49,305 nucleotides of DNA, from IMG/VR virus record IMGVR_UViG_3300025120_000094, positions 1-49,305 of that record. The stretch is one strand, 5' to 3'. The number at the start of each line of letters is the position of its first letter. Position 1 is the first letter of the stretch. This document shows positions 1 to 49,305 of the stretch, one piece after another. The position numbers were made by a program, and so were the translations under genes. Under the pieces are notes generated by a model that searched no databases, had not been told where the DNA came from, and saw only the letters and a program-made list of their open reading frames with translations. This stretch comes from a virus.

Positions 1-1
1 A

Positions 2-433
2 TATCTTAAGAAGATGAAACAAAATAATAAAGAAGTTTGGAATAAAATTCTAACAGATATGGGTTCAGTGCAAGATATTGATTTTCTTGATGAATGGGGA
101 TTTGTTGATGGTAAATTAAAGTTTATTCCAGAATTACCTGAAGATTTTGACCTTAATGAAGTTATTAAGTTTAAAGATGTGTTTAAAACATTTAAAGAGA
201 TAAATCAATTAGATTTAATTAAACAAGCTGGACTAAGACAACAATATATTGACCAGTCGGTTTCTTTAAATGTTGCATTCCCAACTCAAGCAACTCCAAA
301 ATGGATTAATCAAGTCCACATGGAAGCATGGAAGTTAGGTATTAAAACTCTTTACTACATGAGAACTGAAAGTGTATTAAGAGGTGATATAGCTCAAGCG
401 GCAATGATTGACTGTGAAGCTTGTGACGGATAA
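2..433 (+). CDS. nrdA: Ribonucleoside-diphosphate reductase large subunit, C-terminal part (5' partial)
   Basis: This is the C-terminal end of a class I ribonucleotide reductase alpha subunit, which reduces ribonucleotides to deoxyribonucleotides for phage DNA synthesis. The reading frame is open to the window edge, so the Met at position 14 is internal and about 140 residues remain of a protein that is normally 600-800 aa. Recognisable family signatures are the GSVQDIDFL segment, the RQQYIDQSVSLN segment, and HMEAWKLGIKTLYYMRT near the end of the barrel. The protein ends CEACDG, a Cys-x-x-Cys pair matching the C-terminal redox cysteines that re-reduce the active site. A strong terminator follows, closing the upstream operon. 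The identification is firm; the exact subclass cannot be judged from the fragment. Confidence 0.9.
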   Translation, partial: YLKKMKQNNKEVWNKILTDMGSVQDIDFLDEWGFVDGKLKFIPELPEDFDLNEVIKFKDVFKTFKEINQLDLIKQAGLRQQYIDQSVSLNVAFPTQATPKWINQVHMEAWKLGIKTLYYMRTESVLRGDIAQAAMIDCEACDG

Positions 434-459
434 TATTAATTAATATTTACTAATTAAAA

Positions 460-489
460 GGGAAACTAAAAAAGTTTCTCTTTTTTTTT
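460..489 (+). terminator. Rho-independent terminator after nrdA
   Basis: An 8-bp stem (GGGAAACT with AGTTTCTC, one G-T wobble) closes a 5-nt A loop at 468-472 and is followed directly by nine T residues (481-489). It separates the reductase transcript from the nuclease/CRISPR unit downstream. Confidence 0.85.
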
Positions 490-498
490 ACATTTATG

Positions 499-529
499 TT
501 GTGTAATTAAAAAAAAAGATATATATTTG
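499..529 (+). promoter_or_regulatory. Bacteroidota-type promoter, TTG-N20-TATATTTG
   Basis: TTG at 499-501 and TATATTTG at 522-529 are separated by exactly 20 nt. TATATTTG fits the Bacteroidota -7 consensus TAnnTTTG. The same arrangement occurs at 30785-30815, 32405-32435 and, with a final A, 39669-39699. The start codon at 534 is only 4 nt beyond the element, so the transcript may be nearly leaderless. Confidence 0.7.
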
Positions 530-533
530 AATA

Positions 534-1829
534 ATGAAAACAACGATAGTTACAAGAAAGATAGAATTTTATGTTAACGAGTCTGATAAAGATTTAAAAA
601 AACAATTTTATCAAACACTTAGAGACTTTTCGTATTACACCTTTAAACACGCCAATGAGTTAGTTGACACTAACAGAATGGTTGATGTAATTAAAAGAGG
701 TTTTGGTAATTCTAAGAATGAAATTACATCCGAAGAAATGACTGAACAATTATCTGGTATGTTTGGTTGTAAACCAGTTAGCGTACCATACAAGTTTTCA
801 AATCAAGAGTTTAGAGATAAACTACCATCAAATATAAGAGTTGCTCTATCAGCAACTATAAACGCTCTATACGCTAAAGATAGAAGTGATGTAGCCAGGG
901 GTAATCGTACTATTAGGTCATACAAAAATGGTATGCCAGTACCATTTACTAAAACCTCTATAAGACAATTTAAGTTTGATGTAGAAAGAAAAAACTTTAC
1001 CTTTATATTTAACGGTATACCACTAATTACTAGACTTGGAAGAGACAGAAGTAATAATAAATCAATATTAGAATCAATCATAGAAGGTAAGTATCAATTA
1101 TGTGATTCTTCTTTTCAAATTAAAGATGGTAAATTTTTCTTACTATTAGTGCACAAAGTACCAGTTGAAAAGTATAAGTTAAATGAAAAAAGAGTGTTAG
1201 GTATTGATTTAGGTATTAACGTACCATTATATGGTGCTATAAATGATAAGAAAGATAGAATTGCATTAGGTGATAGAGACTCTTTCTTAAACCAAAGACT
1301 TAAATTTCAAAAAAGAAAAAGACAACTACAGAGAGACTTAAAATTAACCAAGGGTGGTAAAGGTAGAGGTAAAAAATTAAAAGCATTAGAAAGTCTTTCA
1401 ACAAAAGAAAGAAACTTTGCTAAAAATTATAACCATAATTTATCTAGAGAAGTAATTAATTTTGCTTTAAAACATAAATGTGGTATTATTAACTTAGAGG
1501 ATTTATCTGGGTTTAAAAAAAATACTAACGACTTTATACTTAGAAACTGGTCATTCTATGAGTTACAAACAATGATTGAGCAGAAAGCTAAGAAAGTTGG
1601 TATTACAGTAAATAAAGTTAAAGCTAAATATACTAGTCAGAGATGTAACAACTGTGGATACATTGATAAAGAAAGTAGAAAATCACAAAGTGAGTTTGAA
1701 TGTACCTCATGTGGTCACGAAGAATCTGCTGACTATAATGCAGCTAAAAACATAAGCATGGCTCATACAAAAGAATTCCAAAAGGAAATTGAGAAACATG
1801 CTAGTTCTTTGAAATTATGTGAAGCGTAA
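534..1829 (+). CDS. TnpB/Cas12f-like RNA-guided RuvC nuclease
   Basis: A 431-aa protein of the TnpB/type V Cas effector family, expected to be an RNA-guided DNA endonuclease. The split RuvC site is complete: GIDLGINVPL with D225 (RuvC-I), IINLEDL with E322 (RuvC-II) and SADYNAAKNI with D400 (RuvC-III). A four-Cys zinc ribbon (C371, C374, C390, C393) lies just before RuvC-III, as in TnpB and Cas12f. A basic segment around residues 250-285 lies between RuvC-I and II, and the first ~215 residues would form the WED/REC-like lobe. The size matches TnpB (~400 aa) and the smallest Cas12f, and is far below Cas12a or CasPhi. It has its own promoter, and a folded RNA and a CRISPR array follow on the same strand, so it is probably the array's effector. 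No tnpA, cas1, cas2 or cas4 is nearby. Family assignment is firm; calling it Cas12f-like rather than plain TnpB is inference from the array. Confidence 0.88.
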   Translation: MKTTIVTRKIEFYVNESDKDLKKQFYQTLRDFSYYTFKHANELVDTNRMVDVIKRGFGNSKNEITSEEMTEQLSGMFGCKPVSVPYKFSNQEFRDKLPSNIRVALSATINALYAKDRSDVARGNRTIRSYKNGMPVPFTKTSIRQFKFDVERKNFTFIFNGIPLITRLGRDRSNNKSILESIIEGKYQLCDSSFQIKDGKFFLLLVHKVPVEKYKLNEKRVLGIDLGINVPLYGAINDKKDRIALGDRDSFLNQRLKFQKRKRQLQRDLKLTKGGKGRGKKLKALESLSTKERNFAKNYNHNLSREVINFALKHKCGIINLEDLSGFKKNTNDFILRNWSFYELQTMIEQKAKKVGITVNKVKAKYTSQRCNNCGYIDKESRKSQSEFECTSCGHEESADYNAAKNISMAHTKEFQKEIEKHASSLKLCEA

Positions 1830-1895
1830 ACCGCTTCGGGCTGGTTGTACAGCCTTAGATTGAGGCTATTAAACCACTTAGTGGTGGGATTGGGA
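1821..1895 (+). ncRNA. Candidate omega-RNA/tracrRNA-like structured RNA
   Basis: Three compact hairpins sit at the end of the nuclease gene. GAAGCG/CGCTTC (1821-1826 with 1832-1837) contains the stop codon in its loop. GGCTG/CAGCC (1839-1843 with 1850-1854) has a 6-nt loop. ACCAC/GTGGT (1873-1877 with 1881-1885) has a TTA loop. AGCCT (1851-1855) can instead pair with AGGCT (1863-1867), which competes with the second hairpin. Guide scaffolds of TnpB (omega-RNA) overlap the 3' end of tnpB in this way, and the Cas12f tracrRNA has, as I recall it, a similar GGCUG-type hairpin; neither was compared computationally. The local G+C is visibly higher than in the flanks, as expected for a selected structure. 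Confidence 0.6.
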
Positions 1896-2011
1896 TAAAC
1901 ACATCGTGATAAATGACCCCAAAAACCAATAATAGCACTCGATAAATACCATTTTTTATACCCATTTTTGGGTGTAAGATGTTAGCAAATAGAGGTTTAC
2001 ACAATAATAGG
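1896..2011 (+). other. Leader-side stretch before the CRISPR array
   Basis: This 116-bp AT-rich stretch joins the structured RNA to the first repeat and has no open frame. It contains one clear hairpin, TATACCCA/TGGGTGTA with a TTTT loop (1957-1976, one wobble), not followed by a T run. ATACCAT at 1946-1952 is complementary to ATGGTAT in the repeat and is the only anti-repeat-like match I found. Several repeats carry substitutions there, so it is weak. I see no good TAnnTTTG promoter, so the array is probably read from the promoter at 499-529. Confidence 0.4.
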
Positions 2012-2689
2012 CTGTTAATGTCTATATTTTGTATGGTATATACAACATAAACTGCGATGCATGTATCACTTCGGTGTTGTTAATACTTATATTTTGTATG
2101 GTATATACAACGCGGTAATCTATTATACAATTTGATAAATTGCTGTTAATACCTATATTTTGTATGGTATATACAACGAAAACAAGTGAGATTGGCTGTT
2201 AATGTCTATATTTTGTATGGTATATACAACAATATGTCGTAATTACACAGAGTTCAAACTGCTGTTAATACCTATATTTTGTATGGTATATACAACGAGT
2301 AAAAGAGAGATTATTAACAGAATTAGTTGTTAATACCTATATTTTGTATAGTATATACAACATAGAGGCTTATGACCGAGAATTTTTGAATGTTGTTAAT
2401 ACTTATATTTTGTATGGCATATACAACTCGGTAATCTATTATACAATTTTATAAATTGCTGTTAATACCTATATTTTGTATGGCATATACAACAGGCAAT
2501 CATGAATATGTAAGGCAATAGGCTGTTAATGTCTATATTTTGTATGGTATATACAACTAAATATAAGTTCCAGATACCAAATCAGCAGCTGTTAATGTCT
2601 ATATTTTGTATGGTATATACAACCCATAAGGCTCCAGAGTTCGAGGAGCAATTGCTGTTAATACCTACATATTGAATGGTATATACAAC
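2012..2689 (+). CRISPR. CRISPR array, 11 repeats of 35 bp and 10 spacers
   Basis: Repeats lie at 2012-2046, 2077-2111, 2143-2177, 2196-2230, 2262-2296, 2327-2361, 2393-2427, 2459-2493, 2523-2557, 2589-2623 and 2655-2689. Spacers are 30, 31, 18, 31, 30, 31, 31, 29, 31 and 31 nt. The repeat starts with CTGTTAAT or TTGTTAAT, varies at positions 9-11 (GTC, ACT or ACC), continues TATATTTTGTAT and ends ATATACAAC. TTGTAT (18-23) pairs with ATACAA (29-34) around a 5-nt loop, giving a hairpin that ends one base before the spacer, as in type V crRNA handles read on the + strand. The last repeat is degenerate (ACATATTGAATGG in its middle), marking the far end. The nuclease and structured RNA lie on the leader side. 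No adaptation genes are present. Confidence 0.95.
2112..2142 (+). repeat. Spacer 2, near-duplicate of spacer 7 (2428-2458)
   Basis: Spacers 2 and 7 are both 31 nt and differ at only two positions: the first base (G or T) and one base near position 23 (G or T). Both contain CAATTT and AAATTG as an inverted repeat around a 3-nt loop (GAT or TAT); the second difference lies in that loop. The flanking repeats also correspond, ACT type before and ACC type after. Confidence 0.9.
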
Positions 2690-2751
2690 GTCTTGAATAT
2701 TCGATTCTCTACAAACTAATTAAAATTCTAAAACAAACACTTTAATATATT

Positions 2752-2783
2752 AAGGTCTGATATCACATCAGACCTTTTTTTTT
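2752..2783 (+). terminator. Rho-independent terminator after the CRISPR array
   Basis: A perfect 10-bp stem, AAGGTCTGAT with ATCAGACCTT, closes a 5-nt loop (2762-2766) and runs into a T tract (2775-2783). With the terminator at 460-489 it brackets the nuclease-CRISPR unit and separates it from the baseplate genes. Confidence 0.92.
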
Positions 2784-2813
2784 GTATTTACATTTCAAAA
2801 ACATACCCTATAT

Positions 2814-2830
2814 ATATTTATAATAAAGAA
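2814..2830 (+). promoter_or_regulatory. Recurrent motif ATATTTATAATAAAGAA (candidate late promoter)
   Basis: This 17-mer lies 8 nt before the gp25-like gene. It recurs exactly at 13586-13602, with one mismatch at 17656-17672 and 32388-32404 (reverse strand), and in relaxed form at 44915-44932. All copies point toward a start codon 2-14 nt away. It contains TATAAT but has no TTG 20 nt upstream. Confidence 0.5.
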
Positions 2831-2838
2831 AATGTATT

Positions 2839-3228
2839 ATGGCTGGTAATGGTAAGTTTATAAATATTGAGTTTCCGTTTAAGGATGGAAAAATTGGACA
2901 ATTCCTTAATTTAACTAATGAAGATAGTTCAGCTATCAAATCAGACCTAATGCATTTATTATTAACCAGAAAGGGGGAAAGACTTTACTTACCTGACTTT
3001 GGTACTGACCTATTAAAATATATCTTTGAATTTAATGATGGGTCTACTAGAGGTGATATTAGTAGAGAGTTAAATGATGTCGTTAAAAAATACATACCTA
3101 ATCTTATAATAAATAGTGTTGATGTTACAGAAAGTGAACAAAGTGAATACGCTGTTGTTGTTAGAATAGACTACACCGTAACCGAAGACACATTCGAAGA
3201 AAAAGACTTTATATTACTTCAAATTTAA
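2839..3228 (+). CDS. Baseplate wedge protein, T4 gp25-like
   Basis: A 129-aa protein of the GPW/gp25 family, a small component of contractile-tail baseplates that joins the wedge to the hub and nucleates sheath assembly. Family features are the SAIKSDLMHLLLTRKGERLYL-type segment with the conserved TRKGER, then the PDFGTDLLKYIFEF segment and a C-terminal beta portion around VVVRIDYTV. The length is typical of the family (~120-140 aa). It opens the structural cluster just after the CRISPR terminator, behind a candidate late promoter. The gp6-like gene follows 12 nt later, the pairing seen in many contractile phages and related injection systems. The start was chosen at the first ATG after the motif. 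Confidence 0.92.
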   Translation: MAGNGKFINIEFPFKDGKIGQFLNLTNEDSSAIKSDLMHLLLTRKGERLYLPDFGTDLLKYIFEFNDGSTRGDISRELNDVVKKYIPNLIINSVDVTESEQSEYAVVVRIDYTVTEDTFEEKDFILLQI

Positions 3229-3240
3229 ATTTAAAAAACC

Positions 3241-5058
3241 ATGGCAAAAAAAATAAATTACTATAGTCGAAACTTCGCAGATGTTAGACAAGAACTTATA
3301 GGCTTTGTAAAACAATACTACCCAGATATATTTAATGATTTTAATGATGCGTCTGTAGGTATGATGTTATTGGAGTTAAATGCTGCAGTAGGTGATATGC
3401 TTTCTTTTCAAACAGACAGAATGTTTCAAGAGACTCAAATTGATTTTGCACAAGAAAGAAGTTCAATACTTTCAATGGCAAGAACATTTGGACTAAAGGT
3501 TCCTGGAAACAGACCATCTATGACTATTGCTGATTTTTCGGTTATAGTACCAGTACTTGGGGACACATTTGATGTTTCATACGCACCAATTGTAAAAAGA
3601 GGTGCTCAAATAAGTGGTGCTGGTAAAGTTTTTGAAACTACAGATGAAATGGATTTTTCATCCCCATTTACAACAGGAGGGTTGCCAAATAGAACAACAA
3701 TCCCAAATTTTGATAATAACGGAAATACAGTAAGTTATACAATAACCAAAAGAGAGATAGTTACTAACGGTGTCACAAAAATATTTAAGAGAGTTCTTAA
3801 CGATGGAGATGTTAAACCATTTCTTGAAATAATTCTACCAGATGATAACGTACTTTCAGTAAACTCAGTAGTAACACTTGAAGGAACTAACTACGTTACA
3901 AGCCCATCAATAGATACATTTTACAATCAAGACCTTAGATGGTACGAAGTAAACGCTTTAGCTGACGACATAGTATTTATCCCAGACGACACAATAGTCA
4001 GTGATAGCTCAACAGTCAAACCTGGTAAATTTAAAAGAGTTGACCAAAGGTTTATAAAGGAATATACTGATAACGGATTTACTAAACTTATTTTTGGTGG
4101 TGGTACACAAGATATAAGTGCATTATGTGAATTTGACGTAGATAAATCACTTGTAAATAGAATAGGTGATTTTATTAATAACTTGTCATTAGGTATCACA
4201 GTTAGTGCAAATAAGACAATGTTTGTATCTTATAGAGTAGGTGGAGGAGCTAATACTAATATAGGTCCAAATACACTTACATCATTAGGTAATATTGATT
4301 TATTTGTAAATGGGTCAAACAGTAGTATTAATCAGTCAGTAAGAGACTCACTTACGGTTAATAATCCATTACCAGCACTAGGCGGTAAAGACGAGCCATC
4401 AGTAGAAGAATTAAGAAATTTAGTGCGATATAATTATTCATCACAAGAAAGATGCGTTACACTAGAAGACTACAAGGTAAGAATAGGACTTATGCCTGGT
4501 GAGTTTGGAGTGCCATTTAGAAATAACATAATAGAAGTCCAAAATAAAATTAGAGTATATACACTAACATTAGACCCTTCAGGTGCTTTAAGTACTAACT
4601 CCACTACCACCCTAAAAAACAATATAACAACATACTTATCAAATTACAGAATGTTAAATGACTATGTTGAAGTATCAAATGGTAAAGTATTTAATTTAGG
4701 GTTTGAAGTTGATTTATTTGTAGATAAACAGTTTTCACAATCCGAAATTGTAGGACAAGTTATAAGTACCATAACTGATTACTTTGACATTAACAAATGG
4801 GATATGGGTGATAATATATATGTATCTCAGTTAATTGAACAAATAAATAACGTAGCTGGTGTATTAAACATTGTAGATTTAAGAATATTTAATAAAGTAG
4901 GTGAGGGTAGATATTCTTCAAATGAAGTTTCACAACCTTATATTGATGATGAAACTAGACAAATAGACTTACTGGGTGAATATACATTATTTGGTGACCC
5001 TATAGGTATGTTTGAAATTAAAACACCATCTAGTGATATTAGAGTTAGAGTAAAATAA
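3241..5058 (+). CDS. Baseplate wedge protein, T4 gp6/baseplate J-like
   Basis: A 605-aa protein of the gp6/gpJ family that forms the inner ring of the baseplate wedges. The N-terminal segment with DFNDASVGMMLLELNAAVGD and the following MFQETQIDFAQERSS segment is the usual hallmark, followed by GLKVPGNRPS. The middle holds beta-rich inserts. Around residues 380-420 an ARNLVRYNYSSQERCVTLEDY-like stretch (here ELRNLVRYNYSSQ and TLEDYKVRIG) matches the conserved core in which successive subunits pack. It lies directly downstream of the gp25-like gene and the two probably share a transcript. Identity as a baseplate J/gp6 protein is confident. Residues 90-330 look lineage-specific. Confidence 0.9.
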   Translation: MAKKINYYSRNFADVRQELIGFVKQYYPDIFNDFNDASVGMMLLELNAAVGDMLSFQTDRMFQETQIDFAQERSSILSMARTFGLKVPGNRPSMTIADFSVIVPVLGDTFDVSYAPIVKRGAQISGAGKVFETTDEMDFSSPFTTGGLPNRTTIPNFDNNGNTVSYTITKREIVTNGVTKIFKRVLNDGDVKPFLEIILPDDNVLSVNSVVTLEGTNYVTSPSIDTFYNQDLRWYEVNALADDIVFIPDDTIVSDSSTVKPGKFKRVDQRFIKEYTDNGFTKLIFGGGTQDISALCEFDVDKSLVNRIGDFINNLSLGITVSANKTMFVSYRVGGGANTNIGPNTLTSLGNIDLFVNGSNSSINQSVRDSLTVNNPLPALGGKDEPSVEELRNLVRYNYSSQERCVTLEDYKVRIGLMPGEFGVPFRNNIIEVQNKIRVYTLTLDPSGALSTNSTTTLKNNITTYLSNYRMLNDYVEVSNGKVFNLGFEVDLFVDKQFSQSEIVGQVISTITDYFDINKWDMGDNIYVSQLIEQINNVAGVLNIVDLRIFNKVGEGRYSSNEVSQPYIDDETRQIDLLGEYTLFGDPIGMFEIKTPSSDIRVRVK

Positions 5059-5127
5059 TATAAGGTAAACAAGTATTCACTTTTCAACTAAAAAAACTAT
5101 ATTAACGCTATAAATAAATATTTAATT

Positions 5128-5466
5128 ATGGGATGCAATTGTAAAAATAAATTAACACCAGAAGAAGTAGAAAGTAATAGCAATAACTCAATACCTATTA
5201 AAATAATAATAACGATATCTAAAATATTTATTTTTATTGTCGCTTCTATTATAGGCTCATTACTTGCAACTCCATTTACAATCGTTTTAATATTTAAAAC
5301 AGTTTTTAATGGTAGTGCTAGTGTTAATATAAATAATCTTTTAATGAAGATTTCAAAATATCATAAAGACAGAAAAGAAAAGAAAGAAGACGAGGAAGAT
5401 GAAGAATATGAAATTGAAGAATATGAAACTGAAGAAGATTTAATCTTATTAAATGAGGAAAAATGA
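5128..5466 (+). CDS. Small membrane protein with acidic tail
   Basis: I do not recognise a family. The 112-aa protein begins MGCNCKNK, then has one or two hydrophobic segments (about residues 23-58, IKIIITISKIFIFIVASIIG and LLATPFTIVLIFKTVF). The C-terminal third is highly charged, with a Lys-rich stretch and then a run of Glu and Asp. There is no signal peptidase II lipobox. It lies between the gp6-like gene and the giant baseplate protein and ends 11 nt before the latter. TATAAATA occurs 12 nt before its start. It could be a membrane-associated assembly factor or a virion protein; the next protein also has a long hydrophobic stretch, so the two might interact, which is conjecture. Confidence 0.7.
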   Translation: MGCNCKNKLTPEEVESNSNNSIPIKIIITISKIFIFIVASIIGSLLATPFTIVLIFKTVFNGSASVNINNLLMKISKYHKDRKEKKEDEEDEEYEIEEYETEEDLILLNEEK

Positions 5467-5477
5467 TATAAAAAATA

Positions 5478-8400
5478 ATGTCAGATAATATTAGAATAAG
5501 TACAACACCTGGAGGTGGTGATAAATTAGTAAATTTACAAATAAATCAAAAATTTGATTTTATTGAGATATTGTCGCTTAAAATTTCACAAGATGAAGTC
5601 TATAGAAGGTTTTGTTCTGATTACGGTGTAGTAGTAGGTAGGGTAACCATAAATAACAGTGTAGGAGTACCTAACGCTAAAGTGTCGATATTTATACCAG
5701 TCGATGAGGTTGATGCAGAAGACACAGAAACATTGGGTATGTATCCATACAAGGAAGTAACGTCAAAAGACCCAGAAGGTATATCATATAACTTATTACC
5801 TAGAAATAACAGAGGTAAAGATAGCTGTTTTACACCAATAGGTACATTTCCAAGCAAAAGAGAAATACAAGATAATCCATTATTAGGTGAAGTATATTGT
5901 AAATACTATAAATTCACTACTACGACTAATAACTCTGGGGATTTTATGATATTCGGGTTACCAGTTGGTACACACTTCATGCATGTTGATGCAGATATAT
6001 CAGATATCGGAATATTATCTCAAAAACCTTACGACCTAATAAGGGAAGGTGTTCCTGAAAAATCATTTAAATCTTCTTTTAAATTTAAAGGTAGAAGTGA
6101 TTCTTCTTCATTAATTCAACTAAAAACTAATTCACCAGTTAGTGTAACAGTACCACCCTTTTGGGGAGACACAGAGCAATGTGATATAGGTATAGCTAGG
6201 TCAGATGTTGATTTGGCGACAGATATAGTTCCAACTGCAATATTTATGGGTTCTATCGTTAGTGATAACGAAAAACACTCTTTAAATAAAAAATGTAAAC
6301 CTAGAAAGAAATTAGGTCAGATGGATGAGGTTGTAACTGGTGACGGGAAAATTGAAATGATTAGAAAAACGCTAGCAGGTGGAATTGAACCGTTTGAAAT
6401 TGAAGGTGGTGAACTAATAGACGGAAACGGAGCATGGGCGTACCAAATACCAATGAACCTAGATTACAGGGTAACAGCAGAAGATGGAACATTAGTCCCT
6501 TCAGGTCAAGAAGGTGTTGGGATACCTACATCAGCTAGAGTTAGGTTTAAAATAGGAATGGCAATTGATGGTGATGAAGGTAGACTTAGAACTAGAGCTA
6601 AATATCTAGTACCACACAATCCAGATACTTGGAACGATAGAGATTTTAATTTCGGCACGTCAACCAATGATGGAAGTTTTGCTGATTTATCATGGAATAA
6701 TATATACACAATTAAAAATCACATAACTAGGGCACAACCAAACCAACGTCTTGAAGATAGAAACTTTATAGGTTTTAAACATGTTGATAATCCTGGAAGT
6801 AGAAACCCAATGCCATTTAATAAGATGGATACAAATATAAGTGTATTATTTAGTATACTATGTGTATTAATGAAAATATTTGCTAGGTTAGTAGGTTTCT
6901 TGAATATATCATTAATTCCATTTATAAATATATTAATATTTGTATTAAATGGAATATTATTAGGTATATGTGTGACATTAAAAGCCATAGCTTCAGTGGC
7001 GTGTTTTTTAAAACATCCACTAAAGCCCAAGAAAGCAAAGGCATGTAGAGAAGATAAATATTTAAACAAACCATCTGGTGAGTGTAAAGATATATTAGAC
7101 TATAAGGCTTATATGTCACTTAGTTGTGATAGTGGTGACGGAGAGGAAAAATATATACCAGGAGTTAAAAAAGCCTTTACTGACAAATCTAAATTTTCAC
7201 CTGCTGGTAAAGATGCAAGCAATTCAGACGGAACTACTATCCCGTTTAATAAAGTAAATAAAAAAGGGGTTAGCAATTGCTTTAAAAACGGATATGAAAG
7301 AACAAGAGAAAAAGCCATAGAAGAGGGTTATAAGGTCTTTTTTGCGGCCCCAATAAGCCCTAGTAAAGATAACGATTTTGTATGCGGACCCTTACCACTT
7401 GATGAACAGCCTCCATCAGAGCAAAAGGGAACTCTTGAAGGTTGTGATGCTGGATGGAGTCATTGCCAGACAATGCAACTGGCTGAGTCTATGGATATAT
7501 TTAAATTTGATTTCTATAATGACTGGATTAACGGTACACTATATTTATTTTTATTAAAATATAAACAAAAAAGAAAAAGTAGAAAAGAAAAATTTTGTGA
7601 AGTAGATTGTAAACAAATAGTAGATTCTTTCGGAAACCCTATTAACCCTGATAGTGATAATAGATGTAGACGAAGTAATTACGTACTCGATACTTGTACT
7701 AAGTCTCGACCTCAATTTGAGAGTGACAATCTTAAATTCGGGGTCAAAAGTAAAAGGGTTACTTCTAAATTCAGAAGTGGTTATATAAAAAATTATGAAG
7801 GAGAATTATACTATTCACCAATTACTGCCGCTAATAATCGTAAATTATTTGCAACCGATATAGTTAACCTAGGTTCTATATTTGATTGTAGCTGGAATGG
7901 AGACCAAAAATTTTATCAGTACCTAACAGACACTTCCTCCAACCTACCACCATTACTTGCTGAGTACATTGAACTTGAAGATGGAAGTTTTAAAAAATCA
8001 ATAACAGGTTATGATGGATTATTTGGTACATTAGAATGTAATGGATTTTTAACCGATGGTGATAATTGCAATAACATTAAAAGAATGTGTGAACTAGGGT
8101 TTGGTTTAGATGAACGCAGAGAAAATGACACTGGTACCATCATCCCGCCAAATGATGAAATGGGTAATATAGATATTGAAGACCCCTTTGTTAGAGGTAT
8201 ATTCACTAAACTAAACTCAACAGTATCATCATTAGTGGAAGTTAAAATTGATGACCCAAGTTTTGCAGATTATAACGACTCAGGATATAATACACTTAGA
8301 GCACCAAACACATCAAAAGAAATATGGGTTTATGGTAATTCTTATTACTTTTATTTTGGTCTTAATAAAGGTAGAACAGCACTAGCTAAAATGAAAAGAA

Positions 8401-9965
8401 AATTCTTTACTGAATGTATTCCAGAACTAGACGTAGACTTTTTTATTGTCTCTGACTCGATAACGCCAACAACAGAAACAGCACCAGAATCAGGAGCTAT
8501 AAGTATTAATATATTTGGAGGTATTGGACCATACACCTTTACATGGACTCAGCTAGATGTGTCAGGTACTCTTTATCCAACTGAGGACTATTTTGAAGAT
8601 ATTAGTGGTTTAATATCTGGTACATATAGTGTTGAAGTTATCGATTCAATAGGTAATAAAACTAACGGTTCATTCATAGTTCCAGGACCTTCACCTGTAA
8701 GTTGTAACGTACAAAGTACTAACGTAACAGAATATAATGCTAATGACGGAAAGATAACTGTAAACTTAACTGAAGGGATAAAACCATACACTGTGAAATT
8801 ATTTGAAACAAAAGGTGAAAATCCAGTTGGTCCAGCAGTTGATACAAAATCACTTACAATTACTGAAGATAGCACAGAATTTACAGATTTACCCCCAAGG
8901 TTTGACGAAAACACCCCAGATATTACATTTGACCTCAATTTAAATTTAGGTTATAGAGTCGTTGTAGAAGATAGTACAACCCCAGTACCTACTAGTTGTC
9001 AATCAGATTTAAAAATAAATCAACCATCAGCTTTAAGTCTAATACTTGTCCCAACAAATGTAAAATGTAATGGAGATGGAGATGGTCAAATAATTGGTAC
9101 TCCATCAGGTGGTGTAGCTCCATATACTTTTACATGGACAATCGTTCCTTCGGATTATGACGGCGATACAGACACAAAAAACGTACTTAACGCTCCGAAG
9201 GGTGTTTATACGTTGAAGGTTATAGATAACGCAGGTCAAGAAGATACTGCTAGTAAAACAATAACAGAACCTGACGTTATTACATTTAAATCAACCGCTA
9301 CAAACGGGTGTATCGGTAAAGGAGAACTAGACATTACTTCTATTGCAGGTGGTACTAAACCATATACTATAAAAATCACTAGCGGTTCAATTAGTGAGAC
9401 TCAAACTCTTTCATCTTCAGATAATTCACATAAATTCACAAATTTAGATAATGGTTCAAATCTAGGTGGTGATAACGGTTATACCATATTAATAGAAGAT
9501 AACAACGGGTGTACTTTAGAAGATTTTATTGAAGTATTTGTACCAGTCACAAAATTAACCATTTCTAGTTTTAATGTTTCACCAACATATTCGGATGGTA
9601 CACCTGTTCCTGTTAGGGTAGGTAGTAGTAGTAGAACGTTCACTGTCAATATAAATGGAGGTATATTCCAAGACAACTCGGCTGACTCTTCTCTTGTAGA
9701 TTATGGTTACAAAATTGATGTAGAAAGAGATACTGGCACTGGGTTTTCTAAAATTAAAGATAAAGTTGATGTGACAGACACAACATATACATTTACTGAT
9801 AATTATTCAAGTCTTAATTTATTTGACCCTACCGATGACCCACTACCAGTCCCAACTGGAACTAGTTACAGATACAGGGTTACCGTTTATGACAAAAATG
9901 GGGAGCTTGATGGGTGTAGTAAAATTAGTGTTGTTAAAATCGTAAATATACTTTTAAAACCGTAG
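5478..9965 (+). CDS. Giant baseplate/tail protein with SprB-like repeats
   Basis: A 1495-aa structural protein placed where T4 has the large wedge protein gp7. The N-terminal ~450 residues look like a baseplate-type beta and mixed domain starting NIRISTTPGGGDKLVNLQINQKF. Residues ~450-512 form a long hydrophobic stretch able to span a membrane two or three times, followed by a Cys- and Lys-rich region. From about residue 995 to the end there are tandem Ig/PKD-like units of the SprB repeat kind: CNGDGDGQI, GGVAPYTFTWT and GVYTLKVIDNAG in one unit, GGIGPYTFTWT and GTYSVEVIDSIG in another, plus two more divergent copies. SprB-type repeats occur in Flavobacteria gliding adhesins, so they could be host-derived binding modules exposed on the virion. 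A structural role is supported by context; homology to gp7 is not shown. Confidence 0.75.
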   Translation: MSDNIRISTTPGGGDKLVNLQINQKFDFIEILSLKISQDEVYRRFCSDYGVVVGRVTINNSVGVPNAKVSIFIPVDEVDAEDTETLGMYPYKEVTSKDPEGISYNLLPRNNRGKDSCFTPIGTFPSKREIQDNPLLGEVYCKYYKFTTTTNNSGDFMIFGLPVGTHFMHVDADISDIGILSQKPYDLIREGVPEKSFKSSFKFKGRSDSSSLIQLKTNSPVSVTVPPFWGDTEQCDIGIARSDVDLATDIVPTAIFMGSIVSDNEKHSLNKKCKPRKKLGQMDEVVTGDGKIEMIRKTLAGGIEPFEIEGGELIDGNGAWAYQIPMNLDYRVTAEDGTLVPSGQEGVGIPTSARVRFKIGMAIDGDEGRLRTRAKYLVPHNPDTWNDRDFNFGTSTNDGSFADLSWNNIYTIKNHITRAQPNQRLEDRNFIGFKHVDNPGSRNPMPFNKMDTNISVLFSILCVLMKIFARLVGFLNISLIPFINILIFVLNGILLGICVTLKAIASVACFLKHPLKPKKAKACREDKYLNKPSGECKDILDYKAYMSLSCDSGDGEEKYIPGVKKAFTDKSKFSPAGKDASNSDGTTIPFNKVNKKGVSNCFKNGYERTREKAIEEGYKVFFAAPISPSKDNDFVCGPLPLDEQPPSEQKGTLEGCDAGWSHCQTMQLAESMDIFKFDFYNDWINGTLYLFLLKYKQKRKSRKEKFCEVDCKQIVDSFGNPINPDSDNRCRRSNYVLDTCTKSRPQFESDNLKFGVKSKRVTSKFRSGYIKNYEGELYYSPITAANNRKLFATDIVNLGSIFDCSWNGDQKFYQYLTDTSSNLPPLLAEYIELEDGSFKKSITGYDGLFGTLECNGFLTDGDNCNNIKRMCELGFGLDERRENDTGTIIPPNDEMGNIDIEDPFVRGIFTKLNSTVSSLVEVKIDDPSFADYNDSGYNTLRAPNTSKEIWVYGNSYYFYFGLNKGRTALAKMKRKFFTECIPELDVDFFIVSDSITPTTETAPESGAISINIFGGIGPYTFTWTQLDVSGTLYPTEDYFEDISGLISGTYSVEVIDSIGNKTNGSFIVPGPSPVSCNVQSTNVTEYNANDGKITVNLTEGIKPYTVKLFETKGENPVGPAVDTKSLTITEDSTEFTDLPPRFDENTPDITFDLNLNLGYRVVVEDSTTPVPTSCQSDLKINQPSALSLILVPTNVKCNGDGDGQIIGTPSGGVAPYTFTWTIVPSDYDGDTDTKNVLNAPKGVYTLKVIDNAGQEDTASKTITEPDVITFKSTATNGCIGKGELDITSIAGGTKPYTIKITSGSISETQTLSSSDNSHKFTNLDNGSNLGGDNGYTILIEDNNGCTLEDFIEVFVPVTKLTISSFNVSPTYSDGTPVPVRVGSSSRTFTVNINGGIFQDNSADSSLVDYGYKIDVERDTGTGFSKIKDKVDVTDTTYTFTDNYSSLNLFDPTDDPLPVPTGTSYRYRVTVYDKNGELDGCSKISVVKIVNILLKP

Positions 9966-9969
9966 ATTA

Positions 9970-11814
9970 ATGGATAATAGATATAAATACACGTTAAAAG
10001 AAAATAAGTCAAAATCAGATATAAATGAAGACTCATCTAGTCAAATTTATTTTGATAGTGAAAAAAGACTATTACCTGTGGGTGAAATAAACCATATAGT
10101 TGACTTGGGTGAACAATTTGAAAAAGAAAGACATTCTTCATTTATTTATAGACTACAAGGAACTGTTAACCCTTTATTTAGTAACCCGCTAATGAATCCA
10201 AGTGGCTTATTACCAATTAATAATGACCGAACCACCTCCGAAATTGAAGAATTTGGTAATGGTTTAAATATATTCGACCATGAATTATTTACAACAGACC
10301 CAAAAGTTGGTGATGAAATTTCTTATCCAGAGGCTTATGATAAATACTTAATAGAACGTGATGGTTGGTTTGGGTTTAATGACCCAAATATATCAAACGC
10401 TGGGCTTTGTAATTTTTACTATGTAGAACCAGGAAAGGGTAGATTTGATTTAAATTCAAATTATTTTAAGTTAAGTTCTGGTAATGAAAAAATAGAAAAT
10501 AAAAACTGGGAAATAACAGTAACGTATCCTAATTCTATCGATGATACTCATCATATTATTTCAAATGGGTTATTAATAGTTCAGGTAGAATCGGCTATTG
10601 TTGGTGGCGTACCTATGATAGCATTAGCTACAGCAACAAGACACGGACTAGAAAACGGTGATAGAGTTAACATAACTAATGCATCACCAACAGTAAGTGA
10701 TGGTGAATATACGGTTAAAAGATTAGGCTTAGATAATGGAGATTATATCCAAAATTATTTTGTAATAGATGTTGAACCAAGCTCAGCATTAGTCAGTGCA
10801 ACCGCACCTACATCAATCGAAGCTAGACTTAAAAAAATAGTTGGAGGACAACCTTCTGAATATTACTTAAGAAAATTTAAAAAAGTGCCTATAAATTCCT
10901 CAACTGGTGTATTATTAGGTAACGGAGACTACGAGATGTATCCCTTAGCATTTAGTAATACAATATTTAATGATTTAAACTATCAATTTAATATTAATCA
11001 AGATATTGATTTAGAAGGGTTAAGAGACAATTTAGGTAGACCAATTAGTGAATTATACATAACATTTATAAAAACTAATAGTGATGGTATTTTCGGACCA
11101 TTAAAATCTGGCTTAGATTTAGAAGATTTATTATATAATAAGGATGATATTAAATTATCAAACGCAAGAATAATTCATGATGGTACAACAACACCAGTTG
11201 AGACACACACACCCTTACCAGATGAAGATGATTTATATAGTAGCTACATTAATAACAGTGTAATTAATGATGAATTTTATGGTGATGTTGTTGAATACAA
11301 TAAATTTACAGTAACTGAAACTATACTAGCTGATGTATTACATAGGTTTAATACAGTAAATAGAGAAGCGACATCTACAGTTTCTCTTAATAGTTCAAAA
11401 AGTTCAGTAAGGGGACCTAGAAGAGAGGGGTATTTATATAAACCACATCAGTTATATCAGATAAGAGAATTCTCAACATACATAGAACAAGGTGATTCAT
11501 CAACAGAAGGTATTCCTGATTATGCTGAAGACTTAGGTGACGGTAGATTTCTATGGAGAGATTATTTAGACATAGGGTTTAATGACGGAGCCAATGAAGG
11601 TGTAAACTATCCGTTTACTAACGGAGCACACTACGTGCATAAAAACATTTGTCTTTCCACCATAAGGCAAGACCCTTATAATAAGTATGGTTTATATTAC
11701 GATGGAGACACAAATGGACCATACACAGATACTAGCCCATTTGACCCATCAGACCCTATTGGTGATGCAATAACAAATAACTTTACAGTAAAATCAAGTC
11801 AAAATGTTTGTTAA
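9970..11814 (+). CDS. Probable baseplate/tail structural protein (unrecognised)
   Basis: I do not recognise this 614-aa protein. It is acidic and rich in Asn, Asp and Ser, with no signal peptide or membrane segment, which fits a soluble virion protein. Around residues 195-270 a stretch with ATRHGLENGDRVNITNASP and DGEYTVKRLG resembles small beta domains in phage tail proteins that carry an H-G-L-x-x-G-D-x-V motif. It starts 4 nt after the giant SprB-repeat gene and overlaps the next gene by 11 nt, so it belongs to one tightly packed operon with the following three genes. Position in the baseplate block is the only functional evidence. Confidence 0.65.
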   Translation: MDNRYKYTLKENKSKSDINEDSSSQIYFDSEKRLLPVGEINHIVDLGEQFEKERHSSFIYRLQGTVNPLFSNPLMNPSGLLPINNDRTTSEIEEFGNGLNIFDHELFTTDPKVGDEISYPEAYDKYLIERDGWFGFNDPNISNAGLCNFYYVEPGKGRFDLNSNYFKLSSGNEKIENKNWEITVTYPNSIDDTHHIISNGLLIVQVESAIVGGVPMIALATATRHGLENGDRVNITNASPTVSDGEYTVKRLGLDNGDYIQNYFVIDVEPSSALVSATAPTSIEARLKKIVGGQPSEYYLRKFKKVPINSSTGVLLGNGDYEMYPLAFSNTIFNDLNYQFNINQDIDLEGLRDNLGRPISELYITFIKTNSDGIFGPLKSGLDLEDLLYNKDDIKLSNARIIHDGTTTPVETHTPLPDEDDLYSSYINNSVINDEFYGDVVEYNKFTVTETILADVLHRFNTVNREATSTVSLNSSKSSVRGPRREGYLYKPHQLYQIREFSTYIEQGDSSTEGIPDYAEDLGDGRFLWRDYLDIGFNDGANEGVNYPFTNGAHYVHKNICLSTIRQDPYNKYGLYYDGDTNGPYTDTSPFDPSDPIGDAITNNFTVKSSQNVC

Positions 11815-12700
11815 CAAATACACATTCGCAAATAATTTAAGTGGTGGCACTAGCTACAATATTAATGTGCCATTAGGTAATAATAGTGGGGTTGTTGGTC
11901 AACAAGAAACAATTGAAAAAGATTTTATTAATATTGAAGTTGAAAATTCTGTTAACCCTATACTTGATTATGAAAAAATTAAATTATTACCAAAACACAA
12001 TGCAGACGGAATATTGGATAATATAACATATAGAGTTAATCTTTTAGACGGTGGAACTTTTAATACATCACTTAAATGGGGTGATATTGACTTTGATGAT
12101 GATGATTTCAGGTTTAGAAAGAAATCATTTACTAAATCATTTTTAAGGTTAGATTTTTTTGATAGTGATATTGTAACTAATCAAAATTTAGTGTCATTTA
12201 TTACACTATTTCCTGAATTTAGTTACGACGACACGTCTAGCGGCTCAATCCCAATAGCGGTTAACTATCCAGTAAGTTTTAAACTAGGGAATCCATTAGT
12301 TGATAGAAATATAAATGGAGAAGGATTTGCCTTATATGACTTTAAGGATGAAATATTACCTTCAGTACCTAAAAATTTATATATGAGAGGAACTTTCAAT
12401 AACGCAAAAACAGGTATATCAACAGGTTTAATGTCTAGTAATAACTCATCATTAAAAATTGACGAATTAATAAGTAGTACCGAATGTTCAACTACAACTA
12501 CTCTAATAACAAGTGGTGGTATTCTTAAAAATAACTTATTTACTAAATATATATTAACTAGAGAGACTAGTGGATATTATTATAAAATAGACGATACTTT
12601 TTCTGATAACGTAGACTACAAAAGTAAAAATACTACAACACCTAGCCCTACTAATACTAATGATTATATAATTAATTTATACCAAATAAATGCTGTTTAA
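11804..12700 (+). CDS. Probable tail/baseplate protein (unrecognised)
   Basis: A 298-aa protein without recognised domains. Predicted character is beta-rich and polar, starting VNKYTFANNLSGGTSYNINV and ending with a Thr/Asn-rich segment. Its ATG lies inside the last codons of the preceding gene (11-nt overlap), and its stop shares one base with the next start codon. Such overlaps point to translational coupling and fixed stoichiometry of assembly partners. No catalytic motif is visible. Confidence 0.65.
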   Translation: MFVNKYTFANNLSGGTSYNINVPLGNNSGVVGQQETIEKDFINIEVENSVNPILDYEKIKLLPKHNADGILDNITYRVNLLDGGTFNTSLKWGDIDFDDDDFRFRKKSFTKSFLRLDFFDSDIVTNQNLVSFITLFPEFSYDDTSSGSIPIAVNYPVSFKLGNPLVDRNINGEGFALYDFKDEILPSVPKNLYMRGTFNNAKTGISTGLMSSNNSSLKIDELISSTECSTTTTLITSGGILKNNLFTKYILTRETSGYYYKIDDTFSDNVDYKSKNTTTPSPTNTNDYIINLYQINAV

Positions 12701-13578
12701 TGGAGATAATTAAAAGAAAAATATCACTTGATGAGTACACTAGTAGAAAAAAGGATAATTGGGGACAGATTACTGCCACAACTTTTAGTTTAAATGTGTT
12801 TTTTACACAAAACGGATACGATATGGGTATTGGCACGGAAACATCATTTATAGTTAAGAATAATTTAGATATAGTTCCAAGTGTTTTTTACGAAAAAGCA
12901 CCCAACGGTAAGTTATTAACTAAATTAGCTGGTAGCGATTTTAAGTTTAAGGACGGAACAAGAACTAGTGTTCCTATAAATAGTAAAGTACCAAATACTA
13001 GAAACCCAAATAAAATAACTGGTGATTACTATATTAGCGGTGGCCCAGTAACAGGACTAACAGAAGACAGATTAGATGTGGTAACTTCTTACTCCAACAC
13101 CGACCCATATCAAATAGATATTGACATAGATAAATCTTTAGATATTGATTATCAGGGTACTCCATATAACAATACGATAAGAGTTAAATCTAACGATGAT
13201 TTAAACCCTATAACATACTTAATAGACGGTGATGACACAGAACCTTCAGACTTAAGTAAACCAGAGGTTACAAAGGGGGTATATTACGTAACTAAAACAG
13301 ATGAAACAAGAACGGTATTAAGTCAAGAATACGGAGTGTCTAATATACCATTTACCGAAATGTATTATAATTCAGAAGGATTTAATCAAACAAATGTAGA
13401 ATTAAATGCAACAACTAAAGAAGAATATTTATTTGGGATAACGTCAACACCAACGGTATTTAGTGATTTATTTATTGACAGAGGCAGAACCACCGTTTTA
13501 CAGAGTCATATGCAATTAGGTGAGATAAAAAATATGGAAGATTTAATAAATTATGGAAATGGGTTTTATAATTTATAA
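12700..13578 (+). CDS. Probable tail/baseplate protein (unrecognised)
   Basis: A 292-aa protein with no family I can name. It starts MEIIKRKISLDEYTSRK and ends in a short alpha-helical segment (MQLGEIKNMEDLINYGNGFY). The body alternates short polar beta-like segments. The start overlaps the previous stop by one base (TAATG). A candidate late promoter follows its stop, so it closes this coupled subset of structural genes. Function is inferred only from location among baseplate genes. Confidence 0.65.
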   Translation: MEIIKRKISLDEYTSRKKDNWGQITATTFSLNVFFTQNGYDMGIGTETSFIVKNNLDIVPSVFYEKAPNGKLLTKLAGSDFKFKDGTRTSVPINSKVPNTRNPNKITGDYYISGGPVTGLTEDRLDVVTSYSNTDPYQIDIDIDKSLDIDYQGTPYNNTIRVKSNDDLNPITYLIDGDDTEPSDLSKPEVTKGVYYVTKTDETRTVLSQEYGVSNIPFTEMYYNSEGFNQTNVELNATTKEEYLFGITSTPTVFSDLFIDRGRTTVLQSHMQLGEIKNMEDLINYGNGFYNL

Positions 13579-13585
13579 AGACAGG

Positions 13586-13602
13586 ATATTTATAATAAAG
13601 AA
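13586..13602 (+). promoter_or_regulatory. Recurrent motif ATATTTATAATAAAGAA (candidate late promoter)
   Basis: This is an exact copy of the 17-mer before the gp25-like gene, here in the 38-nt gap before the 303-aa structural gene and 14 nt from its ATG. An exact match of this length in two intergenic gaps is unlikely by chance, even in AT-rich DNA. Confidence 0.5.
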
Positions 13603-13616
13603 TAAAATATATTAAT

Positions 13617-14528
13617 ATGAGTTCAGGAGTTTACGGTACAATAAGACCAGCAGACATGTCCCCAGAGGATGTTGAAATAACGGTGTTTTATTCAGCAAGT
13701 AGAGAATCAAACAATCCAAGTGTATTTAAATTAGATTCAGCTAATTTAACACCAATTAACAATCCAAACAACTCAGTTGGTTTTGAGATTTTTGGTGGTC
13801 TATACACTCTAAAATTACCAGTTAGTGATTTTGGTACTAAAGGAATATATACTATAACATTTAAACCTAAAGAAATTAGAACAAGAATAGTTGATTGTGG
13901 TGTTTTATCAGCATTTCCAGACATTAAGGGTATTTTATTCGATACTTCTGACCCAGCACTAAGTGAAGTGCTTGAGTCTTTTGAAAACAACAACTTAGTT
14001 GGTTATAGAGTGGAATACATTAATACTGACGTTACAGTACCAGATAAAAAAATAAAGAACTTCTTTAGAATAGTAACTTCTAATAACAGAGCCGAACCAG
14101 TTAATCAGAATTTAACAAATGTTAATCAAAAAGCAATTAGATATAGATTTAATGATAACTCAACACTTTCATTTTGTACATTATCTCCATCGGCACCAAG
14201 TAATGTTAACCCAAATGTCTTACCATATATTGGGTCACCTAATCAAGATGTAATAATAACTAACACTTTCTTCTCACCATTTATTTTGGAGGTTGAAATT
14301 GTTGATTATGATATTGAAAGTTTAGCTATTGGTATGTTTGGTAATCAAAGTAAAAGTCTTGAAGATGGTATTTATACTGTTTACAACTTTGAGAGTGAGA
14401 TTTATAAGCAATACAATCTATACGAAATTAAAGATAGGTTTACTGGTAAACCATTATTTGAAATTAAAGAGAATAGACTTAATAACATTGATTTCGGTAA
14501 AGAATTCGGTGATGTATCAAACACATAA
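13617..14528 (+). CDS. Probable tail/baseplate protein (unrecognised)
   Basis: A 303-aa protein that I cannot assign. The N-terminal ~100 residues (YGTIRPADMSPEDVEITVFY, then GFEIFGGLYTLKLPVSDFG and GIYTITFKPKEIRTRI) read like one or two beta-sandwich domains of the kind used to decorate tail structures. The C-terminal part has a short segment resembling bacteriophage interface domains (SLAIGMFGNQSKSLEDGIYTVY). It has its own candidate promoter and ends 5 nt before the 1024-aa baseplate gene, which it may assist in assembly. It is preserved as a full-length frame with no sign of decay. Confidence 0.65.
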   Translation: MSSGVYGTIRPADMSPEDVEITVFYSASRESNNPSVFKLDSANLTPINNPNNSVGFEIFGGLYTLKLPVSDFGTKGIYTITFKPKEIRTRIVDCGVLSAFPDIKGILFDTSDPALSEVLESFENNNLVGYRVEYINTDVTVPDKKIKNFFRIVTSNNRAEPVNQNLTNVNQKAIRYRFNDNSTLSFCTLSPSAPSNVNPNVLPYIGSPNQDVIITNTFFSPFILEVEIVDYDIESLAIGMFGNQSKSLEDGIYTVYNFESEIYKQYNLYEIKDRFTGKPLFEIKENRLNNIDFGKEFGDVSNT

Positions 14529-14533
14529 AATAA

Positions 14534-17500
14534 ATGAGCGAAAACGATAGAATAAGGGTAGTCGGTTATGCACAAAGAGTATTTTATGGTGACGGTATAG
14601 AATATAGAAACTTTACTGACGGAATAGTTGGAAATCAATTTACAGTGAACCCAGATGGGGAAACCTCTCTATTTACTTTTGGTAATTTTGTTACAACAAC
14701 TAACTATGAAGGTAGGTCTAGTAGAATATATAGTACTAATAAATTTAGTAAATATTATTCGTTAGATACATACAAACTACTCCCAAGTGAAAATAAAACA
14801 TTAATTAAAAATAACCTTAATGTAACCCTTAATCCAGATAATACTAATTTATCTAATCTTGTATACTTTGGTTCTTCAACAGAATTTGTAAGAGTAAGTC
14901 TTGAAAAAATTATTACAGAATGGCCAGCATCATTATATTTAAGGCCATTAAGAAGTGACGGAATCAATACCATTGTTGGTAATACTGTAACCGATTACAG
15001 TTATGACCCAGTTTTAAATAAATCAAGATTTAAAGTAGATACAAATTTCATAGATAATAAATTTGATATAAACTTTTTAAAGAACGGTACAATCATTGAC
15101 ACATTTAATGAAAAAAATGATACCAGAAACCTTACAGTTAACTTTAATAAATACGCTATATTAATTAATGAAAATGAATATAATATTATTAAATTTAGCG
15201 GTGCAAACACTACAGCTAATGATTTTATAACTATTGAAACTAAGGGTGACCCATTTGGGTTTAATGGTTCGGTAGATTCTAACTCTACTTACCATATAAA
15301 ACCTAATTTTTTAAACTCAGAGAGATTCTTTAATAGCTTAAGTGGTTTTGAAACAAATTTATTAAACAGACTAACAGTACCAATATACACATCTAAATTT
15401 GAATTTAAAAGACAAGAAGATGACGGAACGATAACTATCGGTGAAGAAATATTATCTTGGCCTGTATCCGATGGATACAACATAGATTATAACACTACAG
15501 ATTATATTAACTTTGTAAGTAAACTATTAAAGATTACTAGTGACAAAGACGGTGTTGAAACAAACTTAATGGCTAGGTTTTTGACTGCACAAGCAATATC
15601 TGACTTTGACACACTACCAGGATACAATAGTAATGAAGAAGAAACAGCTGGTCAAAAAATGAACAGAACTCTTAAGATTTACGGTAGAGAGTTTGATGAA
15701 GTTAAAAAATATATCGATTCAATATCTTTTGCCAATGTAGTATCTTACGATAAAAAGAAAAACACACCAGACCAGTTAGTTAAGTATTTAGCTAGAGTAT
15801 TAGGATGGGAATTAACTAGTTCTATTGTAGAAAATGACATAATAAGTTCATACTTAAAAGTTGGGGCAAGAAGCTATGCTGGATATAGCAGAGGACTAAC
15901 ACCAGCAGAAGCTGAAATTGAATTATGGAGAAGACTTATACTTAATTCATCCTGGATTTGGAAATCTAAGGGTACAAGAAAGGCTATAGAGTTCTTCTTT
16001 AAACTAATAGGTACACCAGATGGTCTTATAGACTTTGATGAATACGTTTACGTAGCTAAAGAACCTATTGACATGGATTTATTCTATGCAACTCTAGATA
16101 ATAATGGCTTAGATAATAATTTATCGTTATACAACGTTGATAGTGAAGGATATCCTAGATTTTTTAGAGATACCACAGACATGTACTTTCAAAAAGGTGG
16201 ACAATGGTATAGAGAAACTGCTGGACCAAACGCTAGTCAATATATATTAGCTGGAAATAACCCACATGTTGGTCCGTATGATGGTGGTAAGGAATACATT
16301 AACCAATTGGAGAATATTATACCTTCATTTACACCATTTACACTTACATCAACAACAGTAACTACAGGGACTACAAAATTATTTACAAATTATAACTTTG
16401 GGTTAATAAATCAATACACTGGTGATACTTATGTTTCATTACAAAACGATGATGGTATTGATTTAGCTGGAAAGATTGACCATACAACAGATATTATCAA
16501 AGACCCCTTCCCTCAAATAGAATTAACGGACTGTGGCTGTGATATCCCAGAAGATGATGAATGTTTAATAGTGGATATTGACGTACTAGACACTATTAGT
16601 ATAGACACTTGTGGAATTGAATTATACTCTACAAACTATAACTACGAAACAAATATAATCCCCTCCCCTTCAATTGGATGTTATGGACAAATTAATAGAT
16701 TAGACCAACCAACTTGCTGGATAAATAAATGGAATTCAGGGTTTTGGTCTACATCAAACAAAAAATACGATACACTTGGTGACGAAATAACAAGTGAATT
16801 TACTATTAATAAGTTTATAAGTCCAGAATGTTGTGAAAGCTCCAAAGGATACTTTTGGGAATACTTATCCAACGTTGGTGATAGAATTTATAAAAACGGT
16901 ACATCATACTACCACGATGATTATGAATTTACAGGTGAATCTACACCAGAATCTGAAAATGTTTTACCAATTACTAAATTCCCTGAATTAGGTATTGAAG
17001 AAGATTATCTTGAAACAACTACACCTATACCCCCTATTACAACTAACGATGGTAATATATACAATCCTTCTAATTTAAATTTATCATGGAAATTAGTAAA
17101 TTGTGGTTATTTATGTTTGAGAGGAGATTATAAAACCCCCACTTTATTAATAACTGACCCCTTATCTTCTCATATACAGGATAACGACACTAAAGCAGGG
17201 CTACACTTAGCTGGTCCATCACCATTAATAGCAAACAGTTGGATATTAAACGGTCCATCAATAAGTGACATGTATACAGACCCAACTAGTGGTCATGTTT
17301 ATTTAAAATTCAAAAAACCAAATGGTGATTTTACAATAACTTCAGATACCGATACAGCTATGTTTCCAATTCAACCTGATGCTATAACTTCGGCTCCAAT
17401 ATCATGGTGCAAAACATTTACTGATGATGGAGCATACGAAACAATACTTGACCCATACACTGGTAGAGTTGGGTATCCTTGTAGATTAACAAATTTTACT

Positions 17501-17608
17501 AAAAATTACATTAATAATAATCCCACATATGTAAACTCAGTATATCAAACATTTTTACAAAGAGCTATGGGAAAAATAGGACCTATTGATTATTTACCAA
17601 TAACATAA
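14534..17608 (+). CDS. Large baseplate protein with tail protein I-like region
   Basis: A 1024-aa structural protein. Residues ~335-510 are mostly alpha-helical, with the pattern DGVETNLMARFLTAQAISDF, then LVKYLARVLGWEL and finally AEIELWRRLILNSSWIWKSK followed by GTRKAIEFFFKLIG. The last segment (R-x-L-I...S...K-G-T-x-x-A-I-x-x-x) resembles the core of P2 tail protein I-like baseplate proteins, where a conserved K-G-T precedes the amphipathic helix. The C-terminal ~450 residues are Cys-containing and beta-rich and may be a receptor-facing or fibre-attachment portion. It lies between the small structural genes and the 1995-aa adhesin. The baseplate role is inferred; the resemblance is by eye and moderate. 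Confidence 0.65.
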   Translation: MSENDRIRVVGYAQRVFYGDGIEYRNFTDGIVGNQFTVNPDGETSLFTFGNFVTTTNYEGRSSRIYSTNKFSKYYSLDTYKLLPSENKTLIKNNLNVTLNPDNTNLSNLVYFGSSTEFVRVSLEKIITEWPASLYLRPLRSDGINTIVGNTVTDYSYDPVLNKSRFKVDTNFIDNKFDINFLKNGTIIDTFNEKNDTRNLTVNFNKYAILINENEYNIIKFSGANTTANDFITIETKGDPFGFNGSVDSNSTYHIKPNFLNSERFFNSLSGFETNLLNRLTVPIYTSKFEFKRQEDDGTITIGEEILSWPVSDGYNIDYNTTDYINFVSKLLKITSDKDGVETNLMARFLTAQAISDFDTLPGYNSNEEETAGQKMNRTLKIYGREFDEVKKYIDSISFANVVSYDKKKNTPDQLVKYLARVLGWELTSSIVENDIISSYLKVGARSYAGYSRGLTPAEAEIELWRRLILNSSWIWKSKGTRKAIEFFFKLIGTPDGLIDFDEYVYVAKEPIDMDLFYATLDNNGLDNNLSLYNVDSEGYPRFFRDTTDMYFQKGGQWYRETAGPNASQYILAGNNPHVGPYDGGKEYINQLENIIPSFTPFTLTSTTVTTGTTKLFTNYNFGLINQYTGDTYVSLQNDDGIDLAGKIDHTTDIIKDPFPQIELTDCGCDIPEDDECLIVDIDVLDTISIDTCGIELYSTNYNYETNIIPSPSIGCYGQINRLDQPTCWINKWNSGFWSTSNKKYDTLGDEITSEFTINKFISPECCESSKGYFWEYLSNVGDRIYKNGTSYYHDDYEFTGESTPESENVLPITKFPELGIEEDYLETTTPIPPITTNDGNIYNPSNLNLSWKLVNCGYLCLRGDYKTPTLLITDPLSSHIQDNDTKAGLHLAGPSPLIANSWILNGPSISDMYTDPTSGHVYLKFKKPNGDFTITSDTDTAMFPIQPDAITSAPISWCKTFTDDGAYETILDPYTGRVGYPCRLTNFTKNYINNNPTYVNSVYQTFLQRAMGKIGPIDYLPIT

Positions 17609-17655
17609 TAATGATATTTTAATTTACATTTTAAATAAATAAACTAAATTAAGAG

Positions 17656-17672
17656 ATAATTATAATAAAGAA
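17656..17672 (+). promoter_or_regulatory. Variant of the ATATTTATAATAAAGAA motif
   Basis: ATAATTATAATAAAGAA differs from the exact motif by one base and lies 5 nt before the ATG of the 1995-aa adhesin. The 69-bp gap it sits in is otherwise featureless and AT-rich. Confidence 0.45.
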
Positions 17673-17677
17673 ATTAA

Positions 17678-20600
17678 ATGCCAGGAATTTGCAAAACTAA
17701 ACAGAAGTACATTGATGACGGATTCATTTTTATTGAAAGACCTGACGGTACTGTAGCGTTATTTAATGATAGCAATAATCCAGTAAATGACCACGAAACC
17801 AAACCTTGCTGTGAGTTACTTGGTTATACATTTGATATCGAAAATCAAAAATGTAGGTGGGTACCAAATATTAATAGTGACGAACTATTTAAAGTAGTAT
17901 TAAATCCAGATGGAAACTCTAGCACACTATTCGAGGTTGAAGAAAATGAAACATGCTCATTAGAAGTATCATTTGATTATTTATTTTTATTTAAATGTGA
18001 TGACTTAATAACAGCTAAAGCAAAAGCAATTGGAATTCAAGAGACAACAACATCTGGTGGAGTTACTATTTCAGCTATAGCAAATCAATTAACATTTGAT
18101 AATATTGAGGCTAATATAAGCACACTAACTAGTGAACGAGATTTTTACCAAAGTCTTGTAGACGCACCTATACCACCATTTGTTTTAGAGTGTAGTGATG
18201 GAGGAGCAAGTGACCCATCTAGTTTTTTTGGAGCAAGCTCTGCAACTCCTTGGCTTTTAACGCCAGGTGTGGTTAACTATTGTTTAACTACAGAAGGTCT
18301 TACACAATGGAAAAGTATCTTAGATGCTAAAGACTTAACATATTATGATATATGGTACACATCAAACGGTACAGATACCACAACTTACGACTGTACGGAT
18401 ATAAACAACTTACTTACTGCAAATGAAACATCTACAGACCCATTAATAGAAGAAAGTTGTAATTATACTATATTCGATAAAGATATAGCTTTAACTACTA
18501 AACAAAATAATCAAGATATACTTGATGATGTAATAGAAAAGCTAGAGGATGAAGAAGATAAACTAGAAACATTTAAGACTGAAATGGGGCTTATATCTCC
18601 AACTGGGGATATAGTTACAGATACTAATTGTGATGAATATATTAATATACTTGAAAACTTTGACACGTCATTTAGTGTTGAAGTATTAAGTCCAGACGGC
18701 ACAGCTTTAAACACCGTTTACGAAGAAGAATTAATTAACATAGGTTCTGGAAATCTGTATAATTACATAGACTCAACCAGTGGTAAAACTGGCATATTAA
18801 TTAGTGGTGACACAAGGTTAATGCCTACAGTGGAAGAGACAGAATTATTTGGATTACCTGATGACCTATGTAGTCAAGTAAGGGACACTCTAGTTACAGA
18901 TATATTTGACGAATACTTAGTAGATAATCCCTTTCCAAGTACAGAAGTAGAAAAAAGAAATTTATATAAGAAATTAACGGGATGGTATCAATCATCTTGG
19001 TTACAATATAAAACAGTAATTACTGATGAAAGTGTTATATCATTATTAGAGAATAAAGAAGTAAATATTTCAGTTTCAATAAACAATACTTGTGTTAATT
19101 TTTCTATCTTATTAGATAGAATAAAAATGAATAAAATTTGTACTAAGGTTGATAATGTAAAAAGATTTATATCTGAACCCCCAAAATTTGAATTAACTAG
19201 AACTCCAGATAATCAAAAATCTTGGCTAGCTAATACTACAAGAGATTATAGATATTCAAACCTAAAATATAGAGGTACTGAATATAATACAAACCACCAT
19301 AAATTAGTGGTTAACACTAAAGAAGTTGATTTAACATTAAGCCCTTCTAGAGCGGTTGAACAAGATGTATGGTGTTATGTTTCAGATAACAACTGTATAT
19401 TAGAAGGATGTATCTCTAGTGGAGAAACATATAGTGCATTTACTTGCCCTTCTGGGTATACTTTAGATATCGATGGTAATAGTTGTACTAAATTAACTAC
19501 AACTGGCGTTACAACGTCTGCAACAACCTATACAATAGGTGCTGGTGTTGGTTTAACTAAGGCAGTACATTCATTATCAAGAGGTACTATATTTATTGAA
19601 GACATTACAGATAAGACTTGGCCTATATATTGGACTGGTACAACTAAAGATAGTTGGGTTGGTCCGTATTATAATGTAGATTATTTAGTAGATTATTCTG
19701 GTAATTATTTAAATCATACAGGGTTTGGTTCAAATACCTTTACAGATGGGTCAATACAGTACGCATCGCCAAATGCTTTTAGTGGTATTAAGAGTGAATA
19801 CGGTAAAAACAATTCAAGTATATATGGTGGTAAATTAAATCCAAATATACTTTGGGGAGGTACAGACGGTTCAGTATCTGGAACACCATATGTTAATATA
19901 AGTAATACAGATAATGCTGGTAGACTTTTAAACGCATCTATATGGTCAACAGGACTAACACCAACTAATGAATGGATTGGAGTTTCTTATTGTTTTGAAC
20001 TAACCGAAACCAAAGTTTATAGATTAGGATTTGCTGGTGATGACGATGTTAGAATTAAGGTTAATGGAAACTATATTTTTAATTCAGTTATAACACCATC
20101 ACACGATATAAATATATATAAAAACTTTAGTGAATCTTATTCAAGAACAGCACAAAGTTATTTAGTTGTTGGTATTAGTTTACCAGCTGGTAAAAATATT
20201 ATAGAAGTAGAAGGATATAACACAATTTTAGGTGTTTCGGGATTTGTATTAGAAGTTTATGATGCAACGGAAGCAGAATTAAAAAATATGAGATACGAAA
20301 CTGAATTAAATTCAGTTAGAGTATTTAGTACAGCGGATAGAATAGGACAAACTTTTGACCTAGGTGAACAAAGTGCAAACTCATGTCCTACTGGGTACGC
20401 TTACGACAATTGCAACCCAGGTAGTACGTCTTGCTTATTAATAGAAAGAACATTTAGAAAAGCTCAACAACTAGATGAATATTGTCCATGTCCAACGTAC
20501 CCCTTAATCGTAAAAGATTACTCTGGCACAACAACTGAATTACCATTAACTGCGTCCACAACAACACTTAATTGTGATGAGATTATAACACTTGTTAGCA

Positions 20601-23600
20601 ATTACGACACAACAACTACACTAAAAGATGTTGATGTGATAAAAGGTAGGTCAGCATACGCTTTAGGTACAGAAACAACAACAACATTTAACGGATTCTG
20701 GATAACCGAGGAAAATGACGGAACTATAGGGTTATATGATGTTAATTACTCAGCTGGAACAAACAGTTGTTCATGTCCAGCTGGATACACACCGACTACA
20801 GGAAATAACGGTTGTCAATCAATAACTAGTAGTTCCGCAACATTTAACGGTAGTACTGGTAGTGCCGTATCGATTGGAGGTACTCTTGACGGATATGGTC
20901 AGTTAGGTACTTCGATTTATCCTGACGCAAGTACTTTGCCCAACTTACCATTAACTAGGACCGCTACTACCTCTGCATTAGAAGACCAACTAGGTACAAT
21001 AATAGAGCCAACACAGACAATTACTTCTAATACTTTTTGGCAGGGTATTGACGCGACTACTGGTAGATTGAATAATGTCGGGGTATCCGCCTCTACAACT
21101 GAATATTTAGGGTTTTCACATTGTATTGATGTACCTGTCGCCAAAACATATTACATAGGTATAGGTGCTTCTAGACAATTTAGAATCACTATTGATGGGC
21201 AAATAATAATAGACAATGATTACAACTCGACGATTAACTTTAGACAATGGCAAATAATATCTTACTACTTAACACCTGGTAAGCATATTATTGAAATGGA
21301 AGGAAAGACTGATTTTAGAAATACCTTTGGTGCTGAAATATACAATCCAACTGACTTAGCAACACTTACTGGAGCAACTAATACTACTGACGCTGGCGTT
21401 ATATTCAGTACAGCTAATAAAGTAGGTAGTACCTTTGACTTAGGTACAACATTAGGGTACTCATGCCCTGCTGGGTCCGCACTCAACACATGTAATGCTG
21501 GAACACCAGTATGTTCAGTAATAAGTAGCACAGGTATTACATGTACTGCTGTACCAGCATCTAGTTCATATCAAAACGTATCTAGTCAAATTACTTATGG
21601 ATGTTGTAAAGCAATAGACGATGCGTTCACGGCATATACTGAAACTTTTAAACAAGGTGTAGATACTTACCCATCTATTAGCTGGGATAATAATAAAAAG
21701 AAATGTGTATATAGAAAATGTGGTGATAATGGTTGTATAGACTTAGATGATGTATTAACTACAGAATTAAGTGCTATAGATACTGTTAAAGAATTTGCAT
21801 CAACACTATCTTCTGAATTAATTGATGCTAAGAATAGAAAAACACTAAACGGTTATCCAACATTAAGAATGTTGTATGATAGATACAACACTCGCTCTGA
21901 AGAATTTTGCGGTAATTTAAGTTCAAAATATGATTATTTTGATATGGACAAATTTGGAAAAACCGTTGGTAATTACTGGATTGACTTAATAGAACAAGTT
22001 GTTCCAGCAACAACAATATGGGGTTCAACATACGCATATAAAAACACCGTATTTGACCAACAAAAATTTAACTATAGACATAGTAATATATATTTTGGTA
22101 ACCCACCTATACCAGAAACAGTAATTGATGCAGCTGCAACACTTGATGCTTTTGATTACTTAGTATTGGAATATATATGGGAACCATTTACAGATATAAG
22201 TGGCAATATTAGAAATCCAGATTTAGATATTAAGACTTCTATAAAAGGGTTAACTACTCCAGGTATTGATAAGTATGTTGGTTATGGAGGTTATAGCTCT
22301 TTAGTGCCAGCTAAACCAAGAGCATCAGCAACGATAAGTGGTGGAGAAGTAACTGGGGTTGTAATAACTGACCCTAGTTTTAACTACAGCACCCCACCTA
22401 CAGTAACAATAATTAACCCTTCTGGTACTGATTATACCTCACCACCTACTGTAAACGTAAATGACATTAATTTCAAAGAAGCAACAGCAACCGCAGTAAT
22501 AAATATAGCAACTGGGGAAGTCATATCTATTAACGATACGTACAATTTCGGTTACACTTCAGCACCTACCGTAACAATAAGTGGTGGTGGTGGTGCTGGA
22601 GCAACAGCAACTGCAACAATAAATACTTTTGGAACTATAACTGGTTACGTGATAAGTAATCCTGGTGCTGGGTACAGTTCAGCACCTACCGTAACAATAA
22701 GCGGAGGTGGTGTCAGAAAAGCAACAGCAACATCAACGGTAAGTGGTGGAGAAGTAACTGGTTTTGTGATAACTGACCCTGGTATTGGGTACACTTCAGC
22801 ACCTTTTGTTTATCTTAGTGGAGGTGGTTGCGGTTATGGAGCATCAGCAACTGCAGCTATAAATGGGAGTGGAGAATTAAGTAGTATTACACTAAATAGC
22901 GGTTCTGGAGCATCAGCGACTGCAACCATAAATGGGAGTGGACAAATAACAAGTATTGGAGTAGATACTCCTGGTTCTGGATACGTTGCTAATCCTATAG
23001 TTAAAATTTCAACTGACCCATATTTAGAATGGGGAGGTGACTGCTTAAGCTGTCCAAATAATTCAGAGCATGTATTAATTAATTTTAAAAAATTAGCTGA
23101 TGACGTACCAGGAACCGATTTATTCAAAATAGAGTTAAACGCACATTGGAATAGTGGTTTAAGTCCTATGATTGCCGCTGGGGTGGTGCCTAACGTAACA
23201 ATAAATATGACTACTTATGAAGGTGGTATTATGACTAGATTCTGTAATGGATATACCGTCAATTTCCCAAACGTTGGTGGTGCAATGAAAGATAATGAAA
23301 ATTTTATCACCCCAGTTTACTCTGATGTATATGCTTACCAAACTTTAGGACACATAGAATACAATAAAACCACTAAGGAAGCTGTCTTAATAGATGCAAG
23401 TGTCCCACCAGATGTGACGGTTATATCAACAACAGCTTCACTAAGCCCACCAACACCACCCTTATTATACGCAGCTAGTGCTAGTACGGTTGGTGTCATT
23501 ATTGAAGAATTACCTAAACCTATTACAACAACTGACGGAATATTTACTACACCACCTTCAATCGTAAGAACTGAAGGTGTCTGGATAAAGGAAACTGGAT

Positions 23601-23665
23601 GCGGAAGTGACTTTTTAGGTGAAGTTACAACAATTGATAAATATGGAGCAATAATACCAAGTTAA
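17678..23665 (+). CDS. Giant tail fibre/adhesin with PA14-like and Gly-rich repeats
   Basis: At 1995 aa this is the largest protein in the window and probably a receptor-binding fibre or adhesin. Two copies of a module are visible at about residues 590-930 and 1040-1290. Each has a short Cys unit (CPSGYT or CSCPAGYT), a PA14-like domain (FAGDDDVRIKVNG or GIGASRQFRITIDG, then PAGKNIIEVEGYN or TPGKHIIEMEGKT), and a closing Cys unit (CPTGYAYDNC or CPAGSALNTC). PA14 domains typically bind carbohydrate. Residues ~1548-1778 are Gly/Ala/Thr repeats built on YTSAPTVTISGGG. The N-terminal part contains a coiled segment near residue 285 (DVIEKLEDEEDKLETF). There is no signal peptide, as expected for a virion protein. 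A third copy of the module is in the 898-aa gene downstream. Confidence 0.78.
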   Translation: MPGICKTKQKYIDDGFIFIERPDGTVALFNDSNNPVNDHETKPCCELLGYTFDIENQKCRWVPNINSDELFKVVLNPDGNSSTLFEVEENETCSLEVSFDYLFLFKCDDLITAKAKAIGIQETTTSGGVTISAIANQLTFDNIEANISTLTSERDFYQSLVDAPIPPFVLECSDGGASDPSSFFGASSATPWLLTPGVVNYCLTTEGLTQWKSILDAKDLTYYDIWYTSNGTDTTTYDCTDINNLLTANETSTDPLIEESCNYTIFDKDIALTTKQNNQDILDDVIEKLEDEEDKLETFKTEMGLISPTGDIVTDTNCDEYINILENFDTSFSVEVLSPDGTALNTVYEEELINIGSGNLYNYIDSTSGKTGILISGDTRLMPTVEETELFGLPDDLCSQVRDTLVTDIFDEYLVDNPFPSTEVEKRNLYKKLTGWYQSSWLQYKTVITDESVISLLENKEVNISVSINNTCVNFSILLDRIKMNKICTKVDNVKRFISEPPKFELTRTPDNQKSWLANTTRDYRYSNLKYRGTEYNTNHHKLVVNTKEVDLTLSPSRAVEQDVWCYVSDNNCILEGCISSGETYSAFTCPSGYTLDIDGNSCTKLTTTGVTTSATTYTIGAGVGLTKAVHSLSRGTIFIEDITDKTWPIYWTGTTKDSWVGPYYNVDYLVDYSGNYLNHTGFGSNTFTDGSIQYASPNAFSGIKSEYGKNNSSIYGGKLNPNILWGGTDGSVSGTPYVNISNTDNAGRLLNASIWSTGLTPTNEWIGVSYCFELTETKVYRLGFAGDDDVRIKVNGNYIFNSVITPSHDINIYKNFSESYSRTAQSYLVVGISLPAGKNIIEVEGYNTILGVSGFVLEVYDATEAELKNMRYETELNSVRVFSTADRIGQTFDLGEQSANSCPTGYAYDNCNPGSTSCLLIERTFRKAQQLDEYCPCPTYPLIVKDYSGTTTELPLTASTTTLNCDEIITLVSNYDTTTTLKDVDVIKGRSAYALGTETTTTFNGFWITEENDGTIGLYDVNYSAGTNSCSCPAGYTPTTGNNGCQSITSSSATFNGSTGSAVSIGGTLDGYGQLGTSIYPDASTLPNLPLTRTATTSALEDQLGTIIEPTQTITSNTFWQGIDATTGRLNNVGVSASTTEYLGFSHCIDVPVAKTYYIGIGASRQFRITIDGQIIIDNDYNSTINFRQWQIISYYLTPGKHIIEMEGKTDFRNTFGAEIYNPTDLATLTGATNTTDAGVIFSTANKVGSTFDLGTTLGYSCPAGSALNTCNAGTPVCSVISSTGITCTAVPASSSYQNVSSQITYGCCKAIDDAFTAYTETFKQGVDTYPSISWDNNKKKCVYRKCGDNGCIDLDDVLTTELSAIDTVKEFASTLSSELIDAKNRKTLNGYPTLRMLYDRYNTRSEEFCGNLSSKYDYFDMDKFGKTVGNYWIDLIEQVVPATTIWGSTYAYKNTVFDQQKFNYRHSNIYFGNPPIPETVIDAAATLDAFDYLVLEYIWEPFTDISGNIRNPDLDIKTSIKGLTTPGIDKYVGYGGYSSLVPAKPRASATISGGEVTGVVITDPSFNYSTPPTVTIINPSGTDYTSPPTVNVNDINFKEATATAVINIATGEVISINDTYNFGYTSAPTVTISGGGGAGATATATINTFGTITGYVISNPGAGYSSAPTVTISGGGVRKATATSTVSGGEVTGFVITDPGIGYTSAPFVYLSGGGCGYGASATAAINGSGELSSITLNSGSGASATATINGSGQITSIGVDTPGSGYVANPIVKISTDPYLEWGGDCLSCPNNSEHVLINFKKLADDVPGTDLFKIELNAHWNSGLSPMIAAGVVPNVTINMTTYEGGIMTRFCNGYTVNFPNVGGAMKDNENFITPVYSDVYAYQTLGHIEYNKTTKEAVLIDASVPPDVTVISTTASLSPPTPPLLYAASASTVGVIIEELPKPITTTDGIFTTPPSIVRTEGVWIKETGCGSDFLGEVTTIDKYGAIIPS
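22320..23010 (+). repeat. In-gene tandem repeats coding Gly-rich beta units
   Basis: This stretch of the 1995-aa adhesin gene encodes four to five imperfect copies of a unit of roughly 40 residues: G-Y-T/S-S-A-P-T-V-T-I-S-G-G-G, then A-T-A-T-A-T-I, then I-T-G-x-V-I-x-x-P-G. DNA similarity is high between the copies at about 22549 and 22670 (ttcagcacctaccgtaacaa in both), so copy number could change by recombination. Confidence 0.8.
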
Positions 23666-23679
23666 CACTATTTATAACT

Positions 23680-23922
23680 ATGATAGTATTAGTAAAAAAT
23701 ATAACAGGTAAAATAATAAGTGATATTAAAGGTAGTGTTAATATTGGAAATCTTAGTGAAACCACATTTGGTCACGAAGATTGGTTTAAGATTGGTTACT
23801 TAGAGGTTTTTTTACAAAACTTTAAAAAGGTAACAGAAAAAACTGATTTAAACAAGACCACTAATATAGGTTTAAGTTTTAATAAACAAAAAAAATTCAT
23901 TAAAAAAGATATATCATACTAA
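23680..23922 (+). CDS. Small hypothetical protein between fibre genes
   Basis: An 80-aa basic protein starting MIVLVKNITGKIISDIKG and ending with a Lys-rich tail (NKQKKFIKKDISY). The central segment, NLSETTFGHEDWFKIGYLEVFLQNFKKV, is likely mixed alpha and beta. Its last base overlaps the ATG of the 898-aa fibre gene. By size and position it could be a fibre-assembly chaperone or a small connector, but nothing in the sequence proves that. It is kept as real because it fills the gap exactly between two large coupled genes. Confidence 0.6.
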   Translation: MIVLVKNITGKIISDIKGSVNIGNLSETTFGHEDWFKIGYLEVFLQNFKKVTEKTDLNKTTNIGLSFNKQKKFIKKDISY

Positions 23923-26618
23923 TGAGTTATCAAGAAAGAAAATATAATCAAAACGGAAAATTTAATAGAAACTCAGTTGGTCCAGTACCTACACTTAGTT
24001 CCGATATATCAATATTTAACAGACCATCATATATCATTAGTGGTGCTACTAGTATTGAATGTCCAAGTGTTACTTGTAATATTAACAATGTACCATATAA
24101 TGATATATTTACTGGTACAACAGATTGCTTTACAGTTAGTGCTTTATCAGATACTTGCTTTAATTCAATTAATTGGATAACTAATATATATGAAGATAGT
24201 GTTTTAAAATACACTAAAAACTTTTATTCATCTACAGGACTTAATGGACCTATTATAGATGTAGCAACATTTAGTGGTTCTGTAGTAACAGCATTTGACA
24301 CTTTAAATTACGATTACACTTTTGACGGTACTGGATTTACAGTTACTAATAATACTGGACTTAAAAATTTAATACTAGAATTAACAACTGAATTAGATTA
24401 TGATGTTAATTGCCCTGTAACTGGTAATACCACTGGGTTTACGTCATGCTCTTGTCCAGCTGGATACACAGCAACCATATATAATGACGGTTGCCAAAAA
24501 ATAACAACAACCGCATCCACATTTAATGGTACTGGACCTACGGTAGCAGCTGGAGACGTAGAAGTTAATTACGGAAGTTTTGGAGCTTATTTTTATTCGG
24601 ATATAACAAATGTAACTGACTTACCTATAACTAGAACTGGGTCAACAACAGACTTAGCAACGCAAAACGGGACAGTTATAACTCAAACAAACATATCTTC
24701 TCCTAGTAATACATTCTGGGATGCAAACGGGTCAACATCACAAGGTAGATTAAATAACGTTGGTGTATCCGCTAGCACTACTGAATGGTTAGGGTTTACG
24801 GAATGTATAGAACTAACAGAGACTAAGGTTTACTATATAGGTATAGCTGCAGATAATTACATAAGATTTTCAATAGATGGGGTTTCTATATTAGATATAG
24901 GGGGCGACACACCATCATCAGCAAATGATTATACTCAAAACTTTAATATATGGCATGTACTACCTTATACACTTACATCAGGTAAACACATAATAGAGGT
25001 TTATGGTAGAAACTTTAGTAGTGATTCGGCTTTTGGTGCTGAAATATACAACCCAACTGACTTAACAACACTTATAAGTTCAAGCTCAACAGGTACAACT
25101 GGATTAATATTTTCAACATTTGGCAGAATAGGTAGTAATTACGACTTAGGTACAACAATAGGGTACACATGCCCTACAGGGTACGCTTTAGATACATGTA
25201 GTGGTGGAACACCAGTATGTACTTTAATTGAAAACTCACCTGAAGATTGTGTGTTTACTGGAACTTGTGAAACAAAAGAAACTGTATGTGATTTAGATTT
25301 CAGCGGTATAACACTTAACGATAGTAACGTATATCTGTTAACTGGACAAACTGAATTTAATTTAACTTTTGATTTTACTGGTAATACATCATCATTCATC
25401 GATGATAACGCTAAATTTAAATATAACATACATAAATACGTACCTGGATTAAGTAGATTTAATACTTCACCAATATACTCGTCAGAATATATTAATTGGT
25501 CTGGTTTTAGTGGTACTAGTGCTTATACAGCAGCAATAACTGCATCTACAATATCACCTGACGGCGAATATATAATTAAGGGGCAATTTAAACACGATGT
25601 AAGCACCGAGTTTGGAAAACTACTAGGTTATGAATACACAACAGCATCTAGTGTAATTGGAGACCCATACGGTATTTATCAATCTGATAAAGATAAATAT
25701 TTTATAGTCCTTAGAGAAGCGGATAAACCAACACTTAGTGATAGTGAACTAAATGAGGGTGGGTCATTAAACGGACTAAGTGTAGGTTCAATAGCTTTAG
25801 ATGGAACAACCACAGAATTTAATTTACCTGAAAACTTAGGTGATTATATAATATCATTAAACGGAATTACACTATCACCATTTAGTGACTATTCGATTAA
25901 TAATTTAGAACTAGATGATAACACTGTTTCTTTTTTAAAGTTATCTGGACAAACCTTTAACGGAGATATACTAACATATGCTTATACTAACAGCTTAGAA
26001 ACAAATAATATTAAAGCAGATTATTTTGATATAGACACCCCAATTGTTAGTGGTGCTACTAATGGGCAAGGTACAAATACTATTTACTATAATACTACTA
26101 AGAGTAAGTATGAGATGTATTTAAGTATGACACCTGTAACTAGTAATGACATAATTGTAACTTTAAATGGTGTAACGCTAGCTAATAATGTTGACTATTT
26201 TCAATCAAACACAAATCCTAACAGGATTATATTCGAAGGTAACCTAATTGTTGGTGATTTACTAACAGCGTACTATAACACCAACACAAATATACAAGGT
26301 AATCAATTTGGAACTGGGATAACAGTTTCATGGACAATACAAAACGCACCAATTAATAATGACGGTCTATTTACTGTTGAAATATCAAATGATGAAAATT
26401 TTACATCTATAGTATCATCAGGAACTACAAGTTATATTACTAACGAAACAAGTTATGGTAAACTTGTAAATTTAGTTGGTGCGTTTGGTGATAAACAATA
26501 TTACAGAGTAAAGAATGAAAAAAAGTTTAAAAACTTATGTGGGGAAACCCTTACAACAGAAAAATATAGTGAAACTGTTGAAATAACAATACAAACAAAT
26601 TTAATTAATTCTTACTAA
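23922..26618 (+). CDS. Tail fibre protein with PA14-like module
   Basis: An 898-aa fibre-like protein sharing one module with the 1995-aa adhesin. At about residues 178-450 are CSCPAGYTATIYNDGCQ, the PA14-like core (EWLGFTECIELTETKVYYI, AADNYIRFSIDG, TSGKHIIEVYGRN, FGAEIYNPTDL) and the closing CPTGYALDTCSGGTPVC. The following ~450 residues are beta-rich, with two similar units of the form LPENLGDYIISLNGITLSPF and VTSNDIIVTLNGVTLANNVD, like the short receptor-domain repeats found in phage fibres. The last ~90 residues resemble a fibronectin-like fold. The ATG overlaps the stop of the 80-aa gene. The close match to the upstream adhesin indicates duplication and module exchange. Confidence 0.75.
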   Translation: MSYQERKYNQNGKFNRNSVGPVPTLSSDISIFNRPSYIISGATSIECPSVTCNINNVPYNDIFTGTTDCFTVSALSDTCFNSINWITNIYEDSVLKYTKNFYSSTGLNGPIIDVATFSGSVVTAFDTLNYDYTFDGTGFTVTNNTGLKNLILELTTELDYDVNCPVTGNTTGFTSCSCPAGYTATIYNDGCQKITTTASTFNGTGPTVAAGDVEVNYGSFGAYFYSDITNVTDLPITRTGSTTDLATQNGTVITQTNISSPSNTFWDANGSTSQGRLNNVGVSASTTEWLGFTECIELTETKVYYIGIAADNYIRFSIDGVSILDIGGDTPSSANDYTQNFNIWHVLPYTLTSGKHIIEVYGRNFSSDSAFGAEIYNPTDLTTLISSSSTGTTGLIFSTFGRIGSNYDLGTTIGYTCPTGYALDTCSGGTPVCTLIENSPEDCVFTGTCETKETVCDLDFSGITLNDSNVYLLTGQTEFNLTFDFTGNTSSFIDDNAKFKYNIHKYVPGLSRFNTSPIYSSEYINWSGFSGTSAYTAAITASTISPDGEYIIKGQFKHDVSTEFGKLLGYEYTTASSVIGDPYGIYQSDKDKYFIVLREADKPTLSDSELNEGGSLNGLSVGSIALDGTTTEFNLPENLGDYIISLNGITLSPFSDYSINNLELDDNTVSFLKLSGQTFNGDILTYAYTNSLETNNIKADYFDIDTPIVSGATNGQGTNTIYYNTTKSKYEMYLSMTPVTSNDIIVTLNGVTLANNVDYFQSNTNPNRIIFEGNLIVGDLLTAYYNTNTNIQGNQFGTGITVSWTIQNAPINNDGLFTVEISNDENFTSIVSSGTTSYITNETSYGKLVNLVGAFGDKQYYRVKNEKKFKNLCGETLTTEKYSETVEITIQTNLINSY

Positions 26619-26672
26619 ACATTTATTTTTTAGTATTTATTATTAAAATAAAGAATAAAGATATTTATAACT

Positions 26673-28844
26673 ATGAGCTACATAATTAACAAAACTAATG
26701 CCTTTGTCAACATTAAGTTAACCGAAACTGGTAGACAAAAGTTAGCACAAGGACAATTAAACTTCACATCATTTGGGATAGGTGATTCAGAAATCAACTA
26801 TGATAGAGAAGACCTACATGACACATACGGAACTACAACTGGATATCCTTCATTATCTGGTACTAGTAAAGTATTAACTCCATTTGACAGACAGCCAGAT
26901 ATAAAATCATATATCACCGCCACAAGTAATAATAATGAAAATTTAAACCCTTTAAACCCTTCACAAATTAGCACAATAAAAGCAGTTGTAAATAACGAAG
27001 CGTTAGAAAGAGGGTTCTTTAGTGGAGATAGCTCAAATTACATAACATACACAGGTGACACTTATACAAACGGTACAGGAACAGTAGTAGCTCTTACTGG
27101 CGGTACTTCATTAGTTATAGGTACAGGAACTACTTGTAGTGTAGGTGACTATATATTACTTAAAGTAGGTAATGACACCGTAGGTAGTTTAAGTTTAAAT
27201 CAAAACACTACACCAGTACCACATTTATGGTATAAAATACAAACGATAACAACAAGTGTTGATACTAACGATACTGTTGAATTAGACAGGCAGTTACCTG
27301 GTATATCGGCAGCAACTGCAACATCACAATTCTTTATATATCCAGGTGGTAATGTAGAGGGTTCATTTGGATTTGAAACAACCACACCATATTGGAATAG
27401 TAATACTTTAGATTTTGCTGGATGTTGTGATGTATCTTGTGGTGATGTACCAGTATTAAATCAAAACTCTGTTTGGTGTGAAAACCTAGCAGGTATGACA
27501 GGTACAAGCGTAGCTAATGATATAGTAACAAGCCCAAATGAAAGTTTTGAAAAGTTTGGTTCTAATGACTATTTAGGTCAAAAGTATCCTTATTTTGAAG
27601 TTGATTGTACAGGACAATCTATTGATGTAGATATTTGTAATAACCCTGGGGAATCAGTAATAGATGATGCACATAAATCAATATCAATATTACACTATAC
27701 TAATAATACTATTTCAAATTATTATGGTGAGTTTTTCTTTATTGATGGAGCATATAGTAAAACATTAAAATTAGAGTTACCAGACTTAATGTATCATAGA
27801 AGAGATTTTAGTACAGAAGATGGAACCACTATGGGTATGACATTCATAGCAACTGGAACCACAAAATACATTGGAACTTCTGATTTAGAATACATTGATT
27901 TAATCGAAGACCCATCATTAGTTAGTGGTACTGAAAAAGTTGTTGGTAAAGTATTTCCACAATTAAAGAGTATGATTATTAATGATGATGAAATTGTAGC
28001 AGCAACTTCATATAAATCAAATAGAAACTGGACTTTGCCACCACTTAAAGCTAAACTTGTTTCTTCTGCCAGTGGTACAACTGGTGGGGTATTAAATATA
28101 GGTAAAACAATGTATATAACTTATACATTTGAAAATACTACAGGAACAGGTCTTACAACCACATTACCTTGCCAATACTATACTAAATTAGAAAATAATA
28201 CATCAAGCAGTAAAGATGTTGAATTTAACATAGATGGTTTAGATTTATTACCTTATATGAGAAAAGAAGAAAAAGGCACATATGATGGTATGGGGTTCTC
28301 AGCTAGAAACTTTAAAGTATTATATCAGATAGTCGATGAAGACATTATTAGACCATCATCAAATGCATGGAAAGTTTACGATTTTACAAGTACGGCAATA
28401 ACTAGTGGTGCAACTGAAACAATAGACCCTAAATTATTAGAAATTCAAAACCCAACTATAAATGGTTTCTTAATTGACGGTACGGTATCAGGAGCCTCAA
28501 CTACTTTTAGTATTATGGGAACGGAATCTTTAAACATGGCATCTAATACAGAGCCTAATAATCTTCAGTTTGGTGATGAAAGGTTCTTTTACGGTAACTT
28601 AAAAACTTACATTGGAGCTACGATATTTAAAACTATATTTAATATTAATATATCGGCTGACGACTTTAAAACAACTAGTAATATTACTAGACCAGATAGC
28701 TTAGCTGACCCAGCAGATATTAGAGTAACTGAAATAGGTATATACGATAACGATAACGCATTAGTAATGATTGGTAAATTAAGTAAACCAGTTAAATTAA
28801 CAGCAGGTAATACTGTTATGTTAGAATTAGCAATTGACTTTTAA
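26673..28844 (+). CDS. Tail-collar-like fibre protein, paralog 1
   Basis: A 723-aa virion protein. The N-terminus reads INKTNAFVNIKLTETGRQKL and then LNFTSFGIGDSEINY. The C-terminus reads DIRVTEIGIYDNDNALVMIG and then KLSKPVKLTAGNTVML. These are the two conserved halves of phage tail-collar fibre N-terminal domains: an L-T-x-x-G-x-x-K-L opening, an x-G-D box, and a T-E-I-G-I-Y-D...L-x-x-I-G-K-L-x-K-P closing strand. Here the halves are separated by ~600 residues of beta-rich insert. The next gene has the same ends with a shorter middle, so the pair arose by tandem duplication. The gap before it contains a relaxed version of the AATAAAGAA motif. Confidence 0.72.
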   Translation: MSYIINKTNAFVNIKLTETGRQKLAQGQLNFTSFGIGDSEINYDREDLHDTYGTTTGYPSLSGTSKVLTPFDRQPDIKSYITATSNNNENLNPLNPSQISTIKAVVNNEALERGFFSGDSSNYITYTGDTYTNGTGTVVALTGGTSLVIGTGTTCSVGDYILLKVGNDTVGSLSLNQNTTPVPHLWYKIQTITTSVDTNDTVELDRQLPGISAATATSQFFIYPGGNVEGSFGFETTTPYWNSNTLDFAGCCDVSCGDVPVLNQNSVWCENLAGMTGTSVANDIVTSPNESFEKFGSNDYLGQKYPYFEVDCTGQSIDVDICNNPGESVIDDAHKSISILHYTNNTISNYYGEFFFIDGAYSKTLKLELPDLMYHRRDFSTEDGTTMGMTFIATGTTKYIGTSDLEYIDLIEDPSLVSGTEKVVGKVFPQLKSMIINDDEIVAATSYKSNRNWTLPPLKAKLVSSASGTTGGVLNIGKTMYITYTFENTTGTGLTTTLPCQYYTKLENNTSSSKDVEFNIDGLDLLPYMRKEEKGTYDGMGFSARNFKVLYQIVDEDIIRPSSNAWKVYDFTSTAITSGATETIDPKLLEIQNPTINGFLIDGTVSGASTTFSIMGTESLNMASNTEPNNLQFGDERFFYGNLKTYIGATIFKTIFNINISADDFKTTSNITRPDSLADPADIRVTEIGIYDNDNALVMIGKLSKPVKLTAGNTVMLELAIDF

Positions 28845-28855
28845 ATAAAATAAAA

Positions 28856-30067
28856 ATGGGATTTTTACAAAACACTTCACAATATGAATTAGTTGCAAAA
28901 CTTACACCACAAGGTAGACGGAAATTAGCAACTAGCTCAAACACTCTAATAACTACATTTAGTCTTGGTGACTCTGATAGTTATTACGTTTCACTATCTG
29001 GACTTACTGGAGGTCAAGTTCCAGCGATATCAGGAAACGGTAACGGTGTTGATTTAAGTAATGGTGGGGCTAACTACGTATTAAGAAGTACACTAAATCT
29101 TAACGGGAGTACCGATAAAAAACCAGTAGACCCAGCATCTATATCAGTTGTAAACAGCTTCGAACACGTAGGGTTTAAAACAGTACCATTTTATTATAGT
29201 TCAAACACAATAACACAGAACTGTATTGATTTAAATGACACGCAAACAGATAGCTTAACAAACTTATTTTATTCCTTTGCTTTACCAACAACAGCTTCAG
29301 ATTTTAATAAATACACAGGATTAACATCGAGTCAAGGTGGTTACTTAAATACTGCATATAGCGGTATAGCTCAAACTAAAATATTGGTAGTTGGTATTGA
29401 CGTAGGTCAGTACTCAGAATTAATAGATGGTAAAAGTATTAAATTAGAAATGGCTACCAGTGCATCAACGTATAGTATTTACGGTACATATGAAACAAAA
29501 GGTTCTCCATTAACAACCGAAGATACCGCTGTAGTGGATTCTTCAACTAACATCACAAAGTACGGACCAAATAGAACAATGTTATTTTCTGATTCTATAT
29601 TAAAACCAAACGGCGGTGACGCAACTAAAAGTTGGGCTACTGGGTACTCACAAAGTAAACCTTTTAGTACAAACGGAAAACAAAGATTTAACGCAACAAC
29701 AAATCCTAATTTAGGTTTAGTTGCCGATAAACCAGTTGGTGTTGCTTATTTAGATAAAGGATTTTTGGTTATAACAGAACCAACAATAGTCAACTCTTAT
29801 AACTCCACTTACTCTGGAGCTACTGGAACTTCAGTTACTTTCGATACGGTTAGAAACAAGGTATCACAATCAATTACATGTTTAGCTAATAGAGGTGAAT
29901 TTGGAGTTTCAAATAACCCAACATGGTCAGCTGGTGACATACCAAGAATTACCGAAGTAGCTATGTTTGATACTAGTAACACACTTATTGCAATAGGTAA
30001 ATTAAATAAACCGTACAATAAACCAAAAGACGACTTCATAGCATTTAATATTACTATAGAGTATTAA
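28856..30067 (+). CDS. Tail-collar-like fibre protein, paralog 2
   Basis: A 403-aa shorter paralog of the preceding protein. Its N-terminus, YELVAKLTPQGRRKLATSSN with TTFSLGDSDSYY, and its C-terminus, PRITEVAMFDTSNTLIAIG then KLNKPYNKPKDDFIAFNI, align with both ends of the 723-aa protein. The central region is different and shorter, so the family keeps a fixed framework and swaps the middle. It starts 11 nt after its paralog and is the last structural gene of this block; DNA-metabolism genes follow. A host-contact or collar position on the virion is the natural reading but is not proven. Confidence 0.72.
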   Translation: MGFLQNTSQYELVAKLTPQGRRKLATSSNTLITTFSLGDSDSYYVSLSGLTGGQVPAISGNGNGVDLSNGGANYVLRSTLNLNGSTDKKPVDPASISVVNSFEHVGFKTVPFYYSSNTITQNCIDLNDTQTDSLTNLFYSFALPTTASDFNKYTGLTSSQGGYLNTAYSGIAQTKILVVGIDVGQYSELIDGKSIKLEMATSASTYSIYGTYETKGSPLTTEDTAVVDSSTNITKYGPNRTMLFSDSILKPNGGDATKSWATGYSQSKPFSTNGKQRFNATTNPNLGLVADKPVGVAYLDKGFLVITEPTIVNSYNSTYSGATGTSVTFDTVRNKVSQSITCLANRGEFGVSNNPTWSAGDIPRITEVAMFDTSNTLIAIGKLNKPYNKPKDDFIAFNITIEY

Positions 30068-30115
30068 AGCTTTACATTTAGATAAATTAAATTATACTTA
30101 ATTAAAATTAATACA

Positions 30116-30781
30116 ATGGAGTATAATGAAGATTCGACTAGTAATAAAAAAAGTTTTGTACTAGGGTTAGATGTATCAACAAAGACGATAGGTATCGCTT
30201 TATTTGAAAATGATGGAAATAAGGGTAAGTTAAAACTACTACATCACGTAACACCTCAAGTAAAACCAAAACCAGAAAGTGCCATGCAAACTCTTTTTGA
30301 AAAAGCTAGGATATTTGAAGAGGAATTCTTAAATAAATATTTAGATTTAGATATCGACAAAGTAATAATAGAAGAACCCTTAGTACGCTCAAATAATGTA
30401 AATACTGTTGCAACCCTTTTAAGGTTTAATGGTATGATTTCTAGGTCGGTATATGACATCTTAGGTATTGTTCCAGACTTCATATCTTCTTATGCTGCAA
30501 GAAAATACGCATTTCCAGAATTAATGGGTAAAAGAACAAAAACAAAGGCTGGTAAAGTTTTCACGGAATCTCAACTAAGTAAAAAAGAGCCAGTACTTTT
30601 CGGCTCACTACCTTACGATATTGACAAGAAGCAAGTTATATTCGATAAAGTGGCTGACTTAGAACCTCAAGTAACCTGGCTTTACAAGAAAAACAGAACA
30701 CTTAAAAATGAAAATTTTGATATGAGTGATGCATACGCTTGCTGTTTAGGTTATATGCAGAAAGAAGGTTTTTGGTCTTAA
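30116..30781 (+). CDS. RuvC-like Holliday junction resolvase
   Basis: A 221-aa RNase H-fold nuclease of the RuvC type, expected to cut branched DNA during phage recombination or before packaging. All four acidic residues are in place: D19 in VLGLDVSTKTIGIAL, E86 (or E87) in VIIEEPL, and D202 with D205 in DMSDAYA, matching RuvC's D...E...DxxD pattern. Residues 130-190 form an insert rich in Lys between the second and third motifs. It is the first gene of the DNA-metabolism block and sits with the primase and the gp46/47-like pair. A TACATTTA element about 40 nt upstream is a weak promoter candidate. It is unrelated to the RuvC domain of the nuclease at 534-1829 beyond the common fold. Confidence 0.85.
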   Translation: MEYNEDSTSNKKSFVLGLDVSTKTIGIALFENDGNKGKLKLLHHVTPQVKPKPESAMQTLFEKARIFEEEFLNKYLDLDIDKVIIEEPLVRSNNVNTVATLLRFNGMISRSVYDILGIVPDFISSYAARKYAFPELMGKRTKTKAGKVFTESQLSKKEPVLFGSLPYDIDKKQVIFDKVADLEPQVTWLYKKNRTLKNENFDMSDAYACCLGYMQKEGFWS

Positions 30782-30784
30782 TAT

Positions 30785-30815
30785 TTGTAGTTTACAACTA
30801 TTTTTAATATATTTG
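30785..30815 (+). promoter_or_regulatory. Bacteroidota-type promoter, TTG-N20-TATATTTG
   Basis: TTG at 30785-30787 and TATATTTG at 30808-30815 have the same 20-nt spacing as the promoter of the CRISPR unit. The primase ATG follows 5 nt later, so the mRNA would have little or no leader. Confidence 0.7.
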
Positions 30816-30820
30816 TTTTC

Positions 30821-31777
30821 ATGTCTCAAATAATAGCTGATATATTAAAACAATTCTTAGGTGAACCTTACGAACACAATGAGGAAAAGGGTCAAATGTC
30901 ATTTGATTGTCCAGCTTGTGCCGAAGATAAAGGTTTAAGTCATGGTGATGGTAAACACAAATTAGCTATAAACTATAATAAAAATAAGTTTCAGTGTTGG
31001 GTATGTAAGTTTGATAACAACATGCATGGTAATGTACCAACATTAATAAAAAGGTACGGTAATAAAAAAATACTTAAGGAGTATGAAATAGTAAGACCAT
31101 CCACACACGATGTCAGTATACTACCTAAGTACATTAGACCAGATATAGAGCTACCTAAAGGCTTTAAAAAAATATCTGAAAGCAACTATAAAGACTACAA
31201 TTATGGAAATGCTTATAGGTACTTAAGGAATAGAGGTATAGACGATAAACTAATTAAAGAATATAATATAGGATACACTACTGTAGGTAATTACCACAAT
31301 AGAATTATAATACCTTCGTATGATGATTTAGGTGATTTAAATTACTTCATAAGTAGGTCTTGGGATAAATCCAAGAAACCAAAATATCTAAATCCAGATA
31401 TACCAAAACAAGAGTTTATATTTAACGAAAAGACTATTAACTGGGATGGTACAATATATCTAGTTGAAGGGGTATTTGACCATATAGTAGTTCCAAACTC
31501 AATACCTTTATTAGGTAAAATTATGTATCCCAAATTAAAATCAACGTTATTTAATAATGCTAAATCAGATATTGTAATCTTATTAGATGATGACGCTAAA
31601 GATGATGCTATAATGATTTATAAAGACTTAAATATTGGTAAGTTATATAATAGGATAAAAAAATGTACACCACCTACAGATACAGACCCTTCGTTAGTTT
31701 TTGAAAGAGAAGGTAATAAAGGTATAATTAAACTACTTAGGAGTTCAGAAAAAATACTAGAAAGTAAATTATATTAA
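30821..31777 (+). CDS. DNA primase with zinc finger and Toprim domain
   Basis: A 318-aa primase that would make RNA primers for lagging-strand synthesis. The N-terminal zinc finger uses C30, C33, C59 and C62 (FDCPACAED ... FQCWVCKFD). A linker with YRYLRNRGIDDKLIKEYNIGY is typical of DnaG-type primases. The Toprim domain carries E216 in IYLVEGVFDH and the D256-D258 cluster in VILLDDDAKDDA, the metal-binding residues. The protein is shorter than bacterial DnaG (~580 aa) and closer to the phage T4 gp61 class. No helicase domain is fused, so a separate helicase is expected elsewhere in the genome. The stop codon overlaps that of the convergent gene at 31774-32385. Confidence 0.88.
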   Translation: MSQIIADILKQFLGEPYEHNEEKGQMSFDCPACAEDKGLSHGDGKHKLAINYNKNKFQCWVCKFDNNMHGNVPTLIKRYGNKKILKEYEIVRPSTHDVSILPKYIRPDIELPKGFKKISESNYKDYNYGNAYRYLRNRGIDDKLIKEYNIGYTTVGNYHNRIIIPSYDDLGDLNYFISRSWDKSKKPKYLNPDIPKQEFIFNEKTINWDGTIYLVEGVFDHIVVPNSIPLLGKIMYPKLKSTLFNNAKSDIVILLDDDAKDDAIMIYKDLNIGKLYNRIKKCTPPTDTDPSLVFEREGNKGIIKLLRSSEKILESKLY

Positions 31778-32385
31778 GAAGTGCTATACATTCTATCAAA
31801 GAAATTACCAGCCAAGTCTTCCAATTCATTAATAAATTCATAACCAACATCTTCCAAGAACTCATCACCCTCAGCTTTTAATTTTATATATAATGATTTA
31901 TCTGACATTCTAAACTCTGTGTTGTGTGCATTAAAGAATTCTGGGTCACTATCTACACAACCAAAATCTAAACAATCAACATAGTATTTATCATCAGGAG
32001 TCAACTTAACAACATCTATATTAGGGTTAATACCAGAAATAAACTTATTAATAACGTTAATAACACCCTCCCTTGTGTCCCCTTCTCTATCAGTAATAAG
32101 TGGTTTTGGGTATACGTGTTGCATAGCTAGTTCGTGCATAATTGGGCCGTATCCCTTTAGTGCCGCTACTTTATTTACGGAATATCTGCCATTTTCATCA
32201 CGAATAGTTATCGTACCTTTCACACCAAGAGACCTATCACTGTCATCATATTCAACCATATCATATAATACAATAGTATTTCCAGGTAATAAAAACAACC
32301 CAATATCTTCACTAATATTAGATTGGTTAATTGCGACTTCACCTAACAGCGACTCTCTTAGTAACTTCTTTATTAAATTTTTCAT
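31774..32385 (-). CDS. Hypothetical protein, the only reverse-strand gene
   Basis: A 203-aa acidic protein with no family I recognise. It begins MKNLIKKLLRESLLGEV, a short basic amphipathic helix like those at the start of several late proteins in this window, and then becomes acidic and probably globular (VVLYDMVEYDDSDRSLGVKG is approximated by TIVLYDMVEYDDSDRSL). It is transcribed opposite to all its neighbours. Its stop codon overlaps the primase stop by 3 nt, and its start faces the intein-containing nuclease across a 66-bp divergent gap with a candidate late promoter. Expression late in infection, as a head or internal protein, is a possible reading from the N-terminus and promoter only. 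Confidence 0.7.
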   Translation of the reverse strand: MKNLIKKLLRESLLGEVAINQSNISEDIGLFLLPGNTIVLYDMVEYDDSDRSLGVKGTITIRDENGRYSVNKVAALKGYGPIMHELAMQHVYPKPLITDREGDTREGVINVINKFISGINPNIDVVKLTPDDKYYVDCLDFGCVDSDPEFFNAHNTEFRMSDKSLYIKLKAEGDEFLEDVGYEFINELEDLAGNFFDRMYSTS

Positions 32386-32387
32386 AC

Positions 32388-32404
32388 TTCTTTATTATAA
32401 ATAG
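32388..32404 (-). promoter_or_regulatory. Reverse-strand copy of the ATATTTATAATAAAGAA motif
   Basis: Read on the reverse strand this is CTATTTATAATAAAGAA, one mismatch from the exact motif and 2 nt before the ATG of the 203-aa gene. The orientation follows the gene, which supports a directional promoter or start-site signal rather than chance AT-richness. Confidence 0.5.
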
Positions 32405-32435
32405 TTGAATTACTAGTAAAAAAATGATATATTTG
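32405..32435 (+). promoter_or_regulatory. Bacteroidota-type promoter, TTG-N20-TATATTTG
   Basis: TTG at 32405-32407 and TATATTTG at 32428-32435 are again exactly 20 nt apart. It reads into the nuclease gene at 32452 and abuts the reverse-strand motif at 32388-32404, so the 66-bp gap looks like a compact divergent control region with two promoter classes. Confidence 0.7.
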
Positions 32436-32451
32436 TTGATAAACTATTTTT

Positions 32452-34389
32452 GTGGATAAAAAAGAAGAACTACTAGCTATTGCGGAAGAGATACGCAACT
32501 TAATTACAGAAAAACAAAAACAATTAGAACTATCCTTTGTAGAAGATGACCACATCTACTATATGAGGGATAAAAACGGTAAAATAAGAAATAACTTTCC
32601 TAGCGTATCTACCGTGATAAAACAATTCTATACAGACTTCCCAGAATTAGATAAATCATTAGAAATGTGCAACAATGATATATTTGCACAGGATGAATTA
32701 TTAAAAGAATGGAGAAGTACCGCAGATTATGCAAACAATAAGGGGTCTAGAGTCCACTACCTACTAGAGACTGACTTATTAAAACAATATGGAGCATACA
32801 AAGAAGTTAGAAAACCTCATTTTGAATGCGACGAAGAGCAAACATCTGACGGTAACGCCATGATTGACGCTGGACATGACTTCATTAGACAAATGCACAG
32901 AAGAGGTGCTATATTATTAGACACTGAAATGGTTTTAGGTAGTTCTGATTTAGAATATACAGGGCAACCAGACAAAATGTGGATTATGTTTGATAAAGAA
33001 GGTAATTTAGGTATTATAATAACAGACTGGAAAGGTTTACCACTAGATACGCCAATATTAACAGATAGCGGCTGGAAAGATATGGGTACTCTAAATAAAT
33101 CTGATAAGGTATATGATAAAGATGGTGACTTAGTTAATATCATGAATATATCAGAAGTTAAAAATAAGAAGTGTCTTAAAATTAAATTCGATAATAACGA
33201 AGAGGTTGTTTCAGATTTTGAACATAGGTGGTTAATTTTCACAAGTGAACGTGGTGTTAAAAAAGAAAGGGTTATGACTACCCAAGAAATTAAAGACTAT
33301 AATGATAATTTAGTTAAAAGGGTTTCATATAAGATATTAAAAATAGATAATCCAAAACCACTTAATAATTCAGATGTAAAATTACCAATAGACCCATATG
33401 TGCTTGGTATATGGTTAGGTGACGGACATAGTATTGACGCTAAGATTACACAAGCTAACGAATCAGTATGGGAAGAAATAAATAAAAGAGGGTATGAAAT
33501 TGGTAAAGATTTATCACAAGGTGGTACTGGTAAAGCGACAACTAGGACTATATTTAACTTACAAGGTAAGTTAAGAGAAACATCTTTATTAAGCGATAAA
33601 CATATACCAGAAATTTACTTATCCAGTTCATATGAGCAAAGGTTAGATTTACTTAGAGGGTTAATGGATAGTGATGGTACATATAATAAAACTAGAAATA
33701 ATTTTGTAATGGAAACCACTAGAGAAGGTCAAGCTGATTACACTGTTGAAATATTATCTTCTTTAGGTATTAAACCCACTAAGAGTTCATTTGATAAGAA
33801 ATTTAACGGTAAAATTATTAAATGTTACAGAACATCGTTCGTAACTAGTGAATTTAACCCATTCTTATCTAGAAATCAAGACCTAGTAATAACCCCAAAG
33901 AAAGATAGAAGAACTTATAGAACTATAGTATCAGTTGAAGAGGTGGAATCAGTACCAACTAAATGTATTGAGGTGGATAGTCCGTCTAGTACATTCTTAT
34001 GTGGTAAATCGTTATTAGTCACTCACAACACAAATAAACCAAAGAATTTTAAGATACAATCATATACCGAGCCAATGCTACCTCCATTTGAAGACCATAT
34101 GGATACAGCACTAAGTCACTACATGATACAACTACCACTTTACGTAAGGCTTTTCGTTGACATGCTTAAGGGTACTAAATACGAAAACATTAAAGTTCTT
34201 GGTGGTATTATCGTACACTTAATGAGTACTGGTAGATTTGATGAATATAGAATACCTAAAACATTTATGAACAGGGTATTAACAATGCCACCATTACCTA
34301 GAATCAAAGGGGTAATGGCTAAGAAAGAAAATGATAAATTAAGAGAACAAAATAGATTAAAAAATTTAAAAAAACAATTAAATGATTAA
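32452..34389 (+). CDS. PD-(D/E)XK nuclease precursor interrupted by an intein
   Basis: A 645-aa precursor. After removal of a 332-residue intein (195-526) it becomes a 313-aa RecB/Cas4-like PD-(D/E)XK nuclease. The active site reads H102 in GSRVHYLLE, D174 in GQPDKMW, then D192-W193-K194, which joins T527-N528-K529 after splicing to give the usual D-W-K-T-N-K motif. A later HYMIQLPLYVRLF segment matches the Q-x-x-x-Y motif of the RecB family. The opening, DDHIYYM with FPSVSTVIKQF, is common in phage members. It starts with GTG at 32452 behind a clear promoter and overlaps the gp47-like gene by 8 nt, so it probably acts in DNA processing or repair with gp46/47. Splicing is needed for activity because the intein splits the catalytic motif. 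Confidence 0.85.
   Translation: MDKKEELLAIAEEIRNLITEKQKQLELSFVEDDHIYYMRDKNGKIRNNFPSVSTVIKQFYTDFPELDKSLEMCNNDIFAQDELLKEWRSTADYANNKGSRVHYLLETDLLKQYGAYKEVRKPHFECDEEQTSDGNAMIDAGHDFIRQMHRRGAILLDTEMVLGSSDLEYTGQPDKMWIMFDKEGNLGIIITDWKGLPLDTPILTDSGWKDMGTLNKSDKVYDKDGDLVNIMNISEVKNKKCLKIKFDNNEEVVSDFEHRWLIFTSERGVKKERVMTTQEIKDYNDNLVKRVSYKILKIDNPKPLNNSDVKLPIDPYVLGIWLGDGHSIDAKITQANESVWEEINKRGYEIGKDLSQGGTGKATTRTIFNLQGKLRETSLLSDKHIPEIYLSSSYEQRLDLLRGLMDSDGTYNKTRNNFVMETTREGQADYTVEILSSLGIKPTKSSFDKKFNGKIIKCYRTSFVTSEFNPFLSRNQDLVITPKKDRRTYRTIVSVEEVESVPTKCIEVDSPSSTFLCGKSLLVTHNTNKPKNFKIQSYTEPMLPPFEDHMDTALSHYMIQLPLYVRLFVDMLKGTKYENIKVLGGIIVHLMSTGRFDEYRIPKTFMNRVLTMPPLPRIKGVMAKKENDKLREQNRLKNLKKQLND
33034..34029 (+). mobile_element. 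Class 3-type intein with LAGLIDADG homing endonuclease
   Basis: The insert covers residues 195-526 of the nuclease. It starts GLPLDTPILTDSGW, with Gly instead of the usual Cys or Ser at position 1, and ends LLVTHN followed by Thr as +1 residue. In block B the expected HxW is present (H258, W260 in FEHRWLIF). In block F a Cys occupies the catalytic position (C505 in TKCIEVDS). In block G a Thr precedes His-Asn (T524). This W-C-T set defines class 3 inteins, which use the block F Cys as first nucleophile and need no residue-1 nucleophile. The central domain has two LAGLIDADG helices, LGIWLGDGH (D324) and LRGLMDSDGTY (D406, D408), so the element should home by cutting intein-free alleles. Confidence 0.85.
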
Positions 34390-35194
34390 AAAAGTAATAC
34401 ACACAGCTGATATACATATCAGAACATTTAGAATGCATGATGAGTACAAGGAAGCTTTTAAAACATTTATAAGTGACGTAAAAGAATTAGTTAAAGGTTA
34501 CCAAAGAGAAGAAGTTAGAATAGTAATTGCTGGAGACTACGTACATCAAAAAATAACAATATCTAATGAGTTATTAATACTAGGTACATGGTTCTTAAGG
34601 GAATTAGAAAAGATTGCACCAGTAGTAATGATACCAGGTAATCATGACTTATTAGAAAACAATAAAGATAGAGTCGATAGTATAACACCAATGGTTGAAT
34701 TATTACCCGATACGGATATAAGATATTACACCGAAACTGGTTGTTATGAAGATGAAAATATAGTTTGGTGCGTTTACTCAATAGTAGAAGGTAGTAACAG
34801 GCCAGACATAGAAGAAGCTAGAATAGACTATGGTAACGACAAAACATATATAGGGTTATTTCACGGACCATTAATTGGCTCATCAACAGATATTGGTTAC
34901 GTTATAGAACATGGTCATAGTCTTGATATATTTGAAGGTAATGACATTGTTATGTGTGGTGATATACACAAGAGACAAGAATTAAGATTTAATAAGATAC
35001 CAATAGTTATGCCTAGTTCTTTAATCCAACAAAACTTTGGTGAAAAAATAAGTAAACACGGGTTCTTAGAGTGGGATGTTGAAAATAAGACATATAAAGA
35101 ACATGACGTTAAAACAGACTATGGGTTTTATCAATTTAAGATAGACTCATTAGAAGATATAGATAACGGAACTGAAATACTAACAAATGAATAA
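34382..35194 (+). CDS. Recombination endonuclease subunit, gp47/SbcD-like
   Basis: A 270-aa calcineurin-like metallophosphoesterase, the Mre11-type subunit of the phage recombination nuclease. Metal-binding motifs run in order: D10-x-H12 in HTADIHIR, GDYVHQK, PGNHDLLE, LFHGPL and GDIHKRQ (the usual G-H-x-H is replaced by G-D-I-H). Its length is close to T4 gp47 (~340 aa) with a short C-terminal part. The gene overlaps the nuclease upstream by 8 nt and shares a base with the coiled-coil gene downstream. Together with the gp46-like ATPase it should resect DNA ends for recombination-dependent replication. Confidence 0.88.
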   Translation: MIKKVIHTADIHIRTFRMHDEYKEAFKTFISDVKELVKGYQREEVRIVIAGDYVHQKITISNELLILGTWFLRELEKIAPVVMIPGNHDLLENNKDRVDSITPMVELLPDTDIRYYTETGCYEDENIVWCVYSIVEGSNRPDIEEARIDYGNDKTYIGLFHGPLIGSSTDIGYVIEHGHSLDIFEGNDIVMCGDIHKRQELRFNKIPIVMPSSLIQQNFGEKISKHGFLEWDVENKTYKEHDVKTDYGFYQFKIDSLEDIDNGTEILTNE

Positions 35195-35793
35195 TGGAAC
35201 TACCTAAAGACATAAAAGATGAAATATGGGATTACTGTAGAGTAAATGATATATCATCGGTAGACGACTTTATTACAAAGATGGTAAAGCAAGGGTTTAC
35301 TTCTGAAAAGTTTGGTTCAACACCATGGGACAAACCTACTGAGATAAAAGAAGTAGAAGTAATAAAGGAAGTTGAAAAGATTGTAGAAAAAGAGGTTGAG
35401 GTTATTAAAGAAGTGGAAGTCATTAAGGAGATTGAAAAGGAGGTGTTTGTTACTGACGATGAAGCTAATAAAGAATTACAGAAGGAATTAGCCGAAGTTA
35501 GAGAAACACTTAAATCAAGTATATCTAGCTTTGATAAAGACCGTAAGTCTTTCGGACTTATCGACAAGGAAAGAGTTAAAGAAATCTCTAAATTAGAAAA
35601 AGAATTAAATGACAAAATACTAGCACTTAAACGGGAAACTTCCGATTTAAAGGATAAGATTAAGCAATTAGAAGAGGAATTAGAAATAGAAAAAAACAAA
35701 CCTAAGATAGAAGAAGAGGAAGGTGATATATACGGAGATAAAAAAGGATATTTAGGGTCTAACACTAGTGATTTATGGAAAAAAAAGAAATAA
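35194..35793 (+). CDS. Coiled-coil protein with EVEVIKE repeats
   Basis: A 199-aa highly charged protein. The N-terminal ~45 residues look like a small helical domain (PKDIKDEIWDYCRVNDISSV). Residues ~50-85 consist of short repeats of the type E-V-E-V-I-K-E, and the remainder to ~170 is a continuous predicted coiled coil of Lys/Glu heptads, ending in a Tyr/Gly-rich tail. I do not recognise the family. It is inserted between the two subunits of the SbcCD-like nuclease and overlaps the gp46-like gene by 19 nt, so it may be a partner of that complex; this is inferred from the operon only. The repeated DNA in the 35340-35450 region could slip and change the repeat number. Confidence 0.7.
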   Translation: MELPKDIKDEIWDYCRVNDISSVDDFITKMVKQGFTSEKFGSTPWDKPTEIKEVEVIKEVEKIVEKEVEVIKEVEVIKEIEKEVFVTDDEANKELQKELAEVRETLKSSISSFDKDRKSFGLIDKERVKEISKLEKELNDKILALKRETSDLKDKIKQLEEELEIEKNKPKIEEEEGDIYGDKKGYLGSNTSDLWKKKK

Positions 35794-38141
35794 AGGTAAA
35801 CAAAAACGGTAAGGTAAAAGTATATTGGTCTGATTACCCAGAAAATTACTCAAGAGAGTCTAGAAACAGAGTTAAAAAATACTTTTCAGTTAAATATGAC
35901 ATAGCTCCACAAAATATAAATGTAATATATAAGCCAAGTAAGAAAAATAGTTCTGGTGAGTTGGTAGAGATTGACGGTGCCAATATTGAAAGTATCATGA
36001 GTACTGAATACCAAAGAAAACTATTTAAAGAATGGTTAACTAGGGAAGGTAAAGAAGATGTTAATTTTGAAAAGGTATTAGCTTTAGATGACAAAGTTAA
36101 TAATGAAATGGATATTGATTCAGAAAACGATTCACATAAAAAATATAGACTTAAATGGCTTAAGGTTAACAATTTTTTATCTTACGGTGAAAATAATGAA
36201 TTTCCAGTTGACAGGTTCAAAGGATTTACGGTAGTAAATTCAAATCCAGCCAACCAAGGAGGTAAAACATCTATAACTATAGATGCTGTTAAGTTTTTGT
36301 TTTTCGGAAAGACAACTAAAACAGATACAAACGAACAAGTATTTAATCAATTTAGTGATGCTACCGAATTAATAGTAAAGGGTTTAATTGAAATTGAAGG
36401 TGGTGAAGAGTTAATAATAGAAAGAAAACTAGAAAGAAAACCTAAGAGAAAAGGTGGGTGGAATATAAGTAATAAACTTAATTACTACAAAGTGATGCCA
36501 GATGGTGAAGAAGAATCCTTAAATGATGAGGATGCTATTAAAACCACTCAGATGATTAAGAACATAGTGGGTAATGAATCTGATTTTGACTTGGTTGTTT
36601 TAGCTACTTCAAGAAACTTAGATACTCTAATAGATTCAACTGCTGGAGAAAGCGGTAAACTACTAACTAGATTTATTGGATTAGAACCTATAGCTATTAA
36701 GGAGAAAATATCTAGGGAAATGTATAACAACTTCAGTAAATCAATGAAGGGTAATGTATACGATACAGAAACCCTTAAAGAGGAGATAAAGAATCACCAA
36801 TCTAATTTAAAAATATTAAATAGTAGTAAAAAAACCTATGACAATGAGCTAATTAAAGAAAGTGATAATTACAAAGCATTAACTGAGCAAAAAATAGTTA
36901 AAGTATCCTCAAAAGACAAAATAGATTCTGAAATTTTAAGTTTAAACCCATCCAAACTTGAGAGTGAGATAAAGGTCATAACTGAAAAGGGTTTGAAACA
37001 CAAGAAAGATATAGAGGTAATAAATGATGAACTAAAAAAGATTGGTAACATTGACTTTGATGAAGATAGAGACTTTAAATTAACGAAAGACAAAGAAAAA
37101 CTAACTAAGGTAATTAATTTAGCTGAAGCTGAAGTTATTAGACTTAGAACAACCATTAAAAACCTAATAAAGAGTGGTATTTGTCAAGCTTGTAATAGAA
37201 AATTAGATGATGTTGACAATACAGAACATATTAAACAACATAATATTGAAATTGATGAACAAAATAAGACTATAGAGTCAAGTAAAATAAAACTTGAAAC
37301 AGTTAATGCTGAATTAGGTAAATTAAGTAACACTAAGAAACTTATTGATACTAAAAACGGTTTAGAATTAAAAAGAGATAGATTAAGTGTTGATATTGAT
37401 TCATTAAGAAATGAAATAAAGGATAAGAAATCAGACTTAAAGAAATACAAGGATAATTTAGAATCTATAGAGAAGAACAAAAAAATAGACACTGATATTA
37501 GTCTTATAGACACAAAGATAGTTATAAGTGAAAATACTAAAGCTAAATTAAATAGTCAGCTACAAACAAATGCAATTGAAACTGACTCCAACGACAAAGA
37601 TATATTAAAGAAGGAGAAATTAATAAAAACCATAAAAGCTGAAAGAGAAATAGAGATAATATTTAAATTATATATCGATATGGTTGGTAAAAAAGGTATT
37701 AGCAAATTAGTGTTAAGGTCAACATTACCAATAATAAACGGAGAACTTCAAAGACTCCTTGAGGATATAACAGATTTTAATATTGAAGTTTTTATTGATA
37801 ATAAAAATGAAGTTAGATATTTATTAGTTAAGGACGGTGTTGAAAAGTCTCTTAGGTCTGGTAGTGGATTTGAGTTAACAACGGCTAGTATTGCGTTAAG
37901 ATGCGTACTTGGTAAGATGTCATCATTACCTTCGCCGAACTTTATAACGTTTGACGAGGTTATGGGTAGGGTGGCACAAGAGAACATAAGTAAAATGAAA
38001 CCATTGTTTGAAAGAGTTTCGGATATGTTTGATATAGTGTTCTTTATAACTCAAAACGACACTATTAAGGACTGGGCTGATAACATAATAACAATAGAAA
38101 AAAATAATAACATATCAAAGATAAATTTAACTAAATTTTAA
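35775..38141 (+). CDS. Recombination endonuclease subunit, gp46/SbcC/Rad50-like
   Basis: A 788-aa SMC-like ATPase. An N-terminal extension of ~115 residues precedes the ATPase head. The Walker A region reads NPANQGGKTSI, keeping the G-K-T but lacking the first Gly of the usual G-x-x-x-x-G-K-T. Two long coiled-coil arms meet at a Rad50 zinc hook, C470-x-x-C473 (ICQACNRKL). The C-terminal head has an ABC signature-like SGSGFELTTAS and Walker B FITFDE with D727 and E728. It would clamp and unwind DNA ends for the gp47-like nuclease, and the two are in one operon. It is longer than T4 gp46 (~560 aa) because of the N-terminal extension and longer arms. Confidence 0.87.
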   Translation: MEKKEIKVNKNGKVKVYWSDYPENYSRESRNRVKKYFSVKYDIAPQNINVIYKPSKKNSSGELVEIDGANIESIMSTEYQRKLFKEWLTREGKEDVNFEKVLALDDKVNNEMDIDSENDSHKKYRLKWLKVNNFLSYGENNEFPVDRFKGFTVVNSNPANQGGKTSITIDAVKFLFFGKTTKTDTNEQVFNQFSDATELIVKGLIEIEGGEELIIERKLERKPKRKGGWNISNKLNYYKVMPDGEEESLNDEDAIKTTQMIKNIVGNESDFDLVVLATSRNLDTLIDSTAGESGKLLTRFIGLEPIAIKEKISREMYNNFSKSMKGNVYDTETLKEEIKNHQSNLKILNSSKKTYDNELIKESDNYKALTEQKIVKVSSKDKIDSEILSLNPSKLESEIKVITEKGLKHKKDIEVINDELKKIGNIDFDEDRDFKLTKDKEKLTKVINLAEAEVIRLRTTIKNLIKSGICQACNRKLDDVDNTEHIKQHNIEIDEQNKTIESSKIKLETVNAELGKLSNTKKLIDTKNGLELKRDRLSVDIDSLRNEIKDKKSDLKKYKDNLESIEKNKKIDTDISLIDTKIVISENTKAKLNSQLQTNAIETDSNDKDILKKEKLIKTIKAEREIEIIFKLYIDMVGKKGISKLVLRSTLPIINGELQRLLEDITDFNIEVFIDNKNEVRYLLVKDGVEKSLRSGSGFELTTASIALRCVLGKMSSLPSPNFITFDEVMGRVAQENISKMKPLFERVSDMFDIVFFITQNDTIKDWADNIITIEKNNNISKINLTKF

Positions 38142-38153
38142 ATTAAAAATCGA

Positions 38154-38161
38154 TATATTTG
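38154..38161 (+). promoter_or_regulatory. TATATTTG element (weak promoter candidate)
   Basis: TATATTTG matches the -7 element seen at 522, 30808 and 32428, but no TTG lies 20 nt upstream (the bases there are CTA). It is 19 nt before the start of the 194-aa gene. Confidence 0.45.
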
Positions 38162-38180
38162 TATAATAATATTAATAACT

Positions 38181-38765
38181 ATGAATTTTAAATACTTTTG
38201 TATAGTAGTAATGGGAGAAACTGATGGGGCGTTAGTTGAAATAGATAAAATATCTGAAAGCAGACCTAGGGTTTTAAAGTCTGAAGGGATATTAATTACA
38301 ACATTTAAAAGTGCAGCCAGAGCCAAAGAAATAGAAGACTACTTAAAATCATTAAAAAGAAACTTTTTTATATTTGAAATCGGTGGACATAACACAGGAT
38401 ACAATATCATGAATAAAAAAATATCTAAAGACTTATTTTCTCACATTGAAAACGAAATAAAATCAGGTGACATAATACCAATGACTTCTTACCAGGAAGA
38501 AATCATATTTCCAGACATTGAATTTAAACCAGAAATGCTTCCGTATAAAGAAAGGGTAGATTACATAACTAACATGTTGGATGATGAAGGTTATGATTAC
38601 CTAACAACAGAAGATAAAAGATTCTATATAGATATATGTAAAGAAGACCCAGAGTTTATCGAAGGTCAAGAAAAAACAGTTATTGAACAAATAATCGATA
38701 AGGGTTATGAAAACCTAAGTGATGAAGATAAAGAATTATTAAAAATATTAAGTAAAAATAAGTAA
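38181..38765 (+). CDS. Hypothetical protein upstream of the sigma factor
   Basis: A 194-aa acidic protein without a family I can name. It has an N-terminal mixed alpha/beta part (FKYFCIVVMGETDGALVEID), a central DIIPMTSYQEEIIFPDIEF segment, and a C-terminal alpha-helical part with two similar units, DEGYDYLTTEDKRF and DKGYENLSDEDKELL. There is no signal peptide or membrane segment. It has its own weak promoter and ends inside a strong terminator, so it forms a single-gene unit between the recombination genes and the sigma factor. Confidence 0.7.
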   Translation: MNFKYFCIVVMGETDGALVEIDKISESRPRVLKSEGILITTFKSAARAKEIEDYLKSLKRNFFIFEIGGHNTGYNIMNKKISKDLFSHIENEIKSGDIIPMTSYQEEIIFPDIEFKPEMLPYKERVDYITNMLDDEGYDYLTTEDKRFYIDICKEDPEFIEGQEKTVIEQIIDKGYENLSDEDKELLKILSKNK

Positions 38766-38781
38766 AGGGTTTACTTATTTT
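38755..38781 (+). terminator. Terminator overlapping a stop codon
   Basis: A 12-bp AT-rich perfect stem (38755-38766 with 38770-38781) around a GGG loop is followed by six T residues (38783-38788). The stem includes the TAA of the 194-aa gene at 38763-38765, so termination is placed exactly at the end of the frame. It isolates the sigma factor gene from upstream transcription. Confidence 0.75.
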
Positions 38782-38851
38782 ATTTTTTAACTAGATTTAT
38801 ATCTTAATTTGTTGGATGTAAATTAAAATAAGAGTTTTATGAAGAAAAGAG

Positions 38852-39688
38852 ATGAACAAAAATTTTACAAGTACATCAGGAGATGAAACAATATCAAACT
38901 ACTTTAAAGAAGTAAGAAAAAGTGTTCTGGTAACGCCAGAAGAAGAAATTAAATTAGCTATACGAATACAAAAAGGGGATGAAAAAGCTAAAGACGAATT
39001 AGTCAAAGCAAACCTAAAATTTGTAATATCAATAGCAAAAGAATATCAAGGTCAAGGGTTATCCTTAAGTGATTTAATTAGCGAAGGGAATCTAGGCTTA
39101 GTCAGAGCTGCAACCAGGTACGACCACACAAAAGGTTTTCGTTTTATATCATACGCAGTATGGTGGATTAAAGAAGCTATTCTAAAAAGTTTAAACGATA
39201 ACTCTAGAATCATAAGGCTACCAGCTAATGTTATAAAAAAACTATCAGACTTAAGAAAGGAAGTAGATAAGTTTGAATCTAAAAACGGTAGACCAGCAAC
39301 TGATAGTGACTTAGTTGATGAAGACGGTGAAACGTTAGAAACTCCAAAAACACCTTCTTGCACATCTTTAAATGATGTTATAAATGAAGACGGAGACGAG
39401 TTGTATTGCTTATTAGAGGATAATAACTCAACAACTGAAAAAGAAATTTTTTCACAAGACGATAAAATAAAAAAAGAAATTAAAAATATTTTATCCAAAT
39501 TAGACCCCAGAGAAAAAGAAGTTTTAGAATGTTATTTCGGAATAAACAAAGAGTATGACAGCATGACTTTAGAGGCTATTGGTGAGAAATATAACTTAAC
39601 TAAGGAAAGAATTAGACAGATAAAAGAAAAAGCTATTAGAAGAATTAGATTTAACGCTAATGGCTTGTTTGACATTTTAAACGGATAG
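38852..39688 (+). CDS. Sigma-70 family RNA polymerase sigma factor, Bacteroidota RpoD-like
   Basis: A 278-aa sigma factor that should bind host RNA polymerase and redirect it to phage promoters. Region 1.2 (NYFKEVRKSVLVTPEEEIKL) is followed by region 2 at about residues 54-110 with LSDLISEGNLGLVRAATRYD, FRFISYAVWWIKEAIL and SRIIRLP. A shortened region 3 follows, and then region 4 at about 217-270 with LDPREKEVLECYFGI and LTKERIRQIKEKAIRRIR, the -35-binding helix-turn-helix. Size and the region 2 wording match the short housekeeping sigma of Bacteroidota (~287 aa), unlike the small T4 gp55. The linker (~145-190) is more acidic and divergent than the host type. It was probably acquired from a host and may read one of the two promoter classes in this window. 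Confidence 0.9.
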   Translation: MNKNFTSTSGDETISNYFKEVRKSVLVTPEEEIKLAIRIQKGDEKAKDELVKANLKFVISIAKEYQGQGLSLSDLISEGNLGLVRAATRYDHTKGFRFISYAVWWIKEAILKSLNDNSRIIRLPANVIKKLSDLRKEVDKFESKNGRPATDSDLVDEDGETLETPKTPSCTSLNDVINEDGDELYCLLEDNNSTTEKEIFSQDDKIKKEIKNILSKLDPREKEVLECYFGINKEYDSMTLEAIGEKYNLTKERIRQIKEKAIRRIRFNANGLFDILNG

Positions 39689-39699
39689 CTATATATTTA
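39669..39699 (+). promoter_or_regulatory. Promoter TTG-N20-TATATTTA inside the end of the sigma gene
   Basis: TTG at 39669-39671 and TATATTTA at 39692-39699 are separated by 20 nt, the same layout as the other TTG-N20 promoters with A in place of the final G. The upstream element lies within the sigma gene's last codons, and the lysis-region transcript would start just before the ATG at 39709. Confidence 0.6.
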
Positions 39700-39708
39700 T
39701 ATAATACT

Positions 39709-40851
39709 ATGAAAAAGATATTATTATATTTAATTTTAATTATGGCTATAACTATGGCAGGTATAGTCGCTTACGTGTCAGTTGGTGGTTTAATGAAAGT
39801 TTTTAGTGGTGCTGGAACCCTAGGATTACTATTTTTCTCTTCAATAGAAGTTTCTAAAATAATCGCAACATCAGCAATGCATACCTATGGTAAAAAAATA
39901 GGTATTATATATAAACTACTATTATCTATAGGTATTACAATCACAATGGTAATAACATCTGTAGGTATTTACGGGTTTCTATCTTCAACTTATCAAGAAA
40001 CATTTATTAAATTGGAAAGTATTGAAGGTCGTGTCACACTTTTAGAAAAAAAACGTGACGGAATACAATCACAATTAGATGGAGTAGATAAGGAAAAAAA
40101 CTCAATAAACGAAAGGGTTTCAGATTTAAGTGGTGGACTATCTAACAACGTTATACAGTACAAAGATAGAGAAACAGGTCAAATTATAACTACAACATCA
40201 TCTTCAACTAGAAGGGTGTTAGAAAGGCAGTTAAATAAAGCCATAGAACGACAAGGTGAATTAAATATTAAATCAGATGGTTTAAATACTAAAATTTTTG
40301 ATTTAGATAACGAAATACTTGAAGTTAAAGTTGGTAATGATACTGCCGCTGAATTAGGACCATTAAAATATTTATCTGAAATAACTGGCAAGTCTATGGA
40401 TGAAGTTATGAAATACTTCATATTTTTATTAATACTAATAGGTGACCCTATGGCTGTATTAATGGTAATTGTTTTCAATAAGGTTGTTAATGATTCATCT
40501 GAAGATAAACCAGAGAGAAAATCAAGAAGTTTAGGTTCTTTATTTAAAAATATTAAAATGCCTAAAATGCCTAAGATGCCTAAGATGCCTACATTAACTA
40601 AAAAATTAAAAAGTACAATATCACCTATAGATGCTAAAATAAAATCAACAGAAGTTTCATCTAGTGAAGGTTTAACATCCTACACAAATGTAATTGAAGA
40701 ACCTAAAGAAGCTCCAATAAAGACTAAAGGGGATAGAGGGTTTTCTGTTAAAATACCAGAAAGAAAAAATGAAAGAACTATTAATAAAATAGGTTCAAAC
40801 AAAGAAACAAGGGATGGCAACGATAACGTAGTTTATTTTAAAAAGAGATAA
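39709..40851 (+). CDS. Multi-spanning membrane protein with coiled coil and KMP repeats
   Basis: A 380-aa integral membrane protein. Three hydrophobic segments fall in the first ~95 residues (LLYLILIMAITMAGIVAYVS, then about 34-55 and 66-92). A coiled-coil domain of ~130 residues (TLLEKKRDGIQSQLDGVDKE and so on) follows, then a fourth membrane segment at ~233-256 (YFIFLLILIGDPMAVLMVIV). The cytoplasmic tail contains four K-M-P repeats and basic, Ser-rich residues. I cannot name the family. It precedes the amidase-like gene by overlapping stop and start (TAATGA), so a holin, lysis-control or exclusion role is possible. It is much larger than a typical holin. Confidence 0.7.
   Translation: MKKILLYLILIMAITMAGIVAYVSVGGLMKVFSGAGTLGLLFFSSIEVSKIIATSAMHTYGKKIGIIYKLLLSIGITITMVITSVGIYGFLSSTYQETFIKLESIEGRVTLLEKKRDGIQSQLDGVDKEKNSINERVSDLSGGLSNNVIQYKDRETGQIITTTSSSTRRVLERQLNKAIERQGELNIKSDGLNTKIFDLDNEILEVKVGNDTAAELGPLKYLSEITGKSMDEVMKYFIFLLILIGDPMAVLMVIVFNKVVNDSSEDKPERKSRSLGSLFKNIKMPKMPKMPKMPTLTKKLKSTISPIDAKIKSTEVSSSEGLTSYTNVIEEPKEAPIKTKGDRGFSVKIPERKNERTINKIGSNKETRDGNDNVVYFKKR
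40558..40593 (+). repeat. Four tandem 9-bp units (atgcctaaR) encoding M-P-K
   Basis: Four consecutive 9-bp units, the last ending in ACA instead of AAR, encode a KMPKMPKMPKMPT stretch in the tail of the membrane protein. Slippage could change copy number without shifting the frame. Confidence 0.85.
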
Positions 40852-41477
40852 TGACAATTAACATTGATGACACTACATACAAGTTAGATGAAAAAAACTA
40901 TTTTTCAGAAGGCACCACTAAGGATAAAATTATACTTGGTATAACTAATAGTTTAAATATGTCTCACTATAACGGATGGACTAAAAGATTTAACGGAAAC
41001 TATAAAAATACTGCCATGTTTACAATTAAGTTAGATGGTAAAATATATCAACACTTCTCACCTAATTATTTTTCAAACTATATGGGTGATTCTAACCTAA
41101 TAGAAAGAACAATAACTATTGTATTAGAGAATGAAGGTTGGTTAAATAAAGACTTAGTTAGTAAAAATAAGTACATTAACTATGTTGGACATATTTATAA
41201 TAGAACAGATTCTGTTATTGAAAAAAATTGGAGAGGACAAAAGTACTGGGCACCATTTACAAAAGAACAAATAAAGGCTACAGTTGAACTAACCTCTAAA
41301 TTATGTGAGCAATTTAATATACCATTTAAGGCAATCTCACACAATACTAATCTAGTTAACCCTTCTAGTTTTAAGGGTGTATTATATAGAAGTAATTTTA
41401 ATAAGTTTTATACAGATATAACCCCAGCATGGAATTGCAAAGACTTTAAAAATAAATTAGAGAAAAATGAAAAATAA
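40851..41477 (+). CDS. Amidase_2-like endolysin, atypical zinc site
   Basis: A 208-aa protein resembling N-acetylmuramoyl-L-alanine amidases, which cut peptidoglycan at the end of infection. The fold's landmarks are in order: KIILGITNSL (the V-I-L-H-H-T strand), TAMFTIKLDGKIYQHF, RTITIVLENEGW, the helix PFTKEQIKATVELTSKLCEQ, then KAISHN and YTDITPAWN. Two zinc ligands are conserved (H164 and D189), but the first His of the family is Gly (G30). Activity therefore needs testing; H39 in MSHYNGW could substitute. It overlaps its neighbours on both sides and lies upstream of two spanin-like genes, which supports an endolysin role. Identification rests on pattern by eye. Confidence 0.7.
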   Translation: MTINIDDTTYKLDEKNYFSEGTTKDKIILGITNSLNMSHYNGWTKRFNGNYKNTAMFTIKLDGKIYQHFSPNYFSNYMGDSNLIERTITIVLENEGWLNKDLVSKNKYINYVGHIYNRTDSVIEKNWRGQKYWAPFTKEQIKATVELTSKLCEQFNIPFKAISHNTNLVNPSSFKGVLYRSNFNKFYTDITPAWNCKDFKNKLEKNEK

Positions 41478-41949
41478 CAGAATTGAAAACGAGCACGACA
41501 TTACTAAAAAAATGTTAAATACTCTAAGAAAGGGTATTAATAGACTTAATGAGAATGAAGAGATTGTTATAGATAATGAAGAAACTATCAACGATAACGA
41601 ACCAGTAGAAGATGAAACTGAAATTGAAACTGAAGATGATAGTGAAGATGGATTAGATAGTCCAGAAGCTAAAGAAGAAATTAATAAGATTAGTGAAGTT
41701 GTAAACCCATTAATAACGGTAAAAACTTTTAACATTTTTGAAGATAGTGGAAACGTAGTCATGAGTGGTGGTTTTCAGAATACAGAAATAGATTGGCAGT
41801 TTTCCAAGAATGATGGATTATTTATAAATGCTGACAACGTTAACTTAACTGATGAGGTTAAACAAATGCTCGATAAACTAAGTGCTTACTATAAGAACTG
41901 GAAAGAAGATTGGGCATCAAAGATTGGTGAGTACACTAAAAATGATTAA
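41467..41949 (+). CDS. Acidic hypothetical protein in the lysis region
   Basis: A 160-aa protein. Residues 1-30 form a basic helix (HDITKKMLNTLRKGINRLNE), residues 30-70 are a low-complexity Glu/Asp run, and ~80-160 form a probable small domain (VKTFNIFEDSGNVVMSGGFQ, then a helical WKEDWASKIGEYTKND end). I do not recognise a family. It overlaps the endolysin-like gene by 11 nt and the spanin-like gene by 8 nt. The N-terminal helix with an L-x-E sequence resembles those of other presumed virion proteins downstream, so it may not be a lysis protein at all. Confidence 0.65.
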   Translation: MKNNRIENEHDITKKMLNTLRKGINRLNENEEIVIDNEETINDNEPVEDETEIETEDDSEDGLDSPEAKEEINKISEVVNPLITVKTFNIFEDSGNVVMSGGFQNTEIDWQFSKNDGLFINADNVNLTDEVKQMLDKLSAYYKNWKEDWASKIGEYTKND

Positions 41950-42304
41950 AATGGATACTAAAAATTTGTTTATAATTTTACTTGGCGTAGCATTAATTCT
42001 TAGTTTCGTATTCAGACCTTCAACAGGTATTGACATGTACGAAAAAGAAATTAATAGTCTAAAGGTAAAAAACGAAAACTTAAAATTAAATAATGATACA
42101 TTATTAATGTTAAACAAATCATTAAATATTGAGATACAAGAATTGATTAATAACATCGATAGCACCAAAGCTCAATTAAATAAAACTAAAATAAAAATAA
42201 ACGACCTAGAAAATGAAAAAGGTAAAGTTTCTACTTACGTTAACACTCTTAATGCTGATGAAATTGCAGGTGAACTCTCAAACTACCTCAACAACAGAAA
42301 ATAG
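41942..42304 (+). CDS. Inner-membrane spanin-like protein
   Basis: About 120 aa from the chosen ATG at 41942 (MIKMDTKNL); an upstream frame to 41882 exists, but the membrane segment directly after this Met argues for the shorter form. Residues ~8-22 (FIILLGVALILSFVF) are a membrane anchor. The rest is a long coiled coil in the periplasm (NSLKVKNENLKLNNDTLLML and onward). Anchor plus coiled coil is the layout of Rz-type inner-membrane spanins. The gene overlaps the signal-peptide protein at 42213 by 92 nt, as Rz/Rz1 pairs often do. Function is inferred from architecture and the endolysin nearby. Confidence 0.65.
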   Translation: MIKMDTKNLFIILLGVALILSFVFRPSTGIDMYEKEINSLKVKNENLKLNNDTLLMLNKSLNIEIQELINNIDSTKAQLNKTKIKINDLENEKGKVSTYVNTLNADEIAGELSNYLNNRK

Positions 42305-42686
42305 AGTTAAAACGTTTATAAATGAAAAGGGTGATACATTAGTACAGATGTGCTACAAGGACGCTAGAACACTTTTAAATGATGTTCTAGAGTATCAGTA
42401 TACCGACAGTCTTTTAGGTGTTTACAAGGACAGAGATAGCTTAAATACAAAAACTATAACACTTCAAAAAGAAACTATAGTAAAGTTATCGTTAAAACAA
42501 TCTAACTATGAGACTATAGTAGAAAATTTAAGTGATATAAATAAAAATAAAGACGACGAGATTAACTTCCAACTGGATATTATAAAACAACAAAAGAAAG
42601 AAATTAGAAAACAAAAGTTTTATAAAATATTATCTACAATAGGTTCTGTTGTCTTACCCATAATAACATTATTAACTTTAAATTAG
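42213..42686 (+). CDS. Secreted coiled-coil protein with C-terminal membrane segment
   Basis: A 157-aa protein with a clear signal peptide (MKKVKFLLTLTLLMLMKLQV then NSQ, the short S-Q end common in Bacteroidota). A periplasmic coiled coil follows (DKNKDDEINFQLDIIKQQKK region), and a C-terminal hydrophobic segment (ILSTIGSVVLPIITLLTL). There is no lipobox Cys, so it is not a classic Rz1 lipoprotein. The C-terminal anchor plus exported N-terminus is closer to a unimolecular spanin without the lipid. It starts inside the spanin-like gene (92-nt overlap in another frame) and is followed one nt later by a small gene. It is probably the second half of a spanin pair. Confidence 0.6.
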   Translation: MKKVKFLLTLTLLMLMKLQVNSQTTSTTENRVKTFINEKGDTLVQMCYKDARTLLNDVLEYQYTDSLLGVYKDRDSLNTKTITLQKETIVKLSLKQSNYETIVENLSDINKNKDDEINFQLDIIKQQKKEIRKQKFYKILSTIGSVVLPIITLLTLN

Positions 42687-42687
42687 T

Positions 42688-42966
42688 ATGGGTAGTAATC
42701 ATATGCATAAATTTCTAAGAAAATCAAAAGAAAATAACACCATACCAACACACGACCCTTATACTGGAGAATTAAACCCATTATATAAAGAACTAACAGG
42801 TAATAAAAATCCATTAACGTTAGATATTAAACACAATCCTATTGACTATGATAAAGTATCTATGGATGATTTAGTAAAGTCACTAGAGGGTAAAGACACA
42901 TTTAATTCTAGCAATGATGTCTATATAATTAAAAAACTCATTAAATTTTATAAAGAAAATAAATAA
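42688..42966 (+). CDS. Small hypothetical protein
   Basis: A 92-aa polar protein starting MGSNHMHKFLRKSKENN. It contains a short loop region, HDPYTGELNPLYKELTGNKN, and a C-terminal helix (NDVYIIKKLIKFYKENK). No domain is recognised. It begins one base after the spanin-like stop and ends 2 nt before a terminator, so it closes the lysis transcript. Confidence 0.6.
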   Translation: MGSNHMHKFLRKSKENNTIPTHDPYTGELNPLYKELTGNKNPLTLDIKHNPIDYDKVSMDDLVKSLEGKDTFNSSNDVYIIKKLIKFYKENK

Positions 42967-42968
42967 GA

Positions 42969-42991
42969 AACCTCATAGATGGGGTTTTTTT
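42969..42991 (+). terminator. Terminator at the end of the lysis block
   Basis: A 7-bp stem (AACCTCA with TGGGGTT, one T-G wobble) around TAGA is followed by a T run to 42991. Confidence 0.75.
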
Positions 42992-42998
42992 GGTATTC

Positions 42999-43025
42999 GT
43001 TTATATTTATATATAAACCTTTTTT
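42999..43025 (+). promoter_or_regulatory. Hairpin and T run abutting a start codon
   Basis: GTTTATA (42999-43005) and TATAAAC (43012-43018) form a 7-bp hairpin, followed by C and six T residues that touch the ATG at 43026. TATATTTA overlaps the left arm. It could be a weak second terminator, a promoter, or a structure controlling translation of the 84-aa gene. Confidence 0.35.
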
Positions 43026-43280
43026 ATGAAAGAATTAATTAAGAAAAGACTTACTGAAGAGTTCACTAAAACTGATGCTAAAACTGAAATCAAAAAATAC
43101 ATTGATTCTAGTGAGTTTAAGGGTAAAATCGAAAAAATAGTTAAGGATAGAATAAAAAATGAAAAGGAATTAGAAGACAAGGTTGTTGACATCACTAAGA
43201 ACGTATTAACACAACTATATAAAGCTCTTTGGGTAAAGAGGTCAGTATGGAAAAACATGCTATCAAACAAAGGAAACTAA
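43026..43280 (+). CDS. Small Lys/Glu-rich helical protein
   Basis: An 84-aa protein that is almost entirely alpha-helical and rich in Lys and Glu (MKELIKKRLTEEFTKTDAKT ... DITKNVLTQLYKALWVKRS). No family is recognised. The N-terminus resembles the MKNLIKKLLRES start of the 203-aa protein at 31774-32385, with a [LI]-x-E triplet soon after, as in other presumed internal proteins. It lies one nt before the 443-aa gene and is probably cotranscribed with it. Confidence 0.6.
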   Translation: MKELIKKRLTEEFTKTDAKTEIKKYIDSSEFKGKIEKIVKDRIKNEKELEDKVVDITKNVLTQLYKALWVKRSVWKNMLSNKGN

Positions 43281-43281
43281 C

Positions 43282-44613
43282 ATGAAGAAAATAAAAATAA
43301 GTGAACAACAAGCTAAAATGTTAAAAGACTTAGGTAAAACTAAAGTTCTTAAGATAACCCAAGAACAATATAGTAGGATAGTTGAACTTGAAAAACTTAA
43401 TGAGAATTTAGACCTATCTTCACGAATTGGTAGAGAATTTAACAAAAATCTATCTTCAGGGGCTAGAGCCGACATTAATAAGATGGAAGAAGGTCAAAGT
43501 GGTAAAATAAATGAAATTTATGAAATGTACGAATCATTTATTTCCGAACTATATGGTGTTAATGAAAACACAGAAAAAAAACACGATAAGTTAATCAAAT
43601 TAATGGAACTAGCTGGCTTAGTCAACAACAACAGATTAGTAAAAGAAAAATTTAACAACGATAAAAACCTTGTTGAATATGTAATGTGTGAAGCTCTTTA
43701 TGAAATGCATAATGGTTGTAGTGAATATAAAGTTATGGAGATGATAGAAGAAATGCTTCATGAAAATGAATACCAAGAACACAAACCTGGTGAGACTATA
43801 GACATGTTTAAAGATTATCAAGGTAAACCTGAAAGAGTTGAGGTAAATCCTAAAAAATACGTTGAGGACTGGTTAAAAGATAACTCCGAAAATACTCATG
43901 ACAACTATCTATCTTTTCAAAATCAATATAATAAAGGTGAATATGGACAAGCATTTAGAGATATAACAAGATTAAAAAAAGAGAATAAAGACTCTTATCC
44001 AAAAGATGAAGCAACAATGGCAGGTTCAGCTGGTGCTTATGTGGGTCAAACGGGAGGTAACCCAATACACAAAACAAATGTTGTCATTATAAATGATGAA
44101 GAGGTTGAAATAGGAACTAATAACAGTATTATTAATAAGGTTATGGAATTATCAGAAATAATTTCTTATAACAGTGAACCAAACTCTAAATTTATTCAAG
44201 ATTTACATAAACTTAAAGGTGATATACTTAATGAACTAGAAAATAATCCAGAGGGTAACCAAGGATGTAAAAAGATACCAAAAATGATTAATACACTAAT
44301 AAAATTAGCTAATGAGGCTAACACATCAGGTATAACTGATGAATACACTAATTTTTTAGGGTTATGTCAGGAATATCTAAATGAAGATTTTTTATCCACT
44401 TTAAAATACGAAGAAGAGATACTAGAGCAAAGTGTCCAAAATTCTGGAGCATATGACGTTAACAGCTTTGTTAACCCAGAAATGACAGGTGACACACTAA
44501 GAGGTGAAGGTCCAACATGGAAAAAACCCACAATACCTGGTGGTACAGAAGTTAAAATACCTGAAAAGTGTTCTACATTTCCATATTGTAATCAAGGAGT
44601 TAAAACAACTTAA
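43282..44613 (+). CDS. Hypothetical helical protein, possible virion/internal protein
   Basis: A 443-aa acidic protein of unknown family. It starts MKKIKISEQQAKMLKDLGKT and continues LKITQEQYSRIVELEKLNEN. The middle (~90-160) is a helical domain with several Met and Glu residues (EYVMCEALYEMHNGCSEYKV). The next part holds PGETIDMFKDYQGKPERVEV and a Gly/Ala stretch (AGSAGAYVGQTGGNP), and the last ~60 residues are a Pro/Gly-rich tail. The start pattern with I-x-E and L-x-E triplets fits the idea of a head protein trimmed by a prohead protease, but that is unproven. It has no membrane segment. Confidence 0.62.
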   Translation: MKKIKISEQQAKMLKDLGKTKVLKITQEQYSRIVELEKLNENLDLSSRIGREFNKNLSSGARADINKMEEGQSGKINEIYEMYESFISELYGVNENTEKKHDKLIKLMELAGLVNNNRLVKEKFNNDKNLVEYVMCEALYEMHNGCSEYKVMEMIEEMLHENEYQEHKPGETIDMFKDYQGKPERVEVNPKKYVEDWLKDNSENTHDNYLSFQNQYNKGEYGQAFRDITRLKKENKDSYPKDEATMAGSAGAYVGQTGGNPIHKTNVVIINDEEVEIGTNNSIINKVMELSEIISYNSEPNSKFIQDLHKLKGDILNELENNPEGNQGCKKIPKMINTLIKLANEANTSGITDEYTNFLGLCQEYLNEDFLSTLKYEEEILEQSVQNSGAYDVNSFVNPEMTGDTLRGEGPTWKKPTIPGGTEVKIPEKCSTFPYCNQGVKTT

Positions 44614-44644
44614 GTAAATAAATAATAAATTAAATATAAATATT

Positions 44645-44878
44645 TTGAGCAAAACAGTAAAATCAATAAGTAAATTAGTTGCAACTATGATTATAGTTGT
44701 AATAGGGGCATTTTTAATCTTATATAACTCCAACGAAAGTAAGATAGATAAAGTAGATAAATTAATAATTAAATCAGATACAACATTAATTGATTCTATA
44801 ATAGTAAAAGAAATATGTGAGGATAGTATAATAGTTAATGACACTATATTCTCAGACACATTAAAGAGTGTAAAATAA
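44645..44878 (+). CDS. Small single-span membrane protein
   Basis: A 77-aa protein with one membrane segment at about residues 13-32 (LVATMIIVVIGAFLILYN). The C-terminal half contains Asp/Ser/Ile-rich short repeats (TTLIDSIIVKEICEDSIIVN then DTIFSDTLKSV). The apparent start is TTG at 44645, because no ATG precedes the membrane segment until 44687; a start there would leave only part of the hydrophobic span exposed. An upstream gap (44614-44644) is AT-rich. The function is unknown; it could be a small phage membrane effector. Confidence 0.5.
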   Translation: MSKTVKSISKLVATMIIVVIGAFLILYNSNESKIDKVDKLIIKSDTTLIDSIIVKEICEDSIIVNDTIFSDTLKSVK

Positions 44879-44914
44879 TTTTAAAAAAATAAGATAATTT
44901 TAGGTAATTATTAG

Positions 44915-44932
44915 ATATTTATATAAATAAAG
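44915..44932 (+). promoter_or_regulatory. Relaxed copy of the AATAAAG motif
   Basis: ATATTTATATAAATAAAG lies 6 nt before the ATG of the 611-aa gene and matches the first seven bases and the AATAAAG end of the ATATTTATAATAAAGAA motif with an extra base between. Confidence 0.4.
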
Positions 44933-44938
44933 CAGATT

Positions 44939-46774
44939 ATGGACAAGAAAAATATAAAAAAACATTTGACAAGTACTTTTTTATCAGAAGATAAAAAACC
45001 TGTAGGACTGTCTAATACTGAAAAAGTTCAAGCGGACTCAAAGAAGTTTAATAACGCTAATCAAAAAGAAGTTGCTAAAGAAATGAAAGGTTATGAAAAA
45101 TCTTTAGAAAAAGGAACTGAACCTGTAAAATACGAAAACGATAAAGAACAACAAGAATATCATGGTGAAATGGAAATCATGAACGGTCTTGAAATGAATA
45201 GGTTTCAAAATGACCCAGGTAAGACATTTAAAGAAAGAGCAGAAAAAGCTATAGCTGGTGACGCATCAATGGGCAACTCTCCAGACTACGCTAATGTCGT
45301 AACAGCTGACCAAGCTGGATTTACTGGACCAGACTCTGGTAAGAATTTAGTAAAGAAAATTAAATCATCTAAAGAAAAAAGAGATAAAGCTAGTGAATTG
45401 AGTAATAAGAATACAACTAGTGTTGACTCTACCGACTTTAAGGACAGCTCAATGAATAATAAATCACCTAAAAGTGTTGCTATATCAGAAAATAAAATTA
45501 ACAAAAAAAGTAAAATGAAAAGACTTGTATTTAAAAAAGAATTTAAGGGTGTTGGAAATGCTCTTAATTTAATTCCAGAAACATATAAGGTTAATGGAAA
45601 ACAATTTCACATGACTGATGGAAATGAAAAATATGAAATAAGATGGGAAGGAAGCTTAACTGAAGGTAGAGCAATTGTTCTTAAGGCTTCAGATAAGAAC
45701 CTAATGAACGAAGACATGGAAAACATGAAACGTCTTATGGGTTATAAGTCACAAGACACTCTTGGTACCGTTAAGGGCTCTGCAAGACTTGATGAGAACG
45801 CAAGATTTAATGACATCTTAGGTAAGACTAAGAATCTTATGACTGAAATGACTGGTGGCCCTGGATTTACTGGTGAGGGAAACCTTGAAGGTATGGATGA
45901 ATATAATGTGGATGAAGAATCTAATACGAATAGACAACAACAAATTTCTAATCAAAGAAAGATTGAAAAAGATAATGAGGAGGAGAAATTAAACATAATG
46001 GTTAATAAGCATGCAGACGATAATATAATATATGGTTATAAGGATAAAAAAAACCTTGACAACGAAAATAGAAAAATATACAAAGTTACAGAGATAAATC
46101 CAAATGCTCAATCAGTTAACTACCCGATTGAAGTAAGATTTGGGAGTAGCCATTATAGAACACATTTACTGATGATATCACCTAATAATATTGCGACAGA
46201 GAGCTTTTTAAATGACGAATATATTAGTGAAAAAAGTTTTCAAAACATTATAACGATTACAAAAGATGCAATTGATATGTCTGAATTAAGTGAAACAGAT
46301 AAACAGAAAGCACTTAATAATGTAGTAAATAAATTTGAAGAACATATTAACACGAATATACCAGACGAGGAAAAAGGTGTGTATGAATACGGTTTAAGTG
46401 AGCAATGGAACCCAGATGAGTCTTATACTGGACCATTTTTTACTGCCTCATTCATGGATGAACCAGGAGAAGGTAGATTACATGTAATTTCAGACGTTGA
46501 AGTAGATGAGTATCAAGGTAATGGTTGGGATATCGAAGGTCCGATGTCTTATGATGACGCTAATGATAAAATGGTTAGTTTCGATAATTCAAACAAACAG
46601 TTCAACTATCTATCTGGTCTAGATGACAGTGATGTTGAGCGTGATGAAATGAATTATAACCGTGGTGGTAAAACTCCACCACATATATCCGCTATAAACC
46701 AATACGATACTTATAGAAAAAATAGAGCACAACAAATATCTAACAGAAAATTAAGAGGTGGTGATGATTGGTAA
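44939..46774 (+). CDS. Two-part protein with MKRL-domain, possible virion/internal protein
   Basis: A 611-aa acidic, Lys/Glu-rich protein. Residues 1-192 are a polar, probably disordered region beginning MDKKNIKKHLTSTFLSEDKK. At residue 193 an internal Met begins MKRLVFKKEFKGVGNALNLI and runs to about residue 305 (LGTVKGSARLDEN and ILGKTKNLM). This ~113-residue block is closely similar, at protein and DNA level, to the N-terminus of the gene at 47880. The remainder (~305-611) is acidic and includes PGFTGEGNLEGMDEYN and a C-terminal Asp/Ser-rich segment. The domain is unknown to me. The shared Met suggests that a free-standing gene was fused to a new N-terminus. Confidence 0.65.
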   Translation: MDKKNIKKHLTSTFLSEDKKPVGLSNTEKVQADSKKFNNANQKEVAKEMKGYEKSLEKGTEPVKYENDKEQQEYHGEMEIMNGLEMNRFQNDPGKTFKERAEKAIAGDASMGNSPDYANVVTADQAGFTGPDSGKNLVKKIKSSKEKRDKASELSNKNTTSVDSTDFKDSSMNNKSPKSVAISENKINKKSKMKRLVFKKEFKGVGNALNLIPETYKVNGKQFHMTDGNEKYEIRWEGSLTEGRAIVLKASDKNLMNEDMENMKRLMGYKSQDTLGTVKGSARLDENARFNDILGKTKNLMTEMTGGPGFTGEGNLEGMDEYNVDEESNTNRQQQISNQRKIEKDNEEEKLNIMVNKHADDNIIYGYKDKKNLDNENRKIYKVTEINPNAQSVNYPIEVRFGSSHYRTHLLMISPNNIATESFLNDEYISEKSFQNIITITKDAIDMSELSETDKQKALNNVVNKFEEHINTNIPDEEKGVYEYGLSEQWNPDESYTGPFFTASFMDEPGEGRLHVISDVEVDEYQGNGWDIEGPMSYDDANDKMVSFDNSNKQFNYLSGLDDSDVERDEMNYNRGGKTPPHISAINQYDTYRKNRAQQISNRKLRGGDDW

Positions 46775-46776
46775 AA

Positions 46777-47883
46777 ATGAAATTAAGTTTATCACACATA
46801 TTTGAACAAGTAAAACAAGCCCTTAACTTTCAAAAGGTTAGGGTTGGTTTGTTTACTGAAAGTAGTGGTTTTTCAAGAAGTTACGGTGATGAATACGATG
46901 ATTTACCTGGTGGTAGTTCTAGCAGTGAATCCGATATTGAATACATTAATATAACACCAGTAATGAGTGTTAGGAACCCTAAATTTAAAGAAGCACTTAA
47001 AGACGTGTTCTCTGAAGATAAATTATATGATATGGGTTTAGATTGGGGTGATGATGAGAGTGGTACTAATTCAATCATTTGTACTGAAGGTGTGTTAATG
47101 TATAAATGGTACTATGATGAAGATTATTCTGGCGGTAGTTCAGGTTCAAGTTTGGATATTGACACACTTGATGATGATAAATGGCAAAAGATTAAAGACG
47201 CAATTAAACCAATATTGGACCAATCCGACATAAATCATGCAATAAAGGAAGTTGGTGAACTTAAACGTAGAATTAGTAATCAGTATAAAGAAAGGTCTGA
47301 CAAGGCGAAAAAACAAGACCGTCTTGTAAAGAAAAAAAGACAAGGTGATACTTACGAACCAAGATTACTACTATATAACGATTTAAAAGTTATAACTAAT
47401 GATGCTGGTAAAAAGGGGATTAAAAAAATATACAATAAATATACAGAAAGTGGTAAAATACTTGTACCAATAATTTTTGATGATATCTATGAAAGGGATT
47501 CTAGAAAAGAAAAAGGAATTATATTAATTAGTATCGATGGAACCACTGCATTTAAAAGAACAATAGTATTTGAAGGTGGTAAACCAAAAATAACTGGAAA
47601 ACAAAAAATAGACCTTTTAAACAGAGCGAACCAGTTAATAAAGTATGCTATTGAAGACTCTAATTGGAAAATGGATGACAAGGAACTTATTAATAACTTT
47701 AAAAACTCAGACCAAGACACTCAGTTCAAAATAATCAAAAATGGGTTAAATCCACATAGAGAATCTAAAAAATGGGTCGGGACCACAACTAAATTTGGTA
47801 TTGAGTTATTGGGTAGAAAATTATACGAACACGTATACGATATAATAATAGAAATGATGAAAAACAAGACATATAAATTATGA
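46777..47883 (+). CDS. Hypothetical protein, Gly/Ser-linker rich
   Basis: A ~368-aa protein of unknown family. I chose the ATG at 46777, 2 nt after the upstream stop, over a TTG at 46768 that would overlap it. The N-terminus is LSLSHIFEQVKQALNFQKVR (I-x-E triplet). Short Gly/Ser-rich stretches (PGGSSSSESD and SGGSSGSSLD) separate small domains. The C-terminal ~170 residues are a probable alpha/beta domain (LLLYNDLKVITNDAGKKGIK, ILVPIIFDDIYERDSRKEKG). It overlaps the next gene by ATGA. It may encode a virion component of the same set as its neighbours. Confidence 0.6.
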   Translation: MKLSLSHIFEQVKQALNFQKVRVGLFTESSGFSRSYGDEYDDLPGGSSSSESDIEYINITPVMSVRNPKFKEALKDVFSEDKLYDMGLDWGDDESGTNSIICTEGVLMYKWYYDEDYSGGSSGSSLDIDTLDDDKWQKIKDAIKPILDQSDINHAIKEVGELKRRISNQYKERSDKAKKQDRLVKKKRQGDTYEPRLLLYNDLKVITNDAGKKGIKKIYNKYTESGKILVPIIFDDIYERDSRKEKGIILISIDGTTAFKRTIVFEGGKPKITGKQKIDLLNRANQLIKYAIEDSNWKMDDKELINNFKNSDQDTQFKIIKNGLNPHRESKKWVGTTTKFGIELLGRKLYEHVYDIIIEMMKNKTYKL

Positions 47884-49305
47884 AAAGACTTAAATTCAAA
47901 AAACCATTCAATGGAATGGATAACGCAAAGAAACTTATTCCAGAATCTTATAAGGTTGATGGTAATGAGTTCGAAATTACTGATGGTAATGAAACTTACA
48001 GAGTTAAGTGGTCGTCATTAATTAATGAAGGTATTGTATTAACATCTTCTAATAAAGCTCGAATCAATGAAGATATGAGCAAGATTAAGCATCTTATGGG
48101 ATTTAAATCTCAAGAAACTCTTGGTACCGTTAAGGGTGCCGAAAGACTTAATGAGAACAAGAAGTTTGGTAATATTCTTAACAAGACAAAGAGGTTATTG
48201 AATGAAAATTTAGATAACCCTGACTACTATAAGGAACTTGAATTTGAGAGAAACCGAGAAAGAGCAGAATTGAAGAACACTATAAATCACGAAGGTATTA
48301 CAATTCACATCCTACCTAATGGGCAATTTAAAATAGTGGATAAGAATTTTGATAAATCTAGGGTTTTTAACGACCTAGATTCTGCACAACAACATGCTGA
48401 ATATATGGCATTTGGTGAGTATGATTCTGACATGATGGATAATCGTCACTTCGATAGTGATTCAGGTCAAGGATGGGGAGACCCAACTATGTATGAAGGA
48501 ATGGGTGGTTCTAACAAAGGTAAGAGCAGAACTGACAAGACTGAAGTGTTAAAGAAAAAGTCTAAGAAAGGTAGAAGAGAAGCTGACAAGGAGGCTACAA
48601 AGGATACCAATGAAAAGGAGTTAACACCTGCCCAAAAATCAGAAATTGATGTAAACAATGATGGTAAAATTGACGCTAAAGATTTTAAAGCTCTTAGACA
48701 TATAAAAGAAGAAGACTTAGGAACCTCTGACACTAACAACTCAGAAGAAGGTGCTGGAGAAGATACACTTTCAAAAACAGAAATAGCAAAAACTCTTAAG
48801 AAATTTGCAAGCACAATTAATCAAGCAAGTTTCGATTTGAAAGAAAGGGATTTAGTTACTAAATTACTAAAAGTAATAATTAAATTAGCTGAAAAAGATA
48901 AATCAGTTGACGCAGGGGTAAAGAAAAAGTTTGAAATTTTCATCAAAGAATTAGGAATCATAAATGAAAGTAAAAACTTAAGAGAACAAGAAGAAACTTA
49001 CGATTTTTCTAATACAACAGACCCTGATTTCGTTGGTCATGTAGAAGAGTATGTGTTAGTAGGACCAAGTGGTGAAGTAATTAAAAACTTAGGTAAGATG
49101 AACGGTGAACAAGCTGATTTATTAGTACCAGAAGAATTAAGAGAAAAAGGTTATATCGCTACACCAGAAAGTGTTGTACCTGACCCATACGATAATGCTG
49201 AAGACCTAAACTATGGTGTGTATGAAGCTTATGAAGATAGATTTGACGAAGTATTCGGGGGCATTTATGAAGAAGAAGACTTAAATGAAGTTGTTTCATT
49301 TGAGG
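47880..49305 (+). CDS. MKRL-domain protein with EF-hand/dockerin-like loop (3' partial)
   Basis: The ATG at 47880 overlaps the previous TGA (ATGA), and the frame stays open to the window edge (about 475 codons). The first ~115 residues (MKRLKFKKPFNGMDNAKKLI, LGTVKGAERLNEN) are the paralog of residues 193-305 of the 611-aa protein. A basic, low-complexity region (~215-245) follows. A single calcium-binding loop, DVNNDGKIDAKDF at residues 257-269, has D257, N259, D261, G262, I264 and D268 as in EF-hand or dockerin loops. The last part is acidic. Function is unknown; the calcium-binding loop suggests structural stabilisation or docking. Confidence 0.72.
   Translation, partial: MKRLKFKKPFNGMDNAKKLIPESYKVDGNEFEITDGNETYRVKWSSLINEGIVLTSSNKARINEDMSKIKHLMGFKSQETLGTVKGAERLNENKKFGNILNKTKRLLNENLDNPDYYKELEFERNRERAELKNTINHEGITIHILPNGQFKIVDKNFDKSRVFNDLDSAQQHAEYMAFGEYDSDMMDNRHFDSDSGQGWGDPTMYEGMGGSNKGKSRTDKTEVLKKKSKKGRREADKEATKDTNEKELTPAQKSEIDVNNDGKIDAKDFKALRHIKEEDLGTSDTNNSEEGAGEDTLSKTEIAKTLKKFASTINQASFDLKERDLVTKLLKVIIKLAEKDKSVDAGVKKKFEIFIKELGIINESKNLREQEETYDFSNTTDPDFVGHVEEYVLVGPSGEVIKNLGKMNGEQADLLVPEELREKGYIATPESVVPDPYDNAEDLNYGVYEAYEDRFDEVFGGIYEEEDLNEVVSFE

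What the first reader, a model, noticed from the sequence alone, without database searches (positions are those of the whole stretch)
33034..34029. Class 3-type intein placed inside a nuclease catalytic motif
The intein starts with Gly, lacks a residue-1 nucleophile, and has the W260-C505-T524 set in blocks B, F and G that defines class 3 inteins, plus Thr at +1. It splits the nuclease exactly between the D-x-K lysine (K194) and the T-N-K that follows, so the enzyme is dead until splicing. Two LAGLIDADG motifs make it mobile. Insertion at an essential motif is typical of homing elements. The Gly1 start and dependence on the block F Cys make splicing chemically unusual.
Basis: partly seen in the sequence, partly recalled or inferred. 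Interest (0 to 1): 0.8.

Follow-up and report, generated by a model that had tools for sequence, protein, structure and literature searches.

The report
Class 3 intein in phage nuclease
A virus of bacteria carries a self-removing protein insert (a class 3 intein with its own homing endonuclease) right after the catalytic lysine of a DNA-cutting enzyme; it is real, probably mobile and probably active, but inteins of this class at this very position were already reported in mycobacteriophages.

Summary
Window 33034-34029 encodes a 332-residue insert in a PD-(D/E)xK exonuclease. Its W66-C311-T330 triplet, block B His64, His331 and Asn332 are invariant in 76 relatives, and the +1 residue is Thr. 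AlphaFold gives a PI-SceI-like Hint + LAGLIDADG fold (pLDDT 93.5) whose splicing domain best matches the class 3 M. smegmatis DnaB intein (Z 20.6, 1.5 A). An intein-free allele with 91-93% identical exteins reads GATTGGAAA|ACC without a scar. Against a second carrier the intein is 89% identical and the exteins only 54-57%, so the intein moves between phages. dN/dS of about 0.18 indicates that it is kept functional. Splicing itself is not shown.
It is a new member of a known kind. Kelley et al. 2016 (PMC5050341) reported class 3 inteins in the PD-(D/E)XK motif of the mycobacteriophage C1 RecB-like exonuclease, and I find that one inserted at the same Lys|Thr bond. Gly1 is not odd here: all 21 inteins of one nuclease-site clade have it. 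The C1 intein falls outside that clade (AU p 0.02), so this bond was probably invaded twice. The Gly1 clade is the only part I did not find described.

The parts
32452..33033 (+). N-extein (194 aa, GTG start): N-terminal part of a RecB/Cas4/MGME1-like PD-(D/E)xK exonuclease, ending in D192-W193-K194
   Evidence: phrog_298 3e-10; 90.7% identical to intein-free allele L019; D192 and K194 invariant in 70 intein-free homologs
32755..32757 (+). His102 of the RecB-type G-x-x-x-H motif of the nuclease
   Evidence: invariant in A5, 70 homologs
32971..32973 (+). Asp174, motif II Asp of the nuclease (G-Q-P-D)
   Evidence: invariant in A5
33025..33033 (+). D192-W193-K194, D-x-K catalytic motif; the intein follows K194 directly
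   Evidence: D and K invariant in 70 intein-free homologs
33034..34029 (+). class 3 intein, 332 aa, Gly1 to Asn332
   Evidence: scarless empty site in L019 and L020
33223..33231 (+). block B His64-x-Trp66 (the W of WCT)
   Evidence: H64 and W66 invariant in 76 inteins
33397..33432 (+). block C, first LAGLIDADG motif (YVLGIWLGDGHS, Asp130)
   Evidence: A1/A2 alignments
33643..33678 (+). block E, second LAGLIDADG motif (LDLLRGLMDSDG, Asp212)
   Evidence: D212 invariant in 76 inteins; Pfam Hom_end/LAGLIDADG_3
33964..33966 (+). block F Cys311, predicted initiating nucleophile (the C of WCT)
   Evidence: invariant in 76 inteins
34021..34029 (+). block G Thr330-His331-Asn332 (the T of WCT, penultimate His, cyclising Asn)
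   Evidence: all three invariant in 76 inteins
34030..34386 (+). C-extein (119 aa) starting with the +1 nucleophile Thr (T527-N-K); carries the Q-x-x-x-Y motif (34129-34143)
   Evidence: 93% identical to L019; +1 position is only Thr or Ser in 70 intein-free homologs; Q228 and Y232 (L019 numbering) invariant

Best explanation
A mobile, full-length class 3 intein (Hint splicing domain plus LAGLIDADG homing endonuclease) sits in the recombination/repair exonuclease gene of a tailed phage, between the catalytic D-x-K lysine and the next Thr. Inferred splicing route: block F Cys311, assisted by His64, Trp66 and Thr330, attacks the K194-G195 bond directly. The N-extein acyl then moves to Thr+1, Asn332 cyclises, and an O-to-N shift restores D-W-K-T-N-K and an active nuclease. 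Inferred spread: the endonuclease cuts the intein-free allele at the conserved codons for DWK|TN and recombination copies the intein in. Shown here: intact motifs, fold, scarless empty alleles, intein/extein discordance, purifying selection. Inferred: splicing, DNA cleavage, and inactivity of the unspliced nuclease.
For: WCT plus His64, His331 and Asn332 invariant in 76 relatives. Fold: PI-SceI-like at Z 26.5, splicing domain closest to class 3 6bs8 at Z 20.6, rmsd 1.5 over 124 residues. Empty site GATTGGAAA|ACC in L019 with exteins 91/93% identical. Intein 89% identical to L001 but exteins 54/57%, with an intein/extein gap in the same direction in L002, L005, L006, L043 and L022. dN/dS 0.18 for window versus L001, 0.14 in the splicing and 0.21 in the HEN part. 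One clade of 21 inteins at the same Lys|Thr bond of diverged PD-(D/E)xK nucleases, support 100/98. Related class 3 phage TerL inteins splice, and BAKA and Bethlehem TerL inteins cut intein-less alleles (PMC5050341).
Against: No splicing or cleavage data for this protein or any member of the Gly1 nuclease clade were found. An A1G change killed trans-splicing of the class 3 AceL NrdHF intein (PMC7891396), so Gly1 needs its own test. The close relative L006 has changed LAGLIDADG motifs (LGDE, MDSGG), so endonuclease decay may occur in this lineage.
Confidence: 0.93

Rival explanations
1. Splicing-competent intein whose endonuclease is no longer active, so that it is now inherited passively.
For: L006, 76% identical, has LGDE and MDSGG in place of LGDG and MDSDG; HEN dN/dS is higher than splicing-domain dN/dS.
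Against: In the window both catalytic-position Asp (130, 212) and the block D Lys189 are kept; HEN dN/dS is still 0.13-0.21; the intein/extein discordance with L001 suggests recent transfer.
Confidence: 0.15
2. Conditional splicing switch: the phage uses slow or redox-sensitive splicing to delay the nuclease, making the intein a regulator rather than a parasite.
For: The insertion is at the catalytic lysine of a DNA-cutting enzyme; class 3 DnaB inteins have been proposed as redox sensors (PMC6195587, title and abstract).
Against: Close relatives do without it (L019, L020 and over 70 others); the horizontal pattern fits a parasite; no conservation tied to one host or phage lineage was seen.
Confidence: 0.06
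3. Permanent extra domain of the nuclease, not spliced out.
For: None beyond the missing experiment; no tool result supports it.
Against: All splicing residues invariant; +1 residue only Thr or Ser; empty alleles scarless; insert incongruent with its host protein.
Confidence: 0.02

Closest known systems
Mycobacteriophage C1 (Bxz1-like) RecB-like exonuclease intein, e.g. MoMoMixon gp212 (L029); class 3, Kelley et al. 2016, PMC5050341
   Same: Class 3 WCT, LAGLIDADG HEN, inserted in a PD-(D/E)XK phage nuclease after the D/E-x-K lysine with +1 Thr (VELK|SLAC...THN|TQN).
   Different: Only 32% identical; starts with Ser, not Gly; lies outside the Gly1 clade (AU p 0.0197), so it is probably a separate invasion of the same bond.
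Gly1 nuclease-site inteins of named phages: Streptomyces phage Frankenweenie gp79 (L023), Pseudomonas phage Rollin (L025), Mycobacterium phage DiMaria_66 (L030), human faecal phage MT835539 (L022)
   Same: Same clade, same D-x-K|G...THN|T junctions, WCT, HEN.
   Different: 32-50% intein identity; very divergent nucleases; annotated only as exonuclease ('Cas4 exonuclease and intron'), RecB-like exonuclease/helicase, hypothetical, or not at all.
Mycobacterium smegmatis/chimaera DnaB class 3 inteins (6bs8, 6rix, 6riy)
   Same: Class 3 active site and Hint fold; nearest solved splicing domain.
   Different: Mini-inteins without endonuclease; in a replicative helicase.
Phage TerL class 3 inteins (phrog_36964, phrog_15; mycobacteriophage TerL1)
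   Same: Same family with HEN; splicing and, for BAKA and Bethlehem, cleavage of intein-less alleles shown for relatives (PMC5050341).
   Different: Usually inserted after a Walker A-like lysine (GK|S/T), mostly Ala1.

Membership tests
Class 3 intein | No Cys/Ser nucleophile at intein residue 1 | tested here: met
   Gly1
Class 3 intein | Trp at B:12, Cys at F:4, Thr at G:5 (WCT) | tested here: met
   W66, C311, T330, aligned and invariant in 76 relatives
Class 3 intein | Block B His, penultimate His, C-terminal Asn, +1 Cys/Ser/Thr | tested here: met
   H64, H331, N332, T+1
Class 3 intein | Hint fold | tested here: met
   AF2 model; 6bs8 Z 20.6, rmsd 1.5 over 124 residues
Class 3 intein | Splices through a block F Cys branched thioester | not testable with these tools
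   Needs expression and mutants
LAGLIDADG homing endonuclease | Two LAGLIDADG motifs with catalytic acidic residues, and the fold | tested here: met
   D130, D212; Pfam Hom_end 1e-5; PI-SceI Z 26.5
LAGLIDADG homing endonuclease | Cuts the intein-free allele | not testable with these tools
   The empty allele exists (L019); cleavage not assayed
RecB/Cas4/MGME1-like PD-(D/E)xK nuclease (extein) | GxxxH, motif II D, D/E-x-K, QxxxY | tested here: met
   G98/H102, D174, D192/K194, Q228/Y232 invariant in 70 homologs
RecB/Cas4/MGME1-like PD-(D/E)xK nuclease (extein) | Fold | tested here: met
   AF2 of intein-free allele L019, pLDDT 95.6; MGME1 Z 13.7, then RecE, AddAB, AdnAB, Dna2, Cas4 at Z about 10
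RecB/Cas4/MGME1-like PD-(D/E)xK nuclease (extein) | Nuclease activity only after splicing | not testable with these tools
   Inference from the position of the insert

The most novel reading that the evidence does not exclude
A distinct, site-dedicated lineage of class 3 inteins with fixed Gly1 has specialised on the catalytic-lysine codon of PD-(D/E)xK phage nucleases and follows that motif across unrelated phages of several bacterial phyla, using an N-junction geometry that differs from Ala1 class 3 inteins, where Gly1 was lethal for splicing in the one case tested.
Probability: 0.3. Interest if true: 0.5.

Novelty: new member of a known kind. Interest (0 to 1): 0.33.

Why it matters
It extends class 3 inteins in nuclease active sites from one mycobacteriophage cluster to a broad clade of phage exonucleases and indicates that the same peptide bond was invaded at least twice. 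The natural Gly1 clade gives a ready test of what class 3 splicing needs at residue 1, and closely related full and empty alleles give a clean homing substrate pair.

Tried and rejected
A permanent-domain reading was rejected by the empty alleles. The idea that Gly1 is exceptional was rejected by the tally (26/85, and 21/21 in the nuclease-site clade). The idea that all nuclease-site inteins are one lineage was rejected at AU p 0.0197 on a 37-row tree; the same test on 80 rows did not finish in two runs. Genome contigs gave no relatives with this query. NCBIfam gave nothing. Pfam does not recognise the nuclease, and a sequence profile of the nuclease finds no convincing PDB relative; only the fold comparison does. 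Tori and Perler 2011 (PMC3133030) is not held. A search for MGME1 catalytic-residue papers found none. No frequency of occupied versus empty sites is claimed, because the search pattern favours empty ones.

Full report
Observation. The window is a whole IMG/VR virus record of 49,305 bases. The insert, 33034-34029, is 332 residues and in frame with both flanks. It is the only place in the record that matches itself.

What it is. The insert matches class 3 DnaB inteins of known structure at E 4e-12 and PHROG terminase families whose members carry inteins at E 6e-34. In an alignment of 76 relatives from viral contigs, His64, Trp66, Cys311, Thr330, His331 and Asn332 are invariant: the WCT triplet plus the block B and G residues used in the published class 3 mechanism (PMC7664689, PMC7891396). 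The AlphaFold2 model (pLDDT 93.5, pTM 0.91) is an intein plus homing endonuclease: PI-SceI Z 26.5 over 319 residues; among splicing domains alone the class 3 M. smegmatis DnaB intein is best, Z 20.6, rmsd 1.5 over 124 residues. Both LAGLIDADG motifs are present with their Asp residues.

The host protein. The window protein and the intein-free alleles match phrog_298 (exonuclease). Over 70 intein-free homologs, G98, H102, D174, D192, K194, Q228 and Y232 are invariant, the RecB/Cas4-type PD-(D/E)xK signature. The model of allele L019 (pLDDT 95.6) is nearest to MGME1 (Z 13.7), then RecE, AddAB, AdnAB, Dna2 and Cas4 nucleases (Z about 10). D192 and K194 lie on the strand 186-194, and the intein sits immediately after that strand. 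The gene lies in a replication and repair cassette: RuvC-like, primase, nuclease, SbcD, SbcC, sigma factor.

Empty sites. L019 has N- and C-exteins 91% and 93% identical to the window but reads ...ACAGATTGGAAA|ACCAATAAA... with no residue added or missing; L020 likewise at lower identity. The +1 position is Thr or Ser in all 70 homologs aligned, so the site itself offers the nucleophile the intein needs.

Mobility and selection. Against L001 the intein is 89% identical (dS 0.37) while the exteins are 54% and 57% identical with much larger dS, so the intein has been transferred more recently than the genes separated. dN/dS of the intein is 0.18 (splicing part 0.14, endonuclease part 0.21), so both parts look maintained. 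L006 shows changed LAGLIDADG motifs, as expected in a homing cycle with decay.

Lineage. In trees of 85 and 37 inteins, 21 inteins that sit at the same Lys|Thr bond of PD-(D/E)xK nucleases form one clade, all starting with Gly (support 100/98 in the careful tree with residue 1 left out). They come from IMG/VR contigs and from phages of Streptomyces, Pseudomonas and Mycobacterium and from human faeces. The intein of mycobacteriophage MoMoMixon gp212, a Bxz1-like (C1) phage, sits at the same bond (VELK|SLAC...THN|TQN) but falls outside the clade; holding all nuclease-site inteins together is rejected at p-AU 0.0197. The simplest reading is two independent invasions of the same bond. The p-value is moderate and rests on one outlier row with a long branch.

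What is known. Kelley et al. 2016 (PMC5050341) describe 40 class 3 inteins in a Cas4/RecB-like exonuclease of C1 mycobacteriophages, inserted in the PD-(D/E)XK motif, and show that related terminase inteins splice and that two of them cut empty alleles. Gly1 does not make the chemistry new, though it is interesting that A1G abolished splicing of another class 3 intein, AceL NrdHF (PMC7891396), while a whole natural clade has Gly1. I found no description of this clade, but only openly licensed papers could be searched.

Verdict. Real, almost certainly a functional mobile class 3 intein, and a new member of a known kind. Splicing, homing and the inactivity of the precursor remain inferences.

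Noticed in passing
window 534-1829 (+): TnpB/IS605 OrfB-like gene (PF07282 2.5e-22, PF01385 3.8e-08) just downstream of ORF 14-433, whose end (YYMRTESVLRGDIAQAAMIDCEACDG) looks like a ribonucleotide reductase C-terminus.
   Followed up: partly
L006:3001-3996 (IMGVR_UViG_3300035034_000546): Close relative of the intein with changed endonuclease motifs (LGDG to LGDE, MDSDG to MDSGG), possibly an endonuclease in decay while the splicing residues are intact.
   Followed up: partly
L029:1498-2490 (Mycobacterium phage MoMoMixon) and L015:2998-4014: Inteins with the WCT set that nevertheless start with Ser (L029) and Cys (L015), i.e. possible mixed class 1/class 3 features; junctions were set by alignment only.
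   Followed up: no
window 31774-32385 (-): 203-aa ORF on the opposite strand between primase and nuclease, no PHROG match.
   Followed up: no
window 3241-5058 (+): Baseplate wedge-like protein, 26-29% identical over its full length to Flavobacterium phage immuto, Microcystis phage Mel-JY01 and uncultured phages: the record is probably from a contractile-tailed phage without a close named relative for this gene.
   Followed up: partly
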